Virus record (IMG/VR): IMGVR_UViG_3300043410_001111
Location: 1-44,875 of that record
Length of the DNA: 44,875 nt
Strand: one strand, 5' to 3'
Source: a virus
Shown here: piece by piece, positions 1 through 44,875 of the stretch
Layout: each line of letters begins with the position of its first letter
Numbering within the stretch: position 1 is the first letter of the stretch
The notes under the pieces: model-generated
The model's database searches: none
Told to the model about the DNA's origin: nothing
Seen by the model: the letters and a program-made list of their open reading frames with translations, nothing else
Made by a program: the position numbers and the translations under genes

Positions 1-1
1 T

Positions 2-142
2 TCTGGTGGAACCACAACAAAAGTATTTAATGGGCTAACCGCCAAAGTTATTCAACATGAGATGGATCATATTGATGGACTGTTATTTTATAATAGAGCC
101 AACAAATATCATCGTGATAAAGCACTGAAAGGAAGAAGATAA
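2..142 (+). CDS. def: Peptide deformylase, C-terminal part
   Basis: This is the last 46 codons of a gene that begins before the window. The residues QHEMDHIDG contain the HExxH zinc-binding and catalytic motif of peptide deformylase, followed by the usual LFYNR-type C-terminal segment. The enzyme removes the N-formyl group from new proteins using a metal ion in the cytoplasm; phage copies are common in large T4-like and marine phages. The stop codon overlaps the start of the next gene as TAATG, so the two are probably translationally coupled. The N-terminal GxGLAA and EGCLS motifs are outside the window and cannot be checked. Confidence 0.9.
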   Translation, partial: SGGTTTKVFNGLTAKVIQHEMDHIDGLLFYNRANKYHRDKALKGRR

Positions 143-414
143 TGCCTGCAATCATTGAAAACGATAAAGTTGTTGGTATTCAAATTGATGATTACCTTGT
201 TCATTTTGTTGGTGATGAATTTTTAAAAGAAGATGCTGATGGTAACCTTTACATTGTGACAGACATTTATAAATTAGATCCAGTCTCAAAGGAAAAAGTA
301 AAAGTTGAAGAATCAGAAGTTACTCCAGAATTAGAATCAAAAATAAATGCCTGGATTAATTCAGCCCTCGAACAAGCTATTGAACGTGAAAAAGGACATA
401 AGCCAAATGAGTAA
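142..414 (+). CDS. Hypothetical protein, 90 aa, acidic
   Basis: An acidic soluble protein of 90 residues that I do not recognise. It has no signal peptide, membrane segment or clear motif. It starts in a TAATG overlap with the deformylase gene, and its end overlaps the queE start by 8 bases, so it belongs to the same operon. The position between deformylase and queE does not by itself suggest a role. Confidence 0.75.
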   Translation: MPAIIENDKVVGIQIDDYLVHFVGDEFLKEDADGNLYIVTDIYKLDPVSKEKVKVEESEVTPELESKINAWINSALEQAIEREKGHKPNE

Positions 415-1264
415 GATTAAAGTAGCAGAACTATTCTATTCATTGCAAGGAGAAGGTCAGTATCTTGGAACACCTAGTATCTTCCTACGAGTATTTGGAT
501 GCAATTTTCAATGTGCTGGGTTTTCTATGCCTCGCGGGTTACTTTCTGATGAGAGACTCGCTATTGATCCTAAAAAGTATAGCACTTATGATAGCCTTCC
601 TCTCGTTCATACTGGCTGCGATAGTTATGCAAGTTGGGATGTAAGGTTCAAACATCTATCACCAATGCTTGAAGTATCTGCTATTGTTGATCGTATTCAA
701 GAATTGTTGCCTGGTGGTAAATTCAGTGAAGATAAGCATTTGATTCTCACGGGTGGTGAACCATTACTCGGATGGCAAAAGTCTTACATTGATTTGTTTG
801 AGGAGATGGGTCGTCGTGATATGAATCTCACACACATCACATTTGAGACAAATGGTACACAACCACTTCGTCAAGATTTGATTGATTGGTTTAGATTCAA
901 TAATGTATTTCCTGCCTTACATGTGACATTTTCAGTATCGTCTAAATTACCATCCTCAGGTGAAGCATGGGAAGATGCAATTAAACCTGAAATTGTAAAT
1001 TCTTATTTTGGTAATAGCAACCTTACATACTTTAAATGGGTTGTCTCTAATGAAGATGATTATCAGGATGTTGTAAGAGCCGTTGAGGAGTATGGTAAGG
1101 TATTGCCTATGACTCATGTTCCTGTATACTTGATGCCGGCTGGTGGCACCACAATGCATTATAATGAGAATGAAAAGTGGGTTGCTGATCTTTGTATGAA
1201 GCATGCCTGGAGATATACACCTCGCTTGCAGGTTCAGTTATGGAAGAATGCCTGGGGAACATGA
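407..1264 (+). CDS. queE: 7-carboxy-7-deazaguanine synthase (QueE), radical SAM
   Basis: QueE turns 6-carboxy-tetrahydropterin into 7-carboxy-7-deazaguanine with a radical SAM [4Fe-4S] cluster. The 285-residue protein begins MSKIKVAELFYSLQGEGQ, the family signature near the N-terminus, then GTPSIFLRVFGC. Cluster cysteines are Cys32 and Cys36. The position of the usual third cysteine (39) holds Phe, and the likely third ligand is Cys71 in TGCDSYASW, after a 34-residue insertion. GGEP (SAM binding) lies near residue 120 and ETNGT near 155. I chose the start at 407 because an upstream in-frame methionine would place 20 unrelated residues before the family start and overlap the previous gene much further. 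Its partners queD and folE follow, and queC and a transglycosylase lie about 5 kb downstream. Confidence 0.93.
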   Translation: MSKIKVAELFYSLQGEGQYLGTPSIFLRVFGCNFQCAGFSMPRGLLSDERLAIDPKKYSTYDSLPLVHTGCDSYASWDVRFKHLSPMLEVSAIVDRIQELLPGGKFSEDKHLILTGGEPLLGWQKSYIDLFEEMGRRDMNLTHITFETNGTQPLRQDLIDWFRFNNVFPALHVTFSVSSKLPSSGEAWEDAIKPEIVNSYFGNSNLTYFKWVVSNEDDYQDVVRAVEEYGKVLPMTHVPVYLMPAGGTTMHYNENEKWVADLCMKHAWRYTPRLQVQLWKNAWGT

Positions 1265-1530
1265 TGAGAAAGAGTTCTGAGATTATTAATGATCATGTCA
1301 AGACTTTAGAAGAGATGATTGACATTATGGATGATTTGTGGGAAGCTGAAAGACAAGGTAAGTGGCGTCAATCTCAGGACATTCGAGCACAACTACAAAA
1401 TGCAAAAATGATGTATAAAGATTATCTTGATGAGTATATTGATCGTCGCATTGAGACATATTGTAGATTAAACGGTATACAACGAATTAAATTTCAAGAT
1501 TTTGAAGAGCAGAGAGGTGACATTATATGA
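1261..1530 (+). CDS. Hypothetical protein, 89 aa, helical
   Basis: A charged, helix-rich protein (MMRKSSEIINDHVKTLEEM...) with no recognisable domain. It starts in an ATGA overlap with the queE stop and ends in an ATGA overlap with the next gene, which makes it an internal member of the queE-queD operon. A longer in-frame start at 1192 would overlap queE by more than 70 bases and is less likely. The function is unknown. Confidence 0.75.
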   Translation: MMRKSSEIINDHVKTLEEMIDIMDDLWEAERQGKWRQSQDIRAQLQNAKMMYKDYLDEYIDRRIETYCRLNGIQRIKFQDFEEQRGDII

Positions 1531-1808
1531 AGTTTGTCACAGTAATGGATATGTGGCTTTTGATAATGAATGGTATCCTACTTGGTGCCATTCTTTACTA
1601 TGGTCGCAAATTGATTAGTCTTGTTGCAAGAGCAACAACAAAACAAGATGAAAACACGGCCACTGATGAACGTAAAAGAATTGTTAAAATGATTGAAAAT
1701 GAGTTGAATATGTTTAAACAAGCTCATACAATGGGTGATGATTCAGCAAAGGCCGTTGTTGATGAGATTGAACTTATATTAAATTTAATTAGGGAAAAGA
1801 AGCAATGA
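1527..1808 (+). CDS. Small single-TM membrane protein
   Basis: A 93-residue protein with one hydrophobic segment (about residues 8-28, WLLIMNGILLGAILYYG), then a charged helical tail with a DERKRI stretch. This suggests an inner-membrane anchor with a cytoplasmic tail. It overlaps both neighbours through ATGA junctions and sits between queE and queD. There is no recognised family; a link to 7-deazaguanine synthesis is possible only from position. Confidence 0.75.
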   Translation: MKFVTVMDMWLLIMNGILLGAILYYGRKLISLVARATTKQDENTATDERKRIVKMIENELNMFKQAHTMGDDSAKAVVDEIELILNLIREKKQ

Positions 1809-2305
1809 TGCAACCTAGAGTGTACAAATACGTTAGTACAAAAGAATATATTGATGCATTCCCTTGTGCATATCGTCAGTGGCGTGCAGATAGCCACTGT
1901 AATCAGATTCATGGTTATTCGTTCTCAATGAAATTTTATTTTGGAACGGATAACCTTGATGTCCGTAATTGGGCTGCTGATTATGGTGGTCTAAAGGAAT
2001 TGAAGAAAGAATTAGAAAATCAATTTGATCATACACTACTTGTTGCATCAGATGATCCTGAGTTTGAAACATACAAGTTGCTTGAAAGCAAAGGCCTTGC
2101 AAAGCTTACAGTGTTGCCTAAATTAGGTTGCGAAAGTCTTGCAGATATGTTATATAAGTATGTTAATGGTGTATACATTCCAGACATGTGGGGTCCGGGC
2201 GAGGCTGAGCGCTTGTGGTGTTATCGTGTAGAGGTTCGCGAGACACAAGCAAATATGGCATTCCGTGAAGGTCACCGTGAATGGAATGAGGATCTCTTTG
2301 AATGA
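1805..2305 (+). CDS. queD: 6-carboxy-tetrahydropterin synthase-like protein (QueD)
   Basis: QueD makes 6-carboxy-5,6,7,8-tetrahydropterin from dihydroneopterin triphosphate, the step between FolE and QueE. The 166-residue protein keeps the family core: SHCNQIHGYSF with the catalytic Cys32, the DYGGLKELK segment after a WAADYGG turn, and FDHTLL. It is atypical. Of the three zinc-binding histidines of E. coli QueD, the first aligns with Tyr23 and the third with Tyr38, leaving His36 in place and His31 as a possible substitute. I recall this FPC-x-YRQWRA / HGY form from a proteobacterial and phage subgroup. The gene overlaps its neighbours by ATGA on both sides. Confidence 0.88.
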   Translation: MMQPRVYKYVSTKEYIDAFPCAYRQWRADSHCNQIHGYSFSMKFYFGTDNLDVRNWAADYGGLKELKKELENQFDHTLLVASDDPEFETYKLLESKGLAKLTVLPKLGCESLADMLYKYVNGVYIPDMWGPGEAERLWCYRVEVRETQANMAFREGHREWNEDLFE

Positions 2306-3141
2306 GGTTGATTGAAGCAATGAGTAAGACAAAAGAAATTGCCAAGAGACGACTCGATGTCATCAATAAAATTGTTACGGTTGGTGAAGGCGATAAGCAA
2401 GAAAGATGGAATGTTGAAATACCAATAGAAGGAATAAATATGTCAAAACCAATCTCGGAACAGATTATTGAGAGGATTAAAAAAGATGATGCTCGCTTTC
2501 ATGCCAATGATAATATTAGCAAATACATTTATCATGATGAGCGTGATGCACTCATCGATGAATTAGAGATCAAGTTTGATGGGGTTCTTCGTTCTCTTGT
2601 TATCGATGTCGATACTGATCCTAACAGCCGAGGAACTGCGAGACGGTTGGCTAAGATGTATGTTAATGAGCTTATGTCTGGTCGTTATTTTGATGCTCCT
2701 GAAGTAACAGCATTTCCTAATGACGGTTCCCATGGAACAAAACCTTATCACGGGATGCTCGTTGTAAGAGCTGAGATTAAATCAATGTGTTCTCATCACC
2801 ACCAGACAGTCTCTGGTGTCGTATACATTGGTGTCATTCCATCGGCAAAGGTTATTGGATTGAGCAAATACATTCGTATTGCTCAGCATTGTGCTCGTCG
2901 TGGAACCCTTCAGGAAGAATTGTGTGGTGATATTGCTAACGAGATCATGAAGGCAACTAGCTCAGAAAACGTTGCTGTATACATTGAGGCTAAGCATGGG
3001 TGTTGTGAGAATCGAGGAATTATGGCCTCTAACAGTACAACACAGACCTCAATAATGCATGGTCTTTTCTATACGCAGGCAGCTCGAGAAGAGTTCTTCA
3101 ACAACATAAAAATGCAGAAATTCTCCTGCAATCCAGTTTAA
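2302..3141 (+). CDS. folE: GTP cyclohydrolase I (FolE)
   Basis: FolE opens the GTP ring to give dihydroneopterin triphosphate, the first step toward both folate and 7-deazaguanine. The zinc-site signature SMCSHHHQTVSG and the later QHCARRGTLQEEL carry the expected Cys and His ligands, and KHGCCENRGI matches the C-terminal KHxCxxxRG motif. The first start at 2302 overlaps the queD stop (ATGA) and has GAGGAT about 9 bases upstream, giving 279 residues. A second in-frame ATG at 2440 has AGAAGG at good spacing and gives 233 residues, closer to the core enzyme; both may be used. A terminator follows 10 bases after the stop, so the queE-queD-folE transcript ends here. Confidence 0.92.
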   Translation: MRLIEAMSKTKEIAKRRLDVINKIVTVGEGDKQERWNVEIPIEGINMSKPISEQIIERIKKDDARFHANDNISKYIYHDERDALIDELEIKFDGVLRSLVIDVDTDPNSRGTARRLAKMYVNELMSGRYFDAPEVTAFPNDGSHGTKPYHGMLVVRAEIKSMCSHHHQTVSGVVYIGVIPSAKVIGLSKYIRIAQHCARRGTLQEELCGDIANEIMKATSSENVAVYIEAKHGCCENRGIMASNSTTQTSIMHGLFYTQAAREEFFNNIKMQKFSCNPV

Positions 3142-3150
3142 AAAATATTA

Positions 3151-3177
3151 ACCCGTTGAAACTCAACGGGTTTTTTT
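3151..3177 (+). terminator. Rho-independent terminator after folE
   Basis: An 8-bp perfect stem (CCCGTTGA / TCAACGGG) with a 3-base AAC loop is followed by seven T residues. It closes the queE-queD-folE operon and lies directly before the -35 box of the next promoter. Confidence 0.92.
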
Positions 3178-3180
3178 CTG

Positions 3181-3209
3181 TTGATTTAATTAAAAAAATA
3201 GGGTATATT
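3181..3209 (+). promoter_or_regulatory. Sigma70-like promoter (TTGATT-N17-TATATT)
   Basis: The -35 box TTGATT and -10 box TATATT are separated by exactly 17 bases, directly behind the folE terminator. The transcript would begin near 3216 and cover the genes at 3242-3983. The same GTTGATTT start and 17-base spacing recur at other terminator-promoter junctions in this window. Confidence 0.8.
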
Positions 3210-3241
3210 AAAGATAATGAGTGATCAGAAAGGAAATAGAA

Positions 3242-3460
3242 ATGGCTGCTCTTAATCTTGATACCATGGTTCAAAAAGTTTGGCAGGCTCCTAATGTTAC
3301 GGAAAAGCGTCTGGCAGCTCGTGAGATGATCAATTATTCTCGTGCCAAGGCAGAGACAAAGGCAAAAGCCTTGCGTGATATTGAATCAATGTCCTCTACC
3401 GCAATTGATAGGTTTGTTACCAATTATTCATTCTCTGGCGCAGGCATGAAGGTGCGCTAA
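3242..3460 (+). CDS. Hypothetical protein, 72 aa
   Basis: A small basic helical protein (MAALNLDTMVQKVWQAPN...) with an AAREM/RAKAETKAKALRD segment. An AGAAAGGA ribosome binding site lies just upstream of ATG 3242; a GTG 21 bases earlier is the weaker choice. It is the first gene after a strong promoter and has no recognised family. Confidence 0.7.
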   Translation: MAALNLDTMVQKVWQAPNVTEKRLAAREMINYSRAKAETKAKALRDIESMSSTAIDRFVTNYSFSGAGMKVR

Positions 3461-3461
3461 T

Positions 3462-3983
3462 ATGAATATTATACAAGTGGTTCAACCCGAAGAGATTCGG
3501 AAGACACTTTGGCCTGCCTTCAAGATTGATAACGGTACAAAGCATGGTCTCAATGGTATTAATGGTGGACTTGGTGAACAAGCCGCCATTGCCATGATTG
3601 AGAAAAAGTATCCAAACCTTTACAATACTGTTCTGGATCATTCCAATGATTGTATTGGTCAGTGGCAAGGTATTGATTTGACATTTATTGGTAGTGGAAA
3701 ATTTCATACTGTTGACGTCAAGACCGGCAAGACTGGTCTGTATTGGAACAAAGAAAGAAAGTATTGGTATATCACCATTCGAGAAGATTTCTTTAATCAT
3801 CCTCGAAAGACCAATTCTCATTTTATGCATGTTGGTCCAAAGAAAGATATCTTTGCCTGGTATGCAAAAAGAGACATGGAAGCATACATGCTCGATTATC
3901 CAAATTATTTCCATAAAACAGCATTTGGAACCATTCTAAAAAAAGAAAATTGGCCTGATTTTGTGGGCCATAATTTGGGTTGA
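3462..3983 (+). CDS. Putative PD-(D/E)XK-fold nuclease-like protein
   Basis: A 173-residue protein of unassigned family. Residues around 70-95 read GIDLTFIGSG then FHTVDVKTGKTG. An acidic residue in one strand followed by a (D/E)-x-K strand (Asp-Val-Lys) is the active-site layout of the PD-(D/E)XK nuclease superfamily. The upstream helix with GGLGEQAAIAMIEKKYP could supply the early acidic residue. The aromatic-rich C-terminus (KYWYITIREDFF, HFMHVGPKKDIFAWY) is typical of phage proteins I cannot name. It follows the preceding gene by one base. Nuclease activity is inferred from the motif only. Confidence 0.55.
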   Translation: MNIIQVVQPEEIRKTLWPAFKIDNGTKHGLNGINGGLGEQAAIAMIEKKYPNLYNTVLDHSNDCIGQWQGIDLTFIGSGKFHTVDVKTGKTGLYWNKERKYWYITIREDFFNHPRKTNSHFMHVGPKKDIFAWYAKRDMEAYMLDYPNYFHKTAFGTILKKENWPDFVGHNLG

Positions 3984-4008
3984 CATTTTTTTCAAATCAT
4001 TTTATAAT
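3980..4008 (+). promoter_or_regulatory. Full-consensus sigma70 promoter
   Basis: TTGACA, 17 bases, TATAAT is an exact match to the bacterial housekeeping consensus in both boxes. It overlaps the last codon of the preceding gene and lies 24 bases upstream of the ATG at 4033, which has an AGGAG site. It probably acts as a strong early promoter read by host RNA polymerase. Confidence 0.92.
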
Positions 4009-4032
4009 AAATATCTAATGAGGAGAGAAGAT

Positions 4033-4383
4033 ATGTTGACTGAGGCTCAAGTTAAAGCTCGTGCTGTAAAGGGTATGGACATCAAAAAGGTTGTTGATGA
4101 TCCTGAATGGCAGTCTGTTCGCAAAAGTCTTATTGGTAATTGGATAAGCAATCATAAGCATAATGTGAAGACTCTCCGTGCTTATTTTAATAAGCATAAG
4201 GATAATCCTTTGGCTGTTCGTCGTGTTGTCAATGTACTGACAGGCTCGGTTCATAGAACGGGCAAGACAGCAGGTCAGAAGGAGACTAATGAATTGCGCA
4301 AGGATGTAAGGATTCATTGGCGCAATATGTTGGGTGAACCTTATGACAAAGATGATTATCGTTATAAGACGGGAGCAATATAA
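4033..4383 (+). CDS. Hypothetical basic protein, 116 aa
   Basis: A basic protein (MLTEAQVKARAVKGMDIKKV...) with many Lys, Arg and His residues, including NKHKDNPLAVRRVVNVL. It follows a full-consensus promoter and an AGGAGAG ribosome binding site, which rules out the longer in-frame start at 3961. It may be distantly related to the next gene, which has a similar KH...RV.N stretch, but that similarity is weak. The function is unknown; a nucleic-acid or takeover role would be a guess from charge and early promoter. Confidence 0.75.
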   Translation: MLTEAQVKARAVKGMDIKKVVDDPEWQSVRKSLIGNWISNHKHNVKTLRAYFNKHKDNPLAVRRVVNVLTGSVHRTGKTAGQKETNELRKDVRIHWRNMLGEPYDKDDYRYKTGAI

Positions 4384-4796
4384 TGACTGTCAATAAATTT
4401 AATATACATTGGCAACTCACAAGAGTTCAGGCAAAGAAAATGAAGACACCAGATGAGAAGATCTCTCATGTGATGTCTTTTTTGCATAAGCATCCAACAA
4501 AAGAAAATCATGGCCGTGTATTAAATTGGATGCGTATGACAGGTCTTGGATATAGTGGTGATACACGTGCTAAATTTAACAAACACGCGGATACTCTAGC
4601 TAATACAAAAGACAAATACAAAGAGTCTGAGCACGAAGGTTCAGGATCTCTTGAGCATGTCTCAACAAAAGATATCGAGGCTGTTCATAAGGATCTAAAG
4701 AATCGTAAGTATGGTTTTCAGATCAAGACAGTGCCAAAGGCTCATACAGAATACGTTAGCAAATTAGGAAGTGAGTTAGCTAAAAGGAAGAAGTGA
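4383..4796 (+). CDS. Hypothetical basic protein, 137 aa
   Basis: A basic, soluble 137-residue protein (MTVNKFNIHWQLTRVQAKKM...) with HKHPTKENHGRVLNWMRMTG in its first half and a Lys-rich end. The start overlaps the previous stop (TAATG) and is preceded by GGGAG. No family is recognised. The middle resembles the 4033 gene product weakly, so the pair may be diverged duplicates. Confidence 0.75.
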   Translation: MTVNKFNIHWQLTRVQAKKMKTPDEKISHVMSFLHKHPTKENHGRVLNWMRMTGLGYSGDTRAKFNKHADTLANTKDKYKESEHEGSGSLEHVSTKDIEAVHKDLKNRKYGFQIKTVPKAHTEYVSKLGSELAKRKK

Positions 4797-4797
4797 T

Positions 4798-5208
4798 ATG
4801 GTCTATGTTATGTTGAAATCTTCTGGTGGTCAGGTTCTAAAAGATATTAAAATGGTCGCACCTCGTGGCTCTACCATTATTGATTTGGATACACCAATCC
4901 AATTAGATAAAGATCATCGGTTTGTTGTTTTGCGTAACAAGCGAATTGGTATCAATCGTTATCAGATCTTTATCAAGGATCTTGATGATGGTCGGGAATA
5001 TCACACATTTAATTATGCGATTAGAAATAAATGGGAAATATTTGGCGATTGGCATACACCTGAATACATTGCAAAGCTATATAATAAGAAGGTTGATCCA
5101 GACGCCAACAAACCTCGCTCTCAACGTGCATCTTTTTGGAATATGAAATCGAGACCGGGATCTATTAACTATAAACAAAAAGAGAAAATGATAAATGCAG
5201 GGATTTAA
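4798..5208 (+). CDS. Hypothetical protein, 136 aa
   Basis: A mixed alpha/beta protein of 136 residues (MVYVMLKSSGGQVLKDIK...) with two beta-rich stretches (RFVVLRNKRIGINRYQIFIKD and DGREYHTFNYAIRNKWEIF) and a basic C-terminus. AAGGAAG precedes the start at good spacing. It lies one base after the previous gene and overlaps the next by 14 bases. No family is recognised. Confidence 0.72.
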   Translation: MVYVMLKSSGGQVLKDIKMVAPRGSTIIDLDTPIQLDKDHRFVVLRNKRIGINRYQIFIKDLDDGREYHTFNYAIRNKWEIFGDWHTPEYIAKLYNKKVDPDANKPRSQRASFWNMKSRPGSINYKQKEKMINAGI

Positions 5209-5425
5209 AGAGTTCATATTTGAAGGTCCAAAAGATGCTGGTGGCAAGGATGTCTTTGTAAAAAAGATTGCACAGTCAGCTGGCACATCATATGAAAAGG
5301 CTGGAGCCATTGCAGCAGCAGCTGGTCGCAAGAGATTAGGTAAAGCTGAGTTTGATAGACGAGCTGCAGCAGGTCGAAGAGCCGCCGCAAAGGCTCATGC
5401 CAAAGGGCAAACATATAAGGGTTGA
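5195..5425 (+). CDS. Small basic protein with capsid-targeting-like N-terminus
   Basis: This 76-residue protein is rich in Ala, Lys and Arg (GAIAAAAGRKRLGKAEFDRRAAAGRRAAAKAHAKG). Its first ten residues, MQGFKEFIFE, fit the pattern M-x-x-[FY]-x-E-[FY]-[IL]-x-E seen in the capsid-targeting leader of T4 internal proteins (MKTYQEFIAE). The I-F-E sequence matches the (L/I)-x-E site cut by the T4 gp21 prohead protease. It could be a DNA-associated protein packed into the head; this is inferred from leader and charge. Its stop codon lies inside the following terminator stem. Confidence 0.7.
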   Translation: MQGFKEFIFEGPKDAGGKDVFVKKIAQSAGTSYEKAGAIAAAAGRKRLGKAEFDRRAAAGRRAAAKAHAKGQTYKG

Positions 5426-5442
5426 TTTTTCAACCCTTTTTT
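5417..5442 (+). terminator. Terminator overlapping the next promoter
   Basis: A 9-bp stem (AAGGGTTGA / TCAACCCTT) with a TTTT loop is followed by a T run. The 5' arm contains the stop codon of the upstream gene, and bases 5422-5427 (TTGATT) are also the -35 box of the next promoter, so one sequence serves three purposes. Confidence 0.9.
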
Positions 5443-5450
5443 GATATACT
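5422..5450 (+). promoter_or_regulatory. Sigma70-like promoter before dpdA-like gene
   Basis: TTGATT, 17 bases, TATACT. The -35 box is embedded in the terminator hairpin. The predicted start near 5457 leaves a short leader with a GGAG site before the ATG at 5475, so the dpdA-queC-amidotransferase genes probably start a transcript here. Confidence 0.8.
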
Positions 5451-5474
5451 ATATTTTTATTATGGAGATGTGAC

Positions 5475-6284
5475 ATGCCATTAGTCTCTCACGAGATGCC
5501 GCTGGATCTTATAATGGATCCAGGGTTTCATATTAATGATTACACATATGCTCTCTTGCATAAACTAATCGAAGATGAAAATTATTACAATGCAATTAAA
5601 GCAAATCGAGAGGATGGTCACGCCGTCTATCTCGATAATAGTTGTTATGAATTGGGTGCATCATTAGATAATAGGCTGCTTGCTAATTGGGTTTTTAGAC
5701 TTAAACCAACTCTCTTTATGTTACCTGATGTGTTGGGTAACAAAGATGAGACCATCAAACGCAGTACAGAATTTCTTGAACAATATGGTGATGATCTATT
5801 GGATACGTCAATGGCGGTTATCCAAGGATCTACCTTTGATGAGATGGTAGAGTGTTACCGTTATTTTAGAGACTATAGATTTTGGCATGGTGGTAGTATT
5901 CGATACATTGCCATTCCATTTGTATTCTCTTGGGTAGACAAGGTTGTTCATCAGCAAGCAGCTGAGCGTATTAGATTGCTACGTCATCTTGATCATTACA
6001 AGATTGTTGATCTTAATCGCTGGCATCATTTGCTCGGAACATGGCAGGCATTTGAATTTGGCTTGTATCATGATTATAAATGGATCAAATCTATTGATAC
6101 ATCAAATCCTGTAATGGCGGCAATTGATGGTGTTCGATATGAAGAACATGGTCTATCAACAAAACCGTTGTCTACATTTGATAAAACATATAATATGAAA
6201 AAGAGTGACATTGATATGGATTTGTTGCATTATAATTGTAACGTGTTTCGTAGTATTGTGAATGGAGGTAGTGCTGATGTCTGA
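5475..6284 (+). CDS. dpdA: DpdA-like DNA-guanine transglycosylase
   Basis: This 269-residue protein looks like the phage DpdA group of TIM-barrel enzymes, which exchange guanine in DNA for a 7-deazaguanine base. Evidence: VYLDNSCYELG around Asp54, a strand ending in an acidic residue as in tRNA-guanine transglycosylases; MLPDVLGNKDETI near residue 85; AVIQGSTFDEMVECYRYF near 117; and IRYIAIPF near 140, in barrel-strand order. No tRNA-binding or zinc domain is visible, as expected for a DNA-acting form. Its own promoter leads an operon that continues into queC and an amidotransferase, and queE-queD-folE lie just upstream. The family call rests on motif pattern and context, not on a search. Confidence 0.75.
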   Translation: MPLVSHEMPLDLIMDPGFHINDYTYALLHKLIEDENYYNAIKANREDGHAVYLDNSCYELGASLDNRLLANWVFRLKPTLFMLPDVLGNKDETIKRSTEFLEQYGDDLLDTSMAVIQGSTFDEMVECYRYFRDYRFWHGGSIRYIAIPFVFSWVDKVVHQQAAERIRLLRHLDHYKIVDLNRWHHLLGTWQAFEFGLYHDYKWIKSIDTSNPVMAAIDGVRYEEHGLSTKPLSTFDKTYNMKKSDIDMDLLHYNCNVFRSIVNGGSADV

Positions 6285-6525
6285 AGATAAGATCAATCCT
6301 AATCATTACAAAGGTAATGGTGGATTACAGGTCATCGATGCGATTGAGATCTTTGAATTGAATTTCTCTCGTGGTAATGCCGTGAAGTATATTGCTCGTG
6401 CTGGTAGAAAGTCAGAGCAAGGTTATGATGCGTTGACTAAAGAGATCGAAGATCTTGAGAAGGCAAAATGGTATATTGAGCGTGAGATTATGCGCGTTAA
6501 GGATCTCCGTGATGTTACTAACTGA
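6277..6525 (+). CDS. DUF3310 family protein
   Basis: The sequence MSEDKINPNHYKGNGGLQVIDAIE...NAVKYIARAGRK...EIEDLEKAKWYIERE matches the DUF3310 family, often labelled nucleotide kinase in phage genomes but without established activity. It is 82 residues long. A GGAGGT site ends 7 bases before the ATG at 6277, which decides the start. It overlaps the dpdA-like gene by 8 bases and queC by 14, so it is inside the modification operon. Confidence 0.85.
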   Translation: MSEDKINPNHYKGNGGLQVIDAIEIFELNFSRGNAVKYIARAGRKSEQGYDALTKEIEDLEKAKWYIEREIMRVKDLRDVTN

Positions 6526-7276
6526 GGCATTGACAAAACTACCTGATACAGATAAAAATGTTGTTACTGTTCTCTCAGGAGGTCTTGATTCAACAATTAT
6601 GACCTATATTCTTGTTGAGAAGTATGGACGTGATCATGTCTATGCATTGACCTTTGATTATGGTCAGAAGCAGAGACATGAAATTGATATGGCAATCAAG
6701 ACTTGTGTCCATCTTGGTATCAAACATAAGATTTTGGACCTTGCAATTCTTGGTGATATTGTAAAAGAGGTATCTGCAAATATTTCTGGAACGAATGTTG
6801 TAATGCCAACAATCAAAGATGTTCTTGGTGACCCACAGCCAAAGACATATGTTCCGTTTCGTAACATGATCTTGAATGCATTGGCATTCTCTTTTGCAGA
6901 ATCTAATAAAGCATCTTATGTCTTTACTGGATTGCAGGTTCATGATGAGTATGGTTATTGGGATACCTCTCAACGCTTTGTTGATGCAATGAATAGTGTT
7001 GCAGCACAAAATAGAACACACAAAGTTGAATTGCTCGCACCATTTAGCTTGCTTTCTAAGAGTGATGAGATTAATATTGCCAAAGAGATTGGTCTTGATA
7101 AGGTAAGACTTGATTATACTCTTACATGTTATAATCCTGATGAGCAAGGTAAATCATGTGGAGTATGTCCGTCATGCTCTGAACGCATTGCCAATTTTAT
7201 TAAATCAAATGTTCAGGACCCGATTCCATACAAGAATAATATTGATTGGGATCGGTTTATCAATTATAGGAATTGA
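6512..7276 (+). CDS. queC: 7-cyano-7-deazaguanine synthase (QueC)
   Basis: QueC converts 7-carboxy-7-deazaguanine to preQ0 using ATP and ammonia. The 254-residue protein has the ATP pyrophosphatase P-loop VLSGGLDST (residues 20-28), TFDYGQKQRHE, YVPFRNMI near residue 110, and the C-terminal zinc cluster C-x(9)-C-x2-C-x2-C (TCYNPDEQGKSCGVCPSC). Length and motif order match the family. The start at 6512 lies inside the end of the DUF3310 gene; an in-frame upstream ATG would overlap far more. A class II amidotransferase gene follows after 2 bases. In other systems a Gat domain is fused to QueC, which makes this order meaningful. Confidence 0.95.
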   Translation: MLLTEALTKLPDTDKNVVTVLSGGLDSTIMTYILVEKYGRDHVYALTFDYGQKQRHEIDMAIKTCVHLGIKHKILDLAILGDIVKEVSANISGTNVVMPTIKDVLGDPQPKTYVPFRNMILNALAFSFAESNKASYVFTGLQVHDEYGYWDTSQRFVDAMNSVAAQNRTHKVELLAPFSLLSKSDEINIAKEIGLDKVRLDYTLTCYNPDEQGKSCGVCPSCSERIANFIKSNVQDPIPYKNNIDWDRFINYRN

Positions 7277-7278
7277 TC

Positions 7279-7920
7279 ATGTGTTCTATTATCGGTAGTC
7301 ATAACAAAGGTCGGATCAGAGAGTTAGCTGAACTCAATGCTTATAGAGGGCAGCACTCTCATTCTGTCTATGTTTTTAGCAAATATACAAATCAACTTTT
7401 GTATAATCATAAAGGTCTTGGTCCTCTCAATATTGATGATCATGACTTACCTGAGGGTTATATTATTTGTCATCAACAGGCTCCAACTACCGATAATAAA
7501 GATCTTAGTTCTGTTCATCCAGCACAAATTGGTGATGAGTTGTTATGGCACAATGGTATTATCAAGGCACATGAAATAAAAAGGTTACAAAATTATCTCG
7601 AGAGTAATATCTCATGGGATACTAAATTACTTTTACAATACCTTGTTAATGAAGATACTGAAGCATTGCATTGTATTGATGGAACTTTTAGTTGCGTATG
7701 GTATGATGGGTTTAACTTGATGTTATTTCGTAATGACATTAGCCCCATGTTCATCGATATGTATGCCAACATTTCATCCACCAAATTTGATGGAAGTAAG
7801 AGCGTATCTCCAAATAAAGTGTGGCTATTTAATAACACTGCACCTATTATTAATGAGATGCTCGAATTGTGTTCTACATTCGAGACTGTGGATAATCCCT
7901 ATTTTGGATTGGATTTGTAA
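7279..7920 (+). CDS. Class II glutamine amidotransferase next to QueC (Gat-like)
   Basis: A 213-residue protein with an N-terminal nucleophile glutaminase domain. Met is followed directly by Cys2 (MCSIIGS), the catalytic nucleophile after Met removal. RGQHSHSV, CHQQAPT and LLWHNGII match the substrate-binding Arg, the H-x-x-(A/S)-T and the N-x-G motifs of this fold. No synthetase domain follows, so it supplies ammonia to or modifies a product of another enzyme. The stop of queC is 2 bases upstream; fused Gat-QueC proteins in phages and archaea turn preQ0 into the archaeosine form, so this may be the split equivalent. I use ATG 7279 because Cys must be the second residue. Confidence 0.82.
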   Translation: MCSIIGSHNKGRIRELAELNAYRGQHSHSVYVFSKYTNQLLYNHKGLGPLNIDDHDLPEGYIICHQQAPTTDNKDLSSVHPAQIGDELLWHNGIIKAHEIKRLQNYLESNISWDTKLLLQYLVNEDTEALHCIDGTFSCVWYDGFNLMLFRNDISPMFIDMYANISSTKFDGSKSVSPNKVWLFNNTAPIINEMLELCSTFETVDNPYFGLDL

Positions 7921-8156
7921 TGACAAGCGAAACAGATGATAAATTAGATGTTCTGTATATGAATTTTTTAAAATTTACAGACGTCATGGCAGAAGAGTAT
8001 AGTGCTCCTGCCATTGCTGGTGTTATGATGGCTCAGGCTATGACGCTCTATAGATCGATCCTATCTGAAGAAGATTATGATAGTCTTATTCACAACATTT
8101 ATGAATCCCGAATGAAAGTTCAACCTTTTAATACAAGTAAACCAACATTGCAATAG
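7920..8156 (+). CDS. Hypothetical protein, 78 aa
   Basis: A 78-residue soluble protein (MTSETDDKLDVLYMNFLKFTDVMAEEY...) with a helical core containing PAIAGVMMAQAMTLYRSIL and LSEEDYDSLI. It starts in a TAATG overlap with the amidotransferase gene. No known family is recognised; similar small helical proteins are common in phage operons. Confidence 0.75.
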   Translation: MTSETDDKLDVLYMNFLKFTDVMAEEYSAPAIAGVMMAQAMTLYRSILSEEDYDSLIHNIYESRMKVQPFNTSKPTLQ

Positions 8157-8164
8157 GATATATT

Positions 8165-8659
8165 ATGAAACATATTATGGGCCCAAATGCAGAATCTACT
8201 CTTACCAATGTAAGAGAAAAAGATATTCAACCAAATGCGGTTGATCTGCGTCTAGATAAAGTGCTAAAGCCAATTGCTGGCACACCTTTTATGATCACTG
8301 ATGATATTAAGAATCATCGACCAACAATGGAATTGCAACCTGATCTCAATGGCATGTTTGAATTGATGCCTGGCATGTATGAGATTGTTATGGAAAACAT
8401 TATTCATGTAGGTGAAAATGAAGCTGGTTGGGTTATCACTCGATCAACACTTAACCGCAACGGTTGTTACATTACAAGCGGTCTCTATGATTCTGGTTAT
8501 CATGGAGTCATGGCAGGTGCTCTTCATGTAACATCGGGACCATTACACATCAAGAAAGGAACATGTGTCGGTCAATTCTTGTTGTTCAATTCTGAGGCGC
8601 TAAAAAAGTATGATGGCAGTTACGGGCTCGGTAAAGAGCACGATAAGAAATATGTTTAA
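8165..8659 (+). CDS. dCTP deaminase / dUTPase-fold protein
   Basis: A 164-residue protein of the trimeric dUTPase/dCTP deaminase fold. Visible motifs are NAVDLRLDKV (residues 19-28), ITRSTLNRNGCYITSGLYDSGYHG in the middle with the RST and GxxDxGYxG elements, and KGTCVGQFLLF before the C-terminus. These enzymes lower dUTP or deaminate dCTP, so it probably adjusts nucleotide pools for replication. I cannot decide between deaminase, dUTPase or the bifunctional form. AGGAT precedes the start. Confidence 0.85.
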   Translation: MKHIMGPNAESTLTNVREKDIQPNAVDLRLDKVLKPIAGTPFMITDDIKNHRPTMELQPDLNGMFELMPGMYEIVMENIIHVGENEAGWVITRSTLNRNGCYITSGLYDSGYHGVMAGALHVTSGPLHIKKGTCVGQFLLFNSEALKKYDGSYGLGKEHDKKYV

Positions 8660-8672
8660 TTAAGGAGTTATT

Positions 8673-9545
8673 ATGGAAATTCGAATTGAGATTGAAGAAC
8701 TTCGTAAGCGTAAACTTTTTGTGGCAACCCCAATGTATGGTGGACAATGTCACGGCATGTTTACCCGAGCAATGTGTGACCTGACATCACTTTGTACTAA
8801 GTATGGTATTGAAATGAAATCATACTTCTTGTTCAATGAATCATTGATCACTCGCGCCCGTAACTATTGTGTTGATGAATTTATTCGTTCAGATTACACA
8901 CACTTGCTATTCATTGACTCCGATATCGGATTCAATCCTCAAGACGTTCTTGCATTGCTTGCTTTGCAGACAGATGAATCCCCTTATGATATTATAGGTG
9001 CACCTTATCCTAAGAAGTGTATTACATGGGAAAAGATTAAGGCAGCTGTTGATAAGGGTGTCGCTGACGACAATCCAAATGTCTTGGAAGACTTTGTTGG
9101 TGACTTTGTGTTCAATCCAGTCATGGATCCAGGTGAACATTCCAAGTCAATTCGCCTTGATGAGCCAGCAGAGGTTCTTGAAATCGGAACAGGTTTCATG
9201 ATGGTTCGTCGCAAGACATTTGATAAGTATCTTGAGGCATATCCAAATATCATGTATCGCCCTGATCATGTTCGCACAGAGGCATTTGATGGTACTCGTG
9301 AGATTGGTATGTACTTCCAGGCAGACATCGATCCTGAGTCTAAGCGATATCTCTCTGAGGATTACTGGTTCTGTCAGTATGCTCGCAAGGCAGGTCTCAA
9401 AGTTTGGTTTACTCCTTGGATGCATCTGCAACACTCCGGCTTCTATGTATTTGCCGGCAAGCTTCCAGCTCTTGCATCAATTGGTGCATCTGCAACAGCC
9501 GATGTTGAATTGCTCCGTAAGGGTCGCGAGAAGGAAAAGAAGTAA
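8673..9545 (+). CDS. GT-A fold glycosyltransferase
   Basis: A 290-residue protein with LFVATPMYGGQ at the N-terminus, HLLFIDSDIGF near residue 90 as the DxD metal/nucleotide-sugar motif, and RYLSEDYWFCQYARKAGLKVWF near residue 230 as the ED acceptor-side motif. This is the layout of GT-A inverting glycosyltransferases found in many T4-like phages. Acceptors in phages include modified DNA bases, capsid proteins and host surface sugars; the sequence does not decide. It is preceded by AAGGAG and runs into gp45 through a TAATG overlap, so it is transcribed with the replication genes. Confidence 0.85.
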   Translation: MEIRIEIEELRKRKLFVATPMYGGQCHGMFTRAMCDLTSLCTKYGIEMKSYFLFNESLITRARNYCVDEFIRSDYTHLLFIDSDIGFNPQDVLALLALQTDESPYDIIGAPYPKKCITWEKIKAAVDKGVADDNPNVLEDFVGDFVFNPVMDPGEHSKSIRLDEPAEVLEIGTGFMMVRRKTFDKYLEAYPNIMYRPDHVRTEAFDGTREIGMYFQADIDPESKRYLSEDYWFCQYARKAGLKVWFTPWMHLQHSGFYVFAGKLPALASIGASATADVELLRKGREKEKK

Positions 9546-10222
9546 TGAAGCTAAGCGAAAATACTATCAACATTCTAAAGAACTTTGCCAACATTAATCC
9601 ATCGATCTTGGTTAAACCTGGCAATGTGATTCAGACTGTTGCTATTTCAAATGGCGGTATTTTTGCATCTGCAACTGTGGAGGAGTCATTTCCTCTGCAG
9701 TTTGCGATCTATAAACTTCCAGAATTTTTGGGAATCCTTTCTTTGTTTAAGGATCCCGAGGTTGAATTTACTAAGCATGCTATTCGTATTAGCCAAGGCA
9801 ATCAGTATATCAACTATACAATGGCTGATGCATCAATGGTTGTTGCACCTCCTGAGGGCAAACAAATTTCATTGGCATCTGTTGATGTTGAGTTTGATAT
9901 TACAGGTGATTCTATTCAGCGTTTGATCAAGGCTGCTGCTATTCTTCAATTACCAAACATCTGTGTGAAGGGTGATGGTGATAAGATTACAATTACAGCG
10001 ACCGATGTGAAGACACCAACAGCTAATGAGTTCTCTTTGGATGTGGGCAAGACTGATAAGACATTTAATATGGTATTCATTGTCGACAACATTATTAAGT
10101 TGATTTCTAATGATTACAATGTTAAGATATCTTCTAGAGGCATTTCAAAGTTTGAAAACTTTGAAAACCACATCACCTACTTTATTGCCAATGAGGCAAG
10201 TTCCAACTTTAATAAAGGTTAA
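9545..10222 (+). CDS. gp45: Sliding clamp DNA polymerase accessory protein (gp45)
   Basis: A 225-residue protein matching the length and N-terminal style of T4 gp45 (MKLSENTINILKNFANINPSILV...). It contains the beta-strand-rich PCNA-like repeats and ends before gp44 with a 2-base gap. The trimeric ring tethers the polymerase to DNA and, in T4, activates late transcription through gp33 and gp55. The order 45-44-62-regA is the T4 order and supports the call. AAGGAAAAG precedes the overlapped start. Confidence 0.93.
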   Translation: MKLSENTINILKNFANINPSILVKPGNVIQTVAISNGGIFASATVEESFPLQFAIYKLPEFLGILSLFKDPEVEFTKHAIRISQGNQYINYTMADASMVVAPPEGKQISLASVDVEFDITGDSIQRLIKAAAILQLPNICVKGDGDKITITATDVKTPTANEFSLDVGKTDKTFNMVFIVDNIIKLISNDYNVKISSRGISKFENFENHITYFIANEASSNFNKG

Positions 10223-10224
10223 TC

Positions 10225-11166
10225 ATGTTGCGTGAAGAATTTCTCTGGGTTGAAAAGTATCGCCCTAAAAAGATCGAAGACTGCGTTCTCCCAGAAGATT
10301 TGAAACAAACATTCAAGGCATTCGTGGAGCAGAAAGAGATTCCAAATCTTCTGCTCTGCGGGGGTCCTGGAACAGGAAAGACAACCGTTGCTCGAGCCAT
10401 GCTTGAGGAACTCGGATGTGATTATGTTGTTATCAATGGGAGTATGAATGGCAATATCGATACCTTGCGTAATGACATTCAACAGTTTGCCTCAACTATC
10501 TCTTTCTCTGGAGGTCGTAAGTACGTCATCCTTGACGAAGCGGATTACCTTAACGCAAACTCAACACAACCAGCTCTTAGAAATTTTATGGAAGAATTTA
10601 GCCGAAATTGCGGTTTCATACTCACCTGCAATTTTAAGAATAGAATCATCGAACCACTACATTCGCGTTGTTCCGTTATAGAGTTCAAGATCAGTAATGA
10701 AGACAAACCAGCATTGGCATCTAAATTTTTCAAGCGTGTCATAAATATTCTCAGTGCTGAGGGTATAACATATGACAAAGCTGTTGTTGCCGATCTTGTT
10801 TCTAAGCATATGCCTGATTATCGTCGGGTCATTAATGAGTTACAGAGATATTCGGTAAACGGTAAAATTGATACTGGTATCTTTGTCAATCTCTCAGAAG
10901 AAAATTTCAAGAGTCTGATCAAGCATCTGAAGGCTCGTAATTTCAATGATATGCGTCAATGGGTTGCAGAGAACATTGATAGCGATTGTACTGAGGTCTT
11001 TTCTAAATTGTATGACGCATCATATCAATATGTAAAGAAAGACTCCATCCCTCTTCTTGTTGTACTCTTGGCTGATTATCAATACAAGGATGCCTTTGTT
11101 GCCAACCATGAAATCAATATGGTTGCTGCTCTTGCTCAGATCATGTCTGATGTTGAGTTTGTATAA
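10225..11166 (+). CDS. gp44: Clamp loader ATPase subunit (gp44)
   Basis: A 313-residue AAA+ ATPase. LWVEKYRPKKIEDCVLP opens the protein as in clamp loaders; Walker A is GGPGTGKTT (about residues 45-53), Walker B VILDEAD (about 107), sensor 1 ILTCNFKNR, and the SRC motif (LHSRCSVIEF) contacts the neighbouring subunit. Together with gp62 it opens gp45 and loads it at primer ends. It overlaps the next gene by TAATG. Confidence 0.96.
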   Translation: MLREEFLWVEKYRPKKIEDCVLPEDLKQTFKAFVEQKEIPNLLLCGGPGTGKTTVARAMLEELGCDYVVINGSMNGNIDTLRNDIQQFASTISFSGGRKYVILDEADYLNANSTQPALRNFMEEFSRNCGFILTCNFKNRIIEPLHSRCSVIEFKISNEDKPALASKFFKRVINILSAEGITYDKAVVADLVSKHMPDYRRVINELQRYSVNGKIDTGIFVNLSEENFKSLIKHLKARNFNDMRQWVAENIDSDCTEVFSKLYDASYQYVKKDSIPLLVVLLADYQYKDAFVANHEINMVAALAQIMSDVEFV

Positions 11167-11384
11167 TGAATAAGGGAAAATGGATTACATCACCTGTTGT
11201 CCATATCTGTAAGGGATGTGATCGAAAGATTGCAGCCGGTGTCACTCATCTCCAGGCACAATTTGCTATTCCTAAAGATGATAAAGTAACAACAGCTATC
11301 ACAATCTATCTCTGTCAACAATGTATCAACGACTTTGAGACATATTCAAAGTCGGCAACCGAGATTGCAAATGACTCCCTTTGA
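11166..11384 (+). CDS. Small zinc-ribbon-like protein
   Basis: A 72-residue protein with two Cys pairs, CKGCDRKI (residues 16-19) and CQQCIND near residue 54, spaced as in a four-Cys zinc ribbon. It is inserted between gp44 and gp62, overlapping both. Its role is not known; a DNA or protein contact in the clamp-loader operon is possible. Confidence 0.78.
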   Translation: MNKGKWITSPVVHICKGCDRKIAAGVTHLQAQFAIPKDDKVTTAITIYLCQQCINDFETYSKSATEIANDSL

Positions 11385-11787
11385 TTTTCTTAGTGCCATC
11401 AACCAATCAAAAAAAGATCTGATCCGCAGTTCTGATAATCCAGAATTGGCCGAAAGAGATTATAAACCATTTATCGTCAACAAGGGATTGTCCTACTTTG
11501 TTGATACAATTCTCTATGCAAATGAGATGAATACCCGTGCTTTCTTATCAAATAAACTACAAAATGACTATTTCCTAAATAGTATTAGGCCTGGTAAAAG
11601 GTTTTCTAAATGGCACAAAAAGGAAGAGAATCAAGAAATTGATTGTGTCAAAGAATACTACCAGGTCAATGATAAGCGGGCACAGGAGATATTAAAGATT
11701 TTATCACCTGAACAACTAAGCCTTATAAAAATAAGAATAATAAAAGGTGGTAATAGTAATGAACTTCGACCTAGGAAAACTGATTGA
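11371..11787 (+). CDS. gp62: Clamp loader small subunit (gp62)
   Basis: A 138-residue protein starting MTPFDFLSAINQSKKDLI. The segment RPGKRFSKWHKKEENQEIDCVKEYYQVN matches the PRGKRYGKW...YQVN region of T4 gp62, and the position between gp44 and regA is the T4 order. It is shorter than T4 gp62 (187 residues). It starts 14 bases before the previous stop and ends 29 bases into regA. Confidence 0.87.
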   Translation: MTPFDFLSAINQSKKDLIRSSDNPELAERDYKPFIVNKGLSYFVDTILYANEMNTRAFLSNKLQNDYFLNSIRPGKRFSKWHKKEENQEIDCVKEYYQVNDKRAQEILKILSPEQLSLIKIRIIKGGNSNELRPRKTD

Positions 11788-12157
11788 GGTTAGACTAAGA
11801 AATCCTGAGGATTTTCTAAAGATTAGAGAAACACTATCAAGAATTGGATTGGCTTCTAAAAAAGATAACACCCTCTACCAATCCTGCCATATCCTTCATA
11901 AACAAGGAAAGTATTATATAGTTCATTTTAAAGAACTGTTTATGCTTGATGGTAAAGAGGCATCATTTACTGAAGGCGATATTGCCAGAAGAAATAGAAT
12001 AGTTGATTTGTTAGAAGAATGGGAATTGATTGAGATTGTCAACCCAGAAATGATAGATGAGCCTATTGCTCCAATCAACCAAATTAAAATTATACCTCAC
12101 AAAGAAAAAAATAAATGGAATCTGGTTACCAAATATACAATAGGTAATCGCCATTAA
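11759..12157 (+). CDS. regA: RegA translational repressor
   Basis: A 132-residue homologue of T4 RegA: IEVRLRNPEDFLKIRETLSRIG and LYQSCHILHKQGKYYIVHFKELFMLDGK match almost residue by residue, and it ends LVTKYTIGN as in T4. RegA binds AU-rich ribosome binding sites of early phage mRNAs and blocks their translation, usually including its own. The start at 11759 is preceded by AAAGGTGG. A strong terminator follows 2 bases after the stop. Confidence 0.96.
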   Translation: MNFDLGKLIEVRLRNPEDFLKIRETLSRIGLASKKDNTLYQSCHILHKQGKYYIVHFKELFMLDGKEASFTEGDIARRNRIVDLLEEWELIEIVNPEMIDEPIAPINQIKIIPHKEKNKWNLVTKYTIGNRH

Positions 12158-12158
12158 A

Positions 12159-12180
12159 AAAAGCCCCGAAAGGGGCTTTT
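12159..12180. terminator. Bidirectional terminator between convergent operons
   Basis: A 9-bp perfect stem (AAAAGCCCC / GGGGCTTTT) with a stable GAAA tetraloop has a T run on both strands. It separates regA on the plus strand from the HAD-fold gene on the minus strand. Confidence 0.95.
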
Positions 12181-12183
12181 ACT

Positions 12184-12804
12184 TTATGATTTACCGTGAA
12201 CAGACATCTTACCATTATCACCGACATGATAAGCAGTAAACCTTGTTTTTGGATATTCTTTTTTTAATCCTAAAAACGCATTCAGGTTTGGTTTTGAATC
12301 ATCATACATCTTGACATGGCTATAGGGATGTTTATCAAGATGCTGTCGAATAAATGTTAATTTTTTGTGTTCAGGTTTTTCAGAACCTGGAATGTTACCA
12401 GCACGATGAACATGTATCTTATCAATGTGATGAATACCATGCGCTTTAAGAGTTCCTAAAAATTTATGCTTATCATCAAAATCAGCTCGTGCAGTATTGA
12501 TAACAGTTTTATTTTTAGGATTTCTTTTAGACATGGATTGTGCGGCGTTGATAGTTCTTATCATGCCTTTGATAGGATGTGATGTCTTTTTAAAAACATC
12601 AGAGCTTCTAAATTCGTGGTAATCATAATGATGTCCATGAGGCAGTTCATGTGTATTATATTCAGAAGGAGTCAACTTATGTGTTGTCTCCCCCTTAGAA
12701 TTTTTTACATGAACCATTGCCTTCGAATGGACAAGAGTATCATCAACATCAAATACGTGTAGTGTAGATTTATTCTCTAACAGATATTCATTAAAAGATA
12801 ACAT
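12184..12804 (-). CDS. HAD-superfamily protein with capsid-targeting-like N-terminus
   Basis: A 206-residue HAD-fold protein with motif I VFDVDDTLV (residues 17-25), motif II INTARADF and motif IV MYDDSKPNLNAF, so phosphatase or nucleotidase chemistry is likely. It is very His-rich. The first ten residues, MLSFNEYLLE, precede the HAD core and fit the T4 capsid-targeting pattern M-x-x-[FY]-x-E-[FY]-[IL]-x-E, with L-L-E as a possible prohead protease site. It is the last gene of a minus-strand operon behind a late-type promoter, which fits a late, head-packaged protein. The substrate cannot be predicted. Confidence 0.82.
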   Translation of the reverse strand: MLSFNEYLLENKSTLHVFDVDDTLVHSKAMVHVKNSKGETTHKLTPSEYNTHELPHGHHYDYHEFRSSDVFKKTSHPIKGMIRTINAAQSMSKRNPKNKTVINTARADFDDKHKFLGTLKAHGIHHIDKIHVHRAGNIPGSEKPEHKKLTFIRQHLDKHPYSHVKMYDDSKPNLNAFLGLKKEYPKTRFTAYHVGDNGKMSVHGKS

Positions 12805-13097
12805 TAGAAGTTTGGATACCTTTCACAAACACGACGATCACCAACATAGCGTCCATATACATCATACACAGGGCGGTATGAGCACTCAACGCGATATGAT
12901 GGATCCTGTACATAAACAGGTGGGGCAGCATAAGATCGAGGCTGTGTGAGTCCATATAGGATTCCACCAGCAACCATTCCACCAACAAGAGGGGCAACCC
13001 AATTACCACCGCCACCACCATGGTGATAATGACGATGCTGGGCCTGAGCTGATACTGATGTAAGAATCAATGCAGATGCAATAAGAAATTTACGCAT
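12804..13097 (-). CDS. Exported small Gly/Tyr-rich protein
   Basis: A 97-residue protein with a clear signal peptide (MRKFLIASALILTSVSAQA, cut before QHRHY), then a His/Gly-rich patch, a short hydrophobic stretch VAPLVGGMVAGGILYG and a C-terminus with two Cys (VECSYRPVYD, RRVCERYPNF). The start at 13097 is chosen because GGAGG lies just upstream. It overlaps the HAD gene by TAATG and the upstream 43-residue gene by 8 bases. It is probably periplasmic or surface-associated. No family was assigned. Confidence 0.82.
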   Translation of the reverse strand: MRKFLIASALILTSVSAQAQHRHYHHGGGGGNWVAPLVGGMVAGGILYGLTQPRSYAAPPVYVQDPSYRVECSYRPVYDVYGRYVGDRRVCERYPNF

Positions 13098-13221
13098 TTT
13101 TAGAGGCCTCCTTTTTGGCCTTGATACGGGTATAAGACCCTTTGCCTTTTTTAGCCATAACAATCCGTTGACGATACTTACGATCTTCAAGGGATTTGGC
13201 AGTCACAGAACGCATTTTCAT
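13090..13221 (-). CDS. Small basic protein, 43 aa
   Basis: A short gene encoding MKMRSVTAKSLEDRKYRQRI followed by VMAKKGKGSYTRIKAKKEASKNA, very basic. AAGGAGGTTATC gives an excellent ribosome binding site, and the stop overlaps the start of the exported-protein gene, so the two are coupled. It is the first gene behind the minus-strand late-type promoter at 13237-13244. The family is unknown to me; the charge suggests nucleic-acid contact. Confidence 0.8.
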   Translation of the reverse strand: MKMRSVTAKSLEDRKYRQRIVMAKKGKGSYTRIKAKKEASKNA

Positions 13222-13236
13222 GATAACCTCCTTGTA

Positions 13237-13244
13237 TATTTATA
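13237..13244 (-). promoter_or_regulatory. T4-type late promoter octamer, minus strand
   Basis: The minus strand reads TATAAATA, the exact T4 late promoter sequence. Transcription would start near 13231 and read through the small basic protein, exported protein and HAD protein genes. The window shows no gp33 or gp55, so late-type use is inferred from the motif. Confidence 0.7.
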
Positions 13245-13330
13245 AAATCTTCTATTTTCTTAATAAAATCAACCACTTTAATAAAGGAAAAAGGCTAATG
13301 ATTTCAAAGACTTATAAGAAAATTATAACC

Positions 13331-13353
13331 CATTGAAATCATTGAGTTTTTTA
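13331..13353 (+). repeat. Intergenic repeat, copy 1
   Basis: A 23-base sequence (ATTGAAATCATTG then AGTTTTTTAT) is repeated exactly at 32004-32026, the other noncoding stretch in the window with the same AT-rich style. It lies between divergent transcripts, just upstream of a promoter. Confidence 0.75.
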
Positions 13354-13366
13354 TTTAAATTATCCG

Positions 13367-13395
13367 TTGCTATTATTTTTAAAAAACCGTATATT
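13367..13395 (+). promoter_or_regulatory. Sigma70-like promoter (TTGCTA-N17-TATATT)
   Basis: TTGCTA and TATATT are spaced 17 bases apart and followed by TTAATTATAAG, as at 14265-14293. It drives the small-gene operon starting at 13420. Confidence 0.7.
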
Positions 13396-13419
13396 TAATT
13401 ATAAGCAATGGAGATAGAG

Positions 13420-13647
13420 ATGAAGATCGCATTTGAATCAGAACAGCAGGTGACAGATATGATCAGCCATTTTGATGGAATCAACATCGAGTGGTTCTCT
13501 GGGACTCTTTTCCTTGATTTTGATGCTGAGACATCACAGTCAGAAAAGACTGCTCGTTTGGTATGGCATTTTCTGATTGACAAATTTGGTCTCGAGCATG
13601 TTCGTATCAGCAAATACGCTGATAATTATGCAATCGATTTCGTCTGA
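13420..13647 (+). CDS. Hypothetical protein, 75 aa
   Basis: A 75-residue acidic alpha/beta protein (MKIAFESEQQVTDMISHFDG...). GGAG lies just upstream of ATG 13420; an ATG at 13408 lacks a ribosome binding site. First gene of an early-type operon. No family is recognised. Confidence 0.75.
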   Translation: MKIAFESEQQVTDMISHFDGINIEWFSGTLFLDFDAETSQSEKTARLVWHFLIDKFGLEHVRISKYADNYAIDFV

Positions 13648-13658
13648 GGAGATTTGAT

Positions 13659-13934
13659 ATGACAAATTTAGAACTCGCCAAGCGTATTCGTCACGGTCTC
13701 TTCACCGATCGTGAGACCGTCGACGAGGCATGGAAAAACATGTTCGACAGCATCAATCAGCTCCCCGAAGCAGAGAGGTTAGGTATTACGGTACCGGTGA
13801 TGATCCTCATGAACACCATCTCGAAACAGATTGAGGCAAATGAAAAGCAACGCGCGGCTGACAGCTGGAATGGTTCAGTTGATCGTCAGGGTGGTTCGTT
13901 TGATCAGAGTGAATATGACAGGGAGACGTGGTGA
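13659..13934 (+). CDS. Hypothetical protein, 91 aa
   Basis: A 91-residue acidic soluble protein (MTNLELAKRIRHGLFTDRET...) with a Gln/Ser/Asp-rich end. GAGGAG precedes the start and the stop overlaps the next start as TGATG. No known domain. Its third-position GC looks higher than in its neighbours, which may reflect recent transfer. Confidence 0.75.
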   Translation: MTNLELAKRIRHGLFTDRETVDEAWKNMFDSINQLPEAERLGITVPVMILMNTISKQIEANEKQRAADSWNGSVDRQGGSFDQSEYDRETW

Positions 13935-14146
13935 TGGTCACCCACACCAAGAATGATATGTGTGCCACCATTGAGACTTATGCTAGGAGCAAGGGTTTTC
14001 CTGAGATCCGCTGCTTTGTGGTGACTCAGGATGATGGATCCAAAGAGTATGCAATCTGCGACGACAAGCAATGGTTGTATGGCAGCCCACAGTCAGAGGC
14101 AGTAGCCGTCCATATCGATATGATGAAACTCACAAGATCTATATGA
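13934..14146 (+). CDS. Hypothetical protein, 70 aa
   Basis: A 70-residue alpha/beta protein (MVTHTKNDMCATIETYARSK...) with CFVVTQDDGSKEYAICDD in the middle. It starts in a TGATG overlap. A stretch of about 80 bases without a gene follows, then a terminator. Function unknown. Confidence 0.72.
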   Translation: MVTHTKNDMCATIETYARSKGFPEIRCFVVTQDDGSKEYAICDDKQWLYGSPQSEAVAVHIDMMKLTRSI

Positions 14147-14225
14147 CATTCTACTGTTTGTTCCAACCAATCATCAAAGCAGGACAGAGCAAAGAATAAA
14201 AAATGTAACAATATCAAAGAGTTAG

Positions 14226-14254
14226 ATATGAGCCCAATGGCTCATATTTTTTTG
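14226..14254 (+). terminator. Rho-independent terminator
   Basis: A 9-bp stem (ATATGAGCC / GGCTCATAT) with a CAAT loop and a T run ends the 13420-14146 operon. A promoter follows 10 bases later, repeating the terminator-promoter layout seen elsewhere. Confidence 0.9.
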
Positions 14255-14264
14255 CTTTTTCCCG

Positions 14265-14293
14265 TTGATTTTTTTTTGATAAAATCGTATTAT
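14265..14293 (+). promoter_or_regulatory. Sigma70-like promoter (TTGATT-N17-TATTAT)
   Basis: TTGATT preceded by CCCG and TATTAT 17 bases downstream, 30 bases before the ATG at 14324. Same architecture as the promoters at 3181, 5422, 21919 and 33130. Confidence 0.75.
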
Positions 14294-14323
14294 TAATTAT
14301 AAGAAATGAATGGAGAAATACAA

Positions 14324-14623
14324 ATGAACCGTTATTCAAGCTTCGTTAAGTTGTATGACATGGAAGGCAATATTCGCTGGACCAATAACATCAAATCAGC
14401 TGCCTTGATCTTGAAGAAGCAGGAATATGTCCGGAAAATTATGGCTCTTCGTAGACTCGAAAAGACTCTTTCTGGGTTCGCTGGTGTGGAAGCGGCACTT
14501 GATAACATCCAAGCAGAATATGTAAAATACAATAAGAAGATCATTGCAGCTAATCGTAAGATGGAGCATGAGGGTTGGTCTTCGATTTCAGATGATCAAT
14601 TCAAACGGGTTTATGGAGAATAA
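14324..14623 (+). CDS. Hypothetical protein, 99 aa
   Basis: A 99-residue basic helical protein (MNRYSSFVKLYDMEGNIRWT...) with a probable coiled segment around EAALDNIQAEYVKYNKKI. GGAG lies at good spacing before ATG 14324, so I prefer it to the ATG at 14306. No family recognised. Confidence 0.75.
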   Translation: MNRYSSFVKLYDMEGNIRWTNNIKSAALILKKQEYVRKIMALRRLEKTLSGFAGVEAALDNIQAEYVKYNKKIIAANRKMEHEGWSSISDDQFKRVYGE

Positions 14624-14625
14624 AA

Positions 14626-14811
14626 ATGGATAATGTGTATGTTCTGGAAATGATCGATCATAACGATCGTGTTATTGTTGGTGTGTTTGCGGCAGAGGGG
14701 CTTGCCGAGATGGCTCGCGAAGAAATCTACGCAAAACTAACAGACGATCAGTATGACCAAGGTATTTTCTACCGGATTACTGCATATCAACTTGGTAAAT
14801 TGTATCGTTAA
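14626..14811 (+). CDS. Hypothetical protein, 61 aa
   Basis: A 61-residue acidic protein (MDNVYVLEMIDHNDRVIVGV...). The pattern of a short strand pair, then a helix (AAEGLAEMAREEIYAKL) and a final YRITAYQLGKL strand is common in small phage proteins of unknown role. It lies 2 bases after the previous gene. Confidence 0.75.
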   Translation: MDNVYVLEMIDHNDRVIVGVFAAEGLAEMAREEIYAKLTDDQYDQGIFYRITAYQLGKLYR

Positions 14812-14827
14812 GATTGAGGAGAAACAA

Positions 14828-15022
14828 ATGAAAGATACATTGATTGTTTTTGGAGCTATTGTTGTTCTCGTGTTCGCCTTCTTCAGTCCTTTTGTGACTA
14901 TATGGTGTCTCAACACATTGTTCCCTGCTCTTGCAATTCCTTATACGCTTGAGACATACTTTGCAGCATTGTTCTTGAATGCTGGCTCTGGTTTTGTAAA
15001 ATTTAAAACATCAAAGGACTAA
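14828..15022 (+). CDS. Small two-TM membrane protein
   Basis: A 64-residue protein with a hydrophobic first half (DTLIVFGAIVVLVFAFFSPFVTIW) and a second hydrophobic stretch (TYFAALFLNAGS). The LNTLFP...IPYTLETYFAALFL pattern recurs in small phage membrane proteins. GAGGAG precedes ATG 14828. Function unknown. Confidence 0.78.
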   Translation: MKDTLIVFGAIVVLVFAFFSPFVTIWCLNTLFPALAIPYTLETYFAALFLNAGSGFVKFKTSKD

Positions 15023-15025
15023 GAT

Positions 15026-15193
15026 ATGAAGTACCCTGCATCCTGGACTATTGGTCAGTTCATTGAGGAGCTGATCTTGATCTGTGAAGTTCTTGAAATC
15101 CCTGGTATGAAGACTAAGCGTGACGAATTACTCGACGAAATTTCTGAAAGATTTTCGGTTGAAGAGCGAGAAAACGCTGGCTTATCTTTTTAA
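15026..15193 (+). CDS. Hypothetical protein, 55 aa
   Basis: A short gene encoding MKYPASWTIGQFIEELILIC then EVLEIPGMKTKRDELLDEISERFSVEERENAGLSF, acidic and helical. It follows the membrane-protein gene by 3 bases. The stop lies just upstream of a TATAAT box (15201-15206) that may start transcription of the next gene; no good -35 box is visible there. Confidence 0.65.
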   Translation: MKYPASWTIGQFIEELILICEVLEIPGMKTKRDELLDEISERFSVEERENAGLSF

Positions 15194-15235
15194 AATACCG
15201 TATAATAATTTTATTGAATCAGGAAAGGATATGAA

Positions 15236-16174
15236 ATGGCACACGAAGTAGAAACAATGGCATGGGCTGGTGAGACTCCTTGGCATGGTCTTGGGGTTGA
15301 GGTTCTTGGTGATCTTACTCCCGAGCAGATGATGGATAAGGCAGGTCTTAATTGGACAGTTGATAAGTTCCAGACATTTGCGGAGCTTGCAGATGGATCT
15401 AAGGTTGCAACGCCAACACAGGCTCTTGTTCGCTCCTCAGATAACAAGATCCTTACAATGGTATCTGATGATTGGAAGCCTGTACAGAATCAAGAGGCCT
15501 TCGAGTTCTTCAATGATTTTGTGATGGCTGGTGATATGGAAATGCATACAGCTGGCTCCTTGAAGGGTGGTCAGATGGTATGGGCTCTTGCAAAGGTAAA
15601 AGAGTCTTTCGAAATCCTTGGAGGTGATAAGGTTGACTCCTATCTTCTTTTCTCTAATCCTCATCAGTATGGTCGTTGCATTGATATTCGGTTTACTCCG
15701 ATTCGTGTCGTATGTAATAACACACTTACCCTTTCTCTTTCGGCTAAGTCTGATCTTATGGTTCGCCTTAATCATCGTTCAAAGTTTGACGCTGATATGG
15801 TTAAGTCAACCTTGGGATTAGCCAACAAGTCTCTGACAGTCTATAAAGAGATGGCTGAGTTCTTGTCTTCCAAGTTCTATAAGAAAGATAAGGTTGAGAG
15901 CTATATGATGGATGTATTCCCATCTCTCACAAAGAAAGATAATACTGTTATGTCTCGTCCTGCTGAGACTGCCTTGTCGGTTCTTGAGACTCAGCCTGGC
16001 TTTGAATATGGTTCGGGTACATGGTGGCAGGCATTTAATGCTGTGACTTTTGCAACCGATCATTTGCTTGGTCATTCTCCAGAGACTCGTTTGCAATCTG
16101 CCTGGTATGGTACAAACCGCCCTCGTAAATTGGTTGCCTTGGAAAAGGCAGTTGAATACGCTGAAGCCGCGTAA
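15236..16174 (+). CDS. DUF932 / TIGR03299 phage-plasmid protein
   Basis: A 312-residue protein starting MAHEVETMAWAGETPWHGLG, the hallmark of the DUF932 family (TIGR03299, phage/plasmid-like protein). The family length is about 300 residues and the core RFTPIRVVCNNTLTLSLS is present. These proteins are widespread on phages and plasmids; the function is not established. AGGAAAGG precedes the start. A TATAAT box lies 30 bases upstream. Confidence 0.9.
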   Translation: MAHEVETMAWAGETPWHGLGVEVLGDLTPEQMMDKAGLNWTVDKFQTFAELADGSKVATPTQALVRSSDNKILTMVSDDWKPVQNQEAFEFFNDFVMAGDMEMHTAGSLKGGQMVWALAKVKESFEILGGDKVDSYLLFSNPHQYGRCIDIRFTPIRVVCNNTLTLSLSAKSDLMVRLNHRSKFDADMVKSTLGLANKSLTVYKEMAEFLSSKFYKKDKVESYMMDVFPSLTKKDNTVMSRPAETALSVLETQPGFEYGSGTWWQAFNAVTFATDHLLGHSPETRLQSAWYGTNRPRKLVALEKAVEYAEAA

Positions 16175-16183
16175 GGAGACAAC

Positions 16184-16633
16184 ATGAGAAAGATTGTTGT
16201 ATTTGATATTGACGGCACGATCGCCAACAACGATCATCGTAGGCACTTTGTTGAACAGAAGCCAAAGGATTGGAAGGCATATAACAATCTGATGGCAGAT
16301 GACGGTGTTTATCTGGACATCGTCTATATCATGTCAACTTTGTGGAATGATACAAACAACCGTATCATCCTTTGCACTGGTCGTGAAGAAACATATCGCG
16401 AGCATACAGAGAACTGGCTAATCAAAGTTGGTCTGTTTCACTACATCAACGATCTCTATATGCGCAAAGAGAAGGACTATCGTTCTGATGCGATTGTTAA
16501 GGTCGAGCTGATGAAACAGATCGAAGCAGATTGGGGTCGTCCTCAGCTATGGTTCGACGATCGTCAGCAGGTCGTTGATGCTATCCGTGCAGAAGGTATT
16601 CGTGTTCTACAAGTTCAAGAAGGGAATTTCTAA
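16184..16633 (+). CDS. HAD phosphatase, polynucleotide kinase 3'-phosphatase-like
   Basis: A 149-residue HAD-fold protein: motif I VFDIDGTIAN (residues 6-15), IILCTGREETYREHTENWL as motif II region, and WFDDRQQVVDAI as motif IV. The KPKDWKAYNNLMADD cap segment and LMKQIEADWGRPQLWFDD are typical of phage proteins like the phosphatase domain of T4 polynucleotide kinase; no kinase domain is present. Likely substrates are 3'-phosphate ends or nucleotides. Such a role would fit the RNA-rich region of this phage, but that link is an inference. TAATG joins it to the next short gene. Confidence 0.85.
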   Translation: MRKIVVFDIDGTIANNDHRRHFVEQKPKDWKAYNNLMADDGVYLDIVYIMSTLWNDTNNRIILCTGREETYREHTENWLIKVGLFHYINDLYMRKEKDYRSDAIVKVELMKQIEADWGRPQLWFDDRQQVVDAIRAEGIRVLQVQEGNF

Positions 16634-16740
16634 TGATTGAGATTGGTCCTAACCTCTTAGAGGCGATAAAGGTAGTTTCTACCTGTTCCTTCCTCGCAAT
16701 TTTTGCGTTTGGAATGTATAAGATAGTAAAGGAATGTTGA
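16633..16740 (+). CDS. Single-TM micropeptide, 35 aa
   Basis: A 35-residue peptide, MIEIGPNLLEAIKVVSTCSF then LAIFAFGMYKIVKEC, with one membrane-spanning helix. It starts in a TAATG overlap with the HAD gene and ends 1 base before the next ATG, which has AAAGGAA upstream. The coupling on both sides supports a real gene. Function unknown. Confidence 0.65.
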   Translation: MIEIGPNLLEAIKVVSTCSFLAIFAFGMYKIVKEC

Positions 16741-16741
16741 T

Positions 16742-17146
16742 ATGAATAATCTTTCAATCTTTATCTATCTCGCAGAACTGATTCCTGCTATTGGTCATCT
16801 GGCAGTTGGTATGGCCATAGCATCTGTCGTTGGTTTATTTTTTTCTGTAATGATATGGGACTTCAATAAAAAGAAATGGGAATATGATAGCAAGGAAGAA
16901 AATGCAGCTCGTGAAGGAAGGCTTAGTATGGGGAAATTTGGTATCAAATTTTTCCCATTAATGTTTGTCGTATGCTGCGTAGTCGGAACTATCATTCCCT
17001 CTCGAAACACAATCATGATGATCGCTGCCTCTGAGTATGGTGAGACTCTGTATAAGTCTGAGTCTGTCCAGGAGATCATCAATCCCGCCACGAAGCTGTT
17101 GAAGTCGTATATCAAAGAAGAACTCGATAAGCGCGAGAAGAAATGA
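16742..17146 (+). CDS. Membrane protein, two TM segments, 134 aa
   Basis: A 134-residue protein with hydrophobic segments at about residues 8-40 and 72-92 (FFPLMFVVCCVVGTIIPS), a charged linker of about 30 residues between them and a basic C-terminal helix (LLKSYIKEELDKREKK). Similar proteins with the IPSRNTIMMIAASEYGE stretch occur in T4-like phages, without a known role. The stop overlaps the next start (ATGA). Confidence 0.8.
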   Translation: MNNLSIFIYLAELIPAIGHLAVGMAIASVVGLFFSVMIWDFNKKKWEYDSKEENAAREGRLSMGKFGIKFFPLMFVVCCVVGTIIPSRNTIMMIAASEYGETLYKSESVQEIINPATKLLKSYIKEELDKREKK

Positions 17147-17370
17147 TGAACAAGCGTATTGAAGAACTTGCTAAACAGGCTACAATCTGGCATGGAATGG
17201 TTGACGGTTATATTTTTGATAAAGAAAAGTTCGCCGAGTTGATTGTCAAGGAATGTATTAACACTATTGATCCACAAACTGGAACTAAGTGGATTAAAGA
17301 TCAAACACAGGAAGAATTCTGGAAGAATCAATCTGTGCATTTGATTAAACAACATTTCGGAGTTGATTGA
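17143..17370 (+). CDS. Hypothetical protein, 75 aa
   Basis: A 75-residue protein (MMNKRIEELAKQATIWHGMV...) of a style common in large phages: IEELAKQA, FDKEKFAELIVKEC, then a C-terminal LIKQHFG. ATGA overlap with the previous gene and TGATG with the next. A second ATG at 17146 may be the true start. Function unknown. Confidence 0.8.
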   Translation: MMNKRIEELAKQATIWHGMVDGYIFDKEKFAELIVKECINTIDPQTGTKWIKDQTQEEFWKNQSVHLIKQHFGVD

Positions 17371-17735
17371 TGTCCAAGATAGTCGATATGATCCAAGCGA
17401 TCCCAACGAATGAACGTGCTGTCACGAATTGGTCTAATATACAGACCTCTTTTGTTATTGATAATGATGATGTTAGACTGGGAACTTGTGTTGAGGTCAT
17501 TCGTCGCTATAATATCGAAGTAAAGCTTGGCGCGAGTGCTCTAATCTCTCAACACAACTTTGATCATATTGGTAGAATCGTTACCAATGTCAAGCGTGGT
17601 GTGATTGAAGAGCTGTATGGAGAGTTTCGCAAACCTCTAATTGATCTAGAGTTTACTATTGCATCGGGCGACCAACAAGAAGCATTAGAAAAAGTTCGTA
17701 AATTGTATCGTGACATGTTTGGAGAGATAAAATGA
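17370..17735 (+). CDS. Hypothetical protein, 121 aa
   Basis: A 121-residue alpha/beta protein (MSKIVDMIQAIPTNERAVTN...) with a helix ending in KVRKLYRDMFG. It starts in a TGATG overlap with the preceding gene and ends in an ATGA overlap with the next. No family recognised. Confidence 0.75.
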   Translation: MSKIVDMIQAIPTNERAVTNWSNIQTSFVIDNDDVRLGTCVEVIRRYNIEVKLGASALISQHNFDHIGRIVTNVKRGVIEELYGEFRKPLIDLEFTIASGDQQEALEKVRKLYRDMFGEIK

Positions 17736-18220
17736 GTATGACTAAAGGAACACCACTGAGCAGCCAGATCATTTGGCTTGAGGAACGAGTGAAAGAACTC
17801 GAAACAATCTGTCTTGAGCAGAAGAATGAATTGATCAGCATCAAGCGTGGTCAATACTTCAAAGAGAATAAGTCGCTCAAGGAACGGGTAGAAGAACTAA
17901 AAGATCAGGTGCAATATAAACAGAACACAATCGACGCACTGACTGCTATGTGCAACAGGTTGCAAAATCGAGTCGGCAATTCTAAGCCAGAGTCCGATAA
18001 AATTGAAAATATTTTAATGGATAGTTTGGATGCTCGATACAGAAAGAAAGTTGAAAAGATCAGTAATTCTGGTGTAGATATCTACACCGCACAACGCAAT
18101 GCATCTGTTCGTCTGGTAGAAGAACTCGTTGACGAAGTTATCAAATCAAGCTATGATGATAATCAAATCAAGCTCGCATACGCAATCGAGCTACTCAAGA
18201 GGAGCAAAGTCAATGACTGA
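17732..18220 (+). CDS. Coiled-coil protein, 162 aa
   Basis: A 162-residue protein with heptad-type coiled coil over roughly residues 10-80 (IIWLEERVKELETICLEQKN; LKERVEELKDQVQYKQNTID) followed by a globular helical end. It starts in an ATGA overlap. Function unknown; a structural or oligomerising role is suggested by the coiled coil. Confidence 0.8.
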   Translation: MSMTKGTPLSSQIIWLEERVKELETICLEQKNELISIKRGQYFKENKSLKERVEELKDQVQYKQNTIDALTAMCNRLQNRVGNSKPESDKIENILMDSLDARYRKKVEKISNSGVDIYTAQRNASVRLVEELVDEVIKSSYDDNQIKLAYAIELLKRSKVND

Positions 18221-18539
18221 ATACAGACCAGACAAGTGGGTCGTACTAAAGTTGACCAGAGGCGAAGAAACTTCTTATAAAGTCCTCGGTGGCTGGAGAG
18301 GTGGTTACCTCGAAGGTGACTCTTGGCGCATGAACAGCGGCATCTTGGGCGTCGAAGAAAAAGATCATTACTTCTGGTTCCATGGACACAGTGGTAGCAC
18401 CTACCTGTGTCATAAAGATGCATATGGTTTTATTGGAGTTACTGCTGCTCTCCATAAGTGGCTCACAGAGAACCATACGATTCCTCTGACCACTTTTGAA
18501 TTGATGCCGGAAGAAACAGATTGGTTAAAATTGGTATGA
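18213..18539 (+). CDS. Hypothetical protein, 108 aa
   Basis: A 108-residue protein (MTEYRPDKWVVLKLTRGEET...) with YKVLGGWRGGYLEGDSWRMN and FWFHGHSGSTYLCHKDAYG, a beta-rich pattern I have seen in T4-like phage genomes without a function. GAGGAG lies upstream of ATG 18213, deciding against the longer frame. It overlaps both neighbours. Confidence 0.82.
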   Translation: MTEYRPDKWVVLKLTRGEETSYKVLGGWRGGYLEGDSWRMNSGILGVEEKDHYFWFHGHSGSTYLCHKDAYGFIGVTAALHKWLTENHTIPLTTFELMPEETDWLKLV

Positions 18540-18769
18540 AAAAAATTGTTTACAAAAGAACTAAAGTCGTTTATAATGCTCATTATAAGTGTTATGAGGT
18601 GTGGTATAAGAACTGGTTCATTTGGCAACAGGATTGTGAATATCGATGGGATGAAAATGACATACACATTCATTACTCAACGAAAGAACAGGCTGAACAG
18701 AAAGCAATTGCTCGTGCCAAGGCAATGTTAGAAACTGTGATTGTATATGAAGGAGCTGCATTAGTATGA
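18536..18769 (+). CDS. Hypothetical protein, 77 aa
   Basis: A 77-residue basic protein (MKKIVYKRTKVVYNAHYKCY...) rich in aromatic residues, with a C-terminal helix rich in Ala. ATGA overlaps join it to both neighbours. No family recognised. Confidence 0.75.
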   Translation: MKKIVYKRTKVVYNAHYKCYEVWYKNWFIWQQDCEYRWDENDIHIHYSTKEQAEQKAIARAKAMLETVIVYEGAALV

Positions 18770-18951
18770 ACGCTAATGATCATCTCAAATTTTCTACTAT
18801 GTTCATACCTCCTCCTGTAACTGGCTACTTGCAGTTTGGACCAGATGGTTATGGTAACTTTAGAATTGCATATTATCAAAAGAAGCCAAATGCTGTTGTC
18901 AGGTTCTGTATGAAGCATTTGTTAGGAATCTATTGGAGGGATAAGATATGA
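18766..18951 (+). CDS. Hypothetical protein, 61 aa
   Basis: A 61-residue protein (MNANDHLKFSTMFIPPPVTG...) ending VVRFCMKHLLGIYWRDK, a basic amphipathic helix. Joined to both neighbours by ATGA overlaps. Function unknown. Confidence 0.72.
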   Translation: MNANDHLKFSTMFIPPPVTGYLQFGPDGYGNFRIAYYQKKPNAVVRFCMKHLLGIYWRDKI

Positions 18952-19247
18952 ATTGTGATGAATGTATGTATGGCAATCCTTATGATGACAGCGAGCTTGG
19001 TAAACTAAAACAACTGATCGAGTTGTATGAGAGTCGCATATCGATGTTGGAAGTATACAACGAAGATAATCTTAAACGACCATATCGTGAAAGAGGTCCA
19101 TTTCAATCGATTGCTTACGAGCGAGTGATGCTGGCAGAGTTTGAGTCGGAAGTTGACAGGATCAAGAACCATGTCCGTTGCCAACGGTTTCCAGAGTTTG
19201 TAAAGAGACATAAGGAAGATGTTTGTGGAGAATTTGCAAATGACTGA
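18948..19247 (+). CDS. Hypothetical protein, 99 aa
   Basis: A 99-residue helical protein (MNCDECMYGNPYDDSELGKL...). Three Cys residues lie at the N-terminus and near the C-terminus, so a metal site is possible but not clear. It overlaps the next gene by 8 bases. Function unknown. Confidence 0.75.
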   Translation: MNCDECMYGNPYDDSELGKLKQLIELYESRISMLEVYNEDNLKRPYRERGPFQSIAYERVMLAEFESEVDRIKNHVRCQRFPEFVKRHKEDVCGEFAND

Positions 19248-19533
19248 TGATGAAAATATCGATATTGTTGATCTGTTGAGTGGTGATGATCGTCACGAGT
19301 ATTGTTCAGAAGCCGTCAATGAGATTAAACGGCTGCGAAAGCAGAACGAGTTTTTAAAAACGACGATTCGCAGCCTCGATCCTGAAAAATTTCCTGGTCC
19401 ATTCATCCATGCGTTTCTTGGGGAGAAAGATTGGAATGGTATGCCTGAGAAGTTTCTTATTGTCCCTGCATTAGGTGTTGACTTCTCCTACGTGTACCAG
19501 AAGACAGGCCAGACGACAGGGACCGAGTGGTAA
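19240..19533 (+). CDS. Hypothetical protein, 97 aa
   Basis: A 97-residue acidic protein (MTDDENIDIVDLLSGDDRHE...) with a short coiled segment (AVNEIKRLRKQNEFLKTTI) near the middle. GGAG lies upstream of ATG 19240; a 7-codon longer start at 19219 is possible. The stop overlaps the next start (TAATG). Confidence 0.72.
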   Translation: MTDDENIDIVDLLSGDDRHEYCSEAVNEIKRLRKQNEFLKTTIRSLDPEKFPGPFIHAFLGEKDWNGMPEKFLIVPALGVDFSYVYQKTGQTTGTEW

Positions 19534-19724
19534 TGAATAGTTTTGAACGAATTTGGGCAAGAGCAACTGGACATGTTATGGGTGAAACTGACCATGACCG
19601 TCCTGACATTCCTATCTTGACGTTACGAGAAGCTCGGATCGCATTGTTCTTGAAAACATTTTGGGTAGGTATCCATGTGATTACCTGCTTGTTTATTATC
19701 GCAAACACAGTGAGGCACTGGTAA
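19533..19724 (+). CDS. Small membrane protein, 63 aa
   Basis: A 63-residue protein whose last third is one membrane helix (FLKTFWVGIHVITCLFIIAN). The N-terminal half is polar. TAATG overlaps join it to both neighbours. Function unknown. Confidence 0.72.
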   Translation: MNSFERIWARATGHVMGETDHDRPDIPILTLREARIALFLKTFWVGIHVITCLFIIANTVRHW

Positions 19725-20179
19725 TGGCTAGTCTTTTGAAATATGCAATGCACGAACTCGATCTTATCGGTATGACCGAGGATTCGACTGATGATTGGAA
19801 TAAAGCAATGCGTGACCATATCCTTCACATGGTCAAAGAGTTTTCTGATGAAGGACACTCTGGCATGTCTGCTTCATATGCTCTCAACATTTTAAAAAAT
19901 CTCCTTGACTTCAAGCCATTGACTCCTTTGACTGGAGCTGATGATGAGTGGACAATGATTGATTATGTCGGTGATATGATAGCACAAAACAAACGTTGCT
20001 TCCATGTGTTTAGAGGCGATGATGGTCGAGCATATGATATCGCAGGTATCATCTTCTATGAATGGTGCACAGATGAAAATGGTAAAAGATACAAATCACA
20101 TTTTACCAGCAAGGACAGCCGTGTCTATATCACATTTCCCTATACGCCCACAAACGAATATCGTGAGGTGATACGGTGA
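19724..20179 (+). CDS. Conserved phage protein, 151 aa
   Basis: A 151-residue protein (MASLLKYAMHELDLIGMTED...) with HILHMVKEFSDEGHSGMSAS, then LLDFKPLTPLTGADDEWT. This pattern is shared by many tailed-phage proteins of unknown function. The C-terminal half (CFHVFRGDDGRAYDIAGIIF) is beta-rich. TAATG overlap at the start and GTGA overlap at the end. Confidence 0.85.
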   Translation: MASLLKYAMHELDLIGMTEDSTDDWNKAMRDHILHMVKEFSDEGHSGMSASYALNILKNLLDFKPLTPLTGADDEWTMIDYVGDMIAQNKRCFHVFRGDDGRAYDIAGIIFYEWCTDENGKRYKSHFTSKDSRVYITFPYTPTNEYREVIR

Positions 20180-20376
20180 CTGATGACCAATTAAAGGATG
20201 CAAAGATTGAGGCATTAGAACTCGAGATTGCAAAGCTTCAATATTTTAAGACAGAGATCTTTAAACAAGCCTCTTATCGTCGAGAAACCGTTGACGATTA
20301 CATTCGTGGTGCCAAGGGTGCAATCGATCATTACGAATGGCGAGATCCAAGAAAATTTAATGATGTCCAAGATTGA
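20176..20376 (+). CDS. Hypothetical protein, 66 aa
   Basis: A 66-residue protein beginning at a GTG codon in a GTGA overlap, with a helical N-terminus (KIEALELEIAKLQYFKTEIF) and a YIRGAKGAIDHYEW stretch. Gene overlaps and absence of another start support GTG. Function unknown. Confidence 0.65.
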   Translation: MTDDQLKDAKIEALELEIAKLQYFKTEIFKQASYRRETVDDYIRGAKGAIDHYEWRDPRKFNDVQD

Positions 20377-20458
20377 TTGGTTTATCCTTATAAACGTTGC
20401 CTTAATTTGCATTATGATCTATACTGCAATGATAGTCGAGAAAAGGAACACCAAATGA
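20363..20458 (+). CDS. Single-TM micropeptide, 31 aa
   Basis: A 31-residue peptide, MSKIDWFILINVALICIMIY then TAMIVEKRNTK, with one membrane helix and a basic tail. It overlaps the previous gene's end and its stop overlaps the next start (ATGA). An ATG 3 bases earlier is equally possible. The ribosome binding site is poor, so expression probably depends on coupling. Confidence 0.55.
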   Translation: MSKIDWFILINVALICIMIYTAMIVEKRNTK

Positions 20459-20727
20459 CATACTATCAGTGGAACGATTTGTACCAACTTTCTAACACAG
20501 TAGGCACGCAGATCTTTATGAGTGGTTTCTTTGCATGTCTGATGACTGCGTTTCCTGTTGCAATGTTGGCACTGCTTCCACATGATGGTTGGAGGCGAGG
20601 CGAGTATGCAGCAAAGGATCGTGCACGAATTAAACAACTCGAGGATGAAAATGAAAAACTTCGTAAAGAATTGATTGATCAATCGGTGATTATTGATGCG
20701 ATGTTGAAAGAGGCTTTTAAACGATGA
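20455..20727 (+). CDS. Membrane protein with C-terminal coiled coil, 90 aa
   Basis: A 90-residue protein with a membrane helix (FMSGFFACLMTAFPVAMLAL), an Arg-rich turn and a coiled coil (ARIKQLEDENEKLRKELIDQ). This layout resembles i-spanin-type and anchor proteins, but the position far from the lysis genes argues for an accessory role. AAGGAA precedes the ATG and ATGA joins it to the next gene. Confidence 0.75.
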   Translation: MTYYQWNDLYQLSNTVGTQIFMSGFFACLMTAFPVAMLALLPHDGWRRGEYAAKDRARIKQLEDENEKLRKELIDQSVIIDAMLKEAFKR

Positions 20728-21164
20728 TGGATTGTCTAATTATTGGTGACAGTATTGCTGTTGGTCTATCTACCTATAGAAAAGAATGCATCACAATTGC
20801 AAAGGGTGGTTTTAATACGAAGCAATGGAATGTTGCCTATATGAATAGACCTGCTTTTGATATGCAGGAATACAATACTGCTATTATTAGTCTTGGAACA
20901 AACGATCATCAGTATGTTGAAACCGAAGAAAATCTTAATGAGATTCGTGAGACCGTAAAGGCAAAGACTGTGTTCTGGATCATGCCTGCGAACAACCTAA
21001 AAGCAAGCAATGTTCCAATCGAGAAGATTCAAAAGATCATTCTAAAGCTTGCTCGCAACAATGGCGATAAGATTGTATACATTAAAGACCTTTCACCAGA
21101 TAAGATTCATCCATCAAATGAAGGTTATAAATGGTTAGCTTATGACACAAAGGTAGGACAATGA
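20724..21164 (+). CDS. SGNH/GDSL-type hydrolase
   Basis: A 146-residue protein with the SGNH hydrolase blocks: block I IIGDSIAVGLS (catalytic Ser at about residue 9), block III LGTNDH (Gly/Asn oxyanion residues) and block V DKIHPSNEGY (Asp and His). The family includes esterases, lipases and sugar deacetylases; it is short but complete. A substrate such as an acetylated host surface sugar is possible. ATGA overlaps join it to both neighbours. Confidence 0.85.
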   Translation: MMDCLIIGDSIAVGLSTYRKECITIAKGGFNTKQWNVAYMNRPAFDMQEYNTAIISLGTNDHQYVETEENLNEIRETVKAKTVFWIMPANNLKASNVPIEKIQKIILKLARNNGDKIVYIKDLSPDKIHPSNEGYKWLAYDTKVGQ

Positions 21165-21448
21165 ATAAACACATGGATAAATTTCAAATGGAATTGTTGT
21201 GGAAGGGTGGAATACTCAATCCAAACAAAATAAACAAGTTCAAGCCTGAGAAAACAAATCTTTATAGTTGTACGATTAAAATTTACAAAAAAGTTCTTGT
21301 TGACGAATTTACTGAAACCGGCTATTATAAGAATGATAAACTTGCCCGAGAAGATCTGGAATCCAAGCTTCGTTGGAAGAAGAATGAGAAATACCCATAC
21401 ATGACAAACCCAAGTCTTCAATGGACATTTGATCATTCATCGGTATAA
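21161..21448 (+). CDS. Hypothetical protein, 95 aa
   Basis: A 95-residue basic protein (MNKHMDKFQMELLWKGGILN...) with a beta-rich middle (YSCTIKIYKKVLVDEF). It is the last gene of the run; a TATAAATA late-type promoter overlaps its stop region. No family recognised. Confidence 0.7.
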   Translation: MNKHMDKFQMELLWKGGILNPNKINKFKPEKTNLYSCTIKIYKKVLVDEFTETGYYKNDKLAREDLESKLRWKKNEKYPYMTNPSLQWTFDHSSV

Positions 21449-21451
21449 ATA
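21444..21451 (+). promoter_or_regulatory. T4-type late promoter octamer before tRNA-Leu
   Basis: TATAAATA. A start 6-7 bases downstream would fall at about 21457, 1-2 bases before the first base of tRNA-Leu, so the tRNA would be made with almost no leader. Confidence 0.65.
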
Positions 21452-21458
21452 AACAATT

Positions 21459-21535
21459 GCGCGCGTGATCCAACTGGCAGAGGTGACGGACTTAAAATTC
21501 GTATGTTGTGGGTTCGAATCCCACCGTGCGCACCA
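21459..21535 (+). tRNA. tRNA-Leu(TAA) with short variable loop
   Basis: Acceptor GCGCGCG / CGTGCGC, anticodon loop CTTAAAA with TAA, T-loop TTCGAAT and encoded CCA. The variable loop is only 5 bases (ATGTT), although leucine tRNAs normally have a long variable arm. The D-arm pairing is weak. Confidence 0.88.
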
Positions 21536-21553
21536 AACACTTTGGGAATACAC

Positions 21554-21739
21554 ATGTCAAATAATGAAGAACTATATCCTCCATTTCCTGAATTGAGTGA
21601 TAAATTAAAAACTCTTCTCTTTCAATACTATGAAGCTGAATTTGATGGTGAGGTTGTCAAGGCAGCTCTTTTGAAGAAACAGATTGACACCATTAAATTT
21701 AAAATGAGTCTCGGTGAAACACACGAGGTTCCTTTTTAA
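21554..21739 (+). CDS. Hypothetical protein, 61 aa, between tRNAs
   Basis: A 61-residue acidic helical protein (MSNNEELYPPFPELSDKLKT...). The start is at 21554, 18 bases after the tRNA CCA; an in-frame extension would run back into the tRNA. No strong ribosome binding site is visible (GGGAA at moderate distance). Function unknown. Confidence 0.72.
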   Translation: MSNNEELYPPFPELSDKLKTLLFQYYEAEFDGEVVKAALLKKQIDTIKFKMSLGETHEVPF

Positions 21740-21746
21740 TTAATAT

Positions 21747-21822
21747 GGGGGTGTCGCCAAGTGGTTAAGGCCAGCCGCTCATAACGGTTTTATCGGGGGT
21801 TCGAATCCCTCCATCCCTACCA
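21747..21822 (+). tRNA. tRNA with CAT anticodon (Met or Ile2)
   Basis: Acceptor GGGGGTG / CATCCCT, D-arm GCCAAGTGGTTAAGGC, anticodon loop CTCATAA, T-loop TTCGAAT, encoded CCA. The anticodon stem lacks the GGG/CCC pairs of an initiator, so it is an elongator Met or a lysidine-type Ile tRNA. Confidence 0.93.
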
Positions 21823-21832
21823 AGGAATTAAT

Positions 21833-21922
21833 ATGTTATTTGTAAGAAATCTAATCTTAATGAATTGGATGGGTCTCATCCCTTTCATTTTAATACTCTT
21901 TTATGATCTTTTTTTCGGTTGA
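21833..21922 (+). CDS. Hydrophobic micropeptide, 29 aa
   Basis: A 29-residue peptide (MLFVRNLILMNWMGLIPFIL then ILFYDLFFG), nearly all membrane helix. AAGGAA lies at good spacing before ATG. The stop overlaps the -35 box of the next promoter. Short hydrophobic ORFs can be chance, so this is moderate. Confidence 0.45.
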   Translation: MLFVRNLILMNWMGLIPFILILFYDLFFG

Positions 21923-21947
21923 TTTAATTAAAATTTGTCTATATAAT
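21919..21947 (+). promoter_or_regulatory. Sigma70-like promoter (TTGATT-N17-TATAAT)
   Basis: TTGATT preceded by CGG and a perfect TATAAT 17 bases downstream, 37 bases before ATG 21985. It belongs to the recurring promoter class of this genome and drives the 21985-22649 genes. Confidence 0.85.
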
Positions 21948-21984
21948 ATAGATAATGATGATTGACAGAAAGAGGAGTCGTGCT

Positions 21985-22182
21985 ATGTCTTTATATCCTG
22001 GTCCTTATAAATTCGTTGTAGAATTTGAAAAATTTCTGACAAAGGGTGTTCTTAACGGTCTTACAGTAAAAGATCGTGTGCATTTCGTTGATCAAAAAGA
22101 AGCAGAGCGCTGGGTGAATGATGTGCAGAAATTTGATAAGGGTGCTCGCTACACATCTTTTAAAGTAAAGGCGGTCGCATGA
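21985..22182 (+). CDS. Conserved phage protein, 65 aa
   Basis: A 65-residue protein (MSLYPGPYKFVVEFEKFLTK...) with GVLNGLTVKDRVHFVDQKEAERWV, a pattern repeated in many T4-like phage small proteins. AGAGGAG precedes ATG 21985, deciding against the longer frame at 21955. Its stop overlaps the next ATG (ATGA). Confidence 0.8.
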   Translation: MSLYPGPYKFVVEFEKFLTKGVLNGLTVKDRVHFVDQKEAERWVNDVQKFDKGARYTSFKVKAVA

Positions 22183-22281
22183 TTTTAAAGAAAAAAGATA
22201 CAGGATTTCCATTCTGAGGCTGAGGCATTTGAATGGAAGCATTTAATTTATGATATTATCAAAAAGGAATTGACACAGTGA
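22179..22281 (+). pseudogene. Small gene split by a +1 shift in an A6 run
   Basis: ATG 22179 (ATGA overlap with the previous stop) opens a frame that ends after 12 codons at 22217. Removing one A from the six-A run at 22191-22196 joins it to the +1 frame, giving a 33-residue protein ending EWKHLIYDIIKKELTQ whose stop overlaps the next start (GTGA at 22278-22281). Coupling at both ends argues that this was, or is, one gene. It is either a homopolymer error in the sequence, a recent mutation, or a programmed +1 frameshift. Confidence 0.65.
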
Positions 22282-22649
22282 AATTGTATATTATTGATAC
22301 CATTGAGACGTTCAGCAATCGCTATGCAATCCGTTGTAAAGATGAAAATGAATTGCTCGAAATTTTAAATGGTGATGAGGCTGAATTTTATTCTCAGGAT
22401 CCTGTGACCGAGACAGTTGTCAAATATGCATTGATTGATGAAGAAGCATTTCTAGAGGACTTTGATCGTTGTAATCCCGATCTTGTTCCTCTAGATAAAG
22501 AAATGAAAATGACATTTATTAACGAAACAGATTATGAAGAAGATGGCTCACGCATTAACAAAAAGAAAATGCGTTATGAAATGTCACAAGAAGATGAGCC
22601 AGAAACCGTTAGCGAAGAGCCCACAGGCGAGAGTCGCAGCTATCACTGA
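22278..22649 (+). CDS. Acidic hypothetical protein, 123 aa, GTG start
   Basis: A 123-residue strongly acidic protein that starts at GTG in a GTGA overlap (AAAAAGGAA upstream). The C-terminal third (EDGSRINKKKMRYEMSQEDE) is polar and probably disordered. Its last 66 bases overlap the 3' end of the convergent membrane-protein gene on the minus strand, so the two transcripts could form antisense RNA. Confidence 0.75.
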   Translation: MKLYIIDTIETFSNRYAIRCKDENELLEILNGDEAEFYSQDPVTETVVKYALIDEEAFLEDFDRCNPDLVPLDKEMKMTFINETDYEEDGSRINKKKMRYEMSQEDEPETVSEEPTGESRSYH

Positions 22650-23132
22650 TGCCCATAAGAATTCCATACTAACAGCAAGGATTGCGGTTGAACTAAGAAC
22701 CAATCCAATCTGCAATAGTGATATTGCCATGCTATAGTATGGACTTCTCTTCTTTGCCTCTGCTCTCTCAGCTTCTAGTTTTCTTGCCTTTGCAGAAATC
22801 TCTTTCTTTCCCTCACCAGTTGAAGGTTCTGATTCATAGCGATCAATCTTTGCCTTGATTTCGGATGCTCTCTTTGTATCATTGGCTCTTACCGCATCAT
22901 CATATGCATACTCGGCAAGAGATTGCTTGATACTCTTTGATTGATAGAATGACCATGTGTCTGTGATCTCAAGTGTTGTTGTAAGAACTTTTCCACTGTT
23001 GCCGTTAGATACCATTTGAAAGATTGCTAGCAAAAGAGCAAAGATAGAGATTGTGATTGCTCCGCGACCTTTCATAATCGCCTCACCTTCACTGCGTGAT
23101 AATATTTGTCCGTCTTTACCTTTAATACTCAT
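22584..23132 (-). CDS. Membrane protein, DUF4337-like
   Basis: A 182-residue protein with one membrane helix near the N-terminus (GAITISIFALLLAIFQMVSN), a 70-residue charged soluble loop with a coiled segment, and two C-terminal membrane helices (SMAISLLQIGLVLSSTAILA and ASVIAATLACGLFANGFWLI). ITDTWSFYQSKSIKQSL and the overall layout match the DUF4337 family. It is the last gene of the minus-strand membrane/holin cassette and overlaps the upstream gene by ATGA. Confidence 0.78.
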   Translation of the reverse strand: MSIKGKDGQILSRSEGEAIMKGRGAITISIFALLLAIFQMVSNGNSGKVLTTTLEITDTWSFYQSKSIKQSLAEYAYDDAVRANDTKRASEIKAKIDRYESEPSTGEGKKEISAKARKLEAERAEAKKRSPYYSMAISLLQIGLVLSSTAILAVSMEFLWASVIAATLACGLFANGFWLIFL

Positions 23133-23437
23133 TTTGCTCCTCCAATAAGTCCTTTTGCAATTCCCATTGCCTTTGATGCCTGAGAAGCATCAACACCGGT
23201 ACCTGCCATCATTAAAAGAACAGCAATTAATAGTCCAGCAGTCAATGCAACGTTGACGATTAACACAACAGAAGTAATACCAACAAGATGTTCAATACGA
23301 TTTAGTTCTTTTATTAAAATACTAATAGTCTCAGTTTCAGTCTTTGCAGCCTCTACATCGTTTAGCCAAAAAGACTTTACTTTTGCATCAGGGCTAAATT
23401 TTCTTTTTACTTGTTGGTCAACTAAGTTCAATGCCAT
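23129..23437 (-). CDS. Membrane protein, 102 aa, minus-strand cassette
   Basis: A 102-residue protein with a polar N-terminal half and a hydrophobic region at about residues 53-80 (ITSVVLIVNVALTAGLLIAV), then a Gly/Ala-rich end. One or two membrane passes are possible. It lies between two other membrane genes, 3 bases from one and overlapping the other. It might take part in lysis or membrane remodelling; this is from position only. Confidence 0.72.
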   Translation of the reverse strand: MALNLVDQQVKRKFSPDAKVKSFWLNDVEAAKTETETISILIKELNRIEHLVGITSVVLIVNVALTAGLLIAVLLMMAGTGVDASQASKAMGIAKGLIGGAK

Positions 23438-23440
23438 TTA

Positions 23441-23920
23441 TTAAAATCCCGGTAGTATTTTTGATAACATATTGTAAGTAGAATAATCACCAGATGCTTT
23501 TGCCATAACAGCAAACCCAGCCAGCATTAACCATATAATTGCAGGAAGAACAATTAAAATCATAAAAGCTGCAATAAACAACTGCTCTCTTTCTTCTGCA
23601 GCTTCTTCTGCTTGTTTTTGTGCCTCGGCGTTTGATTTAGCAAGAGCAGCCTTGTCTTTAAAATATTTTTCTTTTTCGGCAGCAGATAGGGTTGCCAAAA
23701 GACGTGATTCTTCGTCTTGTAGCTTTCTCGCATTCTCTGCTTTGATCTTTGCATTTTTGATTAATTGTCTTTGGTTCTGCTGCTCCATCTTACGGTTAGC
23801 AGCTTCCTTCATCCCTTTCTTATCACGGAAAAGGTCTGTAATACCAAAGATAGAATCGGCTAGTACTTCTCCCCAGGCCTTACCTAGTTCGGCGGCCTTC
23901 TTTGGGTCTGATGGTAACAT
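23441..23920 (-). CDS. Coiled-coil membrane protein, 159 aa
   Basis: A 159-residue protein with a long charged, Ala/Glu/Lys/Gln-rich coiled coil (about residues 35-110) and a C-terminal membrane helix (LFIAAFMILIVLPAIIWLML). An inner-membrane anchor with a long cytoplasmic or periplasmic rod is likely, a layout shared with some spanins. It has no lipobox or second small overlapping gene, so a spanin call is not justified. Confidence 0.72.
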   Translation of the reverse strand: MLPSDPKKAAELGKAWGEVLADSIFGITDLFRDKKGMKEAANRKMEQQNQRQLIKNAKIKAENARKLQDEESRLLATLSAAEKEKYFKDKAALAKSNAEAQKQAEEAAEEREQLFIAAFMILIVLPAIIWLMLAGFAVMAKASGDYSTYNMLSKILPGF

Positions 23921-23993
23921 TTAAATCCTCGTTTGTTTGAGTGCATATTGTATTCATAAACGAAGATTTCAATTCATAGATTGTTAATATTTA

Positions 23994-24074
23994 TTAACGA
24001 TTTAAATTATATACTGACCATGAGAATAATGGTACTACAACGAGAAACAAAAAGCATACTACAACCTCATACAT
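23994..24074 (-). CDS. Single-TM micropeptide coupled to the holin gene
   Basis: A 26-residue peptide, MYEVVVCFLFLVVVPLFSWS then VYNLNR, that is almost entirely one membrane helix. Its ATG overlaps the holin stop codon as TAATG, a coupling typical of this genome, which makes chance less likely. It may be a holin partner or antiholin-like peptide; no homologue is known to me. Confidence 0.5.
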   Translation of the reverse strand: MYEVVVCFLFLVVVPLFSWSVYNLNR

Positions 24075-24559
24075 TATTTTTTAAACCTTGCCATACGTTC
24101 GGCCATTTTAGATGACATAGGAGGAGGATCTGATGGGTCAGGTTGTGTATTTGGATCAGGTGAAACAGAAGCGGGTGTTACACTCACTGAAGGAGTTGGA
24201 GGACTCGTTGGCTGAGCTAAACTTGCGTCTGATGAAGGTGCAGGTGTCACTGGCGAGGGAGATGGATTTGATGGTACTGTCACAACAGAAGCGCCAGCGA
24301 CCTTCTCTTGTGTACGACCGAAAGCAGCAATACCAAGAACAGCACCCATCGCCATGTGAAACAGCCCAGCGCCTCTTAAAGTTAAAGGATCCCACTGAGT
24401 AATTGGCTGTTTAGTTAATACCTGTGCTAGTGACCACACGATTGGGAAGATACCCATATCAAGAATACAAATAATCATGTACGTCCAGCCCATTGCAGGA
24501 CGCCACTTTGAAGTCATAAAATCTTCTACTTTTGGGGGATTGGGTGTTTCTTCAGCCAT
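24074..24559 (-). CDS. Holin of 3TM superfamily (GTA-type)
   Basis: A 161-residue protein with the GTA holin pattern: SKWRPAMGWTYMIICILDMG, then PLTLRGAGLFHMAMGAVLGI and AFGRTQEK, giving two to three membrane passes in the first 95 residues. Family members permeabilise the inner membrane so that endolysin can reach peptidoglycan. The C-terminal 65 residues are an unusual Pro/Ser/Thr-rich linker (PSPSPVTPAPSSD) ending in a basic KMAERMARFKK tail. No terminator separates it from the downstream membrane genes. A near-match to a late promoter (CATAAATA on the minus strand, 24633-24640) lies upstream. Confidence 0.85.
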   Translation of the reverse strand: MAEETPNPPKVEDFMTSKWRPAMGWTYMIICILDMGIFPIVWSLAQVLTKQPITQWDPLTLRGAGLFHMAMGAVLGIAAFGRTQEKVAGASVVTVPSNPSPSPVTPAPSSDASLAQPTSPPTPSVSVTPASVSPDPNTQPDPSDPPPMSSKMAERMARFKK

Positions 24560-24632
24560 TCGTTTTTTCCATATCTGTTGTTCAAAAAAATCTTAAATAA
24601 CACGTGATATCATAACGAATGTATACTATATA

Positions 24633-24640
24633 TATTTATG
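24633..24640 (-). promoter_or_regulatory. Possible late promoter for the holin operon
   Basis: The minus strand reads CATAAATA, one base from the T4 late octamer. A start near 24626 would give a 67-base leader to the holin gene. The mismatch makes this tentative. Confidence 0.35.
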
Positions 24641-24689
24641 TAGCTGCCTGATGGAGCTACTTATTATCAACACCTTGCTTTTAGGAGGT
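24640..24689 (+). promoter_or_regulatory. ROSE-like RNA thermometer before hsp20
   Basis: The leader of hsp20 can fold into two hairpins. The first is GTAGCT / AGCTAC (24640-24660) extended by CC/GG around a TGAT loop. The second pairs ACCTTGCT (24672-24679) with AGGAGGT (24683-24689), hiding the ribosome binding site. In it TTGCT faces AGGA with one G (24677) bulged, which is the core of ROSE thermosensors that control small heat-shock genes in alpha- and gammaproteobacteria. Warming would open the weak helix and allow translation. Confidence 0.68.
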
Positions 24690-24693
24690 CAAA

Positions 24694-25203
24694 ATGACTA
24701 CATGGAAAATCGATCATAATCACTTGTTTGGTGATTTAGCTAAAATTGAAAAGTACTTTGTCGGCTATGATGGTATGCTTAGACGCATGCAGGATGCCCA
24801 CGAAACAATGACAAAGGCTATTCCAAATTACCCCCCTTATAATATTGCTAAAGTAGATGACAACAAGTATGTTATTGAAATGGCTGTTGCGGGTTTTGGA
24901 AAGCAGCAACTTAACATTGAACTTGCAAATAATACTCTTGTAATTTCTGGTGATACTTCTAGCAATTCTGAAGATGCATCTGGTGCGTATCTTTATAAAG
25001 GAATTGCTGATCGCTCTTTCTCTCGTACGTTTAATATTGCTGATACAGTTGAGATTAAAAATGCCGAACTAATTAATGGCATGCTCAAAGTATGGCTCGA
25101 AAATATTATTCCCGATTCAAAGAAGCCCAAGAAGATTGAGATCAATGATCCTCAGTCAGATACGACTCCTTCTGCGAAGCAAATGCTTACAGAGGAAAAA
25201 TAA
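24694..25203 (+). CDS. hsp20: Small heat-shock protein Hsp20 / IbpA-like
   Basis: A 169-residue small heat-shock protein. The alpha-crystallin domain covers about residues 48-145: YNIAKVDDNKYVIEMAVAGF, then QQLNIELANNTLVISGD and YLYKGIADRSFSRTFNIADT, with the final NGMLKVWLENIIPDSKKPKKIEI strand pair. It holds unfolded proteins in an ATP-independent way, and similar genes occur in cyanophages and other T4-like phages. An AGGAGG site precedes the ATG but is inside a ROSE-like hairpin. The FSRTF and GMLKVWL motifs match bacterial class A members such as IbpA. Confidence 0.95.
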   Translation: MTTWKIDHNHLFGDLAKIEKYFVGYDGMLRRMQDAHETMTKAIPNYPPYNIAKVDDNKYVIEMAVAGFGKQQLNIELANNTLVISGDTSSNSEDASGAYLYKGIADRSFSRTFNIADTVEIKNAELINGMLKVWLENIIPDSKKPKKIEINDPQSDTTPSAKQMLTEEK

Positions 25204-25204
25204 A

Positions 25205-25375
25205 ATGTTACTAACACTTTTTGGATTGCTAAGCAAGAAGATTTCTTCTTGGCTTACTTATCGTCGCACAATGTATGAACTTGGTAGATTAACTGATCGT
25301 GATCTTTATGACCTTGGCATTGCACGCGGGGACATTGAATACATTGCTCGCAAACATTCGATGAGTAAAATCTAA
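25205..25375 (+). CDS. DUF1127 (YjiS-like) small basic protein
   Basis: A 56-residue protein, MLLTLFGLLSKKISSWLTYR, then RTMYELGRLTDRDLYDLGIA and RGDIEYIARKHSMSKI. The second half matches DUF1127, a family very common in alphaproteobacteria, where members are small basic RNA-binding or stress-related proteins. It follows hsp20 by one base, so both may be heat-responsive. The presence of this host-type family is a host hint. Confidence 0.88.
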   Translation: MLLTLFGLLSKKISSWLTYRRTMYELGRLTDRDLYDLGIARGDIEYIARKHSMSKI

Positions 25376-25425
25376 TGTGGCCTTATACAGTTGAAGAACT
25401 AGTTTTTATAAACACAGGCTGCTAA
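25375..25425 (+). CDS. Micropeptide MWPYTVEE..., 16 aa
   Basis: A 16-residue frame (MWPYTVEELVFINTGC) opens in a TAATG overlap with the DUF1127 stop and ends just before the terminator. The MWPYT start resembles small peptides I recall next to DUF1127 genes in alphaproteobacteria, but a frame this short could be chance. Confidence 0.4.
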   Translation: MWPYTVEELVFINTGC

Positions 25426-25431
25426 TAACTC

Positions 25432-25455
25432 AAGGGGGCTCAGGCCCCCTTTTTA
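25432..25455 (+). terminator. Terminator after hsp20 operon
   Basis: A 7-bp GC-rich stem (AGGGGGC / GCCCCCT) with a 4-base TCAG loop is followed by a T run. Confidence 0.93.
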
Positions 25456-25461
25456 TTGCTG

Positions 25462-25490
25462 TTGCTTTTTATTTGTTATTGGAATAATAT
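25462..25490 (+). promoter_or_regulatory. Sigma70-like promoter before DNA polymerase
   Basis: TTGCTT and TAATAT spaced 17 bases, directly behind a terminator and ending 7 bases before the polymerase ATG (25497). The leader would be very short or absent, so polymerase translation from this transcript may be leaderless. Confidence 0.6.
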
Positions 25491-25496
25491 CTACAA

Positions 25497-28028
25497 ATGA
25501 GTAAATTTTATACCAACGTGGCACTAAAGCGTAATGAAATCCTTTTGCGTGGCTATGAGAATGGTCAGCGCATCCAGCAGGCTATTCCATACAAGCCTTA
25601 TTTGTTTGTTCACAGCAAGACAGGCAACGGTGAATACCGCAATCTTAAAGGTAAACAAGTTGATAGAGTTGATTTTGATTCTCCTGCTGATGCACGTGAT
25701 TTTGTCAAGAAATACGGAGACACATCCGGTTTTACAATTTATGGTCTTACTAATTTTGTATACACTTTTATTAATGACAATTATCCCGGCAATATTGTTT
25801 TTGACCCTGCTCTCATCTCTATTGTAAACATAGATATCGAGGTTGCAGCTGATGAGGGCTTCCCTGATATTGATACAGCTGATAAGGAGATCACAGCCAT
25901 CACCATGAAGAAGGGTGATACGTATGTTGTACTAGGCTGTGGTGAATATACAAACAACAATCCAGACATGGATATTAAATATTTGCAATGTAAGGACGAG
26001 ACAGAACTCCTTCTTAAATTTCTCGATGTCTGGAGATCAAAATCATTCTCACCTGATATTGTGACAGGTTGGAACGTTGAGTTCTTCGATATTCCATACA
26101 TCGTGAATCGTATCAAGCGTGTGCTCGGTCTTGCCATGGCAAAGAAATTATCTCCATGGGAGATTCTTGATGAGCGTGAAGTAAAGATTGGTACACGTGA
26201 ACCACAGAAGACATACATTCCTGCTGGTGTCTCTATTCTTGATTACATGCAGATGTATAAAAAGTTTTCGTTCAAGGTCCAAGAATCTTATTCATTGAAT
26301 CACATTGCAAGTGAAGAGCTCGGCGTGAAGAAGACTGATTACTCTGAATATGATTCTTTGTTTGATCTCTATAAAAAGAATTTTCAATTGTTCATGGAGT
26401 ATAACATCCGTGACGTTGAGTTGGTTGCCCGCCTTGATGATAAATTAAAATTGATTGAACAGGTGTTTGCTCTTGCATATGACGGCAAGGTCAACTATCA
26501 AGACACATTTACAACTGTGCGCATGTGGGATATTATTATTCACAACTATCTTTTACAAAAGAAAATTGTTATTCCGCCTCTTGTTGTTGGTGATAAGAAA
26601 GAAAAGATTGTTGGTGGATATGTCAAAGATCCTCAGATAGGTATGCACAAGTGGGTTGTCTCATTTGACTTGAACTCTCTGTATCCTCATATTATTATGC
26701 AATACAATATCTCACCAGAGACATTTGTTGGTCGCATTCCTTATATCGAGGGGGAAGAAGGTGTATTGAAAGTGTTGGATGGAGCGTTCAATGAACCATC
26801 CATCCGCAATCAACTTGAATCACAAAACCTTGCCATATCTGGCACAGGCTGCATGTTTGATAAAGACTACATCGGATTCTTGCCTGAGCTCATGGATAGG
26901 TTCTACAAGGAACGTTCTATCTATAAGGATAGAATGATTGCTGCTGAAAAAGCATATGAGGCAGACCCTTCCGAAGAAAATAAAAAAGCAATTGCACAGA
27001 ACTATAATATGCAGATTGCCAGAAAGTATCAGCTGAACTCAGTCTATGGTGCATTGTCAAATGAATACTTTAGATGGTATGATGACAAGCTTGCTGAGTC
27101 GATTACTTGCTCTGGGCAACTGGCAACTAAATGGATTGAACGTGCTCTTAACAAATATCTAAACAAATTATTGAAGACAAAGGATATTGATTATGTTATT
27201 GCGTGCGATACGGATTCGGTTTACATTACGCTTGACCGGTTGGTGGATCATATTGCAGACAAGGAACGAGCAACTTCAGAGATTGTCACCATCGTTGATC
27301 AATTCTGTCAGAATAAGCTTGAACCGTATATTGATGAATGTTACGACGAGCTTGGCGGATATGTTAACGCCATTGCCCAAAAGATGAAAATGAAACGTGA
27401 GGCAATTGCCGATAAGGCCATCTGGACTGCCAAGAAGCGTTACATCATGAATGTGTGGAACAATGAAGGTGTCTCTTATTCTGAACCCAAATTAAAGATC
27501 AAAGGTATTGAGGCTGTTCGTTCATCAACACCTCAATCATGTCGAGCCAACATTAAGAAGGCAATCAACTTGATCATGAATGGTTCTGAGGATGATGTCA
27601 TTGACTTTATTAACCAGTTTCGTATTGAATTTGCGGCTATGTCATTTGAAGATGTGGCATCTCCTCGTGGATGTAAGAACATGAGAGAGTATGCTGATCC
27701 CAATACAATCTATCGCAAGGCAACACCAATCCATGTAAGAGGCGCATTGCTCTATAACCACCATCTGAAACAAAAGAAATTGGATAATCGTTATCCAATG
27801 ATTAATGATGGCGACAAGATTAAATATTGTTATATGAAAATGCCTAACCCTCTTCGTGAAAATGTATTTGCTGTTCCCGGTACACTGCCTCGTCAGCTTG
27901 CCTTGGAAAAATATATAGATTATAATCTACAATATGATAAGGTCTTTGTGGAACCTCTCAAGACCATTCTTGATGCCATTGGTTGGCGTGTTGAGAAAAA
28001 AGCAACATTAGAAAGTTTTTGGAGTTAA
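25497..28028 (+). CDS. gp43: Family-B DNA polymerase (gp43)
   Basis: An 843-residue family-B replicative polymerase with proofreading. Exonuclease motifs: Exo I NIDIEVA (about residue 111), Exo II VTGWNVEFFDIP (about 188), Exo III YNIRDVELV (about 304). Polymerase motifs: A SFDLNSLYPHII (about 389), B ARKYQLNSVYG (about 508), C ACDTDSVYI (about 569), and KKRYIMNVW as the KxY motif. It is slightly shorter than T4 gp43 (898). All catalytic acidic residues are present. No clear ribosome binding site is seen directly before the ATG. Confidence 0.97.
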   Translation: MSKFYTNVALKRNEILLRGYENGQRIQQAIPYKPYLFVHSKTGNGEYRNLKGKQVDRVDFDSPADARDFVKKYGDTSGFTIYGLTNFVYTFINDNYPGNIVFDPALISIVNIDIEVAADEGFPDIDTADKEITAITMKKGDTYVVLGCGEYTNNNPDMDIKYLQCKDETELLLKFLDVWRSKSFSPDIVTGWNVEFFDIPYIVNRIKRVLGLAMAKKLSPWEILDEREVKIGTREPQKTYIPAGVSILDYMQMYKKFSFKVQESYSLNHIASEELGVKKTDYSEYDSLFDLYKKNFQLFMEYNIRDVELVARLDDKLKLIEQVFALAYDGKVNYQDTFTTVRMWDIIIHNYLLQKKIVIPPLVVGDKKEKIVGGYVKDPQIGMHKWVVSFDLNSLYPHIIMQYNISPETFVGRIPYIEGEEGVLKVLDGAFNEPSIRNQLESQNLAISGTGCMFDKDYIGFLPELMDRFYKERSIYKDRMIAAEKAYEADPSEENKKAIAQNYNMQIARKYQLNSVYGALSNEYFRWYDDKLAESITCSGQLATKWIERALNKYLNKLLKTKDIDYVIACDTDSVYITLDRLVDHIADKERATSEIVTIVDQFCQNKLEPYIDECYDELGGYVNAIAQKMKMKREAIADKAIWTAKKRYIMNVWNNEGVSYSEPKLKIKGIEAVRSSTPQSCRANIKKAINLIMNGSEDDVIDFINQFRIEFAAMSFEDVASPRGCKNMREYADPNTIYRKATPIHVRGALLYNHHLKQKKLDNRYPMINDGDKIKYCYMKMPNPLRENVFAVPGTLPRQLALEKYIDYNLQYDKVFVEPLKTILDAIGWRVEKKATLESFWS

Positions 28029-28029
28029 G

Positions 28030-28314
28030 ATGTCTAAGATAAGTATGGACTTTGATTTTGGTTTCTCCGCTGTCACAGAGGAAGAACTCAAGCAATATGA
28101 AAAACAACAGATCAATGATTTGTCCAATCAACACCAGGCTGTTGCAAAGAATGCTCAAACATACAAAGAGAAGTTGGATACTATGTATGCAATGATCCTG
28201 CCATTGATTGCTAATCTTTCTAAAGATCCACAAAAAGAATATATTCTATGGCCAGGACGTGATAAGAAGCTTGCTGAGTTTAAAAAGAAACTCGATGCTT
28301 TGATCAATGATTAA
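28030..28314 (+). CDS. Hypothetical helical protein, 94 aa
   Basis: A 94-residue acidic then basic helical protein (MSKISMDFDFGFSAVTEEEL...) with a coiled stretch and the conserved-looking end YILWPGRDKKLAEFKKKLDA. Genes of this type sit between polymerase and recombinase in related phages. GGAG precedes the start, and it overlaps the next gene by 8 bases. Confidence 0.8.
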   Translation: MSKISMDFDFGFSAVTEEELKQYEKQQINDLSNQHQAVAKNAQTYKEKLDTMYAMILPLIANLSKDPQKEYILWPGRDKKLAEFKKKLDALIND

Positions 28315-30178
28315 TTATCTCGCTCTTCTCGTTGCACTTAGTCTTTCGACCGTTGCTGCCTATTATTCAATCATTGGTCTTACAATGATCTTTGCTGCTG
28401 CCTTCTGGCCAGTTGTTGTTATGGGTTCAACCCTAGAGATTGCAAAGGTTGTTACTGCCTCTTGGTTGTATAGAAATTGGAATCAAACCTCTTTCTTCAT
28501 TAAATCATATCTAACTGTTGCTGTTATTATTCTTATTGGTATCACCTCGATGGGAACATTTGGATTCTTGTCTCGTGCTCATATTGAACAGAACCTCAAC
28601 ATAACAACCGGTGATGCAGATAGACTTGCAATTATTGAATCACAGATCGAAAATAAAAAGACAGTCATATCTGATTATGATAAGCAATTAAAACAGATAG
28701 ATGATGCACTTTCTAAGATAACCGAAAAGGGTCGTGGTGAGTCATCGCTACAGGCTGCAGACAAACAAAGAAAGACTCGTAATGAGATTGTGGCAAAAAA
28801 GAACGCCGAAAATATCGCTCTATCGTCACTCAATGAGGAAAGGATTAGGGTCGGTTCAAAGATCAAGAAGACTGAAGCAGAAGTTGGACCAATACGTTAC
28901 ATCGCGGAGGCAATCTATGGAGACCGCCCAGATTTGGATCGAGCGGTTAGGATGGTTATTATGCTGTTGGTGCTTGTATTCGATCCTCTCGCCGTTGTTC
29001 TTCTCATTGCTGCAAATCAAGGACTAACACCCAAAAAAGAAGAGTTGATTGAATTACCGAATACTGTTACTATCAATGAGATAGACGACAATAATGTTTT
29101 AAAGATTGATATAGAGGAAGATCATATGTCATTGCTACAACGACTAATTAAGAATTCGACCATTGATGATACAGATGTATTGACCGACAGCAAAGTGTAT
29201 GGTCACAAGGATATGATTTTAACTAGTGTTCCAATGGTGAACACAGCACTATCAGGTCGCGTTGATGGAGGCCTTACCCCTGGCCTTACAGTTCTTGCTG
29301 GCCCATCAAAGCACTTTAAATCTGCCTTTTCTCTCCTTATGGCAGCAGCTTATCTGAAGCAATATCCTGATAGTGTTCTCTTATTCTATGATTCAGAGTT
29401 TGGCACACCTCAAGCCTACTTTGATTCATTCGGCATTGCATTGGATCGTGTTATTCATACACCAATCATGGATGTCGAACAGTTGAAATTTGATATCATG
29501 AAACAGCTTGAAGAGATCAAGCGTGATGATAAGGTTGTTATTGTTATTGACTCTGTTGGTAACCTTGCATCCAAGAAAGAAGTTGAGGATGCAATGGATG
29601 GTAAGTCTGTTGCAGATATGTCTCGTGCTAAACAGCTCAAGAGTTTGTTCCGTATGGTAACACCTCATTTGACAATGAAAGATATTCCTTTGATTGTTGT
29701 CAATCATACCTACAAAGAAATTGGATTGTATCCCCGCGATATCGTGGGTGGTGGAACTGGTATCTATTACTCAGCAGACACAATCTGGATCCTTGGACGC
29801 CAGCAAGATAAAGATAAGGATGGTATCAATGGATATCATTTTATCATCAATGTAGAGAAGTCTCGTTATGTCAAAGAAAAATCAAAGATACCCATCACCG
29901 TTTCATATGAAGGTGGTATCAAGCGTTGGTCTGGGCTCCTTGAGCTCGCCCTTGAAGGCAAGTATGTTGCTAAGCCTTCTAATGGTTGGTATCAGCTTGT
30001 TGATCGCGATACTGGTGAACTAGTAGGAACAAAAATGCGCGAAGCAGACATTGAAGACAATAAACAGATTTGGATGGATCTGTTGAAGAATACTGACTTT
30101 GCCGATTTTATTAAAAACAAATATACACTAGCAACAGGCTCATTGGTGAGCAACAGTGATGAGGAAGAAGTGGCATGA
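28307..30178 (+). CDS. uvsX: Membrane domain fused in frame to UvsX recombinase
   Basis: One open frame of 623 residues holds two units. Residues 1-245 form a membrane protein: helices at about 4-50 and 65-85, a coiled coil at about 100-200 (LAIIESQIENKKTVISDYDK), and another helix ending VLVFDPLAVVLLIAAN. This unit is usually a separate protein in T4-like phages. Residues 274-623 are UvsX, which starts MSLLQRLIKNST, matching T4 UvsX from its first residue. The recombinase has Walker A GPSKHFKS, LLFYDSEFGTPQAYF, VIDSVGNLASKK and NHTYKEIG. No stop codon separates the units. The full product would tether strand-exchange activity to the membrane; an internal start may also make free UvsX. Confidence 0.85.
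   Translation: MINYLALLVALSLSTVAAYYSIIGLTMIFAAAFWPVVVMGSTLEIAKVVTASWLYRNWNQTSFFIKSYLTVAVIILIGITSMGTFGFLSRAHIEQNLNITTGDADRLAIIESQIENKKTVISDYDKQLKQIDDALSKITEKGRGESSLQAADKQRKTRNEIVAKKNAENIALSSLNEERIRVGSKIKKTEAEVGPIRYIAEAIYGDRPDLDRAVRMVIMLLVLVFDPLAVVLLIAANQGLTPKKEELIELPNTVTINEIDDNNVLKIDIEEDHMSLLQRLIKNSTIDDTDVLTDSKVYGHKDMILTSVPMVNTALSGRVDGGLTPGLTVLAGPSKHFKSAFSLLMAAAYLKQYPDSVLLFYDSEFGTPQAYFDSFGIALDRVIHTPIMDVEQLKFDIMKQLEEIKRDDKVVIVIDSVGNLASKKEVEDAMDGKSVADMSRAKQLKSLFRMVTPHLTMKDIPLIVVNHTYKEIGLYPRDIVGGGTGIYYSADTIWILGRQQDKDKDGINGYHFIINVEKSRYVKEKSKIPITVSYEGGIKRWSGLLELALEGKYVAKPSNGWYQLVDRDTGELVGTKMREADIEDNKQIWMDLLKNTDFADFIKNKYTLATGSLVSNSDEEEVA
29126..30178 (+). CDS. uvsX: Internal start: stand-alone UvsX, 350 aa
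   Basis: An in-frame ATG at 29126 has AGAGGAAG ending 5 bases upstream and encodes a protein whose N-terminus aligns with T4 UvsX Met1 (MS-x-L-x-x-RLIK-x-ST). The product would be a normal-sized, 350-residue recombinase that binds ssDNA and drives recombination-dependent replication. I list it separately because it is probably the main UvsX form, made beside or instead of the longer fusion. Confidence 0.75.
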   Translation: MSLLQRLIKNSTIDDTDVLTDSKVYGHKDMILTSVPMVNTALSGRVDGGLTPGLTVLAGPSKHFKSAFSLLMAAAYLKQYPDSVLLFYDSEFGTPQAYFDSFGIALDRVIHTPIMDVEQLKFDIMKQLEEIKRDDKVVIVIDSVGNLASKKEVEDAMDGKSVADMSRAKQLKSLFRMVTPHLTMKDIPLIVVNHTYKEIGLYPRDIVGGGTGIYYSADTIWILGRQQDKDKDGINGYHFIINVEKSRYVKEKSKIPITVSYEGGIKRWSGLLELALEGKYVAKPSNGWYQLVDRDTGELVGTKMREADIEDNKQIWMDLLKNTDFADFIKNKYTLATGSLVSNSDEEEVA

Positions 30179-30594
30179 GCAAGATCACATTTGAACTTGA
30201 AGCAGAACAGGTTGATGAAATTGTAAAACAAACATTGATTGACAGCTATAGGTCAATCAAACAAGAAAATCGCCTTATTCGTCGACGAAAAGATTTTTAT
30301 GACCTTCCAGATCATATTAAAGAGGACTATACAAACAATCTTACCCTGATCGATGCTTTAGAGCATACTTTGAAATATTTTACACTTCATAAAGAGGTTG
30401 ATAATATTATTGAAGAAGAAGATGATAAAGATTCACGTGATGCAGAAGATTATGATCTTGCACATGGAACACCACCAATTAATGGCTGGGATGAACCAAA
30501 CACCGATGAACGAATCCAAATCTTAGAAGACAAGGTCTATGATTTAGAAAAACAACTCGCTCGTTATGAATACAACAGAAATGTGGATCTATGA
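30175..30594 (+). CDS. Conserved phage protein with acidic tail, 139 aa
   Basis: The first 70 residues (MSKITFELEAEQVDEIVKQT, then LIDALEHTLKYF) form a helical module found in many T4-like phages, function unknown. The tail (EEEDDKDSRDAEDY) is strongly acidic, followed by a coiled segment (IQILEDKVYDLEKQLARYEY). ATGA overlaps link it to uvsX and gp41, so a replication or recombination accessory role is possible. Confidence 0.82.
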   Translation: MSKITFELEAEQVDEIVKQTLIDSYRSIKQENRLIRRRKDFYDLPDHIKEDYTNNLTLIDALEHTLKYFTLHKEVDNIIEEEDDKDSRDAEDYDLAHGTPPINGWDEPNTDERIQILEDKVYDLEKQLARYEYNRNVDL

Positions 30595-31967
30595 TCGAAC
30601 AATCAATTCTATCACACCTTTTATTCAATGAGGCATTTGCCAGAAAGGTGTTGCCGTTTCTAAAGGTAGATTACTTTCAGAACCAGCATGATAAGGTTGT
30701 TTATAGTCTGATCAATGAGTATGTAGAAAAATATAACAACACTCCAACAAAGGAGGTGTTGTATATTGAATTGAAAAACAAGGAAGGTCTCTCTGAGACC
30801 ACCTTTAAAGATTCAAAACGTCTTATTGAAGATTTGACTGTTGACAACACAGATATTAAATGGCTTGTGGATAGTACAGAAAAGTTTTGTCAAGAGAGAG
30901 CAGTATATAATGCAATCATGGCGTCAATCAAGATATTGGATGATAAATCTGGATCTAACTCTACGGGTGCTATTCCAGGCCTGCTCTCGGATGCTTTGGG
31001 CGTCAGCTTTGACGTTAGCATCGGTCATGATTATTTTGCTAATGCTGATGATCGCTTCGATTTCTATCGTCGCAAAGAAGAACATCTTCCCTTCGACTTG
31101 GAATTTTTTAACAAGATTACTAAGGGAGGTCTGGTACGAAAGACTCTTAACATTGCCCTTGCCGGAACTGGTGTCGGGAAATCTCTTTTTATGTGTCATT
31201 GTGCTGCAACAAATCTAACACAGGGCAAGAATGTTTTATACATCACTCTTGAAATGTCGGAAGAAAAGATTGCAGAGCGAATTGACGCTAATCTATTGAA
31301 TGTTACTGTTGATGAATTAGCCATCCTTCCAAAAGATGTCTATGACAAGAAGATAAATCGCATTAAGGAGAAGACAGTTGGAAAGTTGGTCATTAAGGAA
31401 TATCCTACAGCAAGTGCTGGATCTGGGCACTTCCGTCATCTCATCAATGAACTCCGCATTAAGCGCAACTTCATCCCCGACATTATCTATATTGATTATC
31501 TTAATATCTGCAGCAGCAGTCGTATCAAGTCTGGTGCCAACGTTAATTCGTATACTTACGTTAAAGCAATCGCTGAAGAGCTCCGTGGTCTGGGTGTTGA
31601 GTTCAACGTTCCTGTTGTTAGTGCTACTCAAACTACTCGAGGAGGTTACGGCAATTCCGATGTTGAGCTTACTGACACCTCAGAGTCTTTCGGATTGCCT
31701 GCGACAGCTGACCTCATGTTCGCACTCATTAACACAGCAGAGCTCGAGCCTCTTGGACAGCTTATGGTCAAACAGCTCAAAAACCGTTACAATGACCCAA
31801 CAATTCATAAAAGATTTGTCATTGGTGTGGATAGGGCCAAAATGAGATTGTATGATGTTGAGGAATCTGCTCAGACCCTACAGGAAGACATTCCTGTCTT
31901 TAATAAAACATCCTTTGGATCTGCTGACGAAGATCGCAAATCAAAGCTAAAAAAGCTGATAAATTAG
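30591..31967 (+). CDS. gp41: Replicative DNA helicase, DnaB-like (gp41)
   Basis: A 458-residue RecA-fold hexameric helicase. The N-terminal domain (residues 1-150) begins MIEQSILSHLLFNEAFARKV as in DnaB-like proteins. Walker A is AGTGVGKS (about residue 190), followed by VLYITLEMSEEKIAERIDAN, Walker B DIIYIDYLN, and the ATQTTRGGY sensor/loop. It unwinds DNA ahead of gp43. The gene is the last of the polymerase-uvsX-helicase operon; the noncoding region after it has terminator-like repeats. Confidence 0.96.
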   Translation: MIEQSILSHLLFNEAFARKVLPFLKVDYFQNQHDKVVYSLINEYVEKYNNTPTKEVLYIELKNKEGLSETTFKDSKRLIEDLTVDNTDIKWLVDSTEKFCQERAVYNAIMASIKILDDKSGSNSTGAIPGLLSDALGVSFDVSIGHDYFANADDRFDFYRRKEEHLPFDLEFFNKITKGGLVRKTLNIALAGTGVGKSLFMCHCAATNLTQGKNVLYITLEMSEEKIAERIDANLLNVTVDELAILPKDVYDKKINRIKEKTVGKLVIKEYPTASAGSGHFRHLINELRIKRNFIPDIIYIDYLNICSSSRIKSGANVNSYTYVKAIAEELRGLGVEFNVPVVSATQTTRGGYGNSDVELTDTSESFGLPATADLMFALINTAELEPLGQLMVKQLKNRYNDPTIHKRFVIGVDRAKMRLYDVEESAQTLQEDIPVFNKTSFGSADEDRKSKLKKLIN

Positions 31968-32187
31968 CTATAACCCTTTGAAAACATTGATAAAAATCCC
32001 TATTGAAATCATTGAGTTTTTTATAACCCTTTGATTTTATTAGGGATTTTTTTTAACTTTTCGCGCAAAATTTTAAAAGCTGTATATCTGGGTACCCGGA
32101 TTAAAATTTAAAAATAAAAGTGGTTATATTTCAATAGGTTAATGTTAGGCCATTGAAAACATTGGATAATTATTTTTAAAAAACGTG
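31968..32187. other. Noncoding AT-rich region with repeats after gp41
   Basis: About 220 bases without a gene. It holds a long-loop inverted repeat AATCCCTA ... TAGGGATT followed by eight T residues (terminator-like), repeated ATAACCCTTTGA segments, three TTGAAAACATTG/TTGAAATCATTG-type direct repeats and a GGTACC palindrome-like patch near 32092. It could combine termination with a replication or regulatory function. Confidence 0.6.
32004..32026 (+). repeat. Intergenic repeat, copy 2
   Basis: Identical over 23 bases to 13331-13353 (ATTGAAATCATTG then AGTTTTTTAT). Both copies lie in noncoding DNA upstream of early-type promoters, on the same strand. Confidence 0.75.
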
Positions 32188-32216
32188 GTGACATTATTTA
32201 ATTTGTGTGTTATATT
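32188..32216 (+). promoter_or_regulatory. Sigma70-like promoter (GTGACA-N17-TATATT)
   Basis: GTGACA (5 of 6 matches) and TATATT with a 17-base spacer, 28 bases before the ATG at 32245. Confidence 0.7.
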
Positions 32217-32244
32217 AATTTTATGATGAGTTGAGGAGATAAAC

Positions 32245-32388
32245 ATGCGGTTGAGCAAAATTGAATGGGAATCACCTTGGTACGTCATAACCCTTTCAGA
32301 GGATGGTCAGATCTCTGATGTTATCTTCACCGGTAACGAAGAGCAGGCCATTGACCTCGCAAATGAATGGGAAAATAAAGTGGACTAA
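32245..32388 (+). CDS. Hypothetical protein, 47 aa
   Basis: A 47-residue acidic protein, MRLSKIEWESPWYVITLSED then GQISDVIFTGNEEQAIDLANEWENKVD: a strand pair plus a helix. TGAGGAG at good spacing and its own promoter support expression. Function unknown. Confidence 0.75.
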   Translation: MRLSKIEWESPWYVITLSEDGQISDVIFTGNEEQAIDLANEWENKVD

Positions 32389-32403
32389 AAGTAAAATACC
32401 GGG

Positions 32404-32431
32404 TTGCTTTATTTTTCAATTCGGTTATAAT
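32404..32431 (+). promoter_or_regulatory. Sigma70-like promoter (TTGCTT-N16-TATAAT)
   Basis: TTGCTT and a perfect TATAAT with a 16-base spacer, 43 bases before ATG 32475. Confidence 0.7.
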
Positions 32432-32474
32432 CATATATGTAAGATTGATATTGACATTGTGAAAGGAACAAAAT

Positions 32475-32894
32475 ATGTCAAAGATGTCAGATGTGCGTTT
32501 CCTTGTATCGCAAAATAAGGACATGAAGCGTCAAGATTTGATTAAGCTGGTCTCTGATCAGTTCGGTGTCAAGTCCAATACCGCTAACATGTATATCTAT
32601 AAGACCTTGAAGGCTCTTGAGGCTGGTCCTGTTGTCTCTAAGGCAAAGGCTAAAGCTGTGAAGGCCAAGGCTCGTATCGAAGTCTCTGCTGAAAAGGCAG
32701 AAGATGTCGTTGCTGAAGTCAAGGCAAAGAATCTCGAGGTTATGAAAGAGGTATCTCGTAAGTCAAAGATTCGTGAGGAAGAGGCAAAGAAGATTCGTGC
32801 CGAGCTTGCCTCATATGAAGCAGAGATTGATGAGTATGTTGCCTCTGGTGATATGCCTCAGCTCTTCCGTAAGGATATTACGGTTGCTGCCTAA
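32475..32894 (+). CDS. Putative HTH plus coiled-coil protein, 139 aa
   Basis: The N-terminal 45 residues (MKRQDLIKLVSDQFGVKSNT, then ANMYIYKTLKAL) look like a winged helix or HTH domain; the rest is a Lys/Ala/Glu-rich coiled coil (KAKAKAVKAKARIEVSAEKA) ending VASGDMPQLFRKD. It may be a DNA-binding architectural or regulatory protein. AAAGGAA precedes ATG 32475. A promoter and a downstream hairpin bracket the gene as a single transcript. Confidence 0.75.
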   Translation: MSKMSDVRFLVSQNKDMKRQDLIKLVSDQFGVKSNTANMYIYKTLKALEAGPVVSKAKAKAVKAKARIEVSAEKAEDVVAEVKAKNLEVMKEVSRKSKIREEEAKKIRAELASYEAEIDEYVASGDMPQLFRKDITVAA

Positions 32895-32905
32895 TAAAAT
32901 TACTA

Positions 32906-32928
32906 TTGGGAGGCTAAATGCCTCCCAA
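32906..32928 (+). terminator. Hairpin after the HTH gene
   Basis: A 9-bp stem (TTGGGAGGC / GCCTCCCAA) with a TAAAT loop, without a T run. It may be a weak terminator, an mRNA 3'-end stabiliser or a processing site. Confidence 0.6.
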
Positions 32929-32968
32929 GGATTCATATATAATAGAAATGAATCCACTGAGGAAAAAT

Positions 32969-33058
32969 ATGCTTAATACCTTTATTCAATCAGCAATGGG
33001 CACAAGCGGAGTAAATCCGATTAATGCCGTTTGCTCATATGAGTGGGGTGCGGCTTGA
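32969..33058 (+). CDS. Micropeptide, 29 aa
   Basis: A 29-residue frame (MLNTFIQSAMGTSGVNPINA then VCSYEWGAA) with GAGGA at good spacing. No family; it could be a leader-type peptide or a chance frame. Confidence 0.45.
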   Translation: MLNTFIQSAMGTSGVNPINAVCSYEWGAA

Positions 33059-33094
33059 CAGATTAGAGTGGTAAAACATATCTAGAATGTCAGG

Positions 33095-33126
33095 CGATCC
33101 AACAAAAAATTGGATCGTTTTTTTTT
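33095..33126 (+). terminator. Rho-independent terminator before the tRNA region
   Basis: An 8-bp stem (CGATCCAA / TTGGATCG) with a 7-base CAAAAAA loop followed by nine T residues, directly before the promoter of the RNA region. Confidence 0.92.
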
Positions 33127-33129
33127 CAG

Positions 33130-33158
33130 TTGATTTATTTTTCTTGTTGGGTTATATT
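33130..33158 (+). promoter_or_regulatory. Sigma70-like promoter of the RNA/tRNA region
   Basis: TTGATT and TATATT with a 17-base spacer, same class as 3181. Transcription from about 33165 would read first into the three tandem structured RNA domains and then the tRNAs, so these are probably early or constitutive RNAs. Confidence 0.8.
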
Positions 33159-33214
33159 TAACTTAATGAGATTGTTCTTTGACATTGTTAAACCTTTCGT
33201 TGAGATAACTTAGG

Positions 33215-33352
33215 TTATCTCTTCATAGATACATCGTTGATCTGGGACACGATAGTCGTGAGAACCGACTCACGCGTGCAGTTAGACTAAGATGCCTTCT
33301 TATGGAGGCTACGTAGGGGAGGATCCTACACGATGTATCTTAGAAGAGATAA
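33215..33352 (+). ncRNA. Structured RNA domain 1 of a tandem triplet
   Basis: A 138-base domain closed by arms 33215-33237 and 33330-33352 that form 10 bp (TTATCTCTTC / GAAGAGATAA), a 2x2 internal loop, and 11 bp (AGATACATCGT / ACGATGTATCT). Inside are three hairpins: CGTGAG/CTCACG, GCCTTC/GGAGGC with a TTAT loop, and GTAGG/CCTAC with a 7-base loop directly abutting the closing stem, as a T-arm abuts an acceptor. There is no coding frame and no canonical anticodon arm or TTCGA loop. It resembles a tRNA-like RNA on an extended stem; no known family was recognised. Confidence 0.72.
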
Positions 33353-33355
33353 TTA

Positions 33356-33481
33356 TTATCTCTACATGAACTCTATAGCCAGTTCTCGAGACTGGTCCCT
33401 GGAGGATAGAGACCTTGTGGTCTCGAAGGCGGTTCGAATCCGTTAGGGACTGATCACCCCATAGAGTTCTTGTAGAGATAA
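33356..33481 (+). ncRNA. Structured RNA domain 2, with tRNA-like core lacking a D-arm
   Basis: A 126-base domain, 3 bases after domain 1. Arms 33356-33376 and 33461-33481 pair over 11 bp (TTATCTCTACA), a T-T mismatch, and 9 bp (GAACTCTAT). Inside, GGTCCCT (33394-33400) pairs with AGGGACT (33445-33451) like a 7-bp acceptor, GAGACC/GGTCTC forms an anticodon-like hairpin, and GGCGG-TTCGAAT-CCGTT is a canonical T-arm. Only about 8 bases occupy the D-arm position. The stem arms are homologous to domains 1 and 3 with compensating base changes. Confidence 0.75.
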
Positions 33482-33484
33482 TGG

Positions 33485-33643
33485 TTGTTTCTTCACGAAC
33501 ACTACACAGGGTACCGTGTATGGACGCATACTCTAATGAGCGATTGGGCCATCATACCGCTCTAAGACAACCTGACCAATGGCTAAGGAACGGAAGCACC
33601 GGACTCCGAAATTTGGTTTCATGTAGTGTTCTTGAAGAAACAA
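33485..33643 (+). ncRNA. Structured RNA domain 3 of the tandem triplet
   Basis: A 159-base domain, 3 bases after domain 2 and 4 bases before tRNA-Asn. Arms 33485-33506 and 33622-33643 pair over 11 bp (TTGTTTCTTCA), a C-T mismatch, and 10 bp (GAACACTACA). The interior can form GTATG/CATAC (GACG loop), GAGCG/CGCTC and a GGA.CGG/CCG...TCC hairpin. No T-loop is present. The stem matches those of domains 1 and 2 in length, mismatch position and sequence trend. Confidence 0.72.
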
Positions 33644-33647
33644 TTAT

Positions 33648-33723
33648 TCCGTGGTAGCACAGCGGTAGTTGCATCTGACTGTTAATCAGAATGTCGTAGG
33701 TTCGATCCCTACCCACGGAGCCA
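33648..33723 (+). tRNA. tRNA-Asn(GTT)
   Basis: Acceptor TCCGTGG / CCACGGA, anticodon loop CTGTTAA, T-loop TTCGATC, encoded CCA. The standard cloverleaf is complete. Confidence 0.95.
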
Positions 33724-33728
33724 AATAT

Positions 33729-33862
33729 CGTAGCGAAGCAGAGAAGGGGTCAGAGGTCACTATCCCGCTAGACGGTTCAATGTGAATCTCAGGTCATTTC
33801 CCCTCATTGGTAAATGTGCTCTTGACCGAGAGATGTTGGTTCAAATCCAGCCGCTGCGCCCA
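33729..33862 (+). tRNA. tRNA-like gene with an insertion, anticodon unclear
   Basis: Acceptor CGTAGCG (33729-33735) pairs with CGCTGCG (33852-33858), followed by C and CCA; T-arm GTTGG-TTCAAAT-CCAGC and a D-loop-like TTGGTAAA are present. About 50 extra bases, able to form a GGGG/CCCC-based helix, separate the 5' acceptor strand from the D-arm. The anticodon hairpin (CTCT-TGACCG-AGAG) has a short loop; GAC (Val) or TGA are possible. Total length is 134 bases, against about 76 for a normal tRNA. Confidence 0.5.
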
Positions 33863-33988
33863 ATTTAAAGTTTAGTGGTAAGACAAGCAACAGACGTATA
33901 CCTATAGAGTTCGAACAGGTCCAAATACGGTGATGCTCACGCCAGTGAGAAGAGGAGGCAATCGAGGTTGGAAACTCGGCTTAGGCCA

Positions 33989-34098
33989 CCTGCCACTAAT
34001 TCAATCGCTGGATTACTATAGAGACGGTCACCGCGGTCTGTCTCTTGTGCGTACCAGTGCTGGAGGCCCGTCAAACCAGGATAAACAAACGTGGCAGG
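33989..34098 (+). ncRNA. Structured noncoding RNA candidate
   Basis: CCTGCCAC (33989-33996) and GTGGCAGG (34091-34098) form an 8-bp stem around a 94-base interior with AGAGAC/GTCTCT and nested GAC-CGC hairpins. Upstream, 33863-33988 holds small hairpins (CTCAC/GTGAG; CGAG/CTCG) and a D-arm-like GTTTAGTGGTAAGAC, but no complete tRNA. Confidence 0.45.
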
Positions 34099-34110
34099 AA
34101 TTTAAGTTAT

Positions 34111-34207
34111 GTGGTGTATGGTGTAATGGTAGCACAGGAAGTCCGAGACATCGAAAGATGGAGTAGGCATCAAAAGGCCAAGAGCAGTTCGATTCTGCTA
34201 CACTGCA
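34111..34207 (+). tRNA. tRNA-like gene with enlarged anticodon region, no CCA
   Basis: Acceptor GTGGTGT / ACACTGC (with wobbles), D-arm GTGT-AATGGTA-GCAC and T-arm AGCAG-TTCGATT-CTGCT are sound. Between D- and T-arms lie 47 bases instead of about 23, including a CATC-GAAA-GATG hairpin. A CAA anticodon in an ATCAAAA loop is possible but the stem is poor. The 3' end reads ACAA, so CCA is not encoded. It may be a decayed tRNA or one carrying an insertion. Confidence 0.45.
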
Positions 34208-34218
34208 CAATGAGTTTG

Positions 34219-34254
34219 ATCTGGATACGACTGGGAATTACTCGGTCGTCGTGA
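34219..34254 (+). other. Hairpin-rich spacer before tRNA-Tyr
   Basis: TCTGG pairs with a downstream CCAGA, enclosing ACGAC/GTCGT around a GGGAATTACTCG loop. It lies in the 92-base gap between the tRNA-like gene and tRNA-Tyr; nothing else is recognised in that gap. Confidence 0.35.
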
Positions 34255-34299
34255 TGCCAGACAACATTCGAGCCAATCCGTGAGGTTCAGCAAGTTTTT

Positions 34300-34390
34300 A
34301 GGTGGGCTGCAGAGACGGTGGTTCTGCGACAGACTGTAAATCTGTTCCCTAAGGGTAACACTGGGGGTTCGAATCCCTCCCCACCTACCA
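34300..34390 (+). tRNA. tRNA-Tyr(GTA)
   Basis: Acceptor AGGTGGG / CCCACCT, anticodon loop CTGTAAA, long class II variable arm (TCCCTAAGGGTAACACT), T-loop TTCGAAT, encoded CCA. Confidence 0.95.
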
Positions 34391-34422
34391 GTTGTTCGTG
34401 CTAAGCCTTTTGGTGATGCACA

Positions 34423-34480
34423 TTAAGTCCTGTCGAGATGGTGATGCGACCACAGCTGCTACCATTGAGACAGGCATTAA
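34423..34480 (+). ncRNA. Long imperfect hairpin between tRNA-Tyr and tRNA-Ala
   Basis: TTAA-GT-CCTGTC pairs with GACAGG-CA-TTAA, then, across a 3x3 internal loop, ATGGT pairs with ACCAT around an 18-base loop. The helix with symmetric internal loops recalls the closing stems of the tandem RNA domains. It may be a separate small RNA or a tRNA processing signal. Confidence 0.5.
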
Positions 34481-34484
34481 ATTT

Positions 34485-34557
34485 GGGGAATGCTCAGGGC
34501 AAGCGTGAATCCTTTGCAAGGAATCTGTGATCGGTTCGAGTCCGATATTCTCCACCA
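34485..34557 (+). tRNA. tRNA-Ala(TGC)
   Basis: Acceptor GGGGAAT / ATTCTCC, anticodon loop TTTGCAA with TGC, T-arm ATCGG-TTCGAGT-CCGAT, encoded CCA. The anticodon stem has one A-A mismatch and the D-loop is short, so the body is only 70 bases. Confidence 0.85.
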
Positions 34558-34558
34558 A

Positions 34559-34634
34559 GGGCGATTAACTCAGTTGGTAGAGTTCTGCTTTTACACAGCA
34601 GCTGTCGGGAGTTCGAGTCTCTCATCGCCCACCA
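34559..34634 (+). tRNA. tRNA-Val(TAC)
   Basis: Acceptor GGGCGAT / ATCGCCC, anticodon loop TTTACAC, T-loop TTCGAGT, encoded CCA. One base separates it from each neighbour. Confidence 0.95.
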
Positions 34635-34635
34635 T

Positions 34636-34710
34636 CCTTCTGTAGCTCAAAGGTAGTAGCACTCGGCTGATAACCGAGAGACCATGGATCGATACCATGC
34701 GGAAGGACCA
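34636..34710 (+). tRNA. tRNA-Ile(GAT)
   Basis: Acceptor CCTTCTG / CGGAAGG, anticodon loop CTGATAA, T-arm CATGG-ATCGATA-CCATG, encoded CCA. Confidence 0.93.
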
Positions 34711-34714
34711 ATTT

Positions 34715-34789
34715 GCGAGTGGGACGGTTTGGAATCGTAAGATCCTCATAAGGTCTCAAAAGCTGGTTCGAAACCAGCCATTCGCACCA
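34715..34789 (+). tRNA. tRNA with CAT anticodon (Met or Ile2), second copy
   Basis: Acceptor GCGAGTG / CATTCGC, anticodon loop CTCATAA, T-arm GCTGG-TTCGAAA-CCAGC, encoded CCA. It differs strongly from the CAT tRNA at 21747, so one may decode Met and the other AUA (Ile). Confidence 0.92.
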
Positions 34790-34790
34790 A

Positions 34791-34867
34791 CCGCTCTTAG
34801 ATAACGCTGGCTATATCACTACCCTTTCAAGGTAGAGTAACGGGATCGACACCCGTAGAGCGGACCA
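34791..34867 (+). tRNA. tRNA-Glu(TTC)
   Basis: Acceptor CCGCTCT / AGAGCGG, anticodon loop CTTTCAA, T-arm ACGGG-ATCGACA-CCCGT, encoded CCA. D-arm GATA/TATC. Confidence 0.94.
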
Positions 34868-34877
34868 GTGTATTAAT

Positions 34878-34954
34878 GGTCTGTAAGTCGAAATGGTTAA
34901 GACGCTTGCCTGTCACGCAAGAGATAACGGGTTCGATCCCCGTACAGATCGCCA
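34878..34954 (+). tRNA. tRNA-Asp(GTC)
   Basis: Acceptor GGTCTGT / ACAGATC, anticodon loop CTGTCAC, T-loop TTCGATC, discriminator G, encoded CCA. Confidence 0.95.
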
Positions 34955-34959
34955 TCAAT

Positions 34960-35033
34960 ATCGCATAAGTGTTACGGTAGCACATCAGTCTCCAAAACTG
35001 AGGGCGAGGGTTCGACTCCTTCATGCGGTGCCA
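34960..35033 (+). tRNA. tRNA-Trp(CCA)
   Basis: Acceptor ATCGCAT / ATGCGGT, anticodon loop CTCCAAA, T-arm GAGGG-TTCGACT-CCTTC, discriminator G, encoded CCA. Confidence 0.94.
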
Positions 35034-35035
35034 TC

Positions 35036-35064
35036 TTGCTTTATTTAATCAAATGTGGTAGTAT
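35036..35064 (+). promoter_or_regulatory. Possible sigma70-like promoter inside the tRNA cluster
   Basis: TTGCTT and TAGTAT with a 17-base spacer lie directly after tRNA-Trp and before ATG 35071. The -10 box is weak. Confidence 0.45.
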
Positions 35065-35070
35065 ATAAAA

Positions 35071-35367
35071 ATGACATATGAACAAGAGATAGATAAAGCC
35101 TTAAAGAATTTGTATATGCATTATCTTGTATATGCAAGATTTAGTAAATCAAAGCATTGCTCGTTATCAGAGGCAGAGCTTGCTCAAAGTAGTGTAGATG
35201 GATTCCTGGAATATTTAAAAAATTCATTTGAGGATTATCCTCATTGGAAAAATAATATTCCAGGAATCATCTATAATGAGATAAGAATACTGAGAGGGTT
35301 TATCGAATGCTACGATAAACCTGTTGTTAGAGTTGCGAAGACTAACAAGACTCGTTGGTCTTTATGA
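35071..35367 (+). CDS. Hypothetical protein in the tRNA cluster, 98 aa
   Basis: A 98-residue helical protein (MTYEQEIDKALKNLYMHYLV...) with YLKNSFEDYPHWKNNIPGII. No ribosome binding site is clear; the ATG follows a promoter-like element by 6 bases, so a leaderless transcript is possible. Its stop codon directly abuts the first base of tRNA-Pro. No family recognised. Confidence 0.68.
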   Translation: MTYEQEIDKALKNLYMHYLVYARFSKSKHCSLSEAELAQSSVDGFLEYLKNSFEDYPHWKNNIPGIIYNEIRILRGFIECYDKPVVRVAKTNKTRWSL

Positions 35368-35442
35368 CAGGGTGTAGCTCAATGGTAGAGCACTACGTTT
35401 GGGGCGTAGACGTTGGGAGTTCAAGTCTCTCCACCTTGACCA
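35368..35442 (+). tRNA. tRNA-Pro(TGG)
   Basis: Acceptor CAGGGTG / CACCTTG, anticodon loop TTTGGGG, T-loop TTCAAGT, encoded CCA. It begins at the base after the upstream stop codon. Confidence 0.94.
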
Positions 35443-35446
35443 ATTG

Positions 35447-35521
35447 GCCGGTATAGCACAGTGGTAGTGCAACCGCCTTGTAAGCGGTAGGTCCGGGGTT
35501 CAAATCCTCGTGCCGGCACCA
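35447..35521 (+). tRNA. tRNA-Thr(TGT)
   Basis: Acceptor GCCGGTA / TGCCGGC, anticodon loop CTTGTAA, T-loop TTCAAAT, encoded CCA. Confidence 0.95.
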
Positions 35522-35526
35522 TATAT

Positions 35527-35603
35527 GATCTCCTAGCTCAACTGAATAGAGCATTGCGCTACGAACGCAAAGGCTGGGGGTTTGAGTCCCTCGGAGATCG
35601 CCA
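35527..35603 (+). tRNA. tRNA-Arg(ACG)
   Basis: Acceptor GATCTCC / GGAGATC, anticodon loop CTACGAA, T-loop TTTGAGT, discriminator G, encoded CCA. Confidence 0.95.
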
Positions 35604-35608
35604 ATAAT

Positions 35609-35682
35609 GCGGAGTTCGTATAGTGATAATACCTCAGCCTTCCAAGCTGATGCGAGGGGTTTGATTCCCCTACTCCGCTCCA
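35609..35682 (+). tRNA. tRNA-Gly(TCC)
   Basis: Acceptor GCGGAGT / ACTCCGC, anticodon loop CTTCCAA, T-loop TTTGATT, encoded CCA. Confidence 0.95.
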
Positions 35683-35706
35683 ATACAATAACATAAAAGG
35701 TGTACA

Positions 35707-36189
35707 ATGTTTAAGAAGATGGATCTCGATGAAGTGAAGTTTCATATCAGACACACTTCCCCACAAACAAGAGTCTACATTGGTGTCGACTCTGAACGTA
35801 TTTTGGTGAATAATGTTTGGTATGCGGACTACACTACAGCTGTCGTGGTCCATAAAGACGGCAACAATGGATGTAAGATTTTTGGTGAAGTAATTCGCGA
35901 AAGAGATTATGATTCTAAAATGAATCGTCCATCATTTCGTCTAATGAACGAAGTATACAAGGCATCTCAATTGTATCTAGATTTGTTTGAATGCTTTGAT
36001 GATCGTCATGTTGAAGTCCATCTCGATATTAATCCAGATGAAATGCATGGTTCATCTTGCGTATTGAATCAGGCAATTGGATATATTCGTGGTACATGTA
36101 ATATCATTCCTATGGTAAAACCAGAAGCATTTGCAGCATCGTATGCAGCAGATCGTTTGAAAGAAGTGTTGAATAGGAAAGTTGCCTAG
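35707..36189 (+). CDS. RNase H-like YkuK/DUF458 family protein
   Basis: A 160-residue protein with RVYIGVDSERI near residue 25, VEVHLDINPDEMHGSSCVLN near 110 and KPEAFAASYAADRL at the end, which together match the DUF458 (YkuK) family of RNase H-like fold proteins. The acidic residues in GVDSE, HLDINPDE and the C-terminal AADR helix could form the metal site. The biological substrate is unknown. AAAGGTG precedes the start. The stop codon lies inside the 5' acceptor of tRNA-Phe, so mRNA cleavage for tRNA maturation would cut this message at its very end. Confidence 0.83.
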   Translation: MFKKMDLDEVKFHIRHTSPQTRVYIGVDSERILVNNVWYADYTTAVVVHKDGNNGCKIFGEVIRERDYDSKMNRPSFRLMNEVYKASQLYLDLFECFDDRHVEVHLDINPDEMHGSSCVLNQAIGYIRGTCNIIPMVKPEAFAASYAADRLKEVLNRKVA

Positions 36190-36259
36190 GTAGCTCAGTT
36201 GGTAGAGCATCGGTCTGAAGTACCGAGTGTCGGCGGTTCGATTCCGTCCCTAGGCACCA
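36184..36259 (+). tRNA. tRNA-Phe(GAA), overlaps upstream stop codon
   Basis: Acceptor GCCTAGG / CCTAGGC, anticodon loop CTGAAGT, T-loop TTCGATT, encoded CCA. The first six bases overlap the end of the upstream coding region, whose TAG stop is part of the acceptor stem. Confidence 0.95.
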
Positions 36260-36276
36260 TATAACAAGGAATGAAA

Positions 36277-36510
36277 ATGGTTTATGAATGGATTATTTCA
36301 TTCCTTGCCCTTTTTATTGTTGACATCTTATATGTTGTCTATATGAAAAAGGTGCAACAAGATAATGCAATTATGGCAAGTGTCTGGGCAACATCAATCT
36401 ACTTATTGAACAGTGTTGCAATCATTTCATATACATCGGATAATACAATATTGATTCCTGCATCTATCGGTGCATTTATGGGAACCTATGTTGGTATGAA
36501 GATTAAATAG
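36277..36510 (+). CDS. Small membrane protein, 77 aa
   Basis: A 77-residue protein with three hydrophobic stretches (WIISFLALFIVDILYVVYMK; SIYLLNSVAIISYT; ASIGAFMGTYVGMK), probably three short membrane passes. AAGGA is best spaced for ATG 36277; the ATG at 36271 is too close. It lies between tRNA-Phe and tRNA-Cys. Function unknown. Confidence 0.75.
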   Translation: MVYEWIISFLALFIVDILYVVYMKKVQQDNAIMASVWATSIYLLNSVAIISYTSDNTILIPASIGAFMGTYVGMKIK

Positions 36511-36513
36511 TAT

Positions 36514-36590
36514 GGGGATGTGCGCTGGAGAGGCTACAGCAGGGTCTGCAAAACCTTCGAATGTCGGTTCGAATCCGATCATCCCTTCCA
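36514..36590 (+). tRNA. tRNA-Cys(GCA)
   Basis: Acceptor GGGGATG / CATCCCT, anticodon loop CTGCAAA, T-loop TTCGAAT, encoded CCA. It starts 4 bases after the preceding stop codon. Confidence 0.94.
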
Positions 36591-36594
36591 ATAT

Positions 36595-36669
36595 GCCGCC
36601 TTGGTGTTAATGGTAGCACGTGAGTTTGTGGCACTCAAGGAATAGGATCGTAACCTGTAGGCGGTACCA
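36595..36669 (+). tRNA. tRNA-His(GTG)
   Basis: Acceptor GCCGCCT / AGGCGGT, anticodon loop TTGTGGC, T-loop ATCGTAA, encoded CCA. The extra G at position -1 needed by histidyl-tRNA synthetases is not encoded in the expected place (the base is T). Confidence 0.88.
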
Positions 36670-36688
36670 TTTATTATGGAGTTGCATT

Positions 36689-37465
36689 GTGTTTGATTGG
36701 CTGTTTAGAAAGAAAAAAATAAAGATTGAGTTCTATTCAGAGATCGAAGAACTAATCTATACAAATGCTCCTGATAAAGGAACAGATGTAATTAACAATT
36801 TTATGAATAAATTTAAAATTGTCAAAAACAATAATCCATCAGCACCTGATGTATCAAGGTGTCCTGGTATTGTTACTTATATGAATCACGGCTATGTTAT
36901 TCGTGCCTGGGCAGATATTGAGGTTACTCCTTCTGCAGATGGTAAAAATTTTAAATATAAAGTTAAGGCAGCAAAAAAATCTTTGATGAAAGATGAAGTA
37001 AACAAAGAATTGCTACAGGCTCGCATAGATGATATCTCAGCATTCGGTAAAGAGACGATGTATGATATCATACCGCGTGATGATACATGTGAATATGTTT
37101 TAAAATATAACTCTCCTTGGTCTGTAAAGATGCCAAAGGGATATGGTATGTTGATTGTCCCGGTATTCTATGACAATGAACAAAGATTTACTCCTATTCC
37201 TGGTATTCTATTGGCTGATGCCTGGGAAAAAATAAATGTGTTTATGTACTGGCATAAATTAGGTGAAACTGTTAATATTAAAGAAGGTACACCATTGTGC
37301 AAGCTCATTCCTATAAAACTTGAGCAGTATGATGTTGAACACCGTTTTATCAATAAGCAAGATATAATTAAGGCGAATGTGGCTACTCTATTGATGAGAG
37401 CATCATCAAATTATACATGGAAAAAAGTTATTAAGTTGTGTCGGGAAAAGTTCTATAAACAATAG
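36689..37465 (+). CDS. Hypothetical protein, 258 aa, GTG start
   Basis: A 258-residue protein starting VFDWLFRKKKIKIEFYSEIE (GTG at 36689, GGAG upstream); the longer frame would start inside tRNA-His. The middle and end (KYNSPWSVKMPKGYGMLIVP, then NIKEGTPLCKLIPIKLEQY) recall the DUF6065-type layout, with an N-terminal strand block and a KGTP...IP turn. I cannot assign an activity. It lies in the tRNA region between tRNA-His and the NHLP-like gene. Confidence 0.7.
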   Translation: MFDWLFRKKKIKIEFYSEIEELIYTNAPDKGTDVINNFMNKFKIVKNNNPSAPDVSRCPGIVTYMNHGYVIRAWADIEVTPSADGKNFKYKVKAAKKSLMKDEVNKELLQARIDDISAFGKETMYDIIPRDDTCEYVLKYNSPWSVKMPKGYGMLIVPVFYDNEQRFTPIPGILLADAWEKINVFMYWHKLGETVNIKEGTPLCKLIPIKLEQYDVEHRFINKQDIIKANVATLLMRASSNYTWKKVIKLCREKFYKQ

Positions 37466-37472
37466 GTGTGAT

Positions 37473-37847
37473 ATGCTTCCTGTTCAAGTTCAACCTTCTA
37501 ACATGAAACAGTATTTGTCTTTGTATCATGGATATGAGACTAAACAACCTGACTATGAAGACTATACCGAATACGAAGTGATTGATGCCAAGACAATCAA
37601 ATCAAAGATTGTTGATTATCTTGGAAAGGTATTGGCACGTTGTTGGATTGCTCCTCATTTGTTAAAAGAATTGGAAGCTGATCCCCATCAGTGCTTGTAT
37701 GAAATGGGAATGATACTACCGGAAGATTTAACTATTCATGTTGTCACAAGTAAAAAGAATAGACCACGTCTTGTCGTCTATGAATTAATAAATGGCAAAC
37801 CAAAAAAGATTTGCTATTTGCAGCTATCTATGATAGCATCTAAATAA
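37473..37847 (+). CDS. Protein with nitrile hydratase alpha / NHLP-leader-like domain
   Basis: A 124-residue protein. Residues 42-95 (KVLARCWIAPHLLKELEADP, then QCLYEMGMILPEDLTIHVVT) follow the pattern of nitrile hydratase alpha subunits and of NHLP peptide leaders: helix, W-x-x-P, L-x-x-DP-x-x-L-x-E-x-G-I-x-LP-x-x-x-x-x-V-V. The metal-binding C-x-x-CSC motif of nitrile hydratase is absent, and no core peptide with a GG cut site is evident. It is probably a fold relative with a different role. AGGTG precedes the start; its last codons contain one of two 17-base direct repeats. Confidence 0.6.
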   Translation: MLPVQVQPSNMKQYLSLYHGYETKQPDYEDYTEYEVIDAKTIKSKIVDYLGKVLARCWIAPHLLKELEADPHQCLYEMGMILPEDLTIHVVTSKKNRPRLVVYELINGKPKKICYLQLSMIASK

Positions 37848-37849
37848 TT
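37833..37849 (+). repeat. 17-bp direct repeat, left copy
   Basis: ATAGCATCTAAATAATT directly before tRNA-Gly(GCC), identical to 39849-39865 before tRNA-Ser(GCT). The two copies bracket the RNA array and the Ro60-like gene, which suggests insertion or exchange of this cassette by recombination. Confidence 0.8.
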
Positions 37850-37923
37850 GCGGGTATGATGTAGAGGTAACCTGCTTCGTTGCCAACGAAGATTCACCAG
37901 TTCGATTCTGGTTACCCGCTCCA
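37850..37923 (+). tRNA. tRNA-Gly(GCC)
   Basis: Acceptor GCGGGTA / TACCCGC, anticodon loop TTGCCAA, T-loop TTCGATT, encoded CCA. The RNA array starts 6 bases after the CCA. Confidence 0.95.
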
Positions 37924-37929
37924 AGTTTT

Positions 37930-37991
37930 GGGATCAGTTCAGCAATCACCGCCCTAGGGCACTTTTTATTGGAAAAAAGCAAAGTGATCCC
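37930..37991 (+). ncRNA. Tandem RNA array, unit 1
   Basis: A 62-base unit closed by a 7-bp stem GGGATCA / TGATCCC. The 5' strand is followed by GTTCAGCAATC, the box shared by the units. An internal GCCCTAGGGC palindrome forms a small hairpin. The linker CGTTGATTTTA leads to unit 2. Confidence 0.75.
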
Positions 37992-38000
37992 GTTGATTTT

Positions 38001-38061
38001 AGGATTGTTACAGCAAACCAAATGCATTTGACTTGTAATCAAAAAAGCAAAAAGCAATCCT
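38001..38061 (+). ncRNA. Tandem RNA array, unit 2
   Basis: Closing stem AGGATTG / CAATCCT (7 bp), then TTACAGCAAACC. The interior is AT-rich with AAAAAAGCAAAAAG before the 3' arm. The linker is TGTTGAATAA. Confidence 0.75.
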
Positions 38062-38070
38062 GTTGAATAA

Positions 38071-38209
38071 AGGTTGAGTACAGCAAAACCAGTTTGGACC
38101 TAATAAGTCCTCCAGTATACGTTTTGCGTATACATTTAAGCACTCTCGCGTTAGTCGCGAGGCCATGAGTTCTTCGAATTGTCTCATATAAAACAAGTAG
38201 AACCAACCT
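38071..38209 (+). ncRNA. Tandem RNA array, unit 3, multi-hairpin
   Basis: Closing stem AGGTTG / CAACCT (6 bp), then AGTACAGCAAAACC. The 139-base unit contains four consecutive hairpins: GGAC/GTCC with a 7-base CTAATAA loop like an anticodon arm, GTATACG/CGTATAC, CTCGCG/CGCGAG and ATGAG/CTCAT. This multi-arm body on a closing stem resembles the tRNA-like module of bacterial YrlA-type Y RNAs. The linker is TGTTGATTTT. Confidence 0.75.
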
Positions 38210-38218
38210 GTTGATTTT

Positions 38219-38301
38219 AGAATGCCTTCAGTAAACCTTTCGGGAAAAAAACGCGCCTTATAAGTGTGTCTAGTGGTTCAAATCCACAAATCGTGCATTC
38301 T
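38219..38301 (+). ncRNA. Tandem RNA array, unit 4, with T-arm mimic
   Basis: Closing stem AGAATGC / GCATTCT (7 bp), then CTTCAGTAAACC. Near the 3' side GTGG-TTCAAAT-CCAC reproduces a tRNA T-arm, with a 7-base loop of canonical sequence. The linker is GTTGATTAA. Confidence 0.75.
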
Positions 38302-38310
38302 GTTGATTAA

Positions 38311-38368
38311 AGATTGAGTTCCGCAACTAACAAAAATTTGTATTGAAAAACAAAGAAAAGTTCAATCT
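38311..38368 (+). ncRNA. Tandem RNA array, unit 5
   Basis: Closing stem AGATTGA / TCAATCT, extended by a G-T pair, then GTTCCGCAACTAAC. The final linker TGTAGATAAAATGGAG leads into the leader of the Ro60-like gene, 22 bases before its ATG. Confidence 0.72.
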
Positions 38369-38390
38369 GTAGATAAAATGGAGAAGTGAA

Positions 38391-39827
38391 ATGTCTACTT
38401 TTGTAAATGCCTTGATTAACCAAGAAGCTCGCACTGAAAATGGTATGAAGGCTCGTGCTTCTACTGCCAATGCTTTGACTGACTTTTTCTTCAAGGCTGG
38501 TGCAATGCGTAAGCAAAACATTATCCCAACTTGGACCGCTGCTCGCGTAGAGAACGCTGATCTTGCTTGTCGTCTTGCACTATGGCTCCGTGATGTCCGT
38601 GGTGGTGCAGGTGAACGTAAGGCATTCCGTGATATTTTGTATGATCTTGCGAATACTGATGGTGATCGTGCTCATGCACTGATGCGCCGTGTTCCTGAGA
38701 TCGGTCGTTGGGATGACTTGCTCGTGTTGATTAACACTCCTCTTTGGGATCAAGCAGTATTCATGATCAAGTGCGCTCTCGAAGATAACAATGGTCTCTG
38801 TGCTAAGTGGATGCCTCGTAAGGGTAATGAAGCAGTAGTGCTTCGTAATGCTCTTGGTTGGTCTCCAAAGTATTACCGCAAGCGTCTGGTTGAGTTGACT
38901 AAGGTCGTTGAAACTCAGATGTGTGCAAAGGATTGGGATAACATTAACTTCAACCATGTTCCTTCTATTGCAGCATCTCGCTACAAGAAGGCTTTCAATC
39001 GTCACACTGAGAAGTATAAGGAATGGGCAACAAAGCTCGTTTCTAAGGATCCAGAAGTGGCGAAGGAAGTTAAGGTTAATGCTGGCGCTATCTTCCCTCA
39101 CGATGTTATTAAGCAGTTGTTTAACGTTGGTTGGGGATTATCTAGCTCAGTAAAGGATCTGTCAAAGGCAGAACTTGATGTGATCACAGCACAATGGGAA
39201 GCACTTCCTAACTATGTTGGCGATGCAAACATTCTTCCTCTAGTTGATGTATCTGGTTCAATGGTTGTTGGTGTGTCTGGTAACACTCGTGCATTGGATG
39301 TTGCGGTATCTCTTGGTCTGTATCTCGCAGACAAGAACAAAGGTAAGTTCAAGGATACGTTCTTGACTTTCTCTAGCGATCCTCAACTGCTTCACTTGAA
39401 TGGTAACATTGTCGATAAGGCAAATCAGATGAACACTTCTAAGTGGGAGATGTCAACTGACTTGCATAAGGCAATGGATAAGATCCTCAAGACAGCAATC
39501 GATGGTAATGTTCCTCAGGAAGAAATGCCAAACATGCTTCTGATCTTGTCAGACATGCAGTTCAATCAATGTACTCGCTTTGATGACTCTGCAATGGAAA
39601 TGATCAGTCGCAAGTATGAAGCAGCAGGTTACAATGTTCCTGCAATCGTGTTCTGGAACTTGAACGCTAAGGACAATGTCCCAGTGAAGCATGATGAATC
39701 TGGTGTGGCACTTGTATCAGGTTTCTCACCATCTATCTTGAAGGGTGTTTTGTCAGCAGACACTGATGAGTTCACTCCAATGGGTATCATGATGAAGACA
39801 ATCATGTCTGATCGCTATGATTTTTAA
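38391..39827 (+). CDS. Ro60-like protein: DUF2828 TROVE domain plus vWA domain
   Basis: A 478-residue protein of the DUF2828 group, which carries a TROVE (Ro60-type HEAT-repeat RNA-binding) domain and a von Willebrand A domain. TROVE part, about 1-275: TENGMKARASTANALTDFFF, then LALWLRDVRGGAGERKAFRD, GRWDDLLVLI and AKWMPRKGN. vWA part, about 280-478: MIDAS motif LVDVSGSM (about residue 285), the STDL Thr motif and LILSDMQF. Ro60 proteins bind Y RNAs and misfolded RNA and act in RNA quality control and decay. Five tandem structured RNAs lie directly upstream, the arrangement expected for a Ro/Y-RNA system. GGAG precedes the ATG. A strong hairpin follows the stop. Confidence 0.88.
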   Translation: MSTFVNALINQEARTENGMKARASTANALTDFFFKAGAMRKQNIIPTWTAARVENADLACRLALWLRDVRGGAGERKAFRDILYDLANTDGDRAHALMRRVPEIGRWDDLLVLINTPLWDQAVFMIKCALEDNNGLCAKWMPRKGNEAVVLRNALGWSPKYYRKRLVELTKVVETQMCAKDWDNINFNHVPSIAASRYKKAFNRHTEKYKEWATKLVSKDPEVAKEVKVNAGAIFPHDVIKQLFNVGWGLSSSVKDLSKAELDVITAQWEALPNYVGDANILPLVDVSGSMVVGVSGNTRALDVAVSLGLYLADKNKGKFKDTFLTFSSDPQLLHLNGNIVDKANQMNTSKWEMSTDLHKAMDKILKTAIDGNVPQEEMPNMLLILSDMQFNQCTRFDDSAMEMISRKYEAAGYNVPAIVFWNLNAKDNVPVKHDESGVALVSGFSPSILKGVLSADTDEFTPMGIMMKTIMSDRYDF

Positions 39828-39850
39828 TAGAAGGGGGTACCCCCTTCTAT
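39827..39850 (+). terminator. Strong palindromic hairpin after the Ro60-like gene
   Basis: ATAGAAGGGG and its complement meet around GTAC (a 10-bp stem with a 4-base loop). No T run follows. It may terminate or protect the mRNA end. Confidence 0.6.
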
Positions 39851-39865
39851 AGCATCTAAATAATT
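39849..39865 (+). repeat. 17-bp direct repeat, right copy
   Basis: ATAGCATCTAAATAATT, identical to 37833-37849; it ends 1 base before tRNA-Ser(GCT). Confidence 0.8.
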
Positions 39866-39866
39866 T

Positions 39867-39958
39867 GGTGAGTTGGCTGAGAGGCCTAAAGCACTCGTTT
39901 GCTAAATGAGCGAAGGTAGAGATACTTTCCGTGGGTTCGAATCCCACACTCACCGCCA
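39867..39958 (+). tRNA. tRNA-Ser(GCT)
   Basis: Acceptor GGTGAGT / ACTCACC, anticodon loop TTGCTAA, long variable arm, T-loop TTCGAAT, encoded CCA. Confidence 0.94.
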
Positions 39959-39971
39959 AAGTAGAGGTTAT

Positions 39972-40643
39972 ATGATGTCAAAGAATGTGGAATTTTTTAA
40001 AGAGCTAGGAAATGTTGATAAGGTATTTCCAAGACCTTTTTTGAGGGTTAATATTCAAGATCTTGTTGATAAAAATGAATACTATGCCATAAAAGATTAT
40101 TGTTATGACACTAACAATTTTCATCAAAATACTGGTAATTTTACATCCAAAGATAAGCATATTTTTAAACAACCTTTTGGTGGATTCAAATTATATAATG
40201 TGTTCAATGATGCTGTCAATTATTTCTATAAAGATATAATGGGGCATGAATCCACCAATTTAAAAATTACACAATCTTGGTTAAATGTCAGTAATGCCGG
40301 TGATCATCATCACCATCATGCACATCTTAATAGTGTTGTATCAGGTGTGTTTTATATGAGCTCAGGCATTAATCAAGGCTATTTTTGTCTTCATAAAACA
40401 ATTCATTATATGCCTTATTCTGTTGAGGTAACAAAGAATACGCCATATAATGAAGAGACTGTTTATTATTATACAAGTGAATTTGATATGTTCTTGTTCT
40501 TGAGTGATACCTTTCATTCAGTTACAACAAGCACGGCTAATGAAAAACGTATTTCATTGGCATTCAATTCATTCTATGTCGGTCAAATTGGATCTGATAA
40601 GGCAGATGCCTTGTATATTTCCGATGTTTCAGATAGTAAGTAA
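39972..40643 (+). CDS. Putative 2OG-Fe(II) oxygenase
   Basis: A 223-residue protein. WLNVSNAGDHHHHHAHLNSV (about residues 112-131) and SGVFYMSS resemble the double-stranded beta-helix core of 2OG-Fe(II) dioxygenases of the type common in cyanophages, with the His-x-(His/Asp/Asn) metal pair within the His-rich stretch, a distal His in DTFHSV and the 2OG-binding Arg in EKRISLAFN. The five His in a row make the exact ligand uncertain. These enzymes hydroxylate proteins, nucleic acids or small molecules. AGAGG precedes ATG 39972. Confidence 0.75.
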   Translation: MMSKNVEFFKELGNVDKVFPRPFLRVNIQDLVDKNEYYAIKDYCYDTNNFHQNTGNFTSKDKHIFKQPFGGFKLYNVFNDAVNYFYKDIMGHESTNLKITQSWLNVSNAGDHHHHHAHLNSVVSGVFYMSSGINQGYFCLHKTIHYMPYSVEVTKNTPYNEETVYYYTSEFDMFLFLSDTFHSVTTSTANEKRISLAFNSFYVGQIGSDKADALYISDVSDSK

Positions 40644-40814
40644 ATGGTGTCACAATCTATAGAAAATGATTCCAATTTTAAAAAGGCATTTTGGAAATGG
40701 TTTGATGATTTACCAAGAGCCCAGAAAGAACGCTTTTGGTATTATCAAATTGATATGGCAACAACATATTTTTTTAATGCCATATATAATAAACAGCTTC
40801 GTAAAACGAGCTGA
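40644..40814 (+). CDS. Hypothetical protein, 56 aa
   Basis: A 56-residue protein, MVSQSIENDSNFKKAFWKWF then DDLPRAQKERFWYYQIDMAT, aromatic and helical. It follows the oxygenase gene without a gap and ends 2 bases before tRNA-Leu(TAG). The frame is intact from ATG 40644 to TGA 40814. No family recognised. Confidence 0.65.
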   Translation: MVSQSIENDSNFKKAFWKWFDDLPRAQKERFWYYQIDMATTYFFNAIYNKQLRKTS

Positions 40815-40816
40815 AA

Positions 40817-40893
40817 GCCCCAGTAGTCCAATTGGTAGAGGCGCTTGACTTAGAATCAAGATGTTGGGAGTTCGAGTCTCTCCTGGGGCACCA
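40817..40893 (+). tRNA. tRNA-Leu(TAG) with short variable loop
   Basis: Acceptor GCCCCAG / CTGGGGC, anticodon loop CTTAGAA with TAG, T-loop TTCGAGT, encoded CCA. The variable loop is ATGTT, 5 bases, the same as in tRNA-Leu(TAA) at 21459, although Leu tRNAs usually have a long arm. Confidence 0.9.
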
Positions 40894-40923
40894 TTCCTAG
40901 AAACAACAAAAGGAAACTATGAA

Positions 40924-41466
40924 ATGAAAAATATTATCACAGCTGCTATTCTTTGTATGGCAGTGACTTCAGCATCAGCTGCAAGTCTTCCAGAGAAGAA
41001 GGCAACTCCTGCAGCACCAGCTCTTGAAGTTCCTTCAAGTTGGTACGTAGGCGTAAATGCTGGCGGCAATGTTCGTTCAAATCAGAATGTTCAGAACACA
41101 CCTGGTAACGTAGGTGGTGTCGTTGGTTATAATATCAATAAGAACTTTGCAATTGAAGCTACACTTGATCAAGCTTTCAAGAAAGGCAATGATGGTAAAG
41201 AAACTCGTGGTATGATTAATGGTGTTGCATCACCATTCTCATATTTTGGTTTCAAGCCATATCTTCTTGCTGGTATTGGTACACAAACAGCTGATGTTAA
41301 AAATGGTCTCAATGATACAAAGACCGTCTATAATGTTGGTGGTGGCGTGAAGTATGAACTCTCAAAGTCTTGGGAAATTGATACACGCTATCGTTATGTT
41401 AACACACTTAACAATACCAATCGCGATGCAAATATCGTGACAATGGGTGTTAATTATAAATTTTAA
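40924..41466 (+). CDS. Outer-membrane beta-barrel protein, Opa/OmpA-like
   Basis: A 180-residue protein with a signal peptide (MKNIITAAILCMAVTSASAA) and an Ala/Pro-rich linker, then alternating strands (SWYVGVNAGGNVRS, GGVVGYNINKNFAIEATLDQ, YFGFKPYLLAGIGTQTA, VYNVGGGVKYELSKSWEIDT) ending NIVTMGVNYKF with the C-terminal Phe recognised by the Bam machinery. This is the 8-strand opacity/OmpA barrel. In a lytic phage it might alter the host surface, for example by blocking other phages. AAAGGA precedes ATG 40924; the longer frame runs back into the tRNA. Confidence 0.9.
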   Translation: MKNIITAAILCMAVTSASAASLPEKKATPAAPALEVPSSWYVGVNAGGNVRSNQNVQNTPGNVGGVVGYNINKNFAIEATLDQAFKKGNDGKETRGMINGVASPFSYFGFKPYLLAGIGTQTADVKNGLNDTKTVYNVGGGVKYELSKSWEIDTRYRYVNTLNNTNRDANIVTMGVNYKF

Positions 41467-41471
41467 AAAAT

Positions 41472-41584
41472 ATGGTGTGTGATACAATTTGAGTGCTCGC
41501 CTGCCTATTCGTTGGCCCGAGCCAGAAACGTGAAAAATGACTCGGTTCACTATCCTTGTCTGTCACGTTAACATCACACACCAT
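41472..41584 (+). ncRNA. Structured RNA with 12-bp closing stem
   Basis: ATGGTGTGTGAT (41472-41483) is perfectly complementary to ATCACACACCAT (41573-41584). Inside are GCTCG/CGAGC and AACGTGA/TCACGTT hairpins and no open frame of note. It fills the gap between the beta-barrel gene and tRNA-Ser(TGA). The closed multi-arm layout resembles the RNA domains at 33215-33643; the family is unknown. Confidence 0.7.
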
Positions 41585-41592
41585 TATTTATT

Positions 41593-41682
41593 GGACAGGT
41601 GGCCGAGTGGTTTAAGGCTCTAGTCTTGAAAACTAGCGTGGGTGCAAGTCTACCGTGAGTTCGAATCTCACCCTGTCCGCCA
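41593..41682 (+). tRNA. tRNA-Ser(TGA)
   Basis: Acceptor GGACAGG / CCTGTCC, anticodon loop CTTGAAA, long variable arm, T-loop TTCGAAT, encoded CCA. Confidence 0.95.
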
Positions 41683-41684
41683 AA

Positions 41685-41692
41685 TATAAATA
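41685..41692 (+). promoter_or_regulatory. T4-type late promoter octamer
   Basis: TATAAATA placed so that transcription would begin about at the A of ATG 41698. The following gene has no ribosome binding site, so its late mRNA may be leaderless. Confidence 0.65.
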
Positions 41693-41697
41693 TCTAT

Positions 41698-42402
41698 ATG
41701 AAACGTATTGCACTGTTTAGACACCATCCAGAATGTTCAAATCAGTGCTGCGACGGCATGATGACCGCACTTAATTCAAACTATCATATAGATATTTTTT
41801 CAGAAGAGCAGGCAAGCCCTGCTCTTTTTTCTGAATATGATATTCTTGCATTTCCTGGTGGTATTGGTGATGTTGATTCATATGACAAATTCTTTAGACG
41901 AAAGGTTGCAAACGCTGTTGCCTATCATGTAGAAAGGGGTGGCTACTATCTAGGCATTTGTATGGGAGCTTATTGGGCTGGATCACATTATTTTGACATC
42001 TTAAACGATATTGAGCCAGTACAATATATCAAACGACCAAAGGCAGATGTCAGACGTCCTTACGGAACAATAGCGAACGTAGAATGGCTTGGTCGACACG
42101 AATCAATGTTTTTTTATGATGGTTGTGCGTTGATTGGCGATGAGAATAAATGTAAGGTGATAGCAAGATATGATAATGGAGACCCGATGGCAATCATCCA
42201 GGGTCGAGTTGGTCTTATTGGTTGTCATCCTGAATCAGAAAAATTTTGGTTTGACCAATACAAATATATAAAAGATTTTTGGCACGAACATCGTCATCAC
42301 AAAATGTTGCTAGAATTTGTTGATGAATTAACAACACAAGGATTAATACACAATGAGATACCCAATTTTATTCTTGATGCTGGTTGGTCTGCTGGCATTT
42401 AA
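41698..42402 (+). CDS. Class I glutamine amidotransferase-like protein (BPL_N type)
   Basis: A 234-residue protein. ILAFPGGIGDVDSYD (about residue 50), GGYYLGICMGAYWAG with the nucleophile-elbow Cys (about residue 84) and the later GCHPESEKFW (catalytic His and Glu) match the class I amidotransferase/BPL_N fold. No synthetase partner is attached; the substrate is unknown. A late-type octamer directly upstream implies late expression. It overlaps the endonuclease gene by 50 bases. Confidence 0.82.
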   Translation: MKRIALFRHHPECSNQCCDGMMTALNSNYHIDIFSEEQASPALFSEYDILAFPGGIGDVDSYDKFFRRKVANAVAYHVERGGYYLGICMGAYWAGSHYFDILNDIEPVQYIKRPKADVRRPYGTIANVEWLGRHESMFFYDGCALIGDENKCKVIARYDNGDPMAIIQGRVGLIGCHPESEKFWFDQYKYIKDFWHEHRHHKMLLEFVDELTTQGLIHNEIPNFILDAGWSAGI

Positions 42403-43162
42403 GGCAAACGCAGCAGAACAAGTAGCACCACTTCCTCCTGCATCATGTATGGCTTTTCTTCCATATGGAGCACCGACTGCCAAGCAGAATACAACAACAA
42501 TTTGCCGCTCTGCCTATATGGTTAACCATGATCCTGTTGCAAAGATTCCTGTATGGGTTGCCTATACAATTCAACCTGCAACAGCTATTTCATGTTTACC
42601 TCGTGATGATGCCTTTGCTCCTGATATGTCTTTGCCAAAAGGTCAACGTGCAGAGTTGGTTGATTATCAGAAGTCAGGATACGATCAAGGTCATCTTGCA
42701 CCAAATGCCGATATGTCTGTATCAGCACAGGCCGCAAAAGAAAGTTTCTTGCTATCTAATATGTCTCCTCAACTTCCTGGTGTTAATCGTGGTGTATGGA
42801 AACAATTAGAATCATCTGTTCGTGCATGGACATATACAACCAAACATCCTTTGACTGTATATGCCGGTGATATTTGGCCACCTGCAAATGCAAGAGCCAT
42901 TGGTCCAAATAAGGTTGTTGTTCCTGATGTATTGTGGAAGGTTGTTGTTGATAATACAACAAAACAATCTTTGGCATTCATGTTTCCCAATCGTGAAGGA
43001 CTTGCAACCGATATTAAACCATTTCAGGTATCTGTAGCAGATATTGAAAAGGCAACAGGTCTTGTTATTCCTGTACCGGATAACAAAATGATTAAAAATC
43101 CTGTACCAATTGCTGACCTAAATGCTGTAACAACGGCCAAAAAAACAGCTTGCAAAAATTAA
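42353..43162 (+). CDS. Exported DNA/RNA non-specific endonuclease (NucA/EndoG type)
   Basis: A 269-residue protein with a signal peptide (MRYPILFLMLVGLLAFKANA), so it acts in the periplasm or outside. The active-site segment SGYDQGHLAPNADM carries the catalytic His of the DRGH motif (here DQGH), followed by NMSPQLPGVNRGVW with the metal-binding Asn. Cys residues in the N-terminal part may form disulfides. A role in degrading extracellular DNA, host DNA after lysis, or incoming competitor DNA is plausible. AAGGATT precedes the start. Confidence 0.9.
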   Translation: MRYPILFLMLVGLLAFKANAAEQVAPLPPASCMAFLPYGAPTAKQNTTTICRSAYMVNHDPVAKIPVWVAYTIQPATAISCLPRDDAFAPDMSLPKGQRAELVDYQKSGYDQGHLAPNADMSVSAQAAKESFLLSNMSPQLPGVNRGVWKQLESSVRAWTYTTKHPLTVYAGDIWPPANARAIGPNKVVVPDVLWKVVVDNTTKQSLAFMFPNREGLATDIKPFQVSVADIEKATGLVIPVPDNKMIKNPVPIADLNAVTTAKKTACKN

Positions 43163-43177
43163 AATTTTTTCATAAAA

Positions 43178-43185
43178 TATAAATA
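43178..43185 (+). promoter_or_regulatory. T4-type late promoter octamer before lytic enzyme gene
   Basis: TATAAATA. Transcription from about 43191 would place a CGTGCC / GGTACG hairpin (43191-43210) at the very 5' end of the message. An overlapping sigma70-like pair (TTGCAA 43150, TAAAAT 43173, spacer 17) might also be used. Confidence 0.7.
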
Positions 43186-43257
43186 TTAAACGTGCCGTTT
43201 CCTGGGTACGTGAAGCAGGCGGGAGAGTATTCCGTTTGTCAACACTAAGGAGAAGGA

Positions 43258-43692
43258 ATGAAACGACTTCTAATCGTTTTGTTTCTAGGGTGTAGTTTTT
43301 TTGTTGACGAGGCGAAAGCGTTTGAAGTGGAGTTATCTATTAGAGCGTTAGTAATTAAGAAGGCAATTGAACATAGAATTGATGCGACATTTGCAAATGC
43401 TGTTGTAAAGGTTGAATCAAACTATAATCCTAGAATGAGAGGCAAGGCTGGTGAATATGGTTTAGGCCAAATTAAATGTCAGACTGCTAGAAGTGTTGGT
43501 TTCAAAGAAAACTGTGATCTATTACTTGATCCAGAAACTAACCTAGAATACTCTTATCGTTACCTTTCAAAGGCGATAAGACTAAGTCGTGGAAACGACT
43601 GTTTTGCAGCTTCTTTGTATAATACAGGGTTTGGAGTAAAACCTAAACAAACCGAATATTGTAAGAAAGTATTAGCTGCTATGAGTATGTGA
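43258..43692 (+). CDS. Exported lytic transglycosylase (SLT)
   Basis: A 144-residue protein with a signal peptide (MKRLLIVLFLGCSFFVDEAK), then an SLT domain: VVKVESNYNPRMRGKAGEYG holds the catalytic Glu (about residue 53), GLGQIKCQTA and the C-terminal SLYNTGFG. It cleaves peptidoglycan glycan strands, and may be the endolysin. As it is exported by its own signal, a holin would only time release. Four Cys residues could form two disulfides. AAGGAGAAGG precedes the ATG, under a late-type promoter. Confidence 0.92.
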   Translation: MKRLLIVLFLGCSFFVDEAKAFEVELSIRALVIKKAIEHRIDATFANAVVKVESNYNPRMRGKAGEYGLGQIKCQTARSVGFKENCDLLLDPETNLEYSYRYLSKAIRLSRGNDCFAASLYNTGFGVKPKQTEYCKKVLAAMSM

Positions 43693-43702
43693 TTGTGGTC
43701 CT

Positions 43703-43777
43703 TGGGGGATCGTCTAATTGGTAGGACACCAGATTTTGATTCTGTTTATCGGGGTTCGAGTCCCTGTCCCCCAGCCA
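43703..43777 (+). tRNA. tRNA-Gln(TTG)
   Basis: Acceptor TGGGGGA / TCCCCCA, anticodon loop TTTTGAT, T-loop TTCGAGT, discriminator G, encoded CCA. Confidence 0.93.
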
Positions 43778-43798
43778 CAAATTTTATAGAGGTTTGTT

Positions 43799-44578
43799 AT
43801 GGATATTATTACAGGCTCGGCTGGATATATTGGTCGACATTTGTCAAACAAATTACCTAGTTTTAATCGTATGGATAAAAAACATACATTGTCAACTGAC
43901 ATCACGTTGCCTCTACAATACCAGCAAGTTGATACACTAATTCATCTTGCTGCGCTAGTTCGTGTCAACGAAAGCATTGATCGCCCCCTCGATTATTATA
44001 ATACAAACGTCTACGGAACAATTAATATCCTCAAAACGATGGATATCAATAATTTTATTTTTGCAAGTACTGGTTGTGCTGAAACGTCTGATAGTCCTTA
44101 TGCAAAATCAAAAAAGATGGCAGAAGACGTCATCATAGACACATGTGAAAAACATGGAATAAATTACACAATATTTCGTTTCTATAATGTGGTTGGAGCG
44201 ACTGTGTGTTTACCAACCAATCCTGATGGCCTTCTCTCTAATTTAATTAAAGCTAAGTATGAAGGGCCATTTAAATTATACGGAACAGACTATCCAACAA
44301 GAGATGGCACCTGTATTAGAGATTATATCCATGTTGATGATGTTTGCGATTCAATCATCAAGGCTATTGACAAACCATCAAATAAAATAGAGAATCTTGG
44401 ATCGGGTGTTGGTCATACAGTATTACAAATTGTTGACATGTTTGAAAGAGTAAACAACGTCAAAATTAATGTAGAATATCACAACCGTCGATCTGGTGAT
44501 GTTGCTGTTAGCGTATTAGACAACGTATCACCATACTTCACACCAAAGCGTACAATTGAAGATATGCTAAGGGTATAA
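43799..44578 (+). CDS. NAD-dependent sugar-nucleotide epimerase (GalE-like)
   Basis: A 259-residue short-chain dehydrogenase-type epimerase: ITGSAGYIGRHL (NAD-binding GxxGxxG), LIHLAALVRV, FASTGCAE, the catalytic YAKSK (Y-x-x-x-K, about residue 100), YNVVGA, GTCIRDYIHVDDV. It is about 80 residues shorter than typical GalE (338), mostly in the early linker regions. It converts UDP-hexose epimers, maybe for surface sugar or DNA glycosylation together with the glycosyltransferase at 8673. AGAGG precedes the start. Confidence 0.9.
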   Translation: MDIITGSAGYIGRHLSNKLPSFNRMDKKHTLSTDITLPLQYQQVDTLIHLAALVRVNESIDRPLDYYNTNVYGTINILKTMDINNFIFASTGCAETSDSPYAKSKKMAEDVIIDTCEKHGINYTIFRFYNVVGATVCLPTNPDGLLSNLIKAKYEGPFKLYGTDYPTRDGTCIRDYIHVDDVCDSIIKAIDKPSNKIENLGSGVGHTVLQIVDMFERVNNVKINVEYHNRRSGDVAVSVLDNVSPYFTPKRTIEDMLRV

Positions 44579-44581
44579 ATA
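44574..44581 (+). promoter_or_regulatory. T4-type late promoter octamer before speD
   Basis: TATAAATA overlaps the epimerase stop codon. A start near 44587 lies downstream of ATG 44582 and upstream of ATG 44618, which favours the latter as the speD start. Confidence 0.68.
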
Positions 44582-44617
44582 ATGTTCTACATCTATCATA
44601 CGGAGGATTCATGCAAA

Positions 44618-44875
44618 ATGAACAACACATGGGGCTATCATCTTTTACTTGACTGTACTGCAGGCGATAAGAATCTTATCTCTGACAAGCAAAACGTATA
44701 CAGATTTATTAAAGAGCTAGTTGTAGCTATTGATATGGTTGCTTTTGGAGAACCATGGATTGAACATTTTGCAACACATGATCCCGACAAGGCTGGTATT
44801 AGTCTTTGTCAGATGATTGAGACGTCAAACATTACAGGTCACTTTGTTGACAAGAATGGCAATTTCTACATCGAT
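44618..44875 (+). CDS. speD: S-adenosylmethionine decarboxylase (SpeD), partial
   Basis: The N-terminal 86 residues are present; the gene runs off the window. MNNTWGYHLLLDC matches the SpeD start, and QMIETSNITGHFVDKNG carries the self-cleavage region whose Ser becomes the pyruvoyl group. The enzyme makes the aminopropyl donor for spermidine synthesis; phage copies occur in T4-like marine phages. GGAGG lies 11 bases upstream. An in-frame ATG at 44582 is possible but would be cut off by the late promoter start. Confidence 0.85.
   Translation, partial: MNNTWGYHLLLDCTAGDKNLISDKQNVYRFIKELVVAIDMVAFGEPWIEHFATHDPDKAGISLCQMIETSNITGHFVDKNGNFYID

What the first reader, a model, noticed from the sequence alone, without database searches (positions are those of the whole stretch)
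37930..39827. Candidate phage Ro60/Y-RNA-like system: five tandem structured RNAs directly before a DUF2828 TROVE-vWA gene
Seen in sequence: five tandem units, each closed by a 6-8 bp stem whose bases differ between units but always pair (GGGATCA/TGATCCC, AGGATTG/CAATCCT, AGGTTG/CAACCT, AGAATGC/GCATTCT, AGATTGA/TCAATCT). This is covariation within one genome. Each 5' arm is followed by a shared box close to TnCAGCAAACC, and the units are separated by GTTGAttTTA-type linkers. Unit 3 holds a four-hairpin body and unit 4 a tRNA T-arm mimic. Known: Ro60 proteins bind Y RNAs, bacterial Y RNAs often carry tRNA-like modules, and DUF2828 is a TROVE-vWA protein. Inference: the array encodes processed Y-like RNAs that guide or gate the Ro60-like protein, perhaps for RNA decay, tRNA quality control or defence. 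I know of no description of such an array in a phage.
Basis: partly seen in the sequence, partly recalled or inferred. Interest (0 to 1): 0.92.

Follow-up and report, generated by a model that had tools for sequence, protein, structure and literature searches.

The report
Phage Ro60-like protein with tRNA-mimic RNAs
Many tailed phages carry, beside a gene for a Ro60-like RNA-binding protein, a row of small RNAs that all share one handle but carry different heads copied from parts of transfer RNAs, which suggests a toolkit for fooling or steering tRNA-handling enzymes of the host.

Summary
Five stem-closed units lie directly upstream of a DUF2828 gene. 68 of 69 homologous loci with at least 700 nt of upstream sequence carry such units on the gene's strand. 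The closing stem changes sequence but keeps pairing (64 of 73 box/terminus pairs fully paired; 5.5 expected). Units also occur in isolated phages of Listeria, E. coli, Campylobacter, Fusobacterium, Mycobacterium, Synechococcus and others. The protein's predicted fold matches Ro60/TROVE structures as the nine best PDB hits.

New points: (1) The RNAs share a handle, (A)G-stem-nnTnCAGCAA...stem-CTGTT, which is not the bacterial Y RNA handle as modelled in Rfam. (2) The heads are tRNA mimics: YrlA-type permuted tRNA modules, T arms, and anticodon arms with perfect CUNNNAA loops, far above shuffles. (3) The handle matches almost every published feature of Dictyostelium Class I RNAs, thought unique to social amoebae; the Rfam Class I model hits 33 of 42 DUF2828 records against 3 of 25 without DUF2828.

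Phage Y RNAs near Ro60 are not new in themselves (2014 work, cited in PMC12282133). The arrays, handle and anticodon-arm heads appear to be. Function (tRNA decoys or adaptors on a Ro60 ring) is inferred; binding is untested.

The parts
37850..37923 (+). tRNA-Gly(GCC) directly before the array; not a unit
   Evidence: ARAGORN, Rfam
37930..37991 (+). Unit 1: closing stem GGGATCA/TGATCCC, box CAGCA at 37940-37944, two-hairpin head (GCCC..GGGC and CTTTTT..AAAAAG) shared with L003, L008, L009
38001..38061 (+). Unit 2: closing stem AGGATTG/CAATCCT, box TTACAGCAA; head contains an anticodon-type arm TTTGA-CTTGTAA-TCAAA at 38027-38043 (loop of tRNA-Thr UGU)
   Evidence: RNAfold's best structure does not show this weak A/T-rich arm, comparative evidence does
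38071..38209 (+). Unit 3: closing stem AGGTTG/CAACCT, box GTACAGCAA; long multi-hairpin head
   Evidence: z = -2.85
38219..38301 (+). Unit 4: closing stem AGAATGC/GCATTCT, box CAGTA; anticodon-type arm CGCGC-CTTATAA-GTGTG (38252-38268) followed by T arm GTGGTTCAAATCCAC (38273-38287)
38311..38368 (+). Unit 5: closing stem AGATTGA/TCAATCT, box CCGCA; ends 22 nt before the start codon; A-rich head with an 8-nt-loop hairpin
38391..39827 (+). DUF2828/DUF7788 protein, 478 aa: N-terminal helical TROVE-like part and vWA domain with intact MIDAS (D286, S288, S290, T356, D388); predicted Ro60 fold
   Evidence: Pfam; alignment; AlphaFold (pLDDT 76, pTM 0.72); Foldseek

Best explanation
The array encodes a set of small processed RNAs of a Y-RNA-like class that bind the neighbouring DUF2828 (Ro60-like) protein through a common handle: a variable 6-8 bp closing stem plus an unpaired nnTnCAGCAA box just inside its 5' strand. 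Behind the handle each RNA carries a different exchangeable head, often a copy of part of a tRNA: an anticodon arm, a T arm, an anticodon arm plus T arm, or a permuted D/acceptor/T module as in YrlA. The protein ring is thus loaded with a collection of tRNA mimics. The most likely use is to hold off or redirect enzymes that act on tRNA during infection, above all host anticodon nucleases and other tRNA-targeting defences, with the heads as competing decoys. Shown: the RNA class, its covariation, its link to the gene, the predicted Ro60 fold, the tRNA-mimic heads. Inferred: binding, processing at the stem ends, and the decoy role.
For: RNA class: unbiased pairing test 64/73 versus 5.5; 210 paired boxes versus 4-17 for permuted boxes, 208 on the gene's strand; 6 of 7 stem pairs change on both sides, covariation score 0.956 versus 0.19 shuffled. 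Link to the gene: 68 of 69 loci with at least 700 nt upstream; in the reverse direction, 15 of 19 records of at least 50 kb found by the RNA pattern alone carry DUF2828 versus 5 of 30 tRNA-bearing records of that size, p = 2e-5; a scrambled box gives 1 hit versus at least 120. Ro60 fold: the nine best PDB hits are Ro60/Rsr/TROVE, including a Thermus phage Ro60. tRNA-mimic heads: T-loop hairpins in 30 units versus 0.1; anticodon-type pattern in 45 versus 2.6, of which 32 remain after T loops are excluded; the same loops sit on different stems; YrlA module E = 1.3e-9 in L004 on a 181-base search. In the window the mimic arm of unit 2 shares its loop but not its stem with the phage's own tRNA-Thr. 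[quoted passage not shown]
Against: No binding, expression or phenotype data for these RNAs. Not all heads are tRNA-like (unit 1's two hairpins, unit 3). The mimicked anticodon loops are biased to U36 or A36 with A37, which a decoy against any one known nuclease does not predict. T4-type RNA ligase 1 is in only 8 of 37 DUF2828 records, so there is no constant link with tRNA repair. No units were found near the gene in three isolates, OC, CF1 and CBB.
Confidence: 0.6

Rival explanations
1. A YrlA/RYPER-like adaptor: the heads tether the Ro60-like ring to a host or phage exoribonuclease such as PNPase and specialise it for structured RNA; tRNA likeness is used for docking.
For: Permuted T/acceptor/D modules match Rfam YrlA in many loci; in D. 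radiodurans Y RNA tethers Rsr to PNPase (PMC7790460; PMC8394870). The ring fold is predicted.
Against: Most loci carry several units with quite different heads, many of which are anticodon arms that YrlA lacks; an adaptor to one enzyme does not need them. No PNPase contact can be tested here.
Confidence: 0.2
2. A sponge or substrate set for tRNA-modifying enzymes that act on A37 (t6A or i6A), or a device that needs these modified loops.
For: Anticodon-type loops in 382 non-redundant units have U at position 36 in 56, A in 29, G in 7 and C in 2, while 2117 tRNA genes of the same loci have U 35%, C 23%, A 22%, G 20%. U36-A37 and A36-A37 are the t6A and i6A contexts (established knowledge).
Against: Nothing shows modification; the bias may reflect isoacceptors that matter for A/T-rich phages; T-arm and D/T heads are not explained; the chi-square test ignores relatedness.
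Confidence: 0.12
3. A cis-acting leader: the stems regulate the DUF2828 mRNA (autoregulation by its own protein) and are not free RNAs.
For: In the window and many loci the last unit ends about 20 nt before the start codon.
Against: Units lie downstream of the gene in LeBron, ECML-1, Milchi and S13, between tRNA genes in ECML-1, and up to 3 kb away elsewhere. Units far from the gene keep the same handle and heads.
Confidence: 0.05
4. Decayed or permuted tRNA genes and processing spacers of a tRNA cluster, without a role of their own.
For: The arrays lie among tRNA genes and contain tRNA pieces.
Against: A closing stem and box unrelated to tRNA are conserved in all units with compensatory changes; anticodon-arm stems vary while loops stay; heads such as unit 1's are not tRNA-derived.
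Confidence: 0.03

Closest known systems
Ro60/Rsr with Y RNAs, bacterial YrlA (Rfam RF02553)
   Same: Ro60-fold protein encoded beside small RNAs closed by a terminal stem with a conserved internal motif; exchangeable head; permuted tRNA-like module (T arm, capped acceptor-like stem, D arm) in several units
   Different: Protein is DUF2828, about 14% identical to Ro60 structures; the handle box is nnTnCAGCAA, not the YrlA AUGC/AaAcUuG motif; often two to six RNAs per locus; anticodon-arm heads; no hit reaches the YrlA gathering score
Mycobacteriophage and other phage Y RNAs (Chen 2014, cited in PMC12282133)
   Same: Phage-encoded, next to a Ro60-type gene. LeBron, annotated with an RNA-binding protein (Ro-like in its relatives), has three units here
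   Different: The 2014 paper was not readable here, so whether it lists any of these DUF2828 RNAs is unknown; no text found describes the shared CAGCAA handle or the anticodon-arm heads
Dictyostelium Class I RNAs (Rfam RF01414)
   Same: 42-65 nt; AAG start and CUGU end; about 6 bp stem whose sequence varies but pairs, with invariant 5' G; 11-nt motif (CCUUACAGCAA in the Rfam consensus) just after the 5' strand; variable rest
   Different: Eukaryotic; one nucleotide more between G and the motif's C; known direct binder is the RRM protein Rnp1A; scattered genes with the DUSE promoter element; no known Ro60 partner; phage hits stay below the gathering score
Listeria phage CKA15 putative Y RNAs (PMC12282133)
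   Same: The authors suggest that abundant ncRNAs upstream of an Rsr-like protein are Y RNAs; the related P100 has three units of this class in that place, 22 nt after an 11/12 promoter match
   Different: The paper identifies no RNA structure; in P100 a ROOL-like RNA (RF03087) also lies upstream of this gene and may be the very abundant species (inference)

Membership tests
Ro60 / TROVE proteins | TROVE-plus-vWA fold | tested here: met
   AlphaFold model, Foldseek ranks 1-9 all Ro60/Rsr/TROVE, E 9e-7 to 3e-6, TM 0.43-0.59
Ro60 / TROVE proteins | Significant match to the Pfam TROVE or Ro60 vWA models | tested here: not met
   Only DUF2828 and DUF7788 pass their cut-offs for the window protein; no TROVE model hit; Ro60 vWA best E 0.02 in 7 of 48 members
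Ro60 / TROVE proteins | vWA MIDAS residues | tested here: met
   DxSxS, T356 and D388 invariant in 40 sequences
Ro60 / TROVE proteins | Binds Y RNA on the ring surface | not testable with these tools
   needs binding assays
Bacterial Y RNA (YrlA) | Terminal stem joining the two ends | tested here: met
Bacterial Y RNA (YrlA) | YrlA Ro60-binding internal motif (CGAAUGC / AaAcUuG in the Rfam consensus) | tested here: not met
   the box is nnTnCAGCAA in the units; YrlA consensus seen
Bacterial Y RNA (YrlA) | tRNA-like T/acceptor/D module | tested here: met
   in some units of related loci, E 1.3e-9 in L004; not in the window's own five units
Bacterial Y RNA (YrlA) | Score at or above the Rfam gathering score | tested here: not met
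   best 46 bits, threshold 69
Dictyostelium Class I RNA | Invariant 5' G paired to C of a CUGU end | tested here: met
   G2, C25 and G27 invariant, then TT in most; the invariance of G and C is partly set by the finder
Dictyostelium Class I RNA | 11-nt motif with T3, C6, C9, A10, A11 next to the 5' stem | tested here: inconclusive
   all letters present but one nucleotide shorter between T and C
Dictyostelium Class I RNA | Match to the Rfam model | tested here: inconclusive
   best 35.4 bits, gathering 41.5; hits at E <= 0.1 in 33/42 DUF2828 records versus 3/25 without
Dictyostelium Class I RNA | DUSE promoter element and Rnp1A binding | not tested
   eukaryote-specific features; no amoeba genome is held

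The most novel reading that the evidence does not exclude
The phage units and the dictyostelid Class I RNAs are one ancient RNA family defined by the G-stem-nnTnCAGCAA...stem-CUGU handle, whose partner is the DUF2828 branch of Ro60-like proteins; in phages the family has become a carrier for anticodon-arm and other tRNA decoys.
Probability: 0.22. Interest if true: 0.95.

Novelty: new variant of a known kind. Interest (0 to 1): 0.82.

Why it matters
DUF2828 genes lie in at least 681 of about 50,700 phage records and are mostly annotated as hypothetical or RNA-binding. This gives them a defined candidate RNA partner class with a handle that can be recognised and tested in laboratory phages. The anticodon-arm heads make it directly testable whether Ro60-type particles act as tRNA decoys, a role that was only suggested for YrlA. 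The match with Class I RNAs gives a concrete candidate partner and relative for an RNA class held to be unique to social amoebae.

Tried and rejected
Single-sequence AlphaFold gave a useless model (pLDDT 40) and was replaced by an alignment-based one. Sequence profiles against the PDB did not show Ro60 convincingly; only the fold search did. ARAGORN on doubled units found only one permuted tRNA; the YrlA model was the better detector. A constant link with T4-type RNA ligase was tested and rejected (8 of 37). A Ser-UGA anticodon arm in window unit 5 was considered and dropped because the loop is 8 nt. The CKA15 abundant transcripts were first taken for these units; P100 also has a ROOL-like RNA upstream, so the assignment is open. 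The pair counts are on units selected for pairing and are not used as the main test. The bacterial genome scan gave only two Endomicrobium MAG contigs.

Full report
What is in the window. The window is a 44.9 kb phage fragment with 23 tRNA genes, T4-type replication genes (family B DNA polymerase, UvsX-like RecA, DnaB-type helicase, gp44-type clamp loader) and, at 38391-39827, a 478-aa protein of the Pfam families DUF2828 and DUF7788. Between a tRNA-Gly gene and this gene lie five units at 37930-37991, 38001-38061, 38071-38209, 38219-38301 and 38311-38368. Each starts with a purine-G closing stem, has the box CAGCA (CAGTA and CCGCA in units 4 and 5) 9 nt after the conserved G, and ends with the complementary strand followed by GTTGA or GTAGA.

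Is it more than chance. 80 homologous loci were fetched from viral contigs by the protein alone. In 46 non-redundant ones, 5' halves were taken by the box and 3' halves by CTGTT, ignoring pairing. 64 of 73 pairs are fully complementary at the five positions not used for selection; shuffled partners give 5.5 +- 2.1 and never more than 14 in 2000 trials. Over all protein-selected loci 210 boxes have a closing stem, 208 of them on the DUF2828 strand, while permuted boxes give 4-17. 68 of the 69 loci with at least 700 nt upstream have at least one unit. Formal pair counts on 67 units show six of seven pairs with compensatory changes; these units were selected for pairing, so the unbiased test is the one to rely on.

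Reverse association. A pattern of the RNA alone (AGGATNNNTNCAGCAAN{20,50}ATCCTGTT) found at least 120 stretches in viral contigs, and the same pattern with a scrambled box found one. Of 19 examined records of at least 50 kb found this way, 15 encode DUF2828 (31 of 50 including short fragments). Among 30 tRNA-bearing viral records of at least 50 kb, 5 do, p = 2e-5. In three of those five the boxes lie again just upstream of the gene (G068, G073, G080), and in G083 they cluster some 40 kb away.

Spread. Units lie near the gene in isolated phages: Listeria P100 (three, upstream, 22 nt behind a TTGACA-17-TATCAT promoter match), E. coli ECML-1 (four, downstream among tRNA genes), Synechococcus BUCT-ZZ01 (three), Campylobacter CP30A (at least one, a second by eye), mycobacteriophage LeBron (three, downstream), Fusobacterium Fnu1, Pseudoalteromonas J2-1, Pseudomonas Milchi, Cronobacter S13 and Stenotrophomonas DLP_6. 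By eye, units are also present before the gene in Enterococcus ZJGS3 and Bacillus FADO (sequence). KVP40 has one candidate beside a tRNA. None was found near the gene in Ochrobactrum OC, Staphylococcus CF1 or Pectobacterium CBB. Units downstream of the gene or between tRNA genes speak against a purely cis-acting leader.

The protein. With a 40-sequence alignment the AlphaFold model reaches pLDDT 76 and pTM 0.72. The nine best PDB matches are all Ro60, Rsr or TROVE structures, including Ro60 of Thermus phage phiLo, at 13-17% identity and TM 0.43-0.59. The MIDAS residues of the vWA domain are invariant. No Pfam TROVE model matches, so it is Ro60-like by predicted fold and not by sequence family. 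In Listeria phage CKA15 an Rsr-like protein of matching size was found in purified virions (PMC12282133); that it is the DUF2828 protein is my inference from the related phages cka16 and P100.

The heads. In 140 non-redundant units, hairpins with a T-loop (TTCRANY) occur in 30 units against 0.1 in dinucleotide shuffles. The pattern of an anticodon loop occurs in 45 against 2.6, and a control loop pattern in 8 against 6.4. T loops also fit the anticodon pattern; without them 32 units remain. Most of these are perfect anticodon loops, CUNNNAA: UGU, CAU, UCU, UUU, GAA, GUA, GCA and UGA anticodons among them. The same loop sits on different paired stems, for example seven stems for CTTGTAA. Position 36 is U or A in 85 of 94 loops, against 56% in 2117 tRNA genes of the same loci, i.e. 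the contexts of t6A37 and i6A37. Several longer units hold a permuted tRNA (T arm, capped acceptor stem, D arm) that matches the Rfam YrlA model at E = 1.3e-9 (L004, 181-base search), 1.1e-7 (L005, 161-base search) and about 1e-5 to 5e-4 in other loci. In the window itself, unit 2 carries a Thr-UGU-type arm and unit 4 a UAU-type arm followed by a T arm. The arm of unit 2 shares its loop but not its stem with the phage's own tRNA-Thr.

Likeness to Class I RNAs. cmscan gave sub-threshold hits of RF01414, Dictyostelium Class I RNA, on units. Published features of Class I RNAs are an AAG start, a CUGU end, a 6 bp covarying stem with invariant 5' G, and an 11-nt motif with T3, C6, C9, A10 and A11 beside the 5' strand; no example was found outside dictyostelids (PMC7919456). 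The phage units have all of these except for one nucleotide less between T and C. The model hits 29 of 37 DUF2828 records and 4 of 5 further ones, against 3 of 25 records without DUF2828 (p = 1e-7). DUF2828 proteins occur in plants (PMC12344491); whether dictyostelids have one could not be tested here. Common descent or convergence on the same handle is open.

How it probably works. The variable closing stem and the fixed box form a handle for the DUF2828 ring, as the terminal stem and internal motif of Y RNAs do for Ro60 (inference from architecture and co-occurrence). The heads present tRNA parts. Because many isoacceptors and several arms are mimicked, often several per phage, I think decoys for tRNA-acting enzymes, above all tRNA-cleaving defences, the most likely role. 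An adaptor to an exoribonuclease as in RYPER (PMC8394870) and a sponge for A37-modifying enzymes are the main rivals. Constant coupling to T4-type RNA ligase is not seen.

Novelty. That Y RNAs are encoded in mycobacteriophages was reported in 2014 (cited in PMC12282133; from memory, that abstract speaks of more than 250 bacterial and phage species and a tRNA-like domain in at least one RNA per species). The literature library, open-access papers only, held no phage paper on DUF2828, and the searches made showed nothing on arrays with this handle, on anticodon-arm heads or on a link to Class I RNAs. I therefore call it a new variant of a known kind, with an open possibility of more.

Noticed in passing
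window 41477-41583, - strand: Rfam Atu_At1 (Rhizobiales sRNA, RF02496) above its gathering score (70.8 bits, cut-off 60), just downstream of and antisense to a phage OmpA-like beta-barrel gene (40861-41466); suggests a Rhizobiales host.
   Followed up: no
L082 4968-5519 (Listeria phage P100): ROOL-like large RNA (RF03087, 86 bits, cut-off 99.1, E 5e-16) upstream of the DUF2828 gene and its units; may be the hugely abundant ncRNA reported in phage CKA15 (PMC12282133).
   Followed up: partly
records G012 (L134) and G020 (L128): DUF2828 is split into two reading frames around residue 135-140 of the query; in G012 they lie about 1.1 kb apart, perhaps an intron or an inserted element.
   Followed up: no
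Listeria phage CKA15 (PMC12282133): The Rsr-like protein CKA15_055 is among the proteins of purified virions (20 peptides, 57% coverage), so Ro60-like particles may enter the cell with the DNA.
   Followed up: no
units of L003, L008, L009 and window unit 1: A recurring non-tRNA head: GCC-loop-GGC followed by a CTTTTT..GGAAAAAG hairpin, conserved in sequence between phages; target unknown.
   Followed up: no
window 39906-40643 and 42353-43162: Neighbours of the array: a 2OG-Fe(II) oxygenase (PF13759) and a DNA/RNA non-specific endonuclease (PF01223).
   Followed up: no
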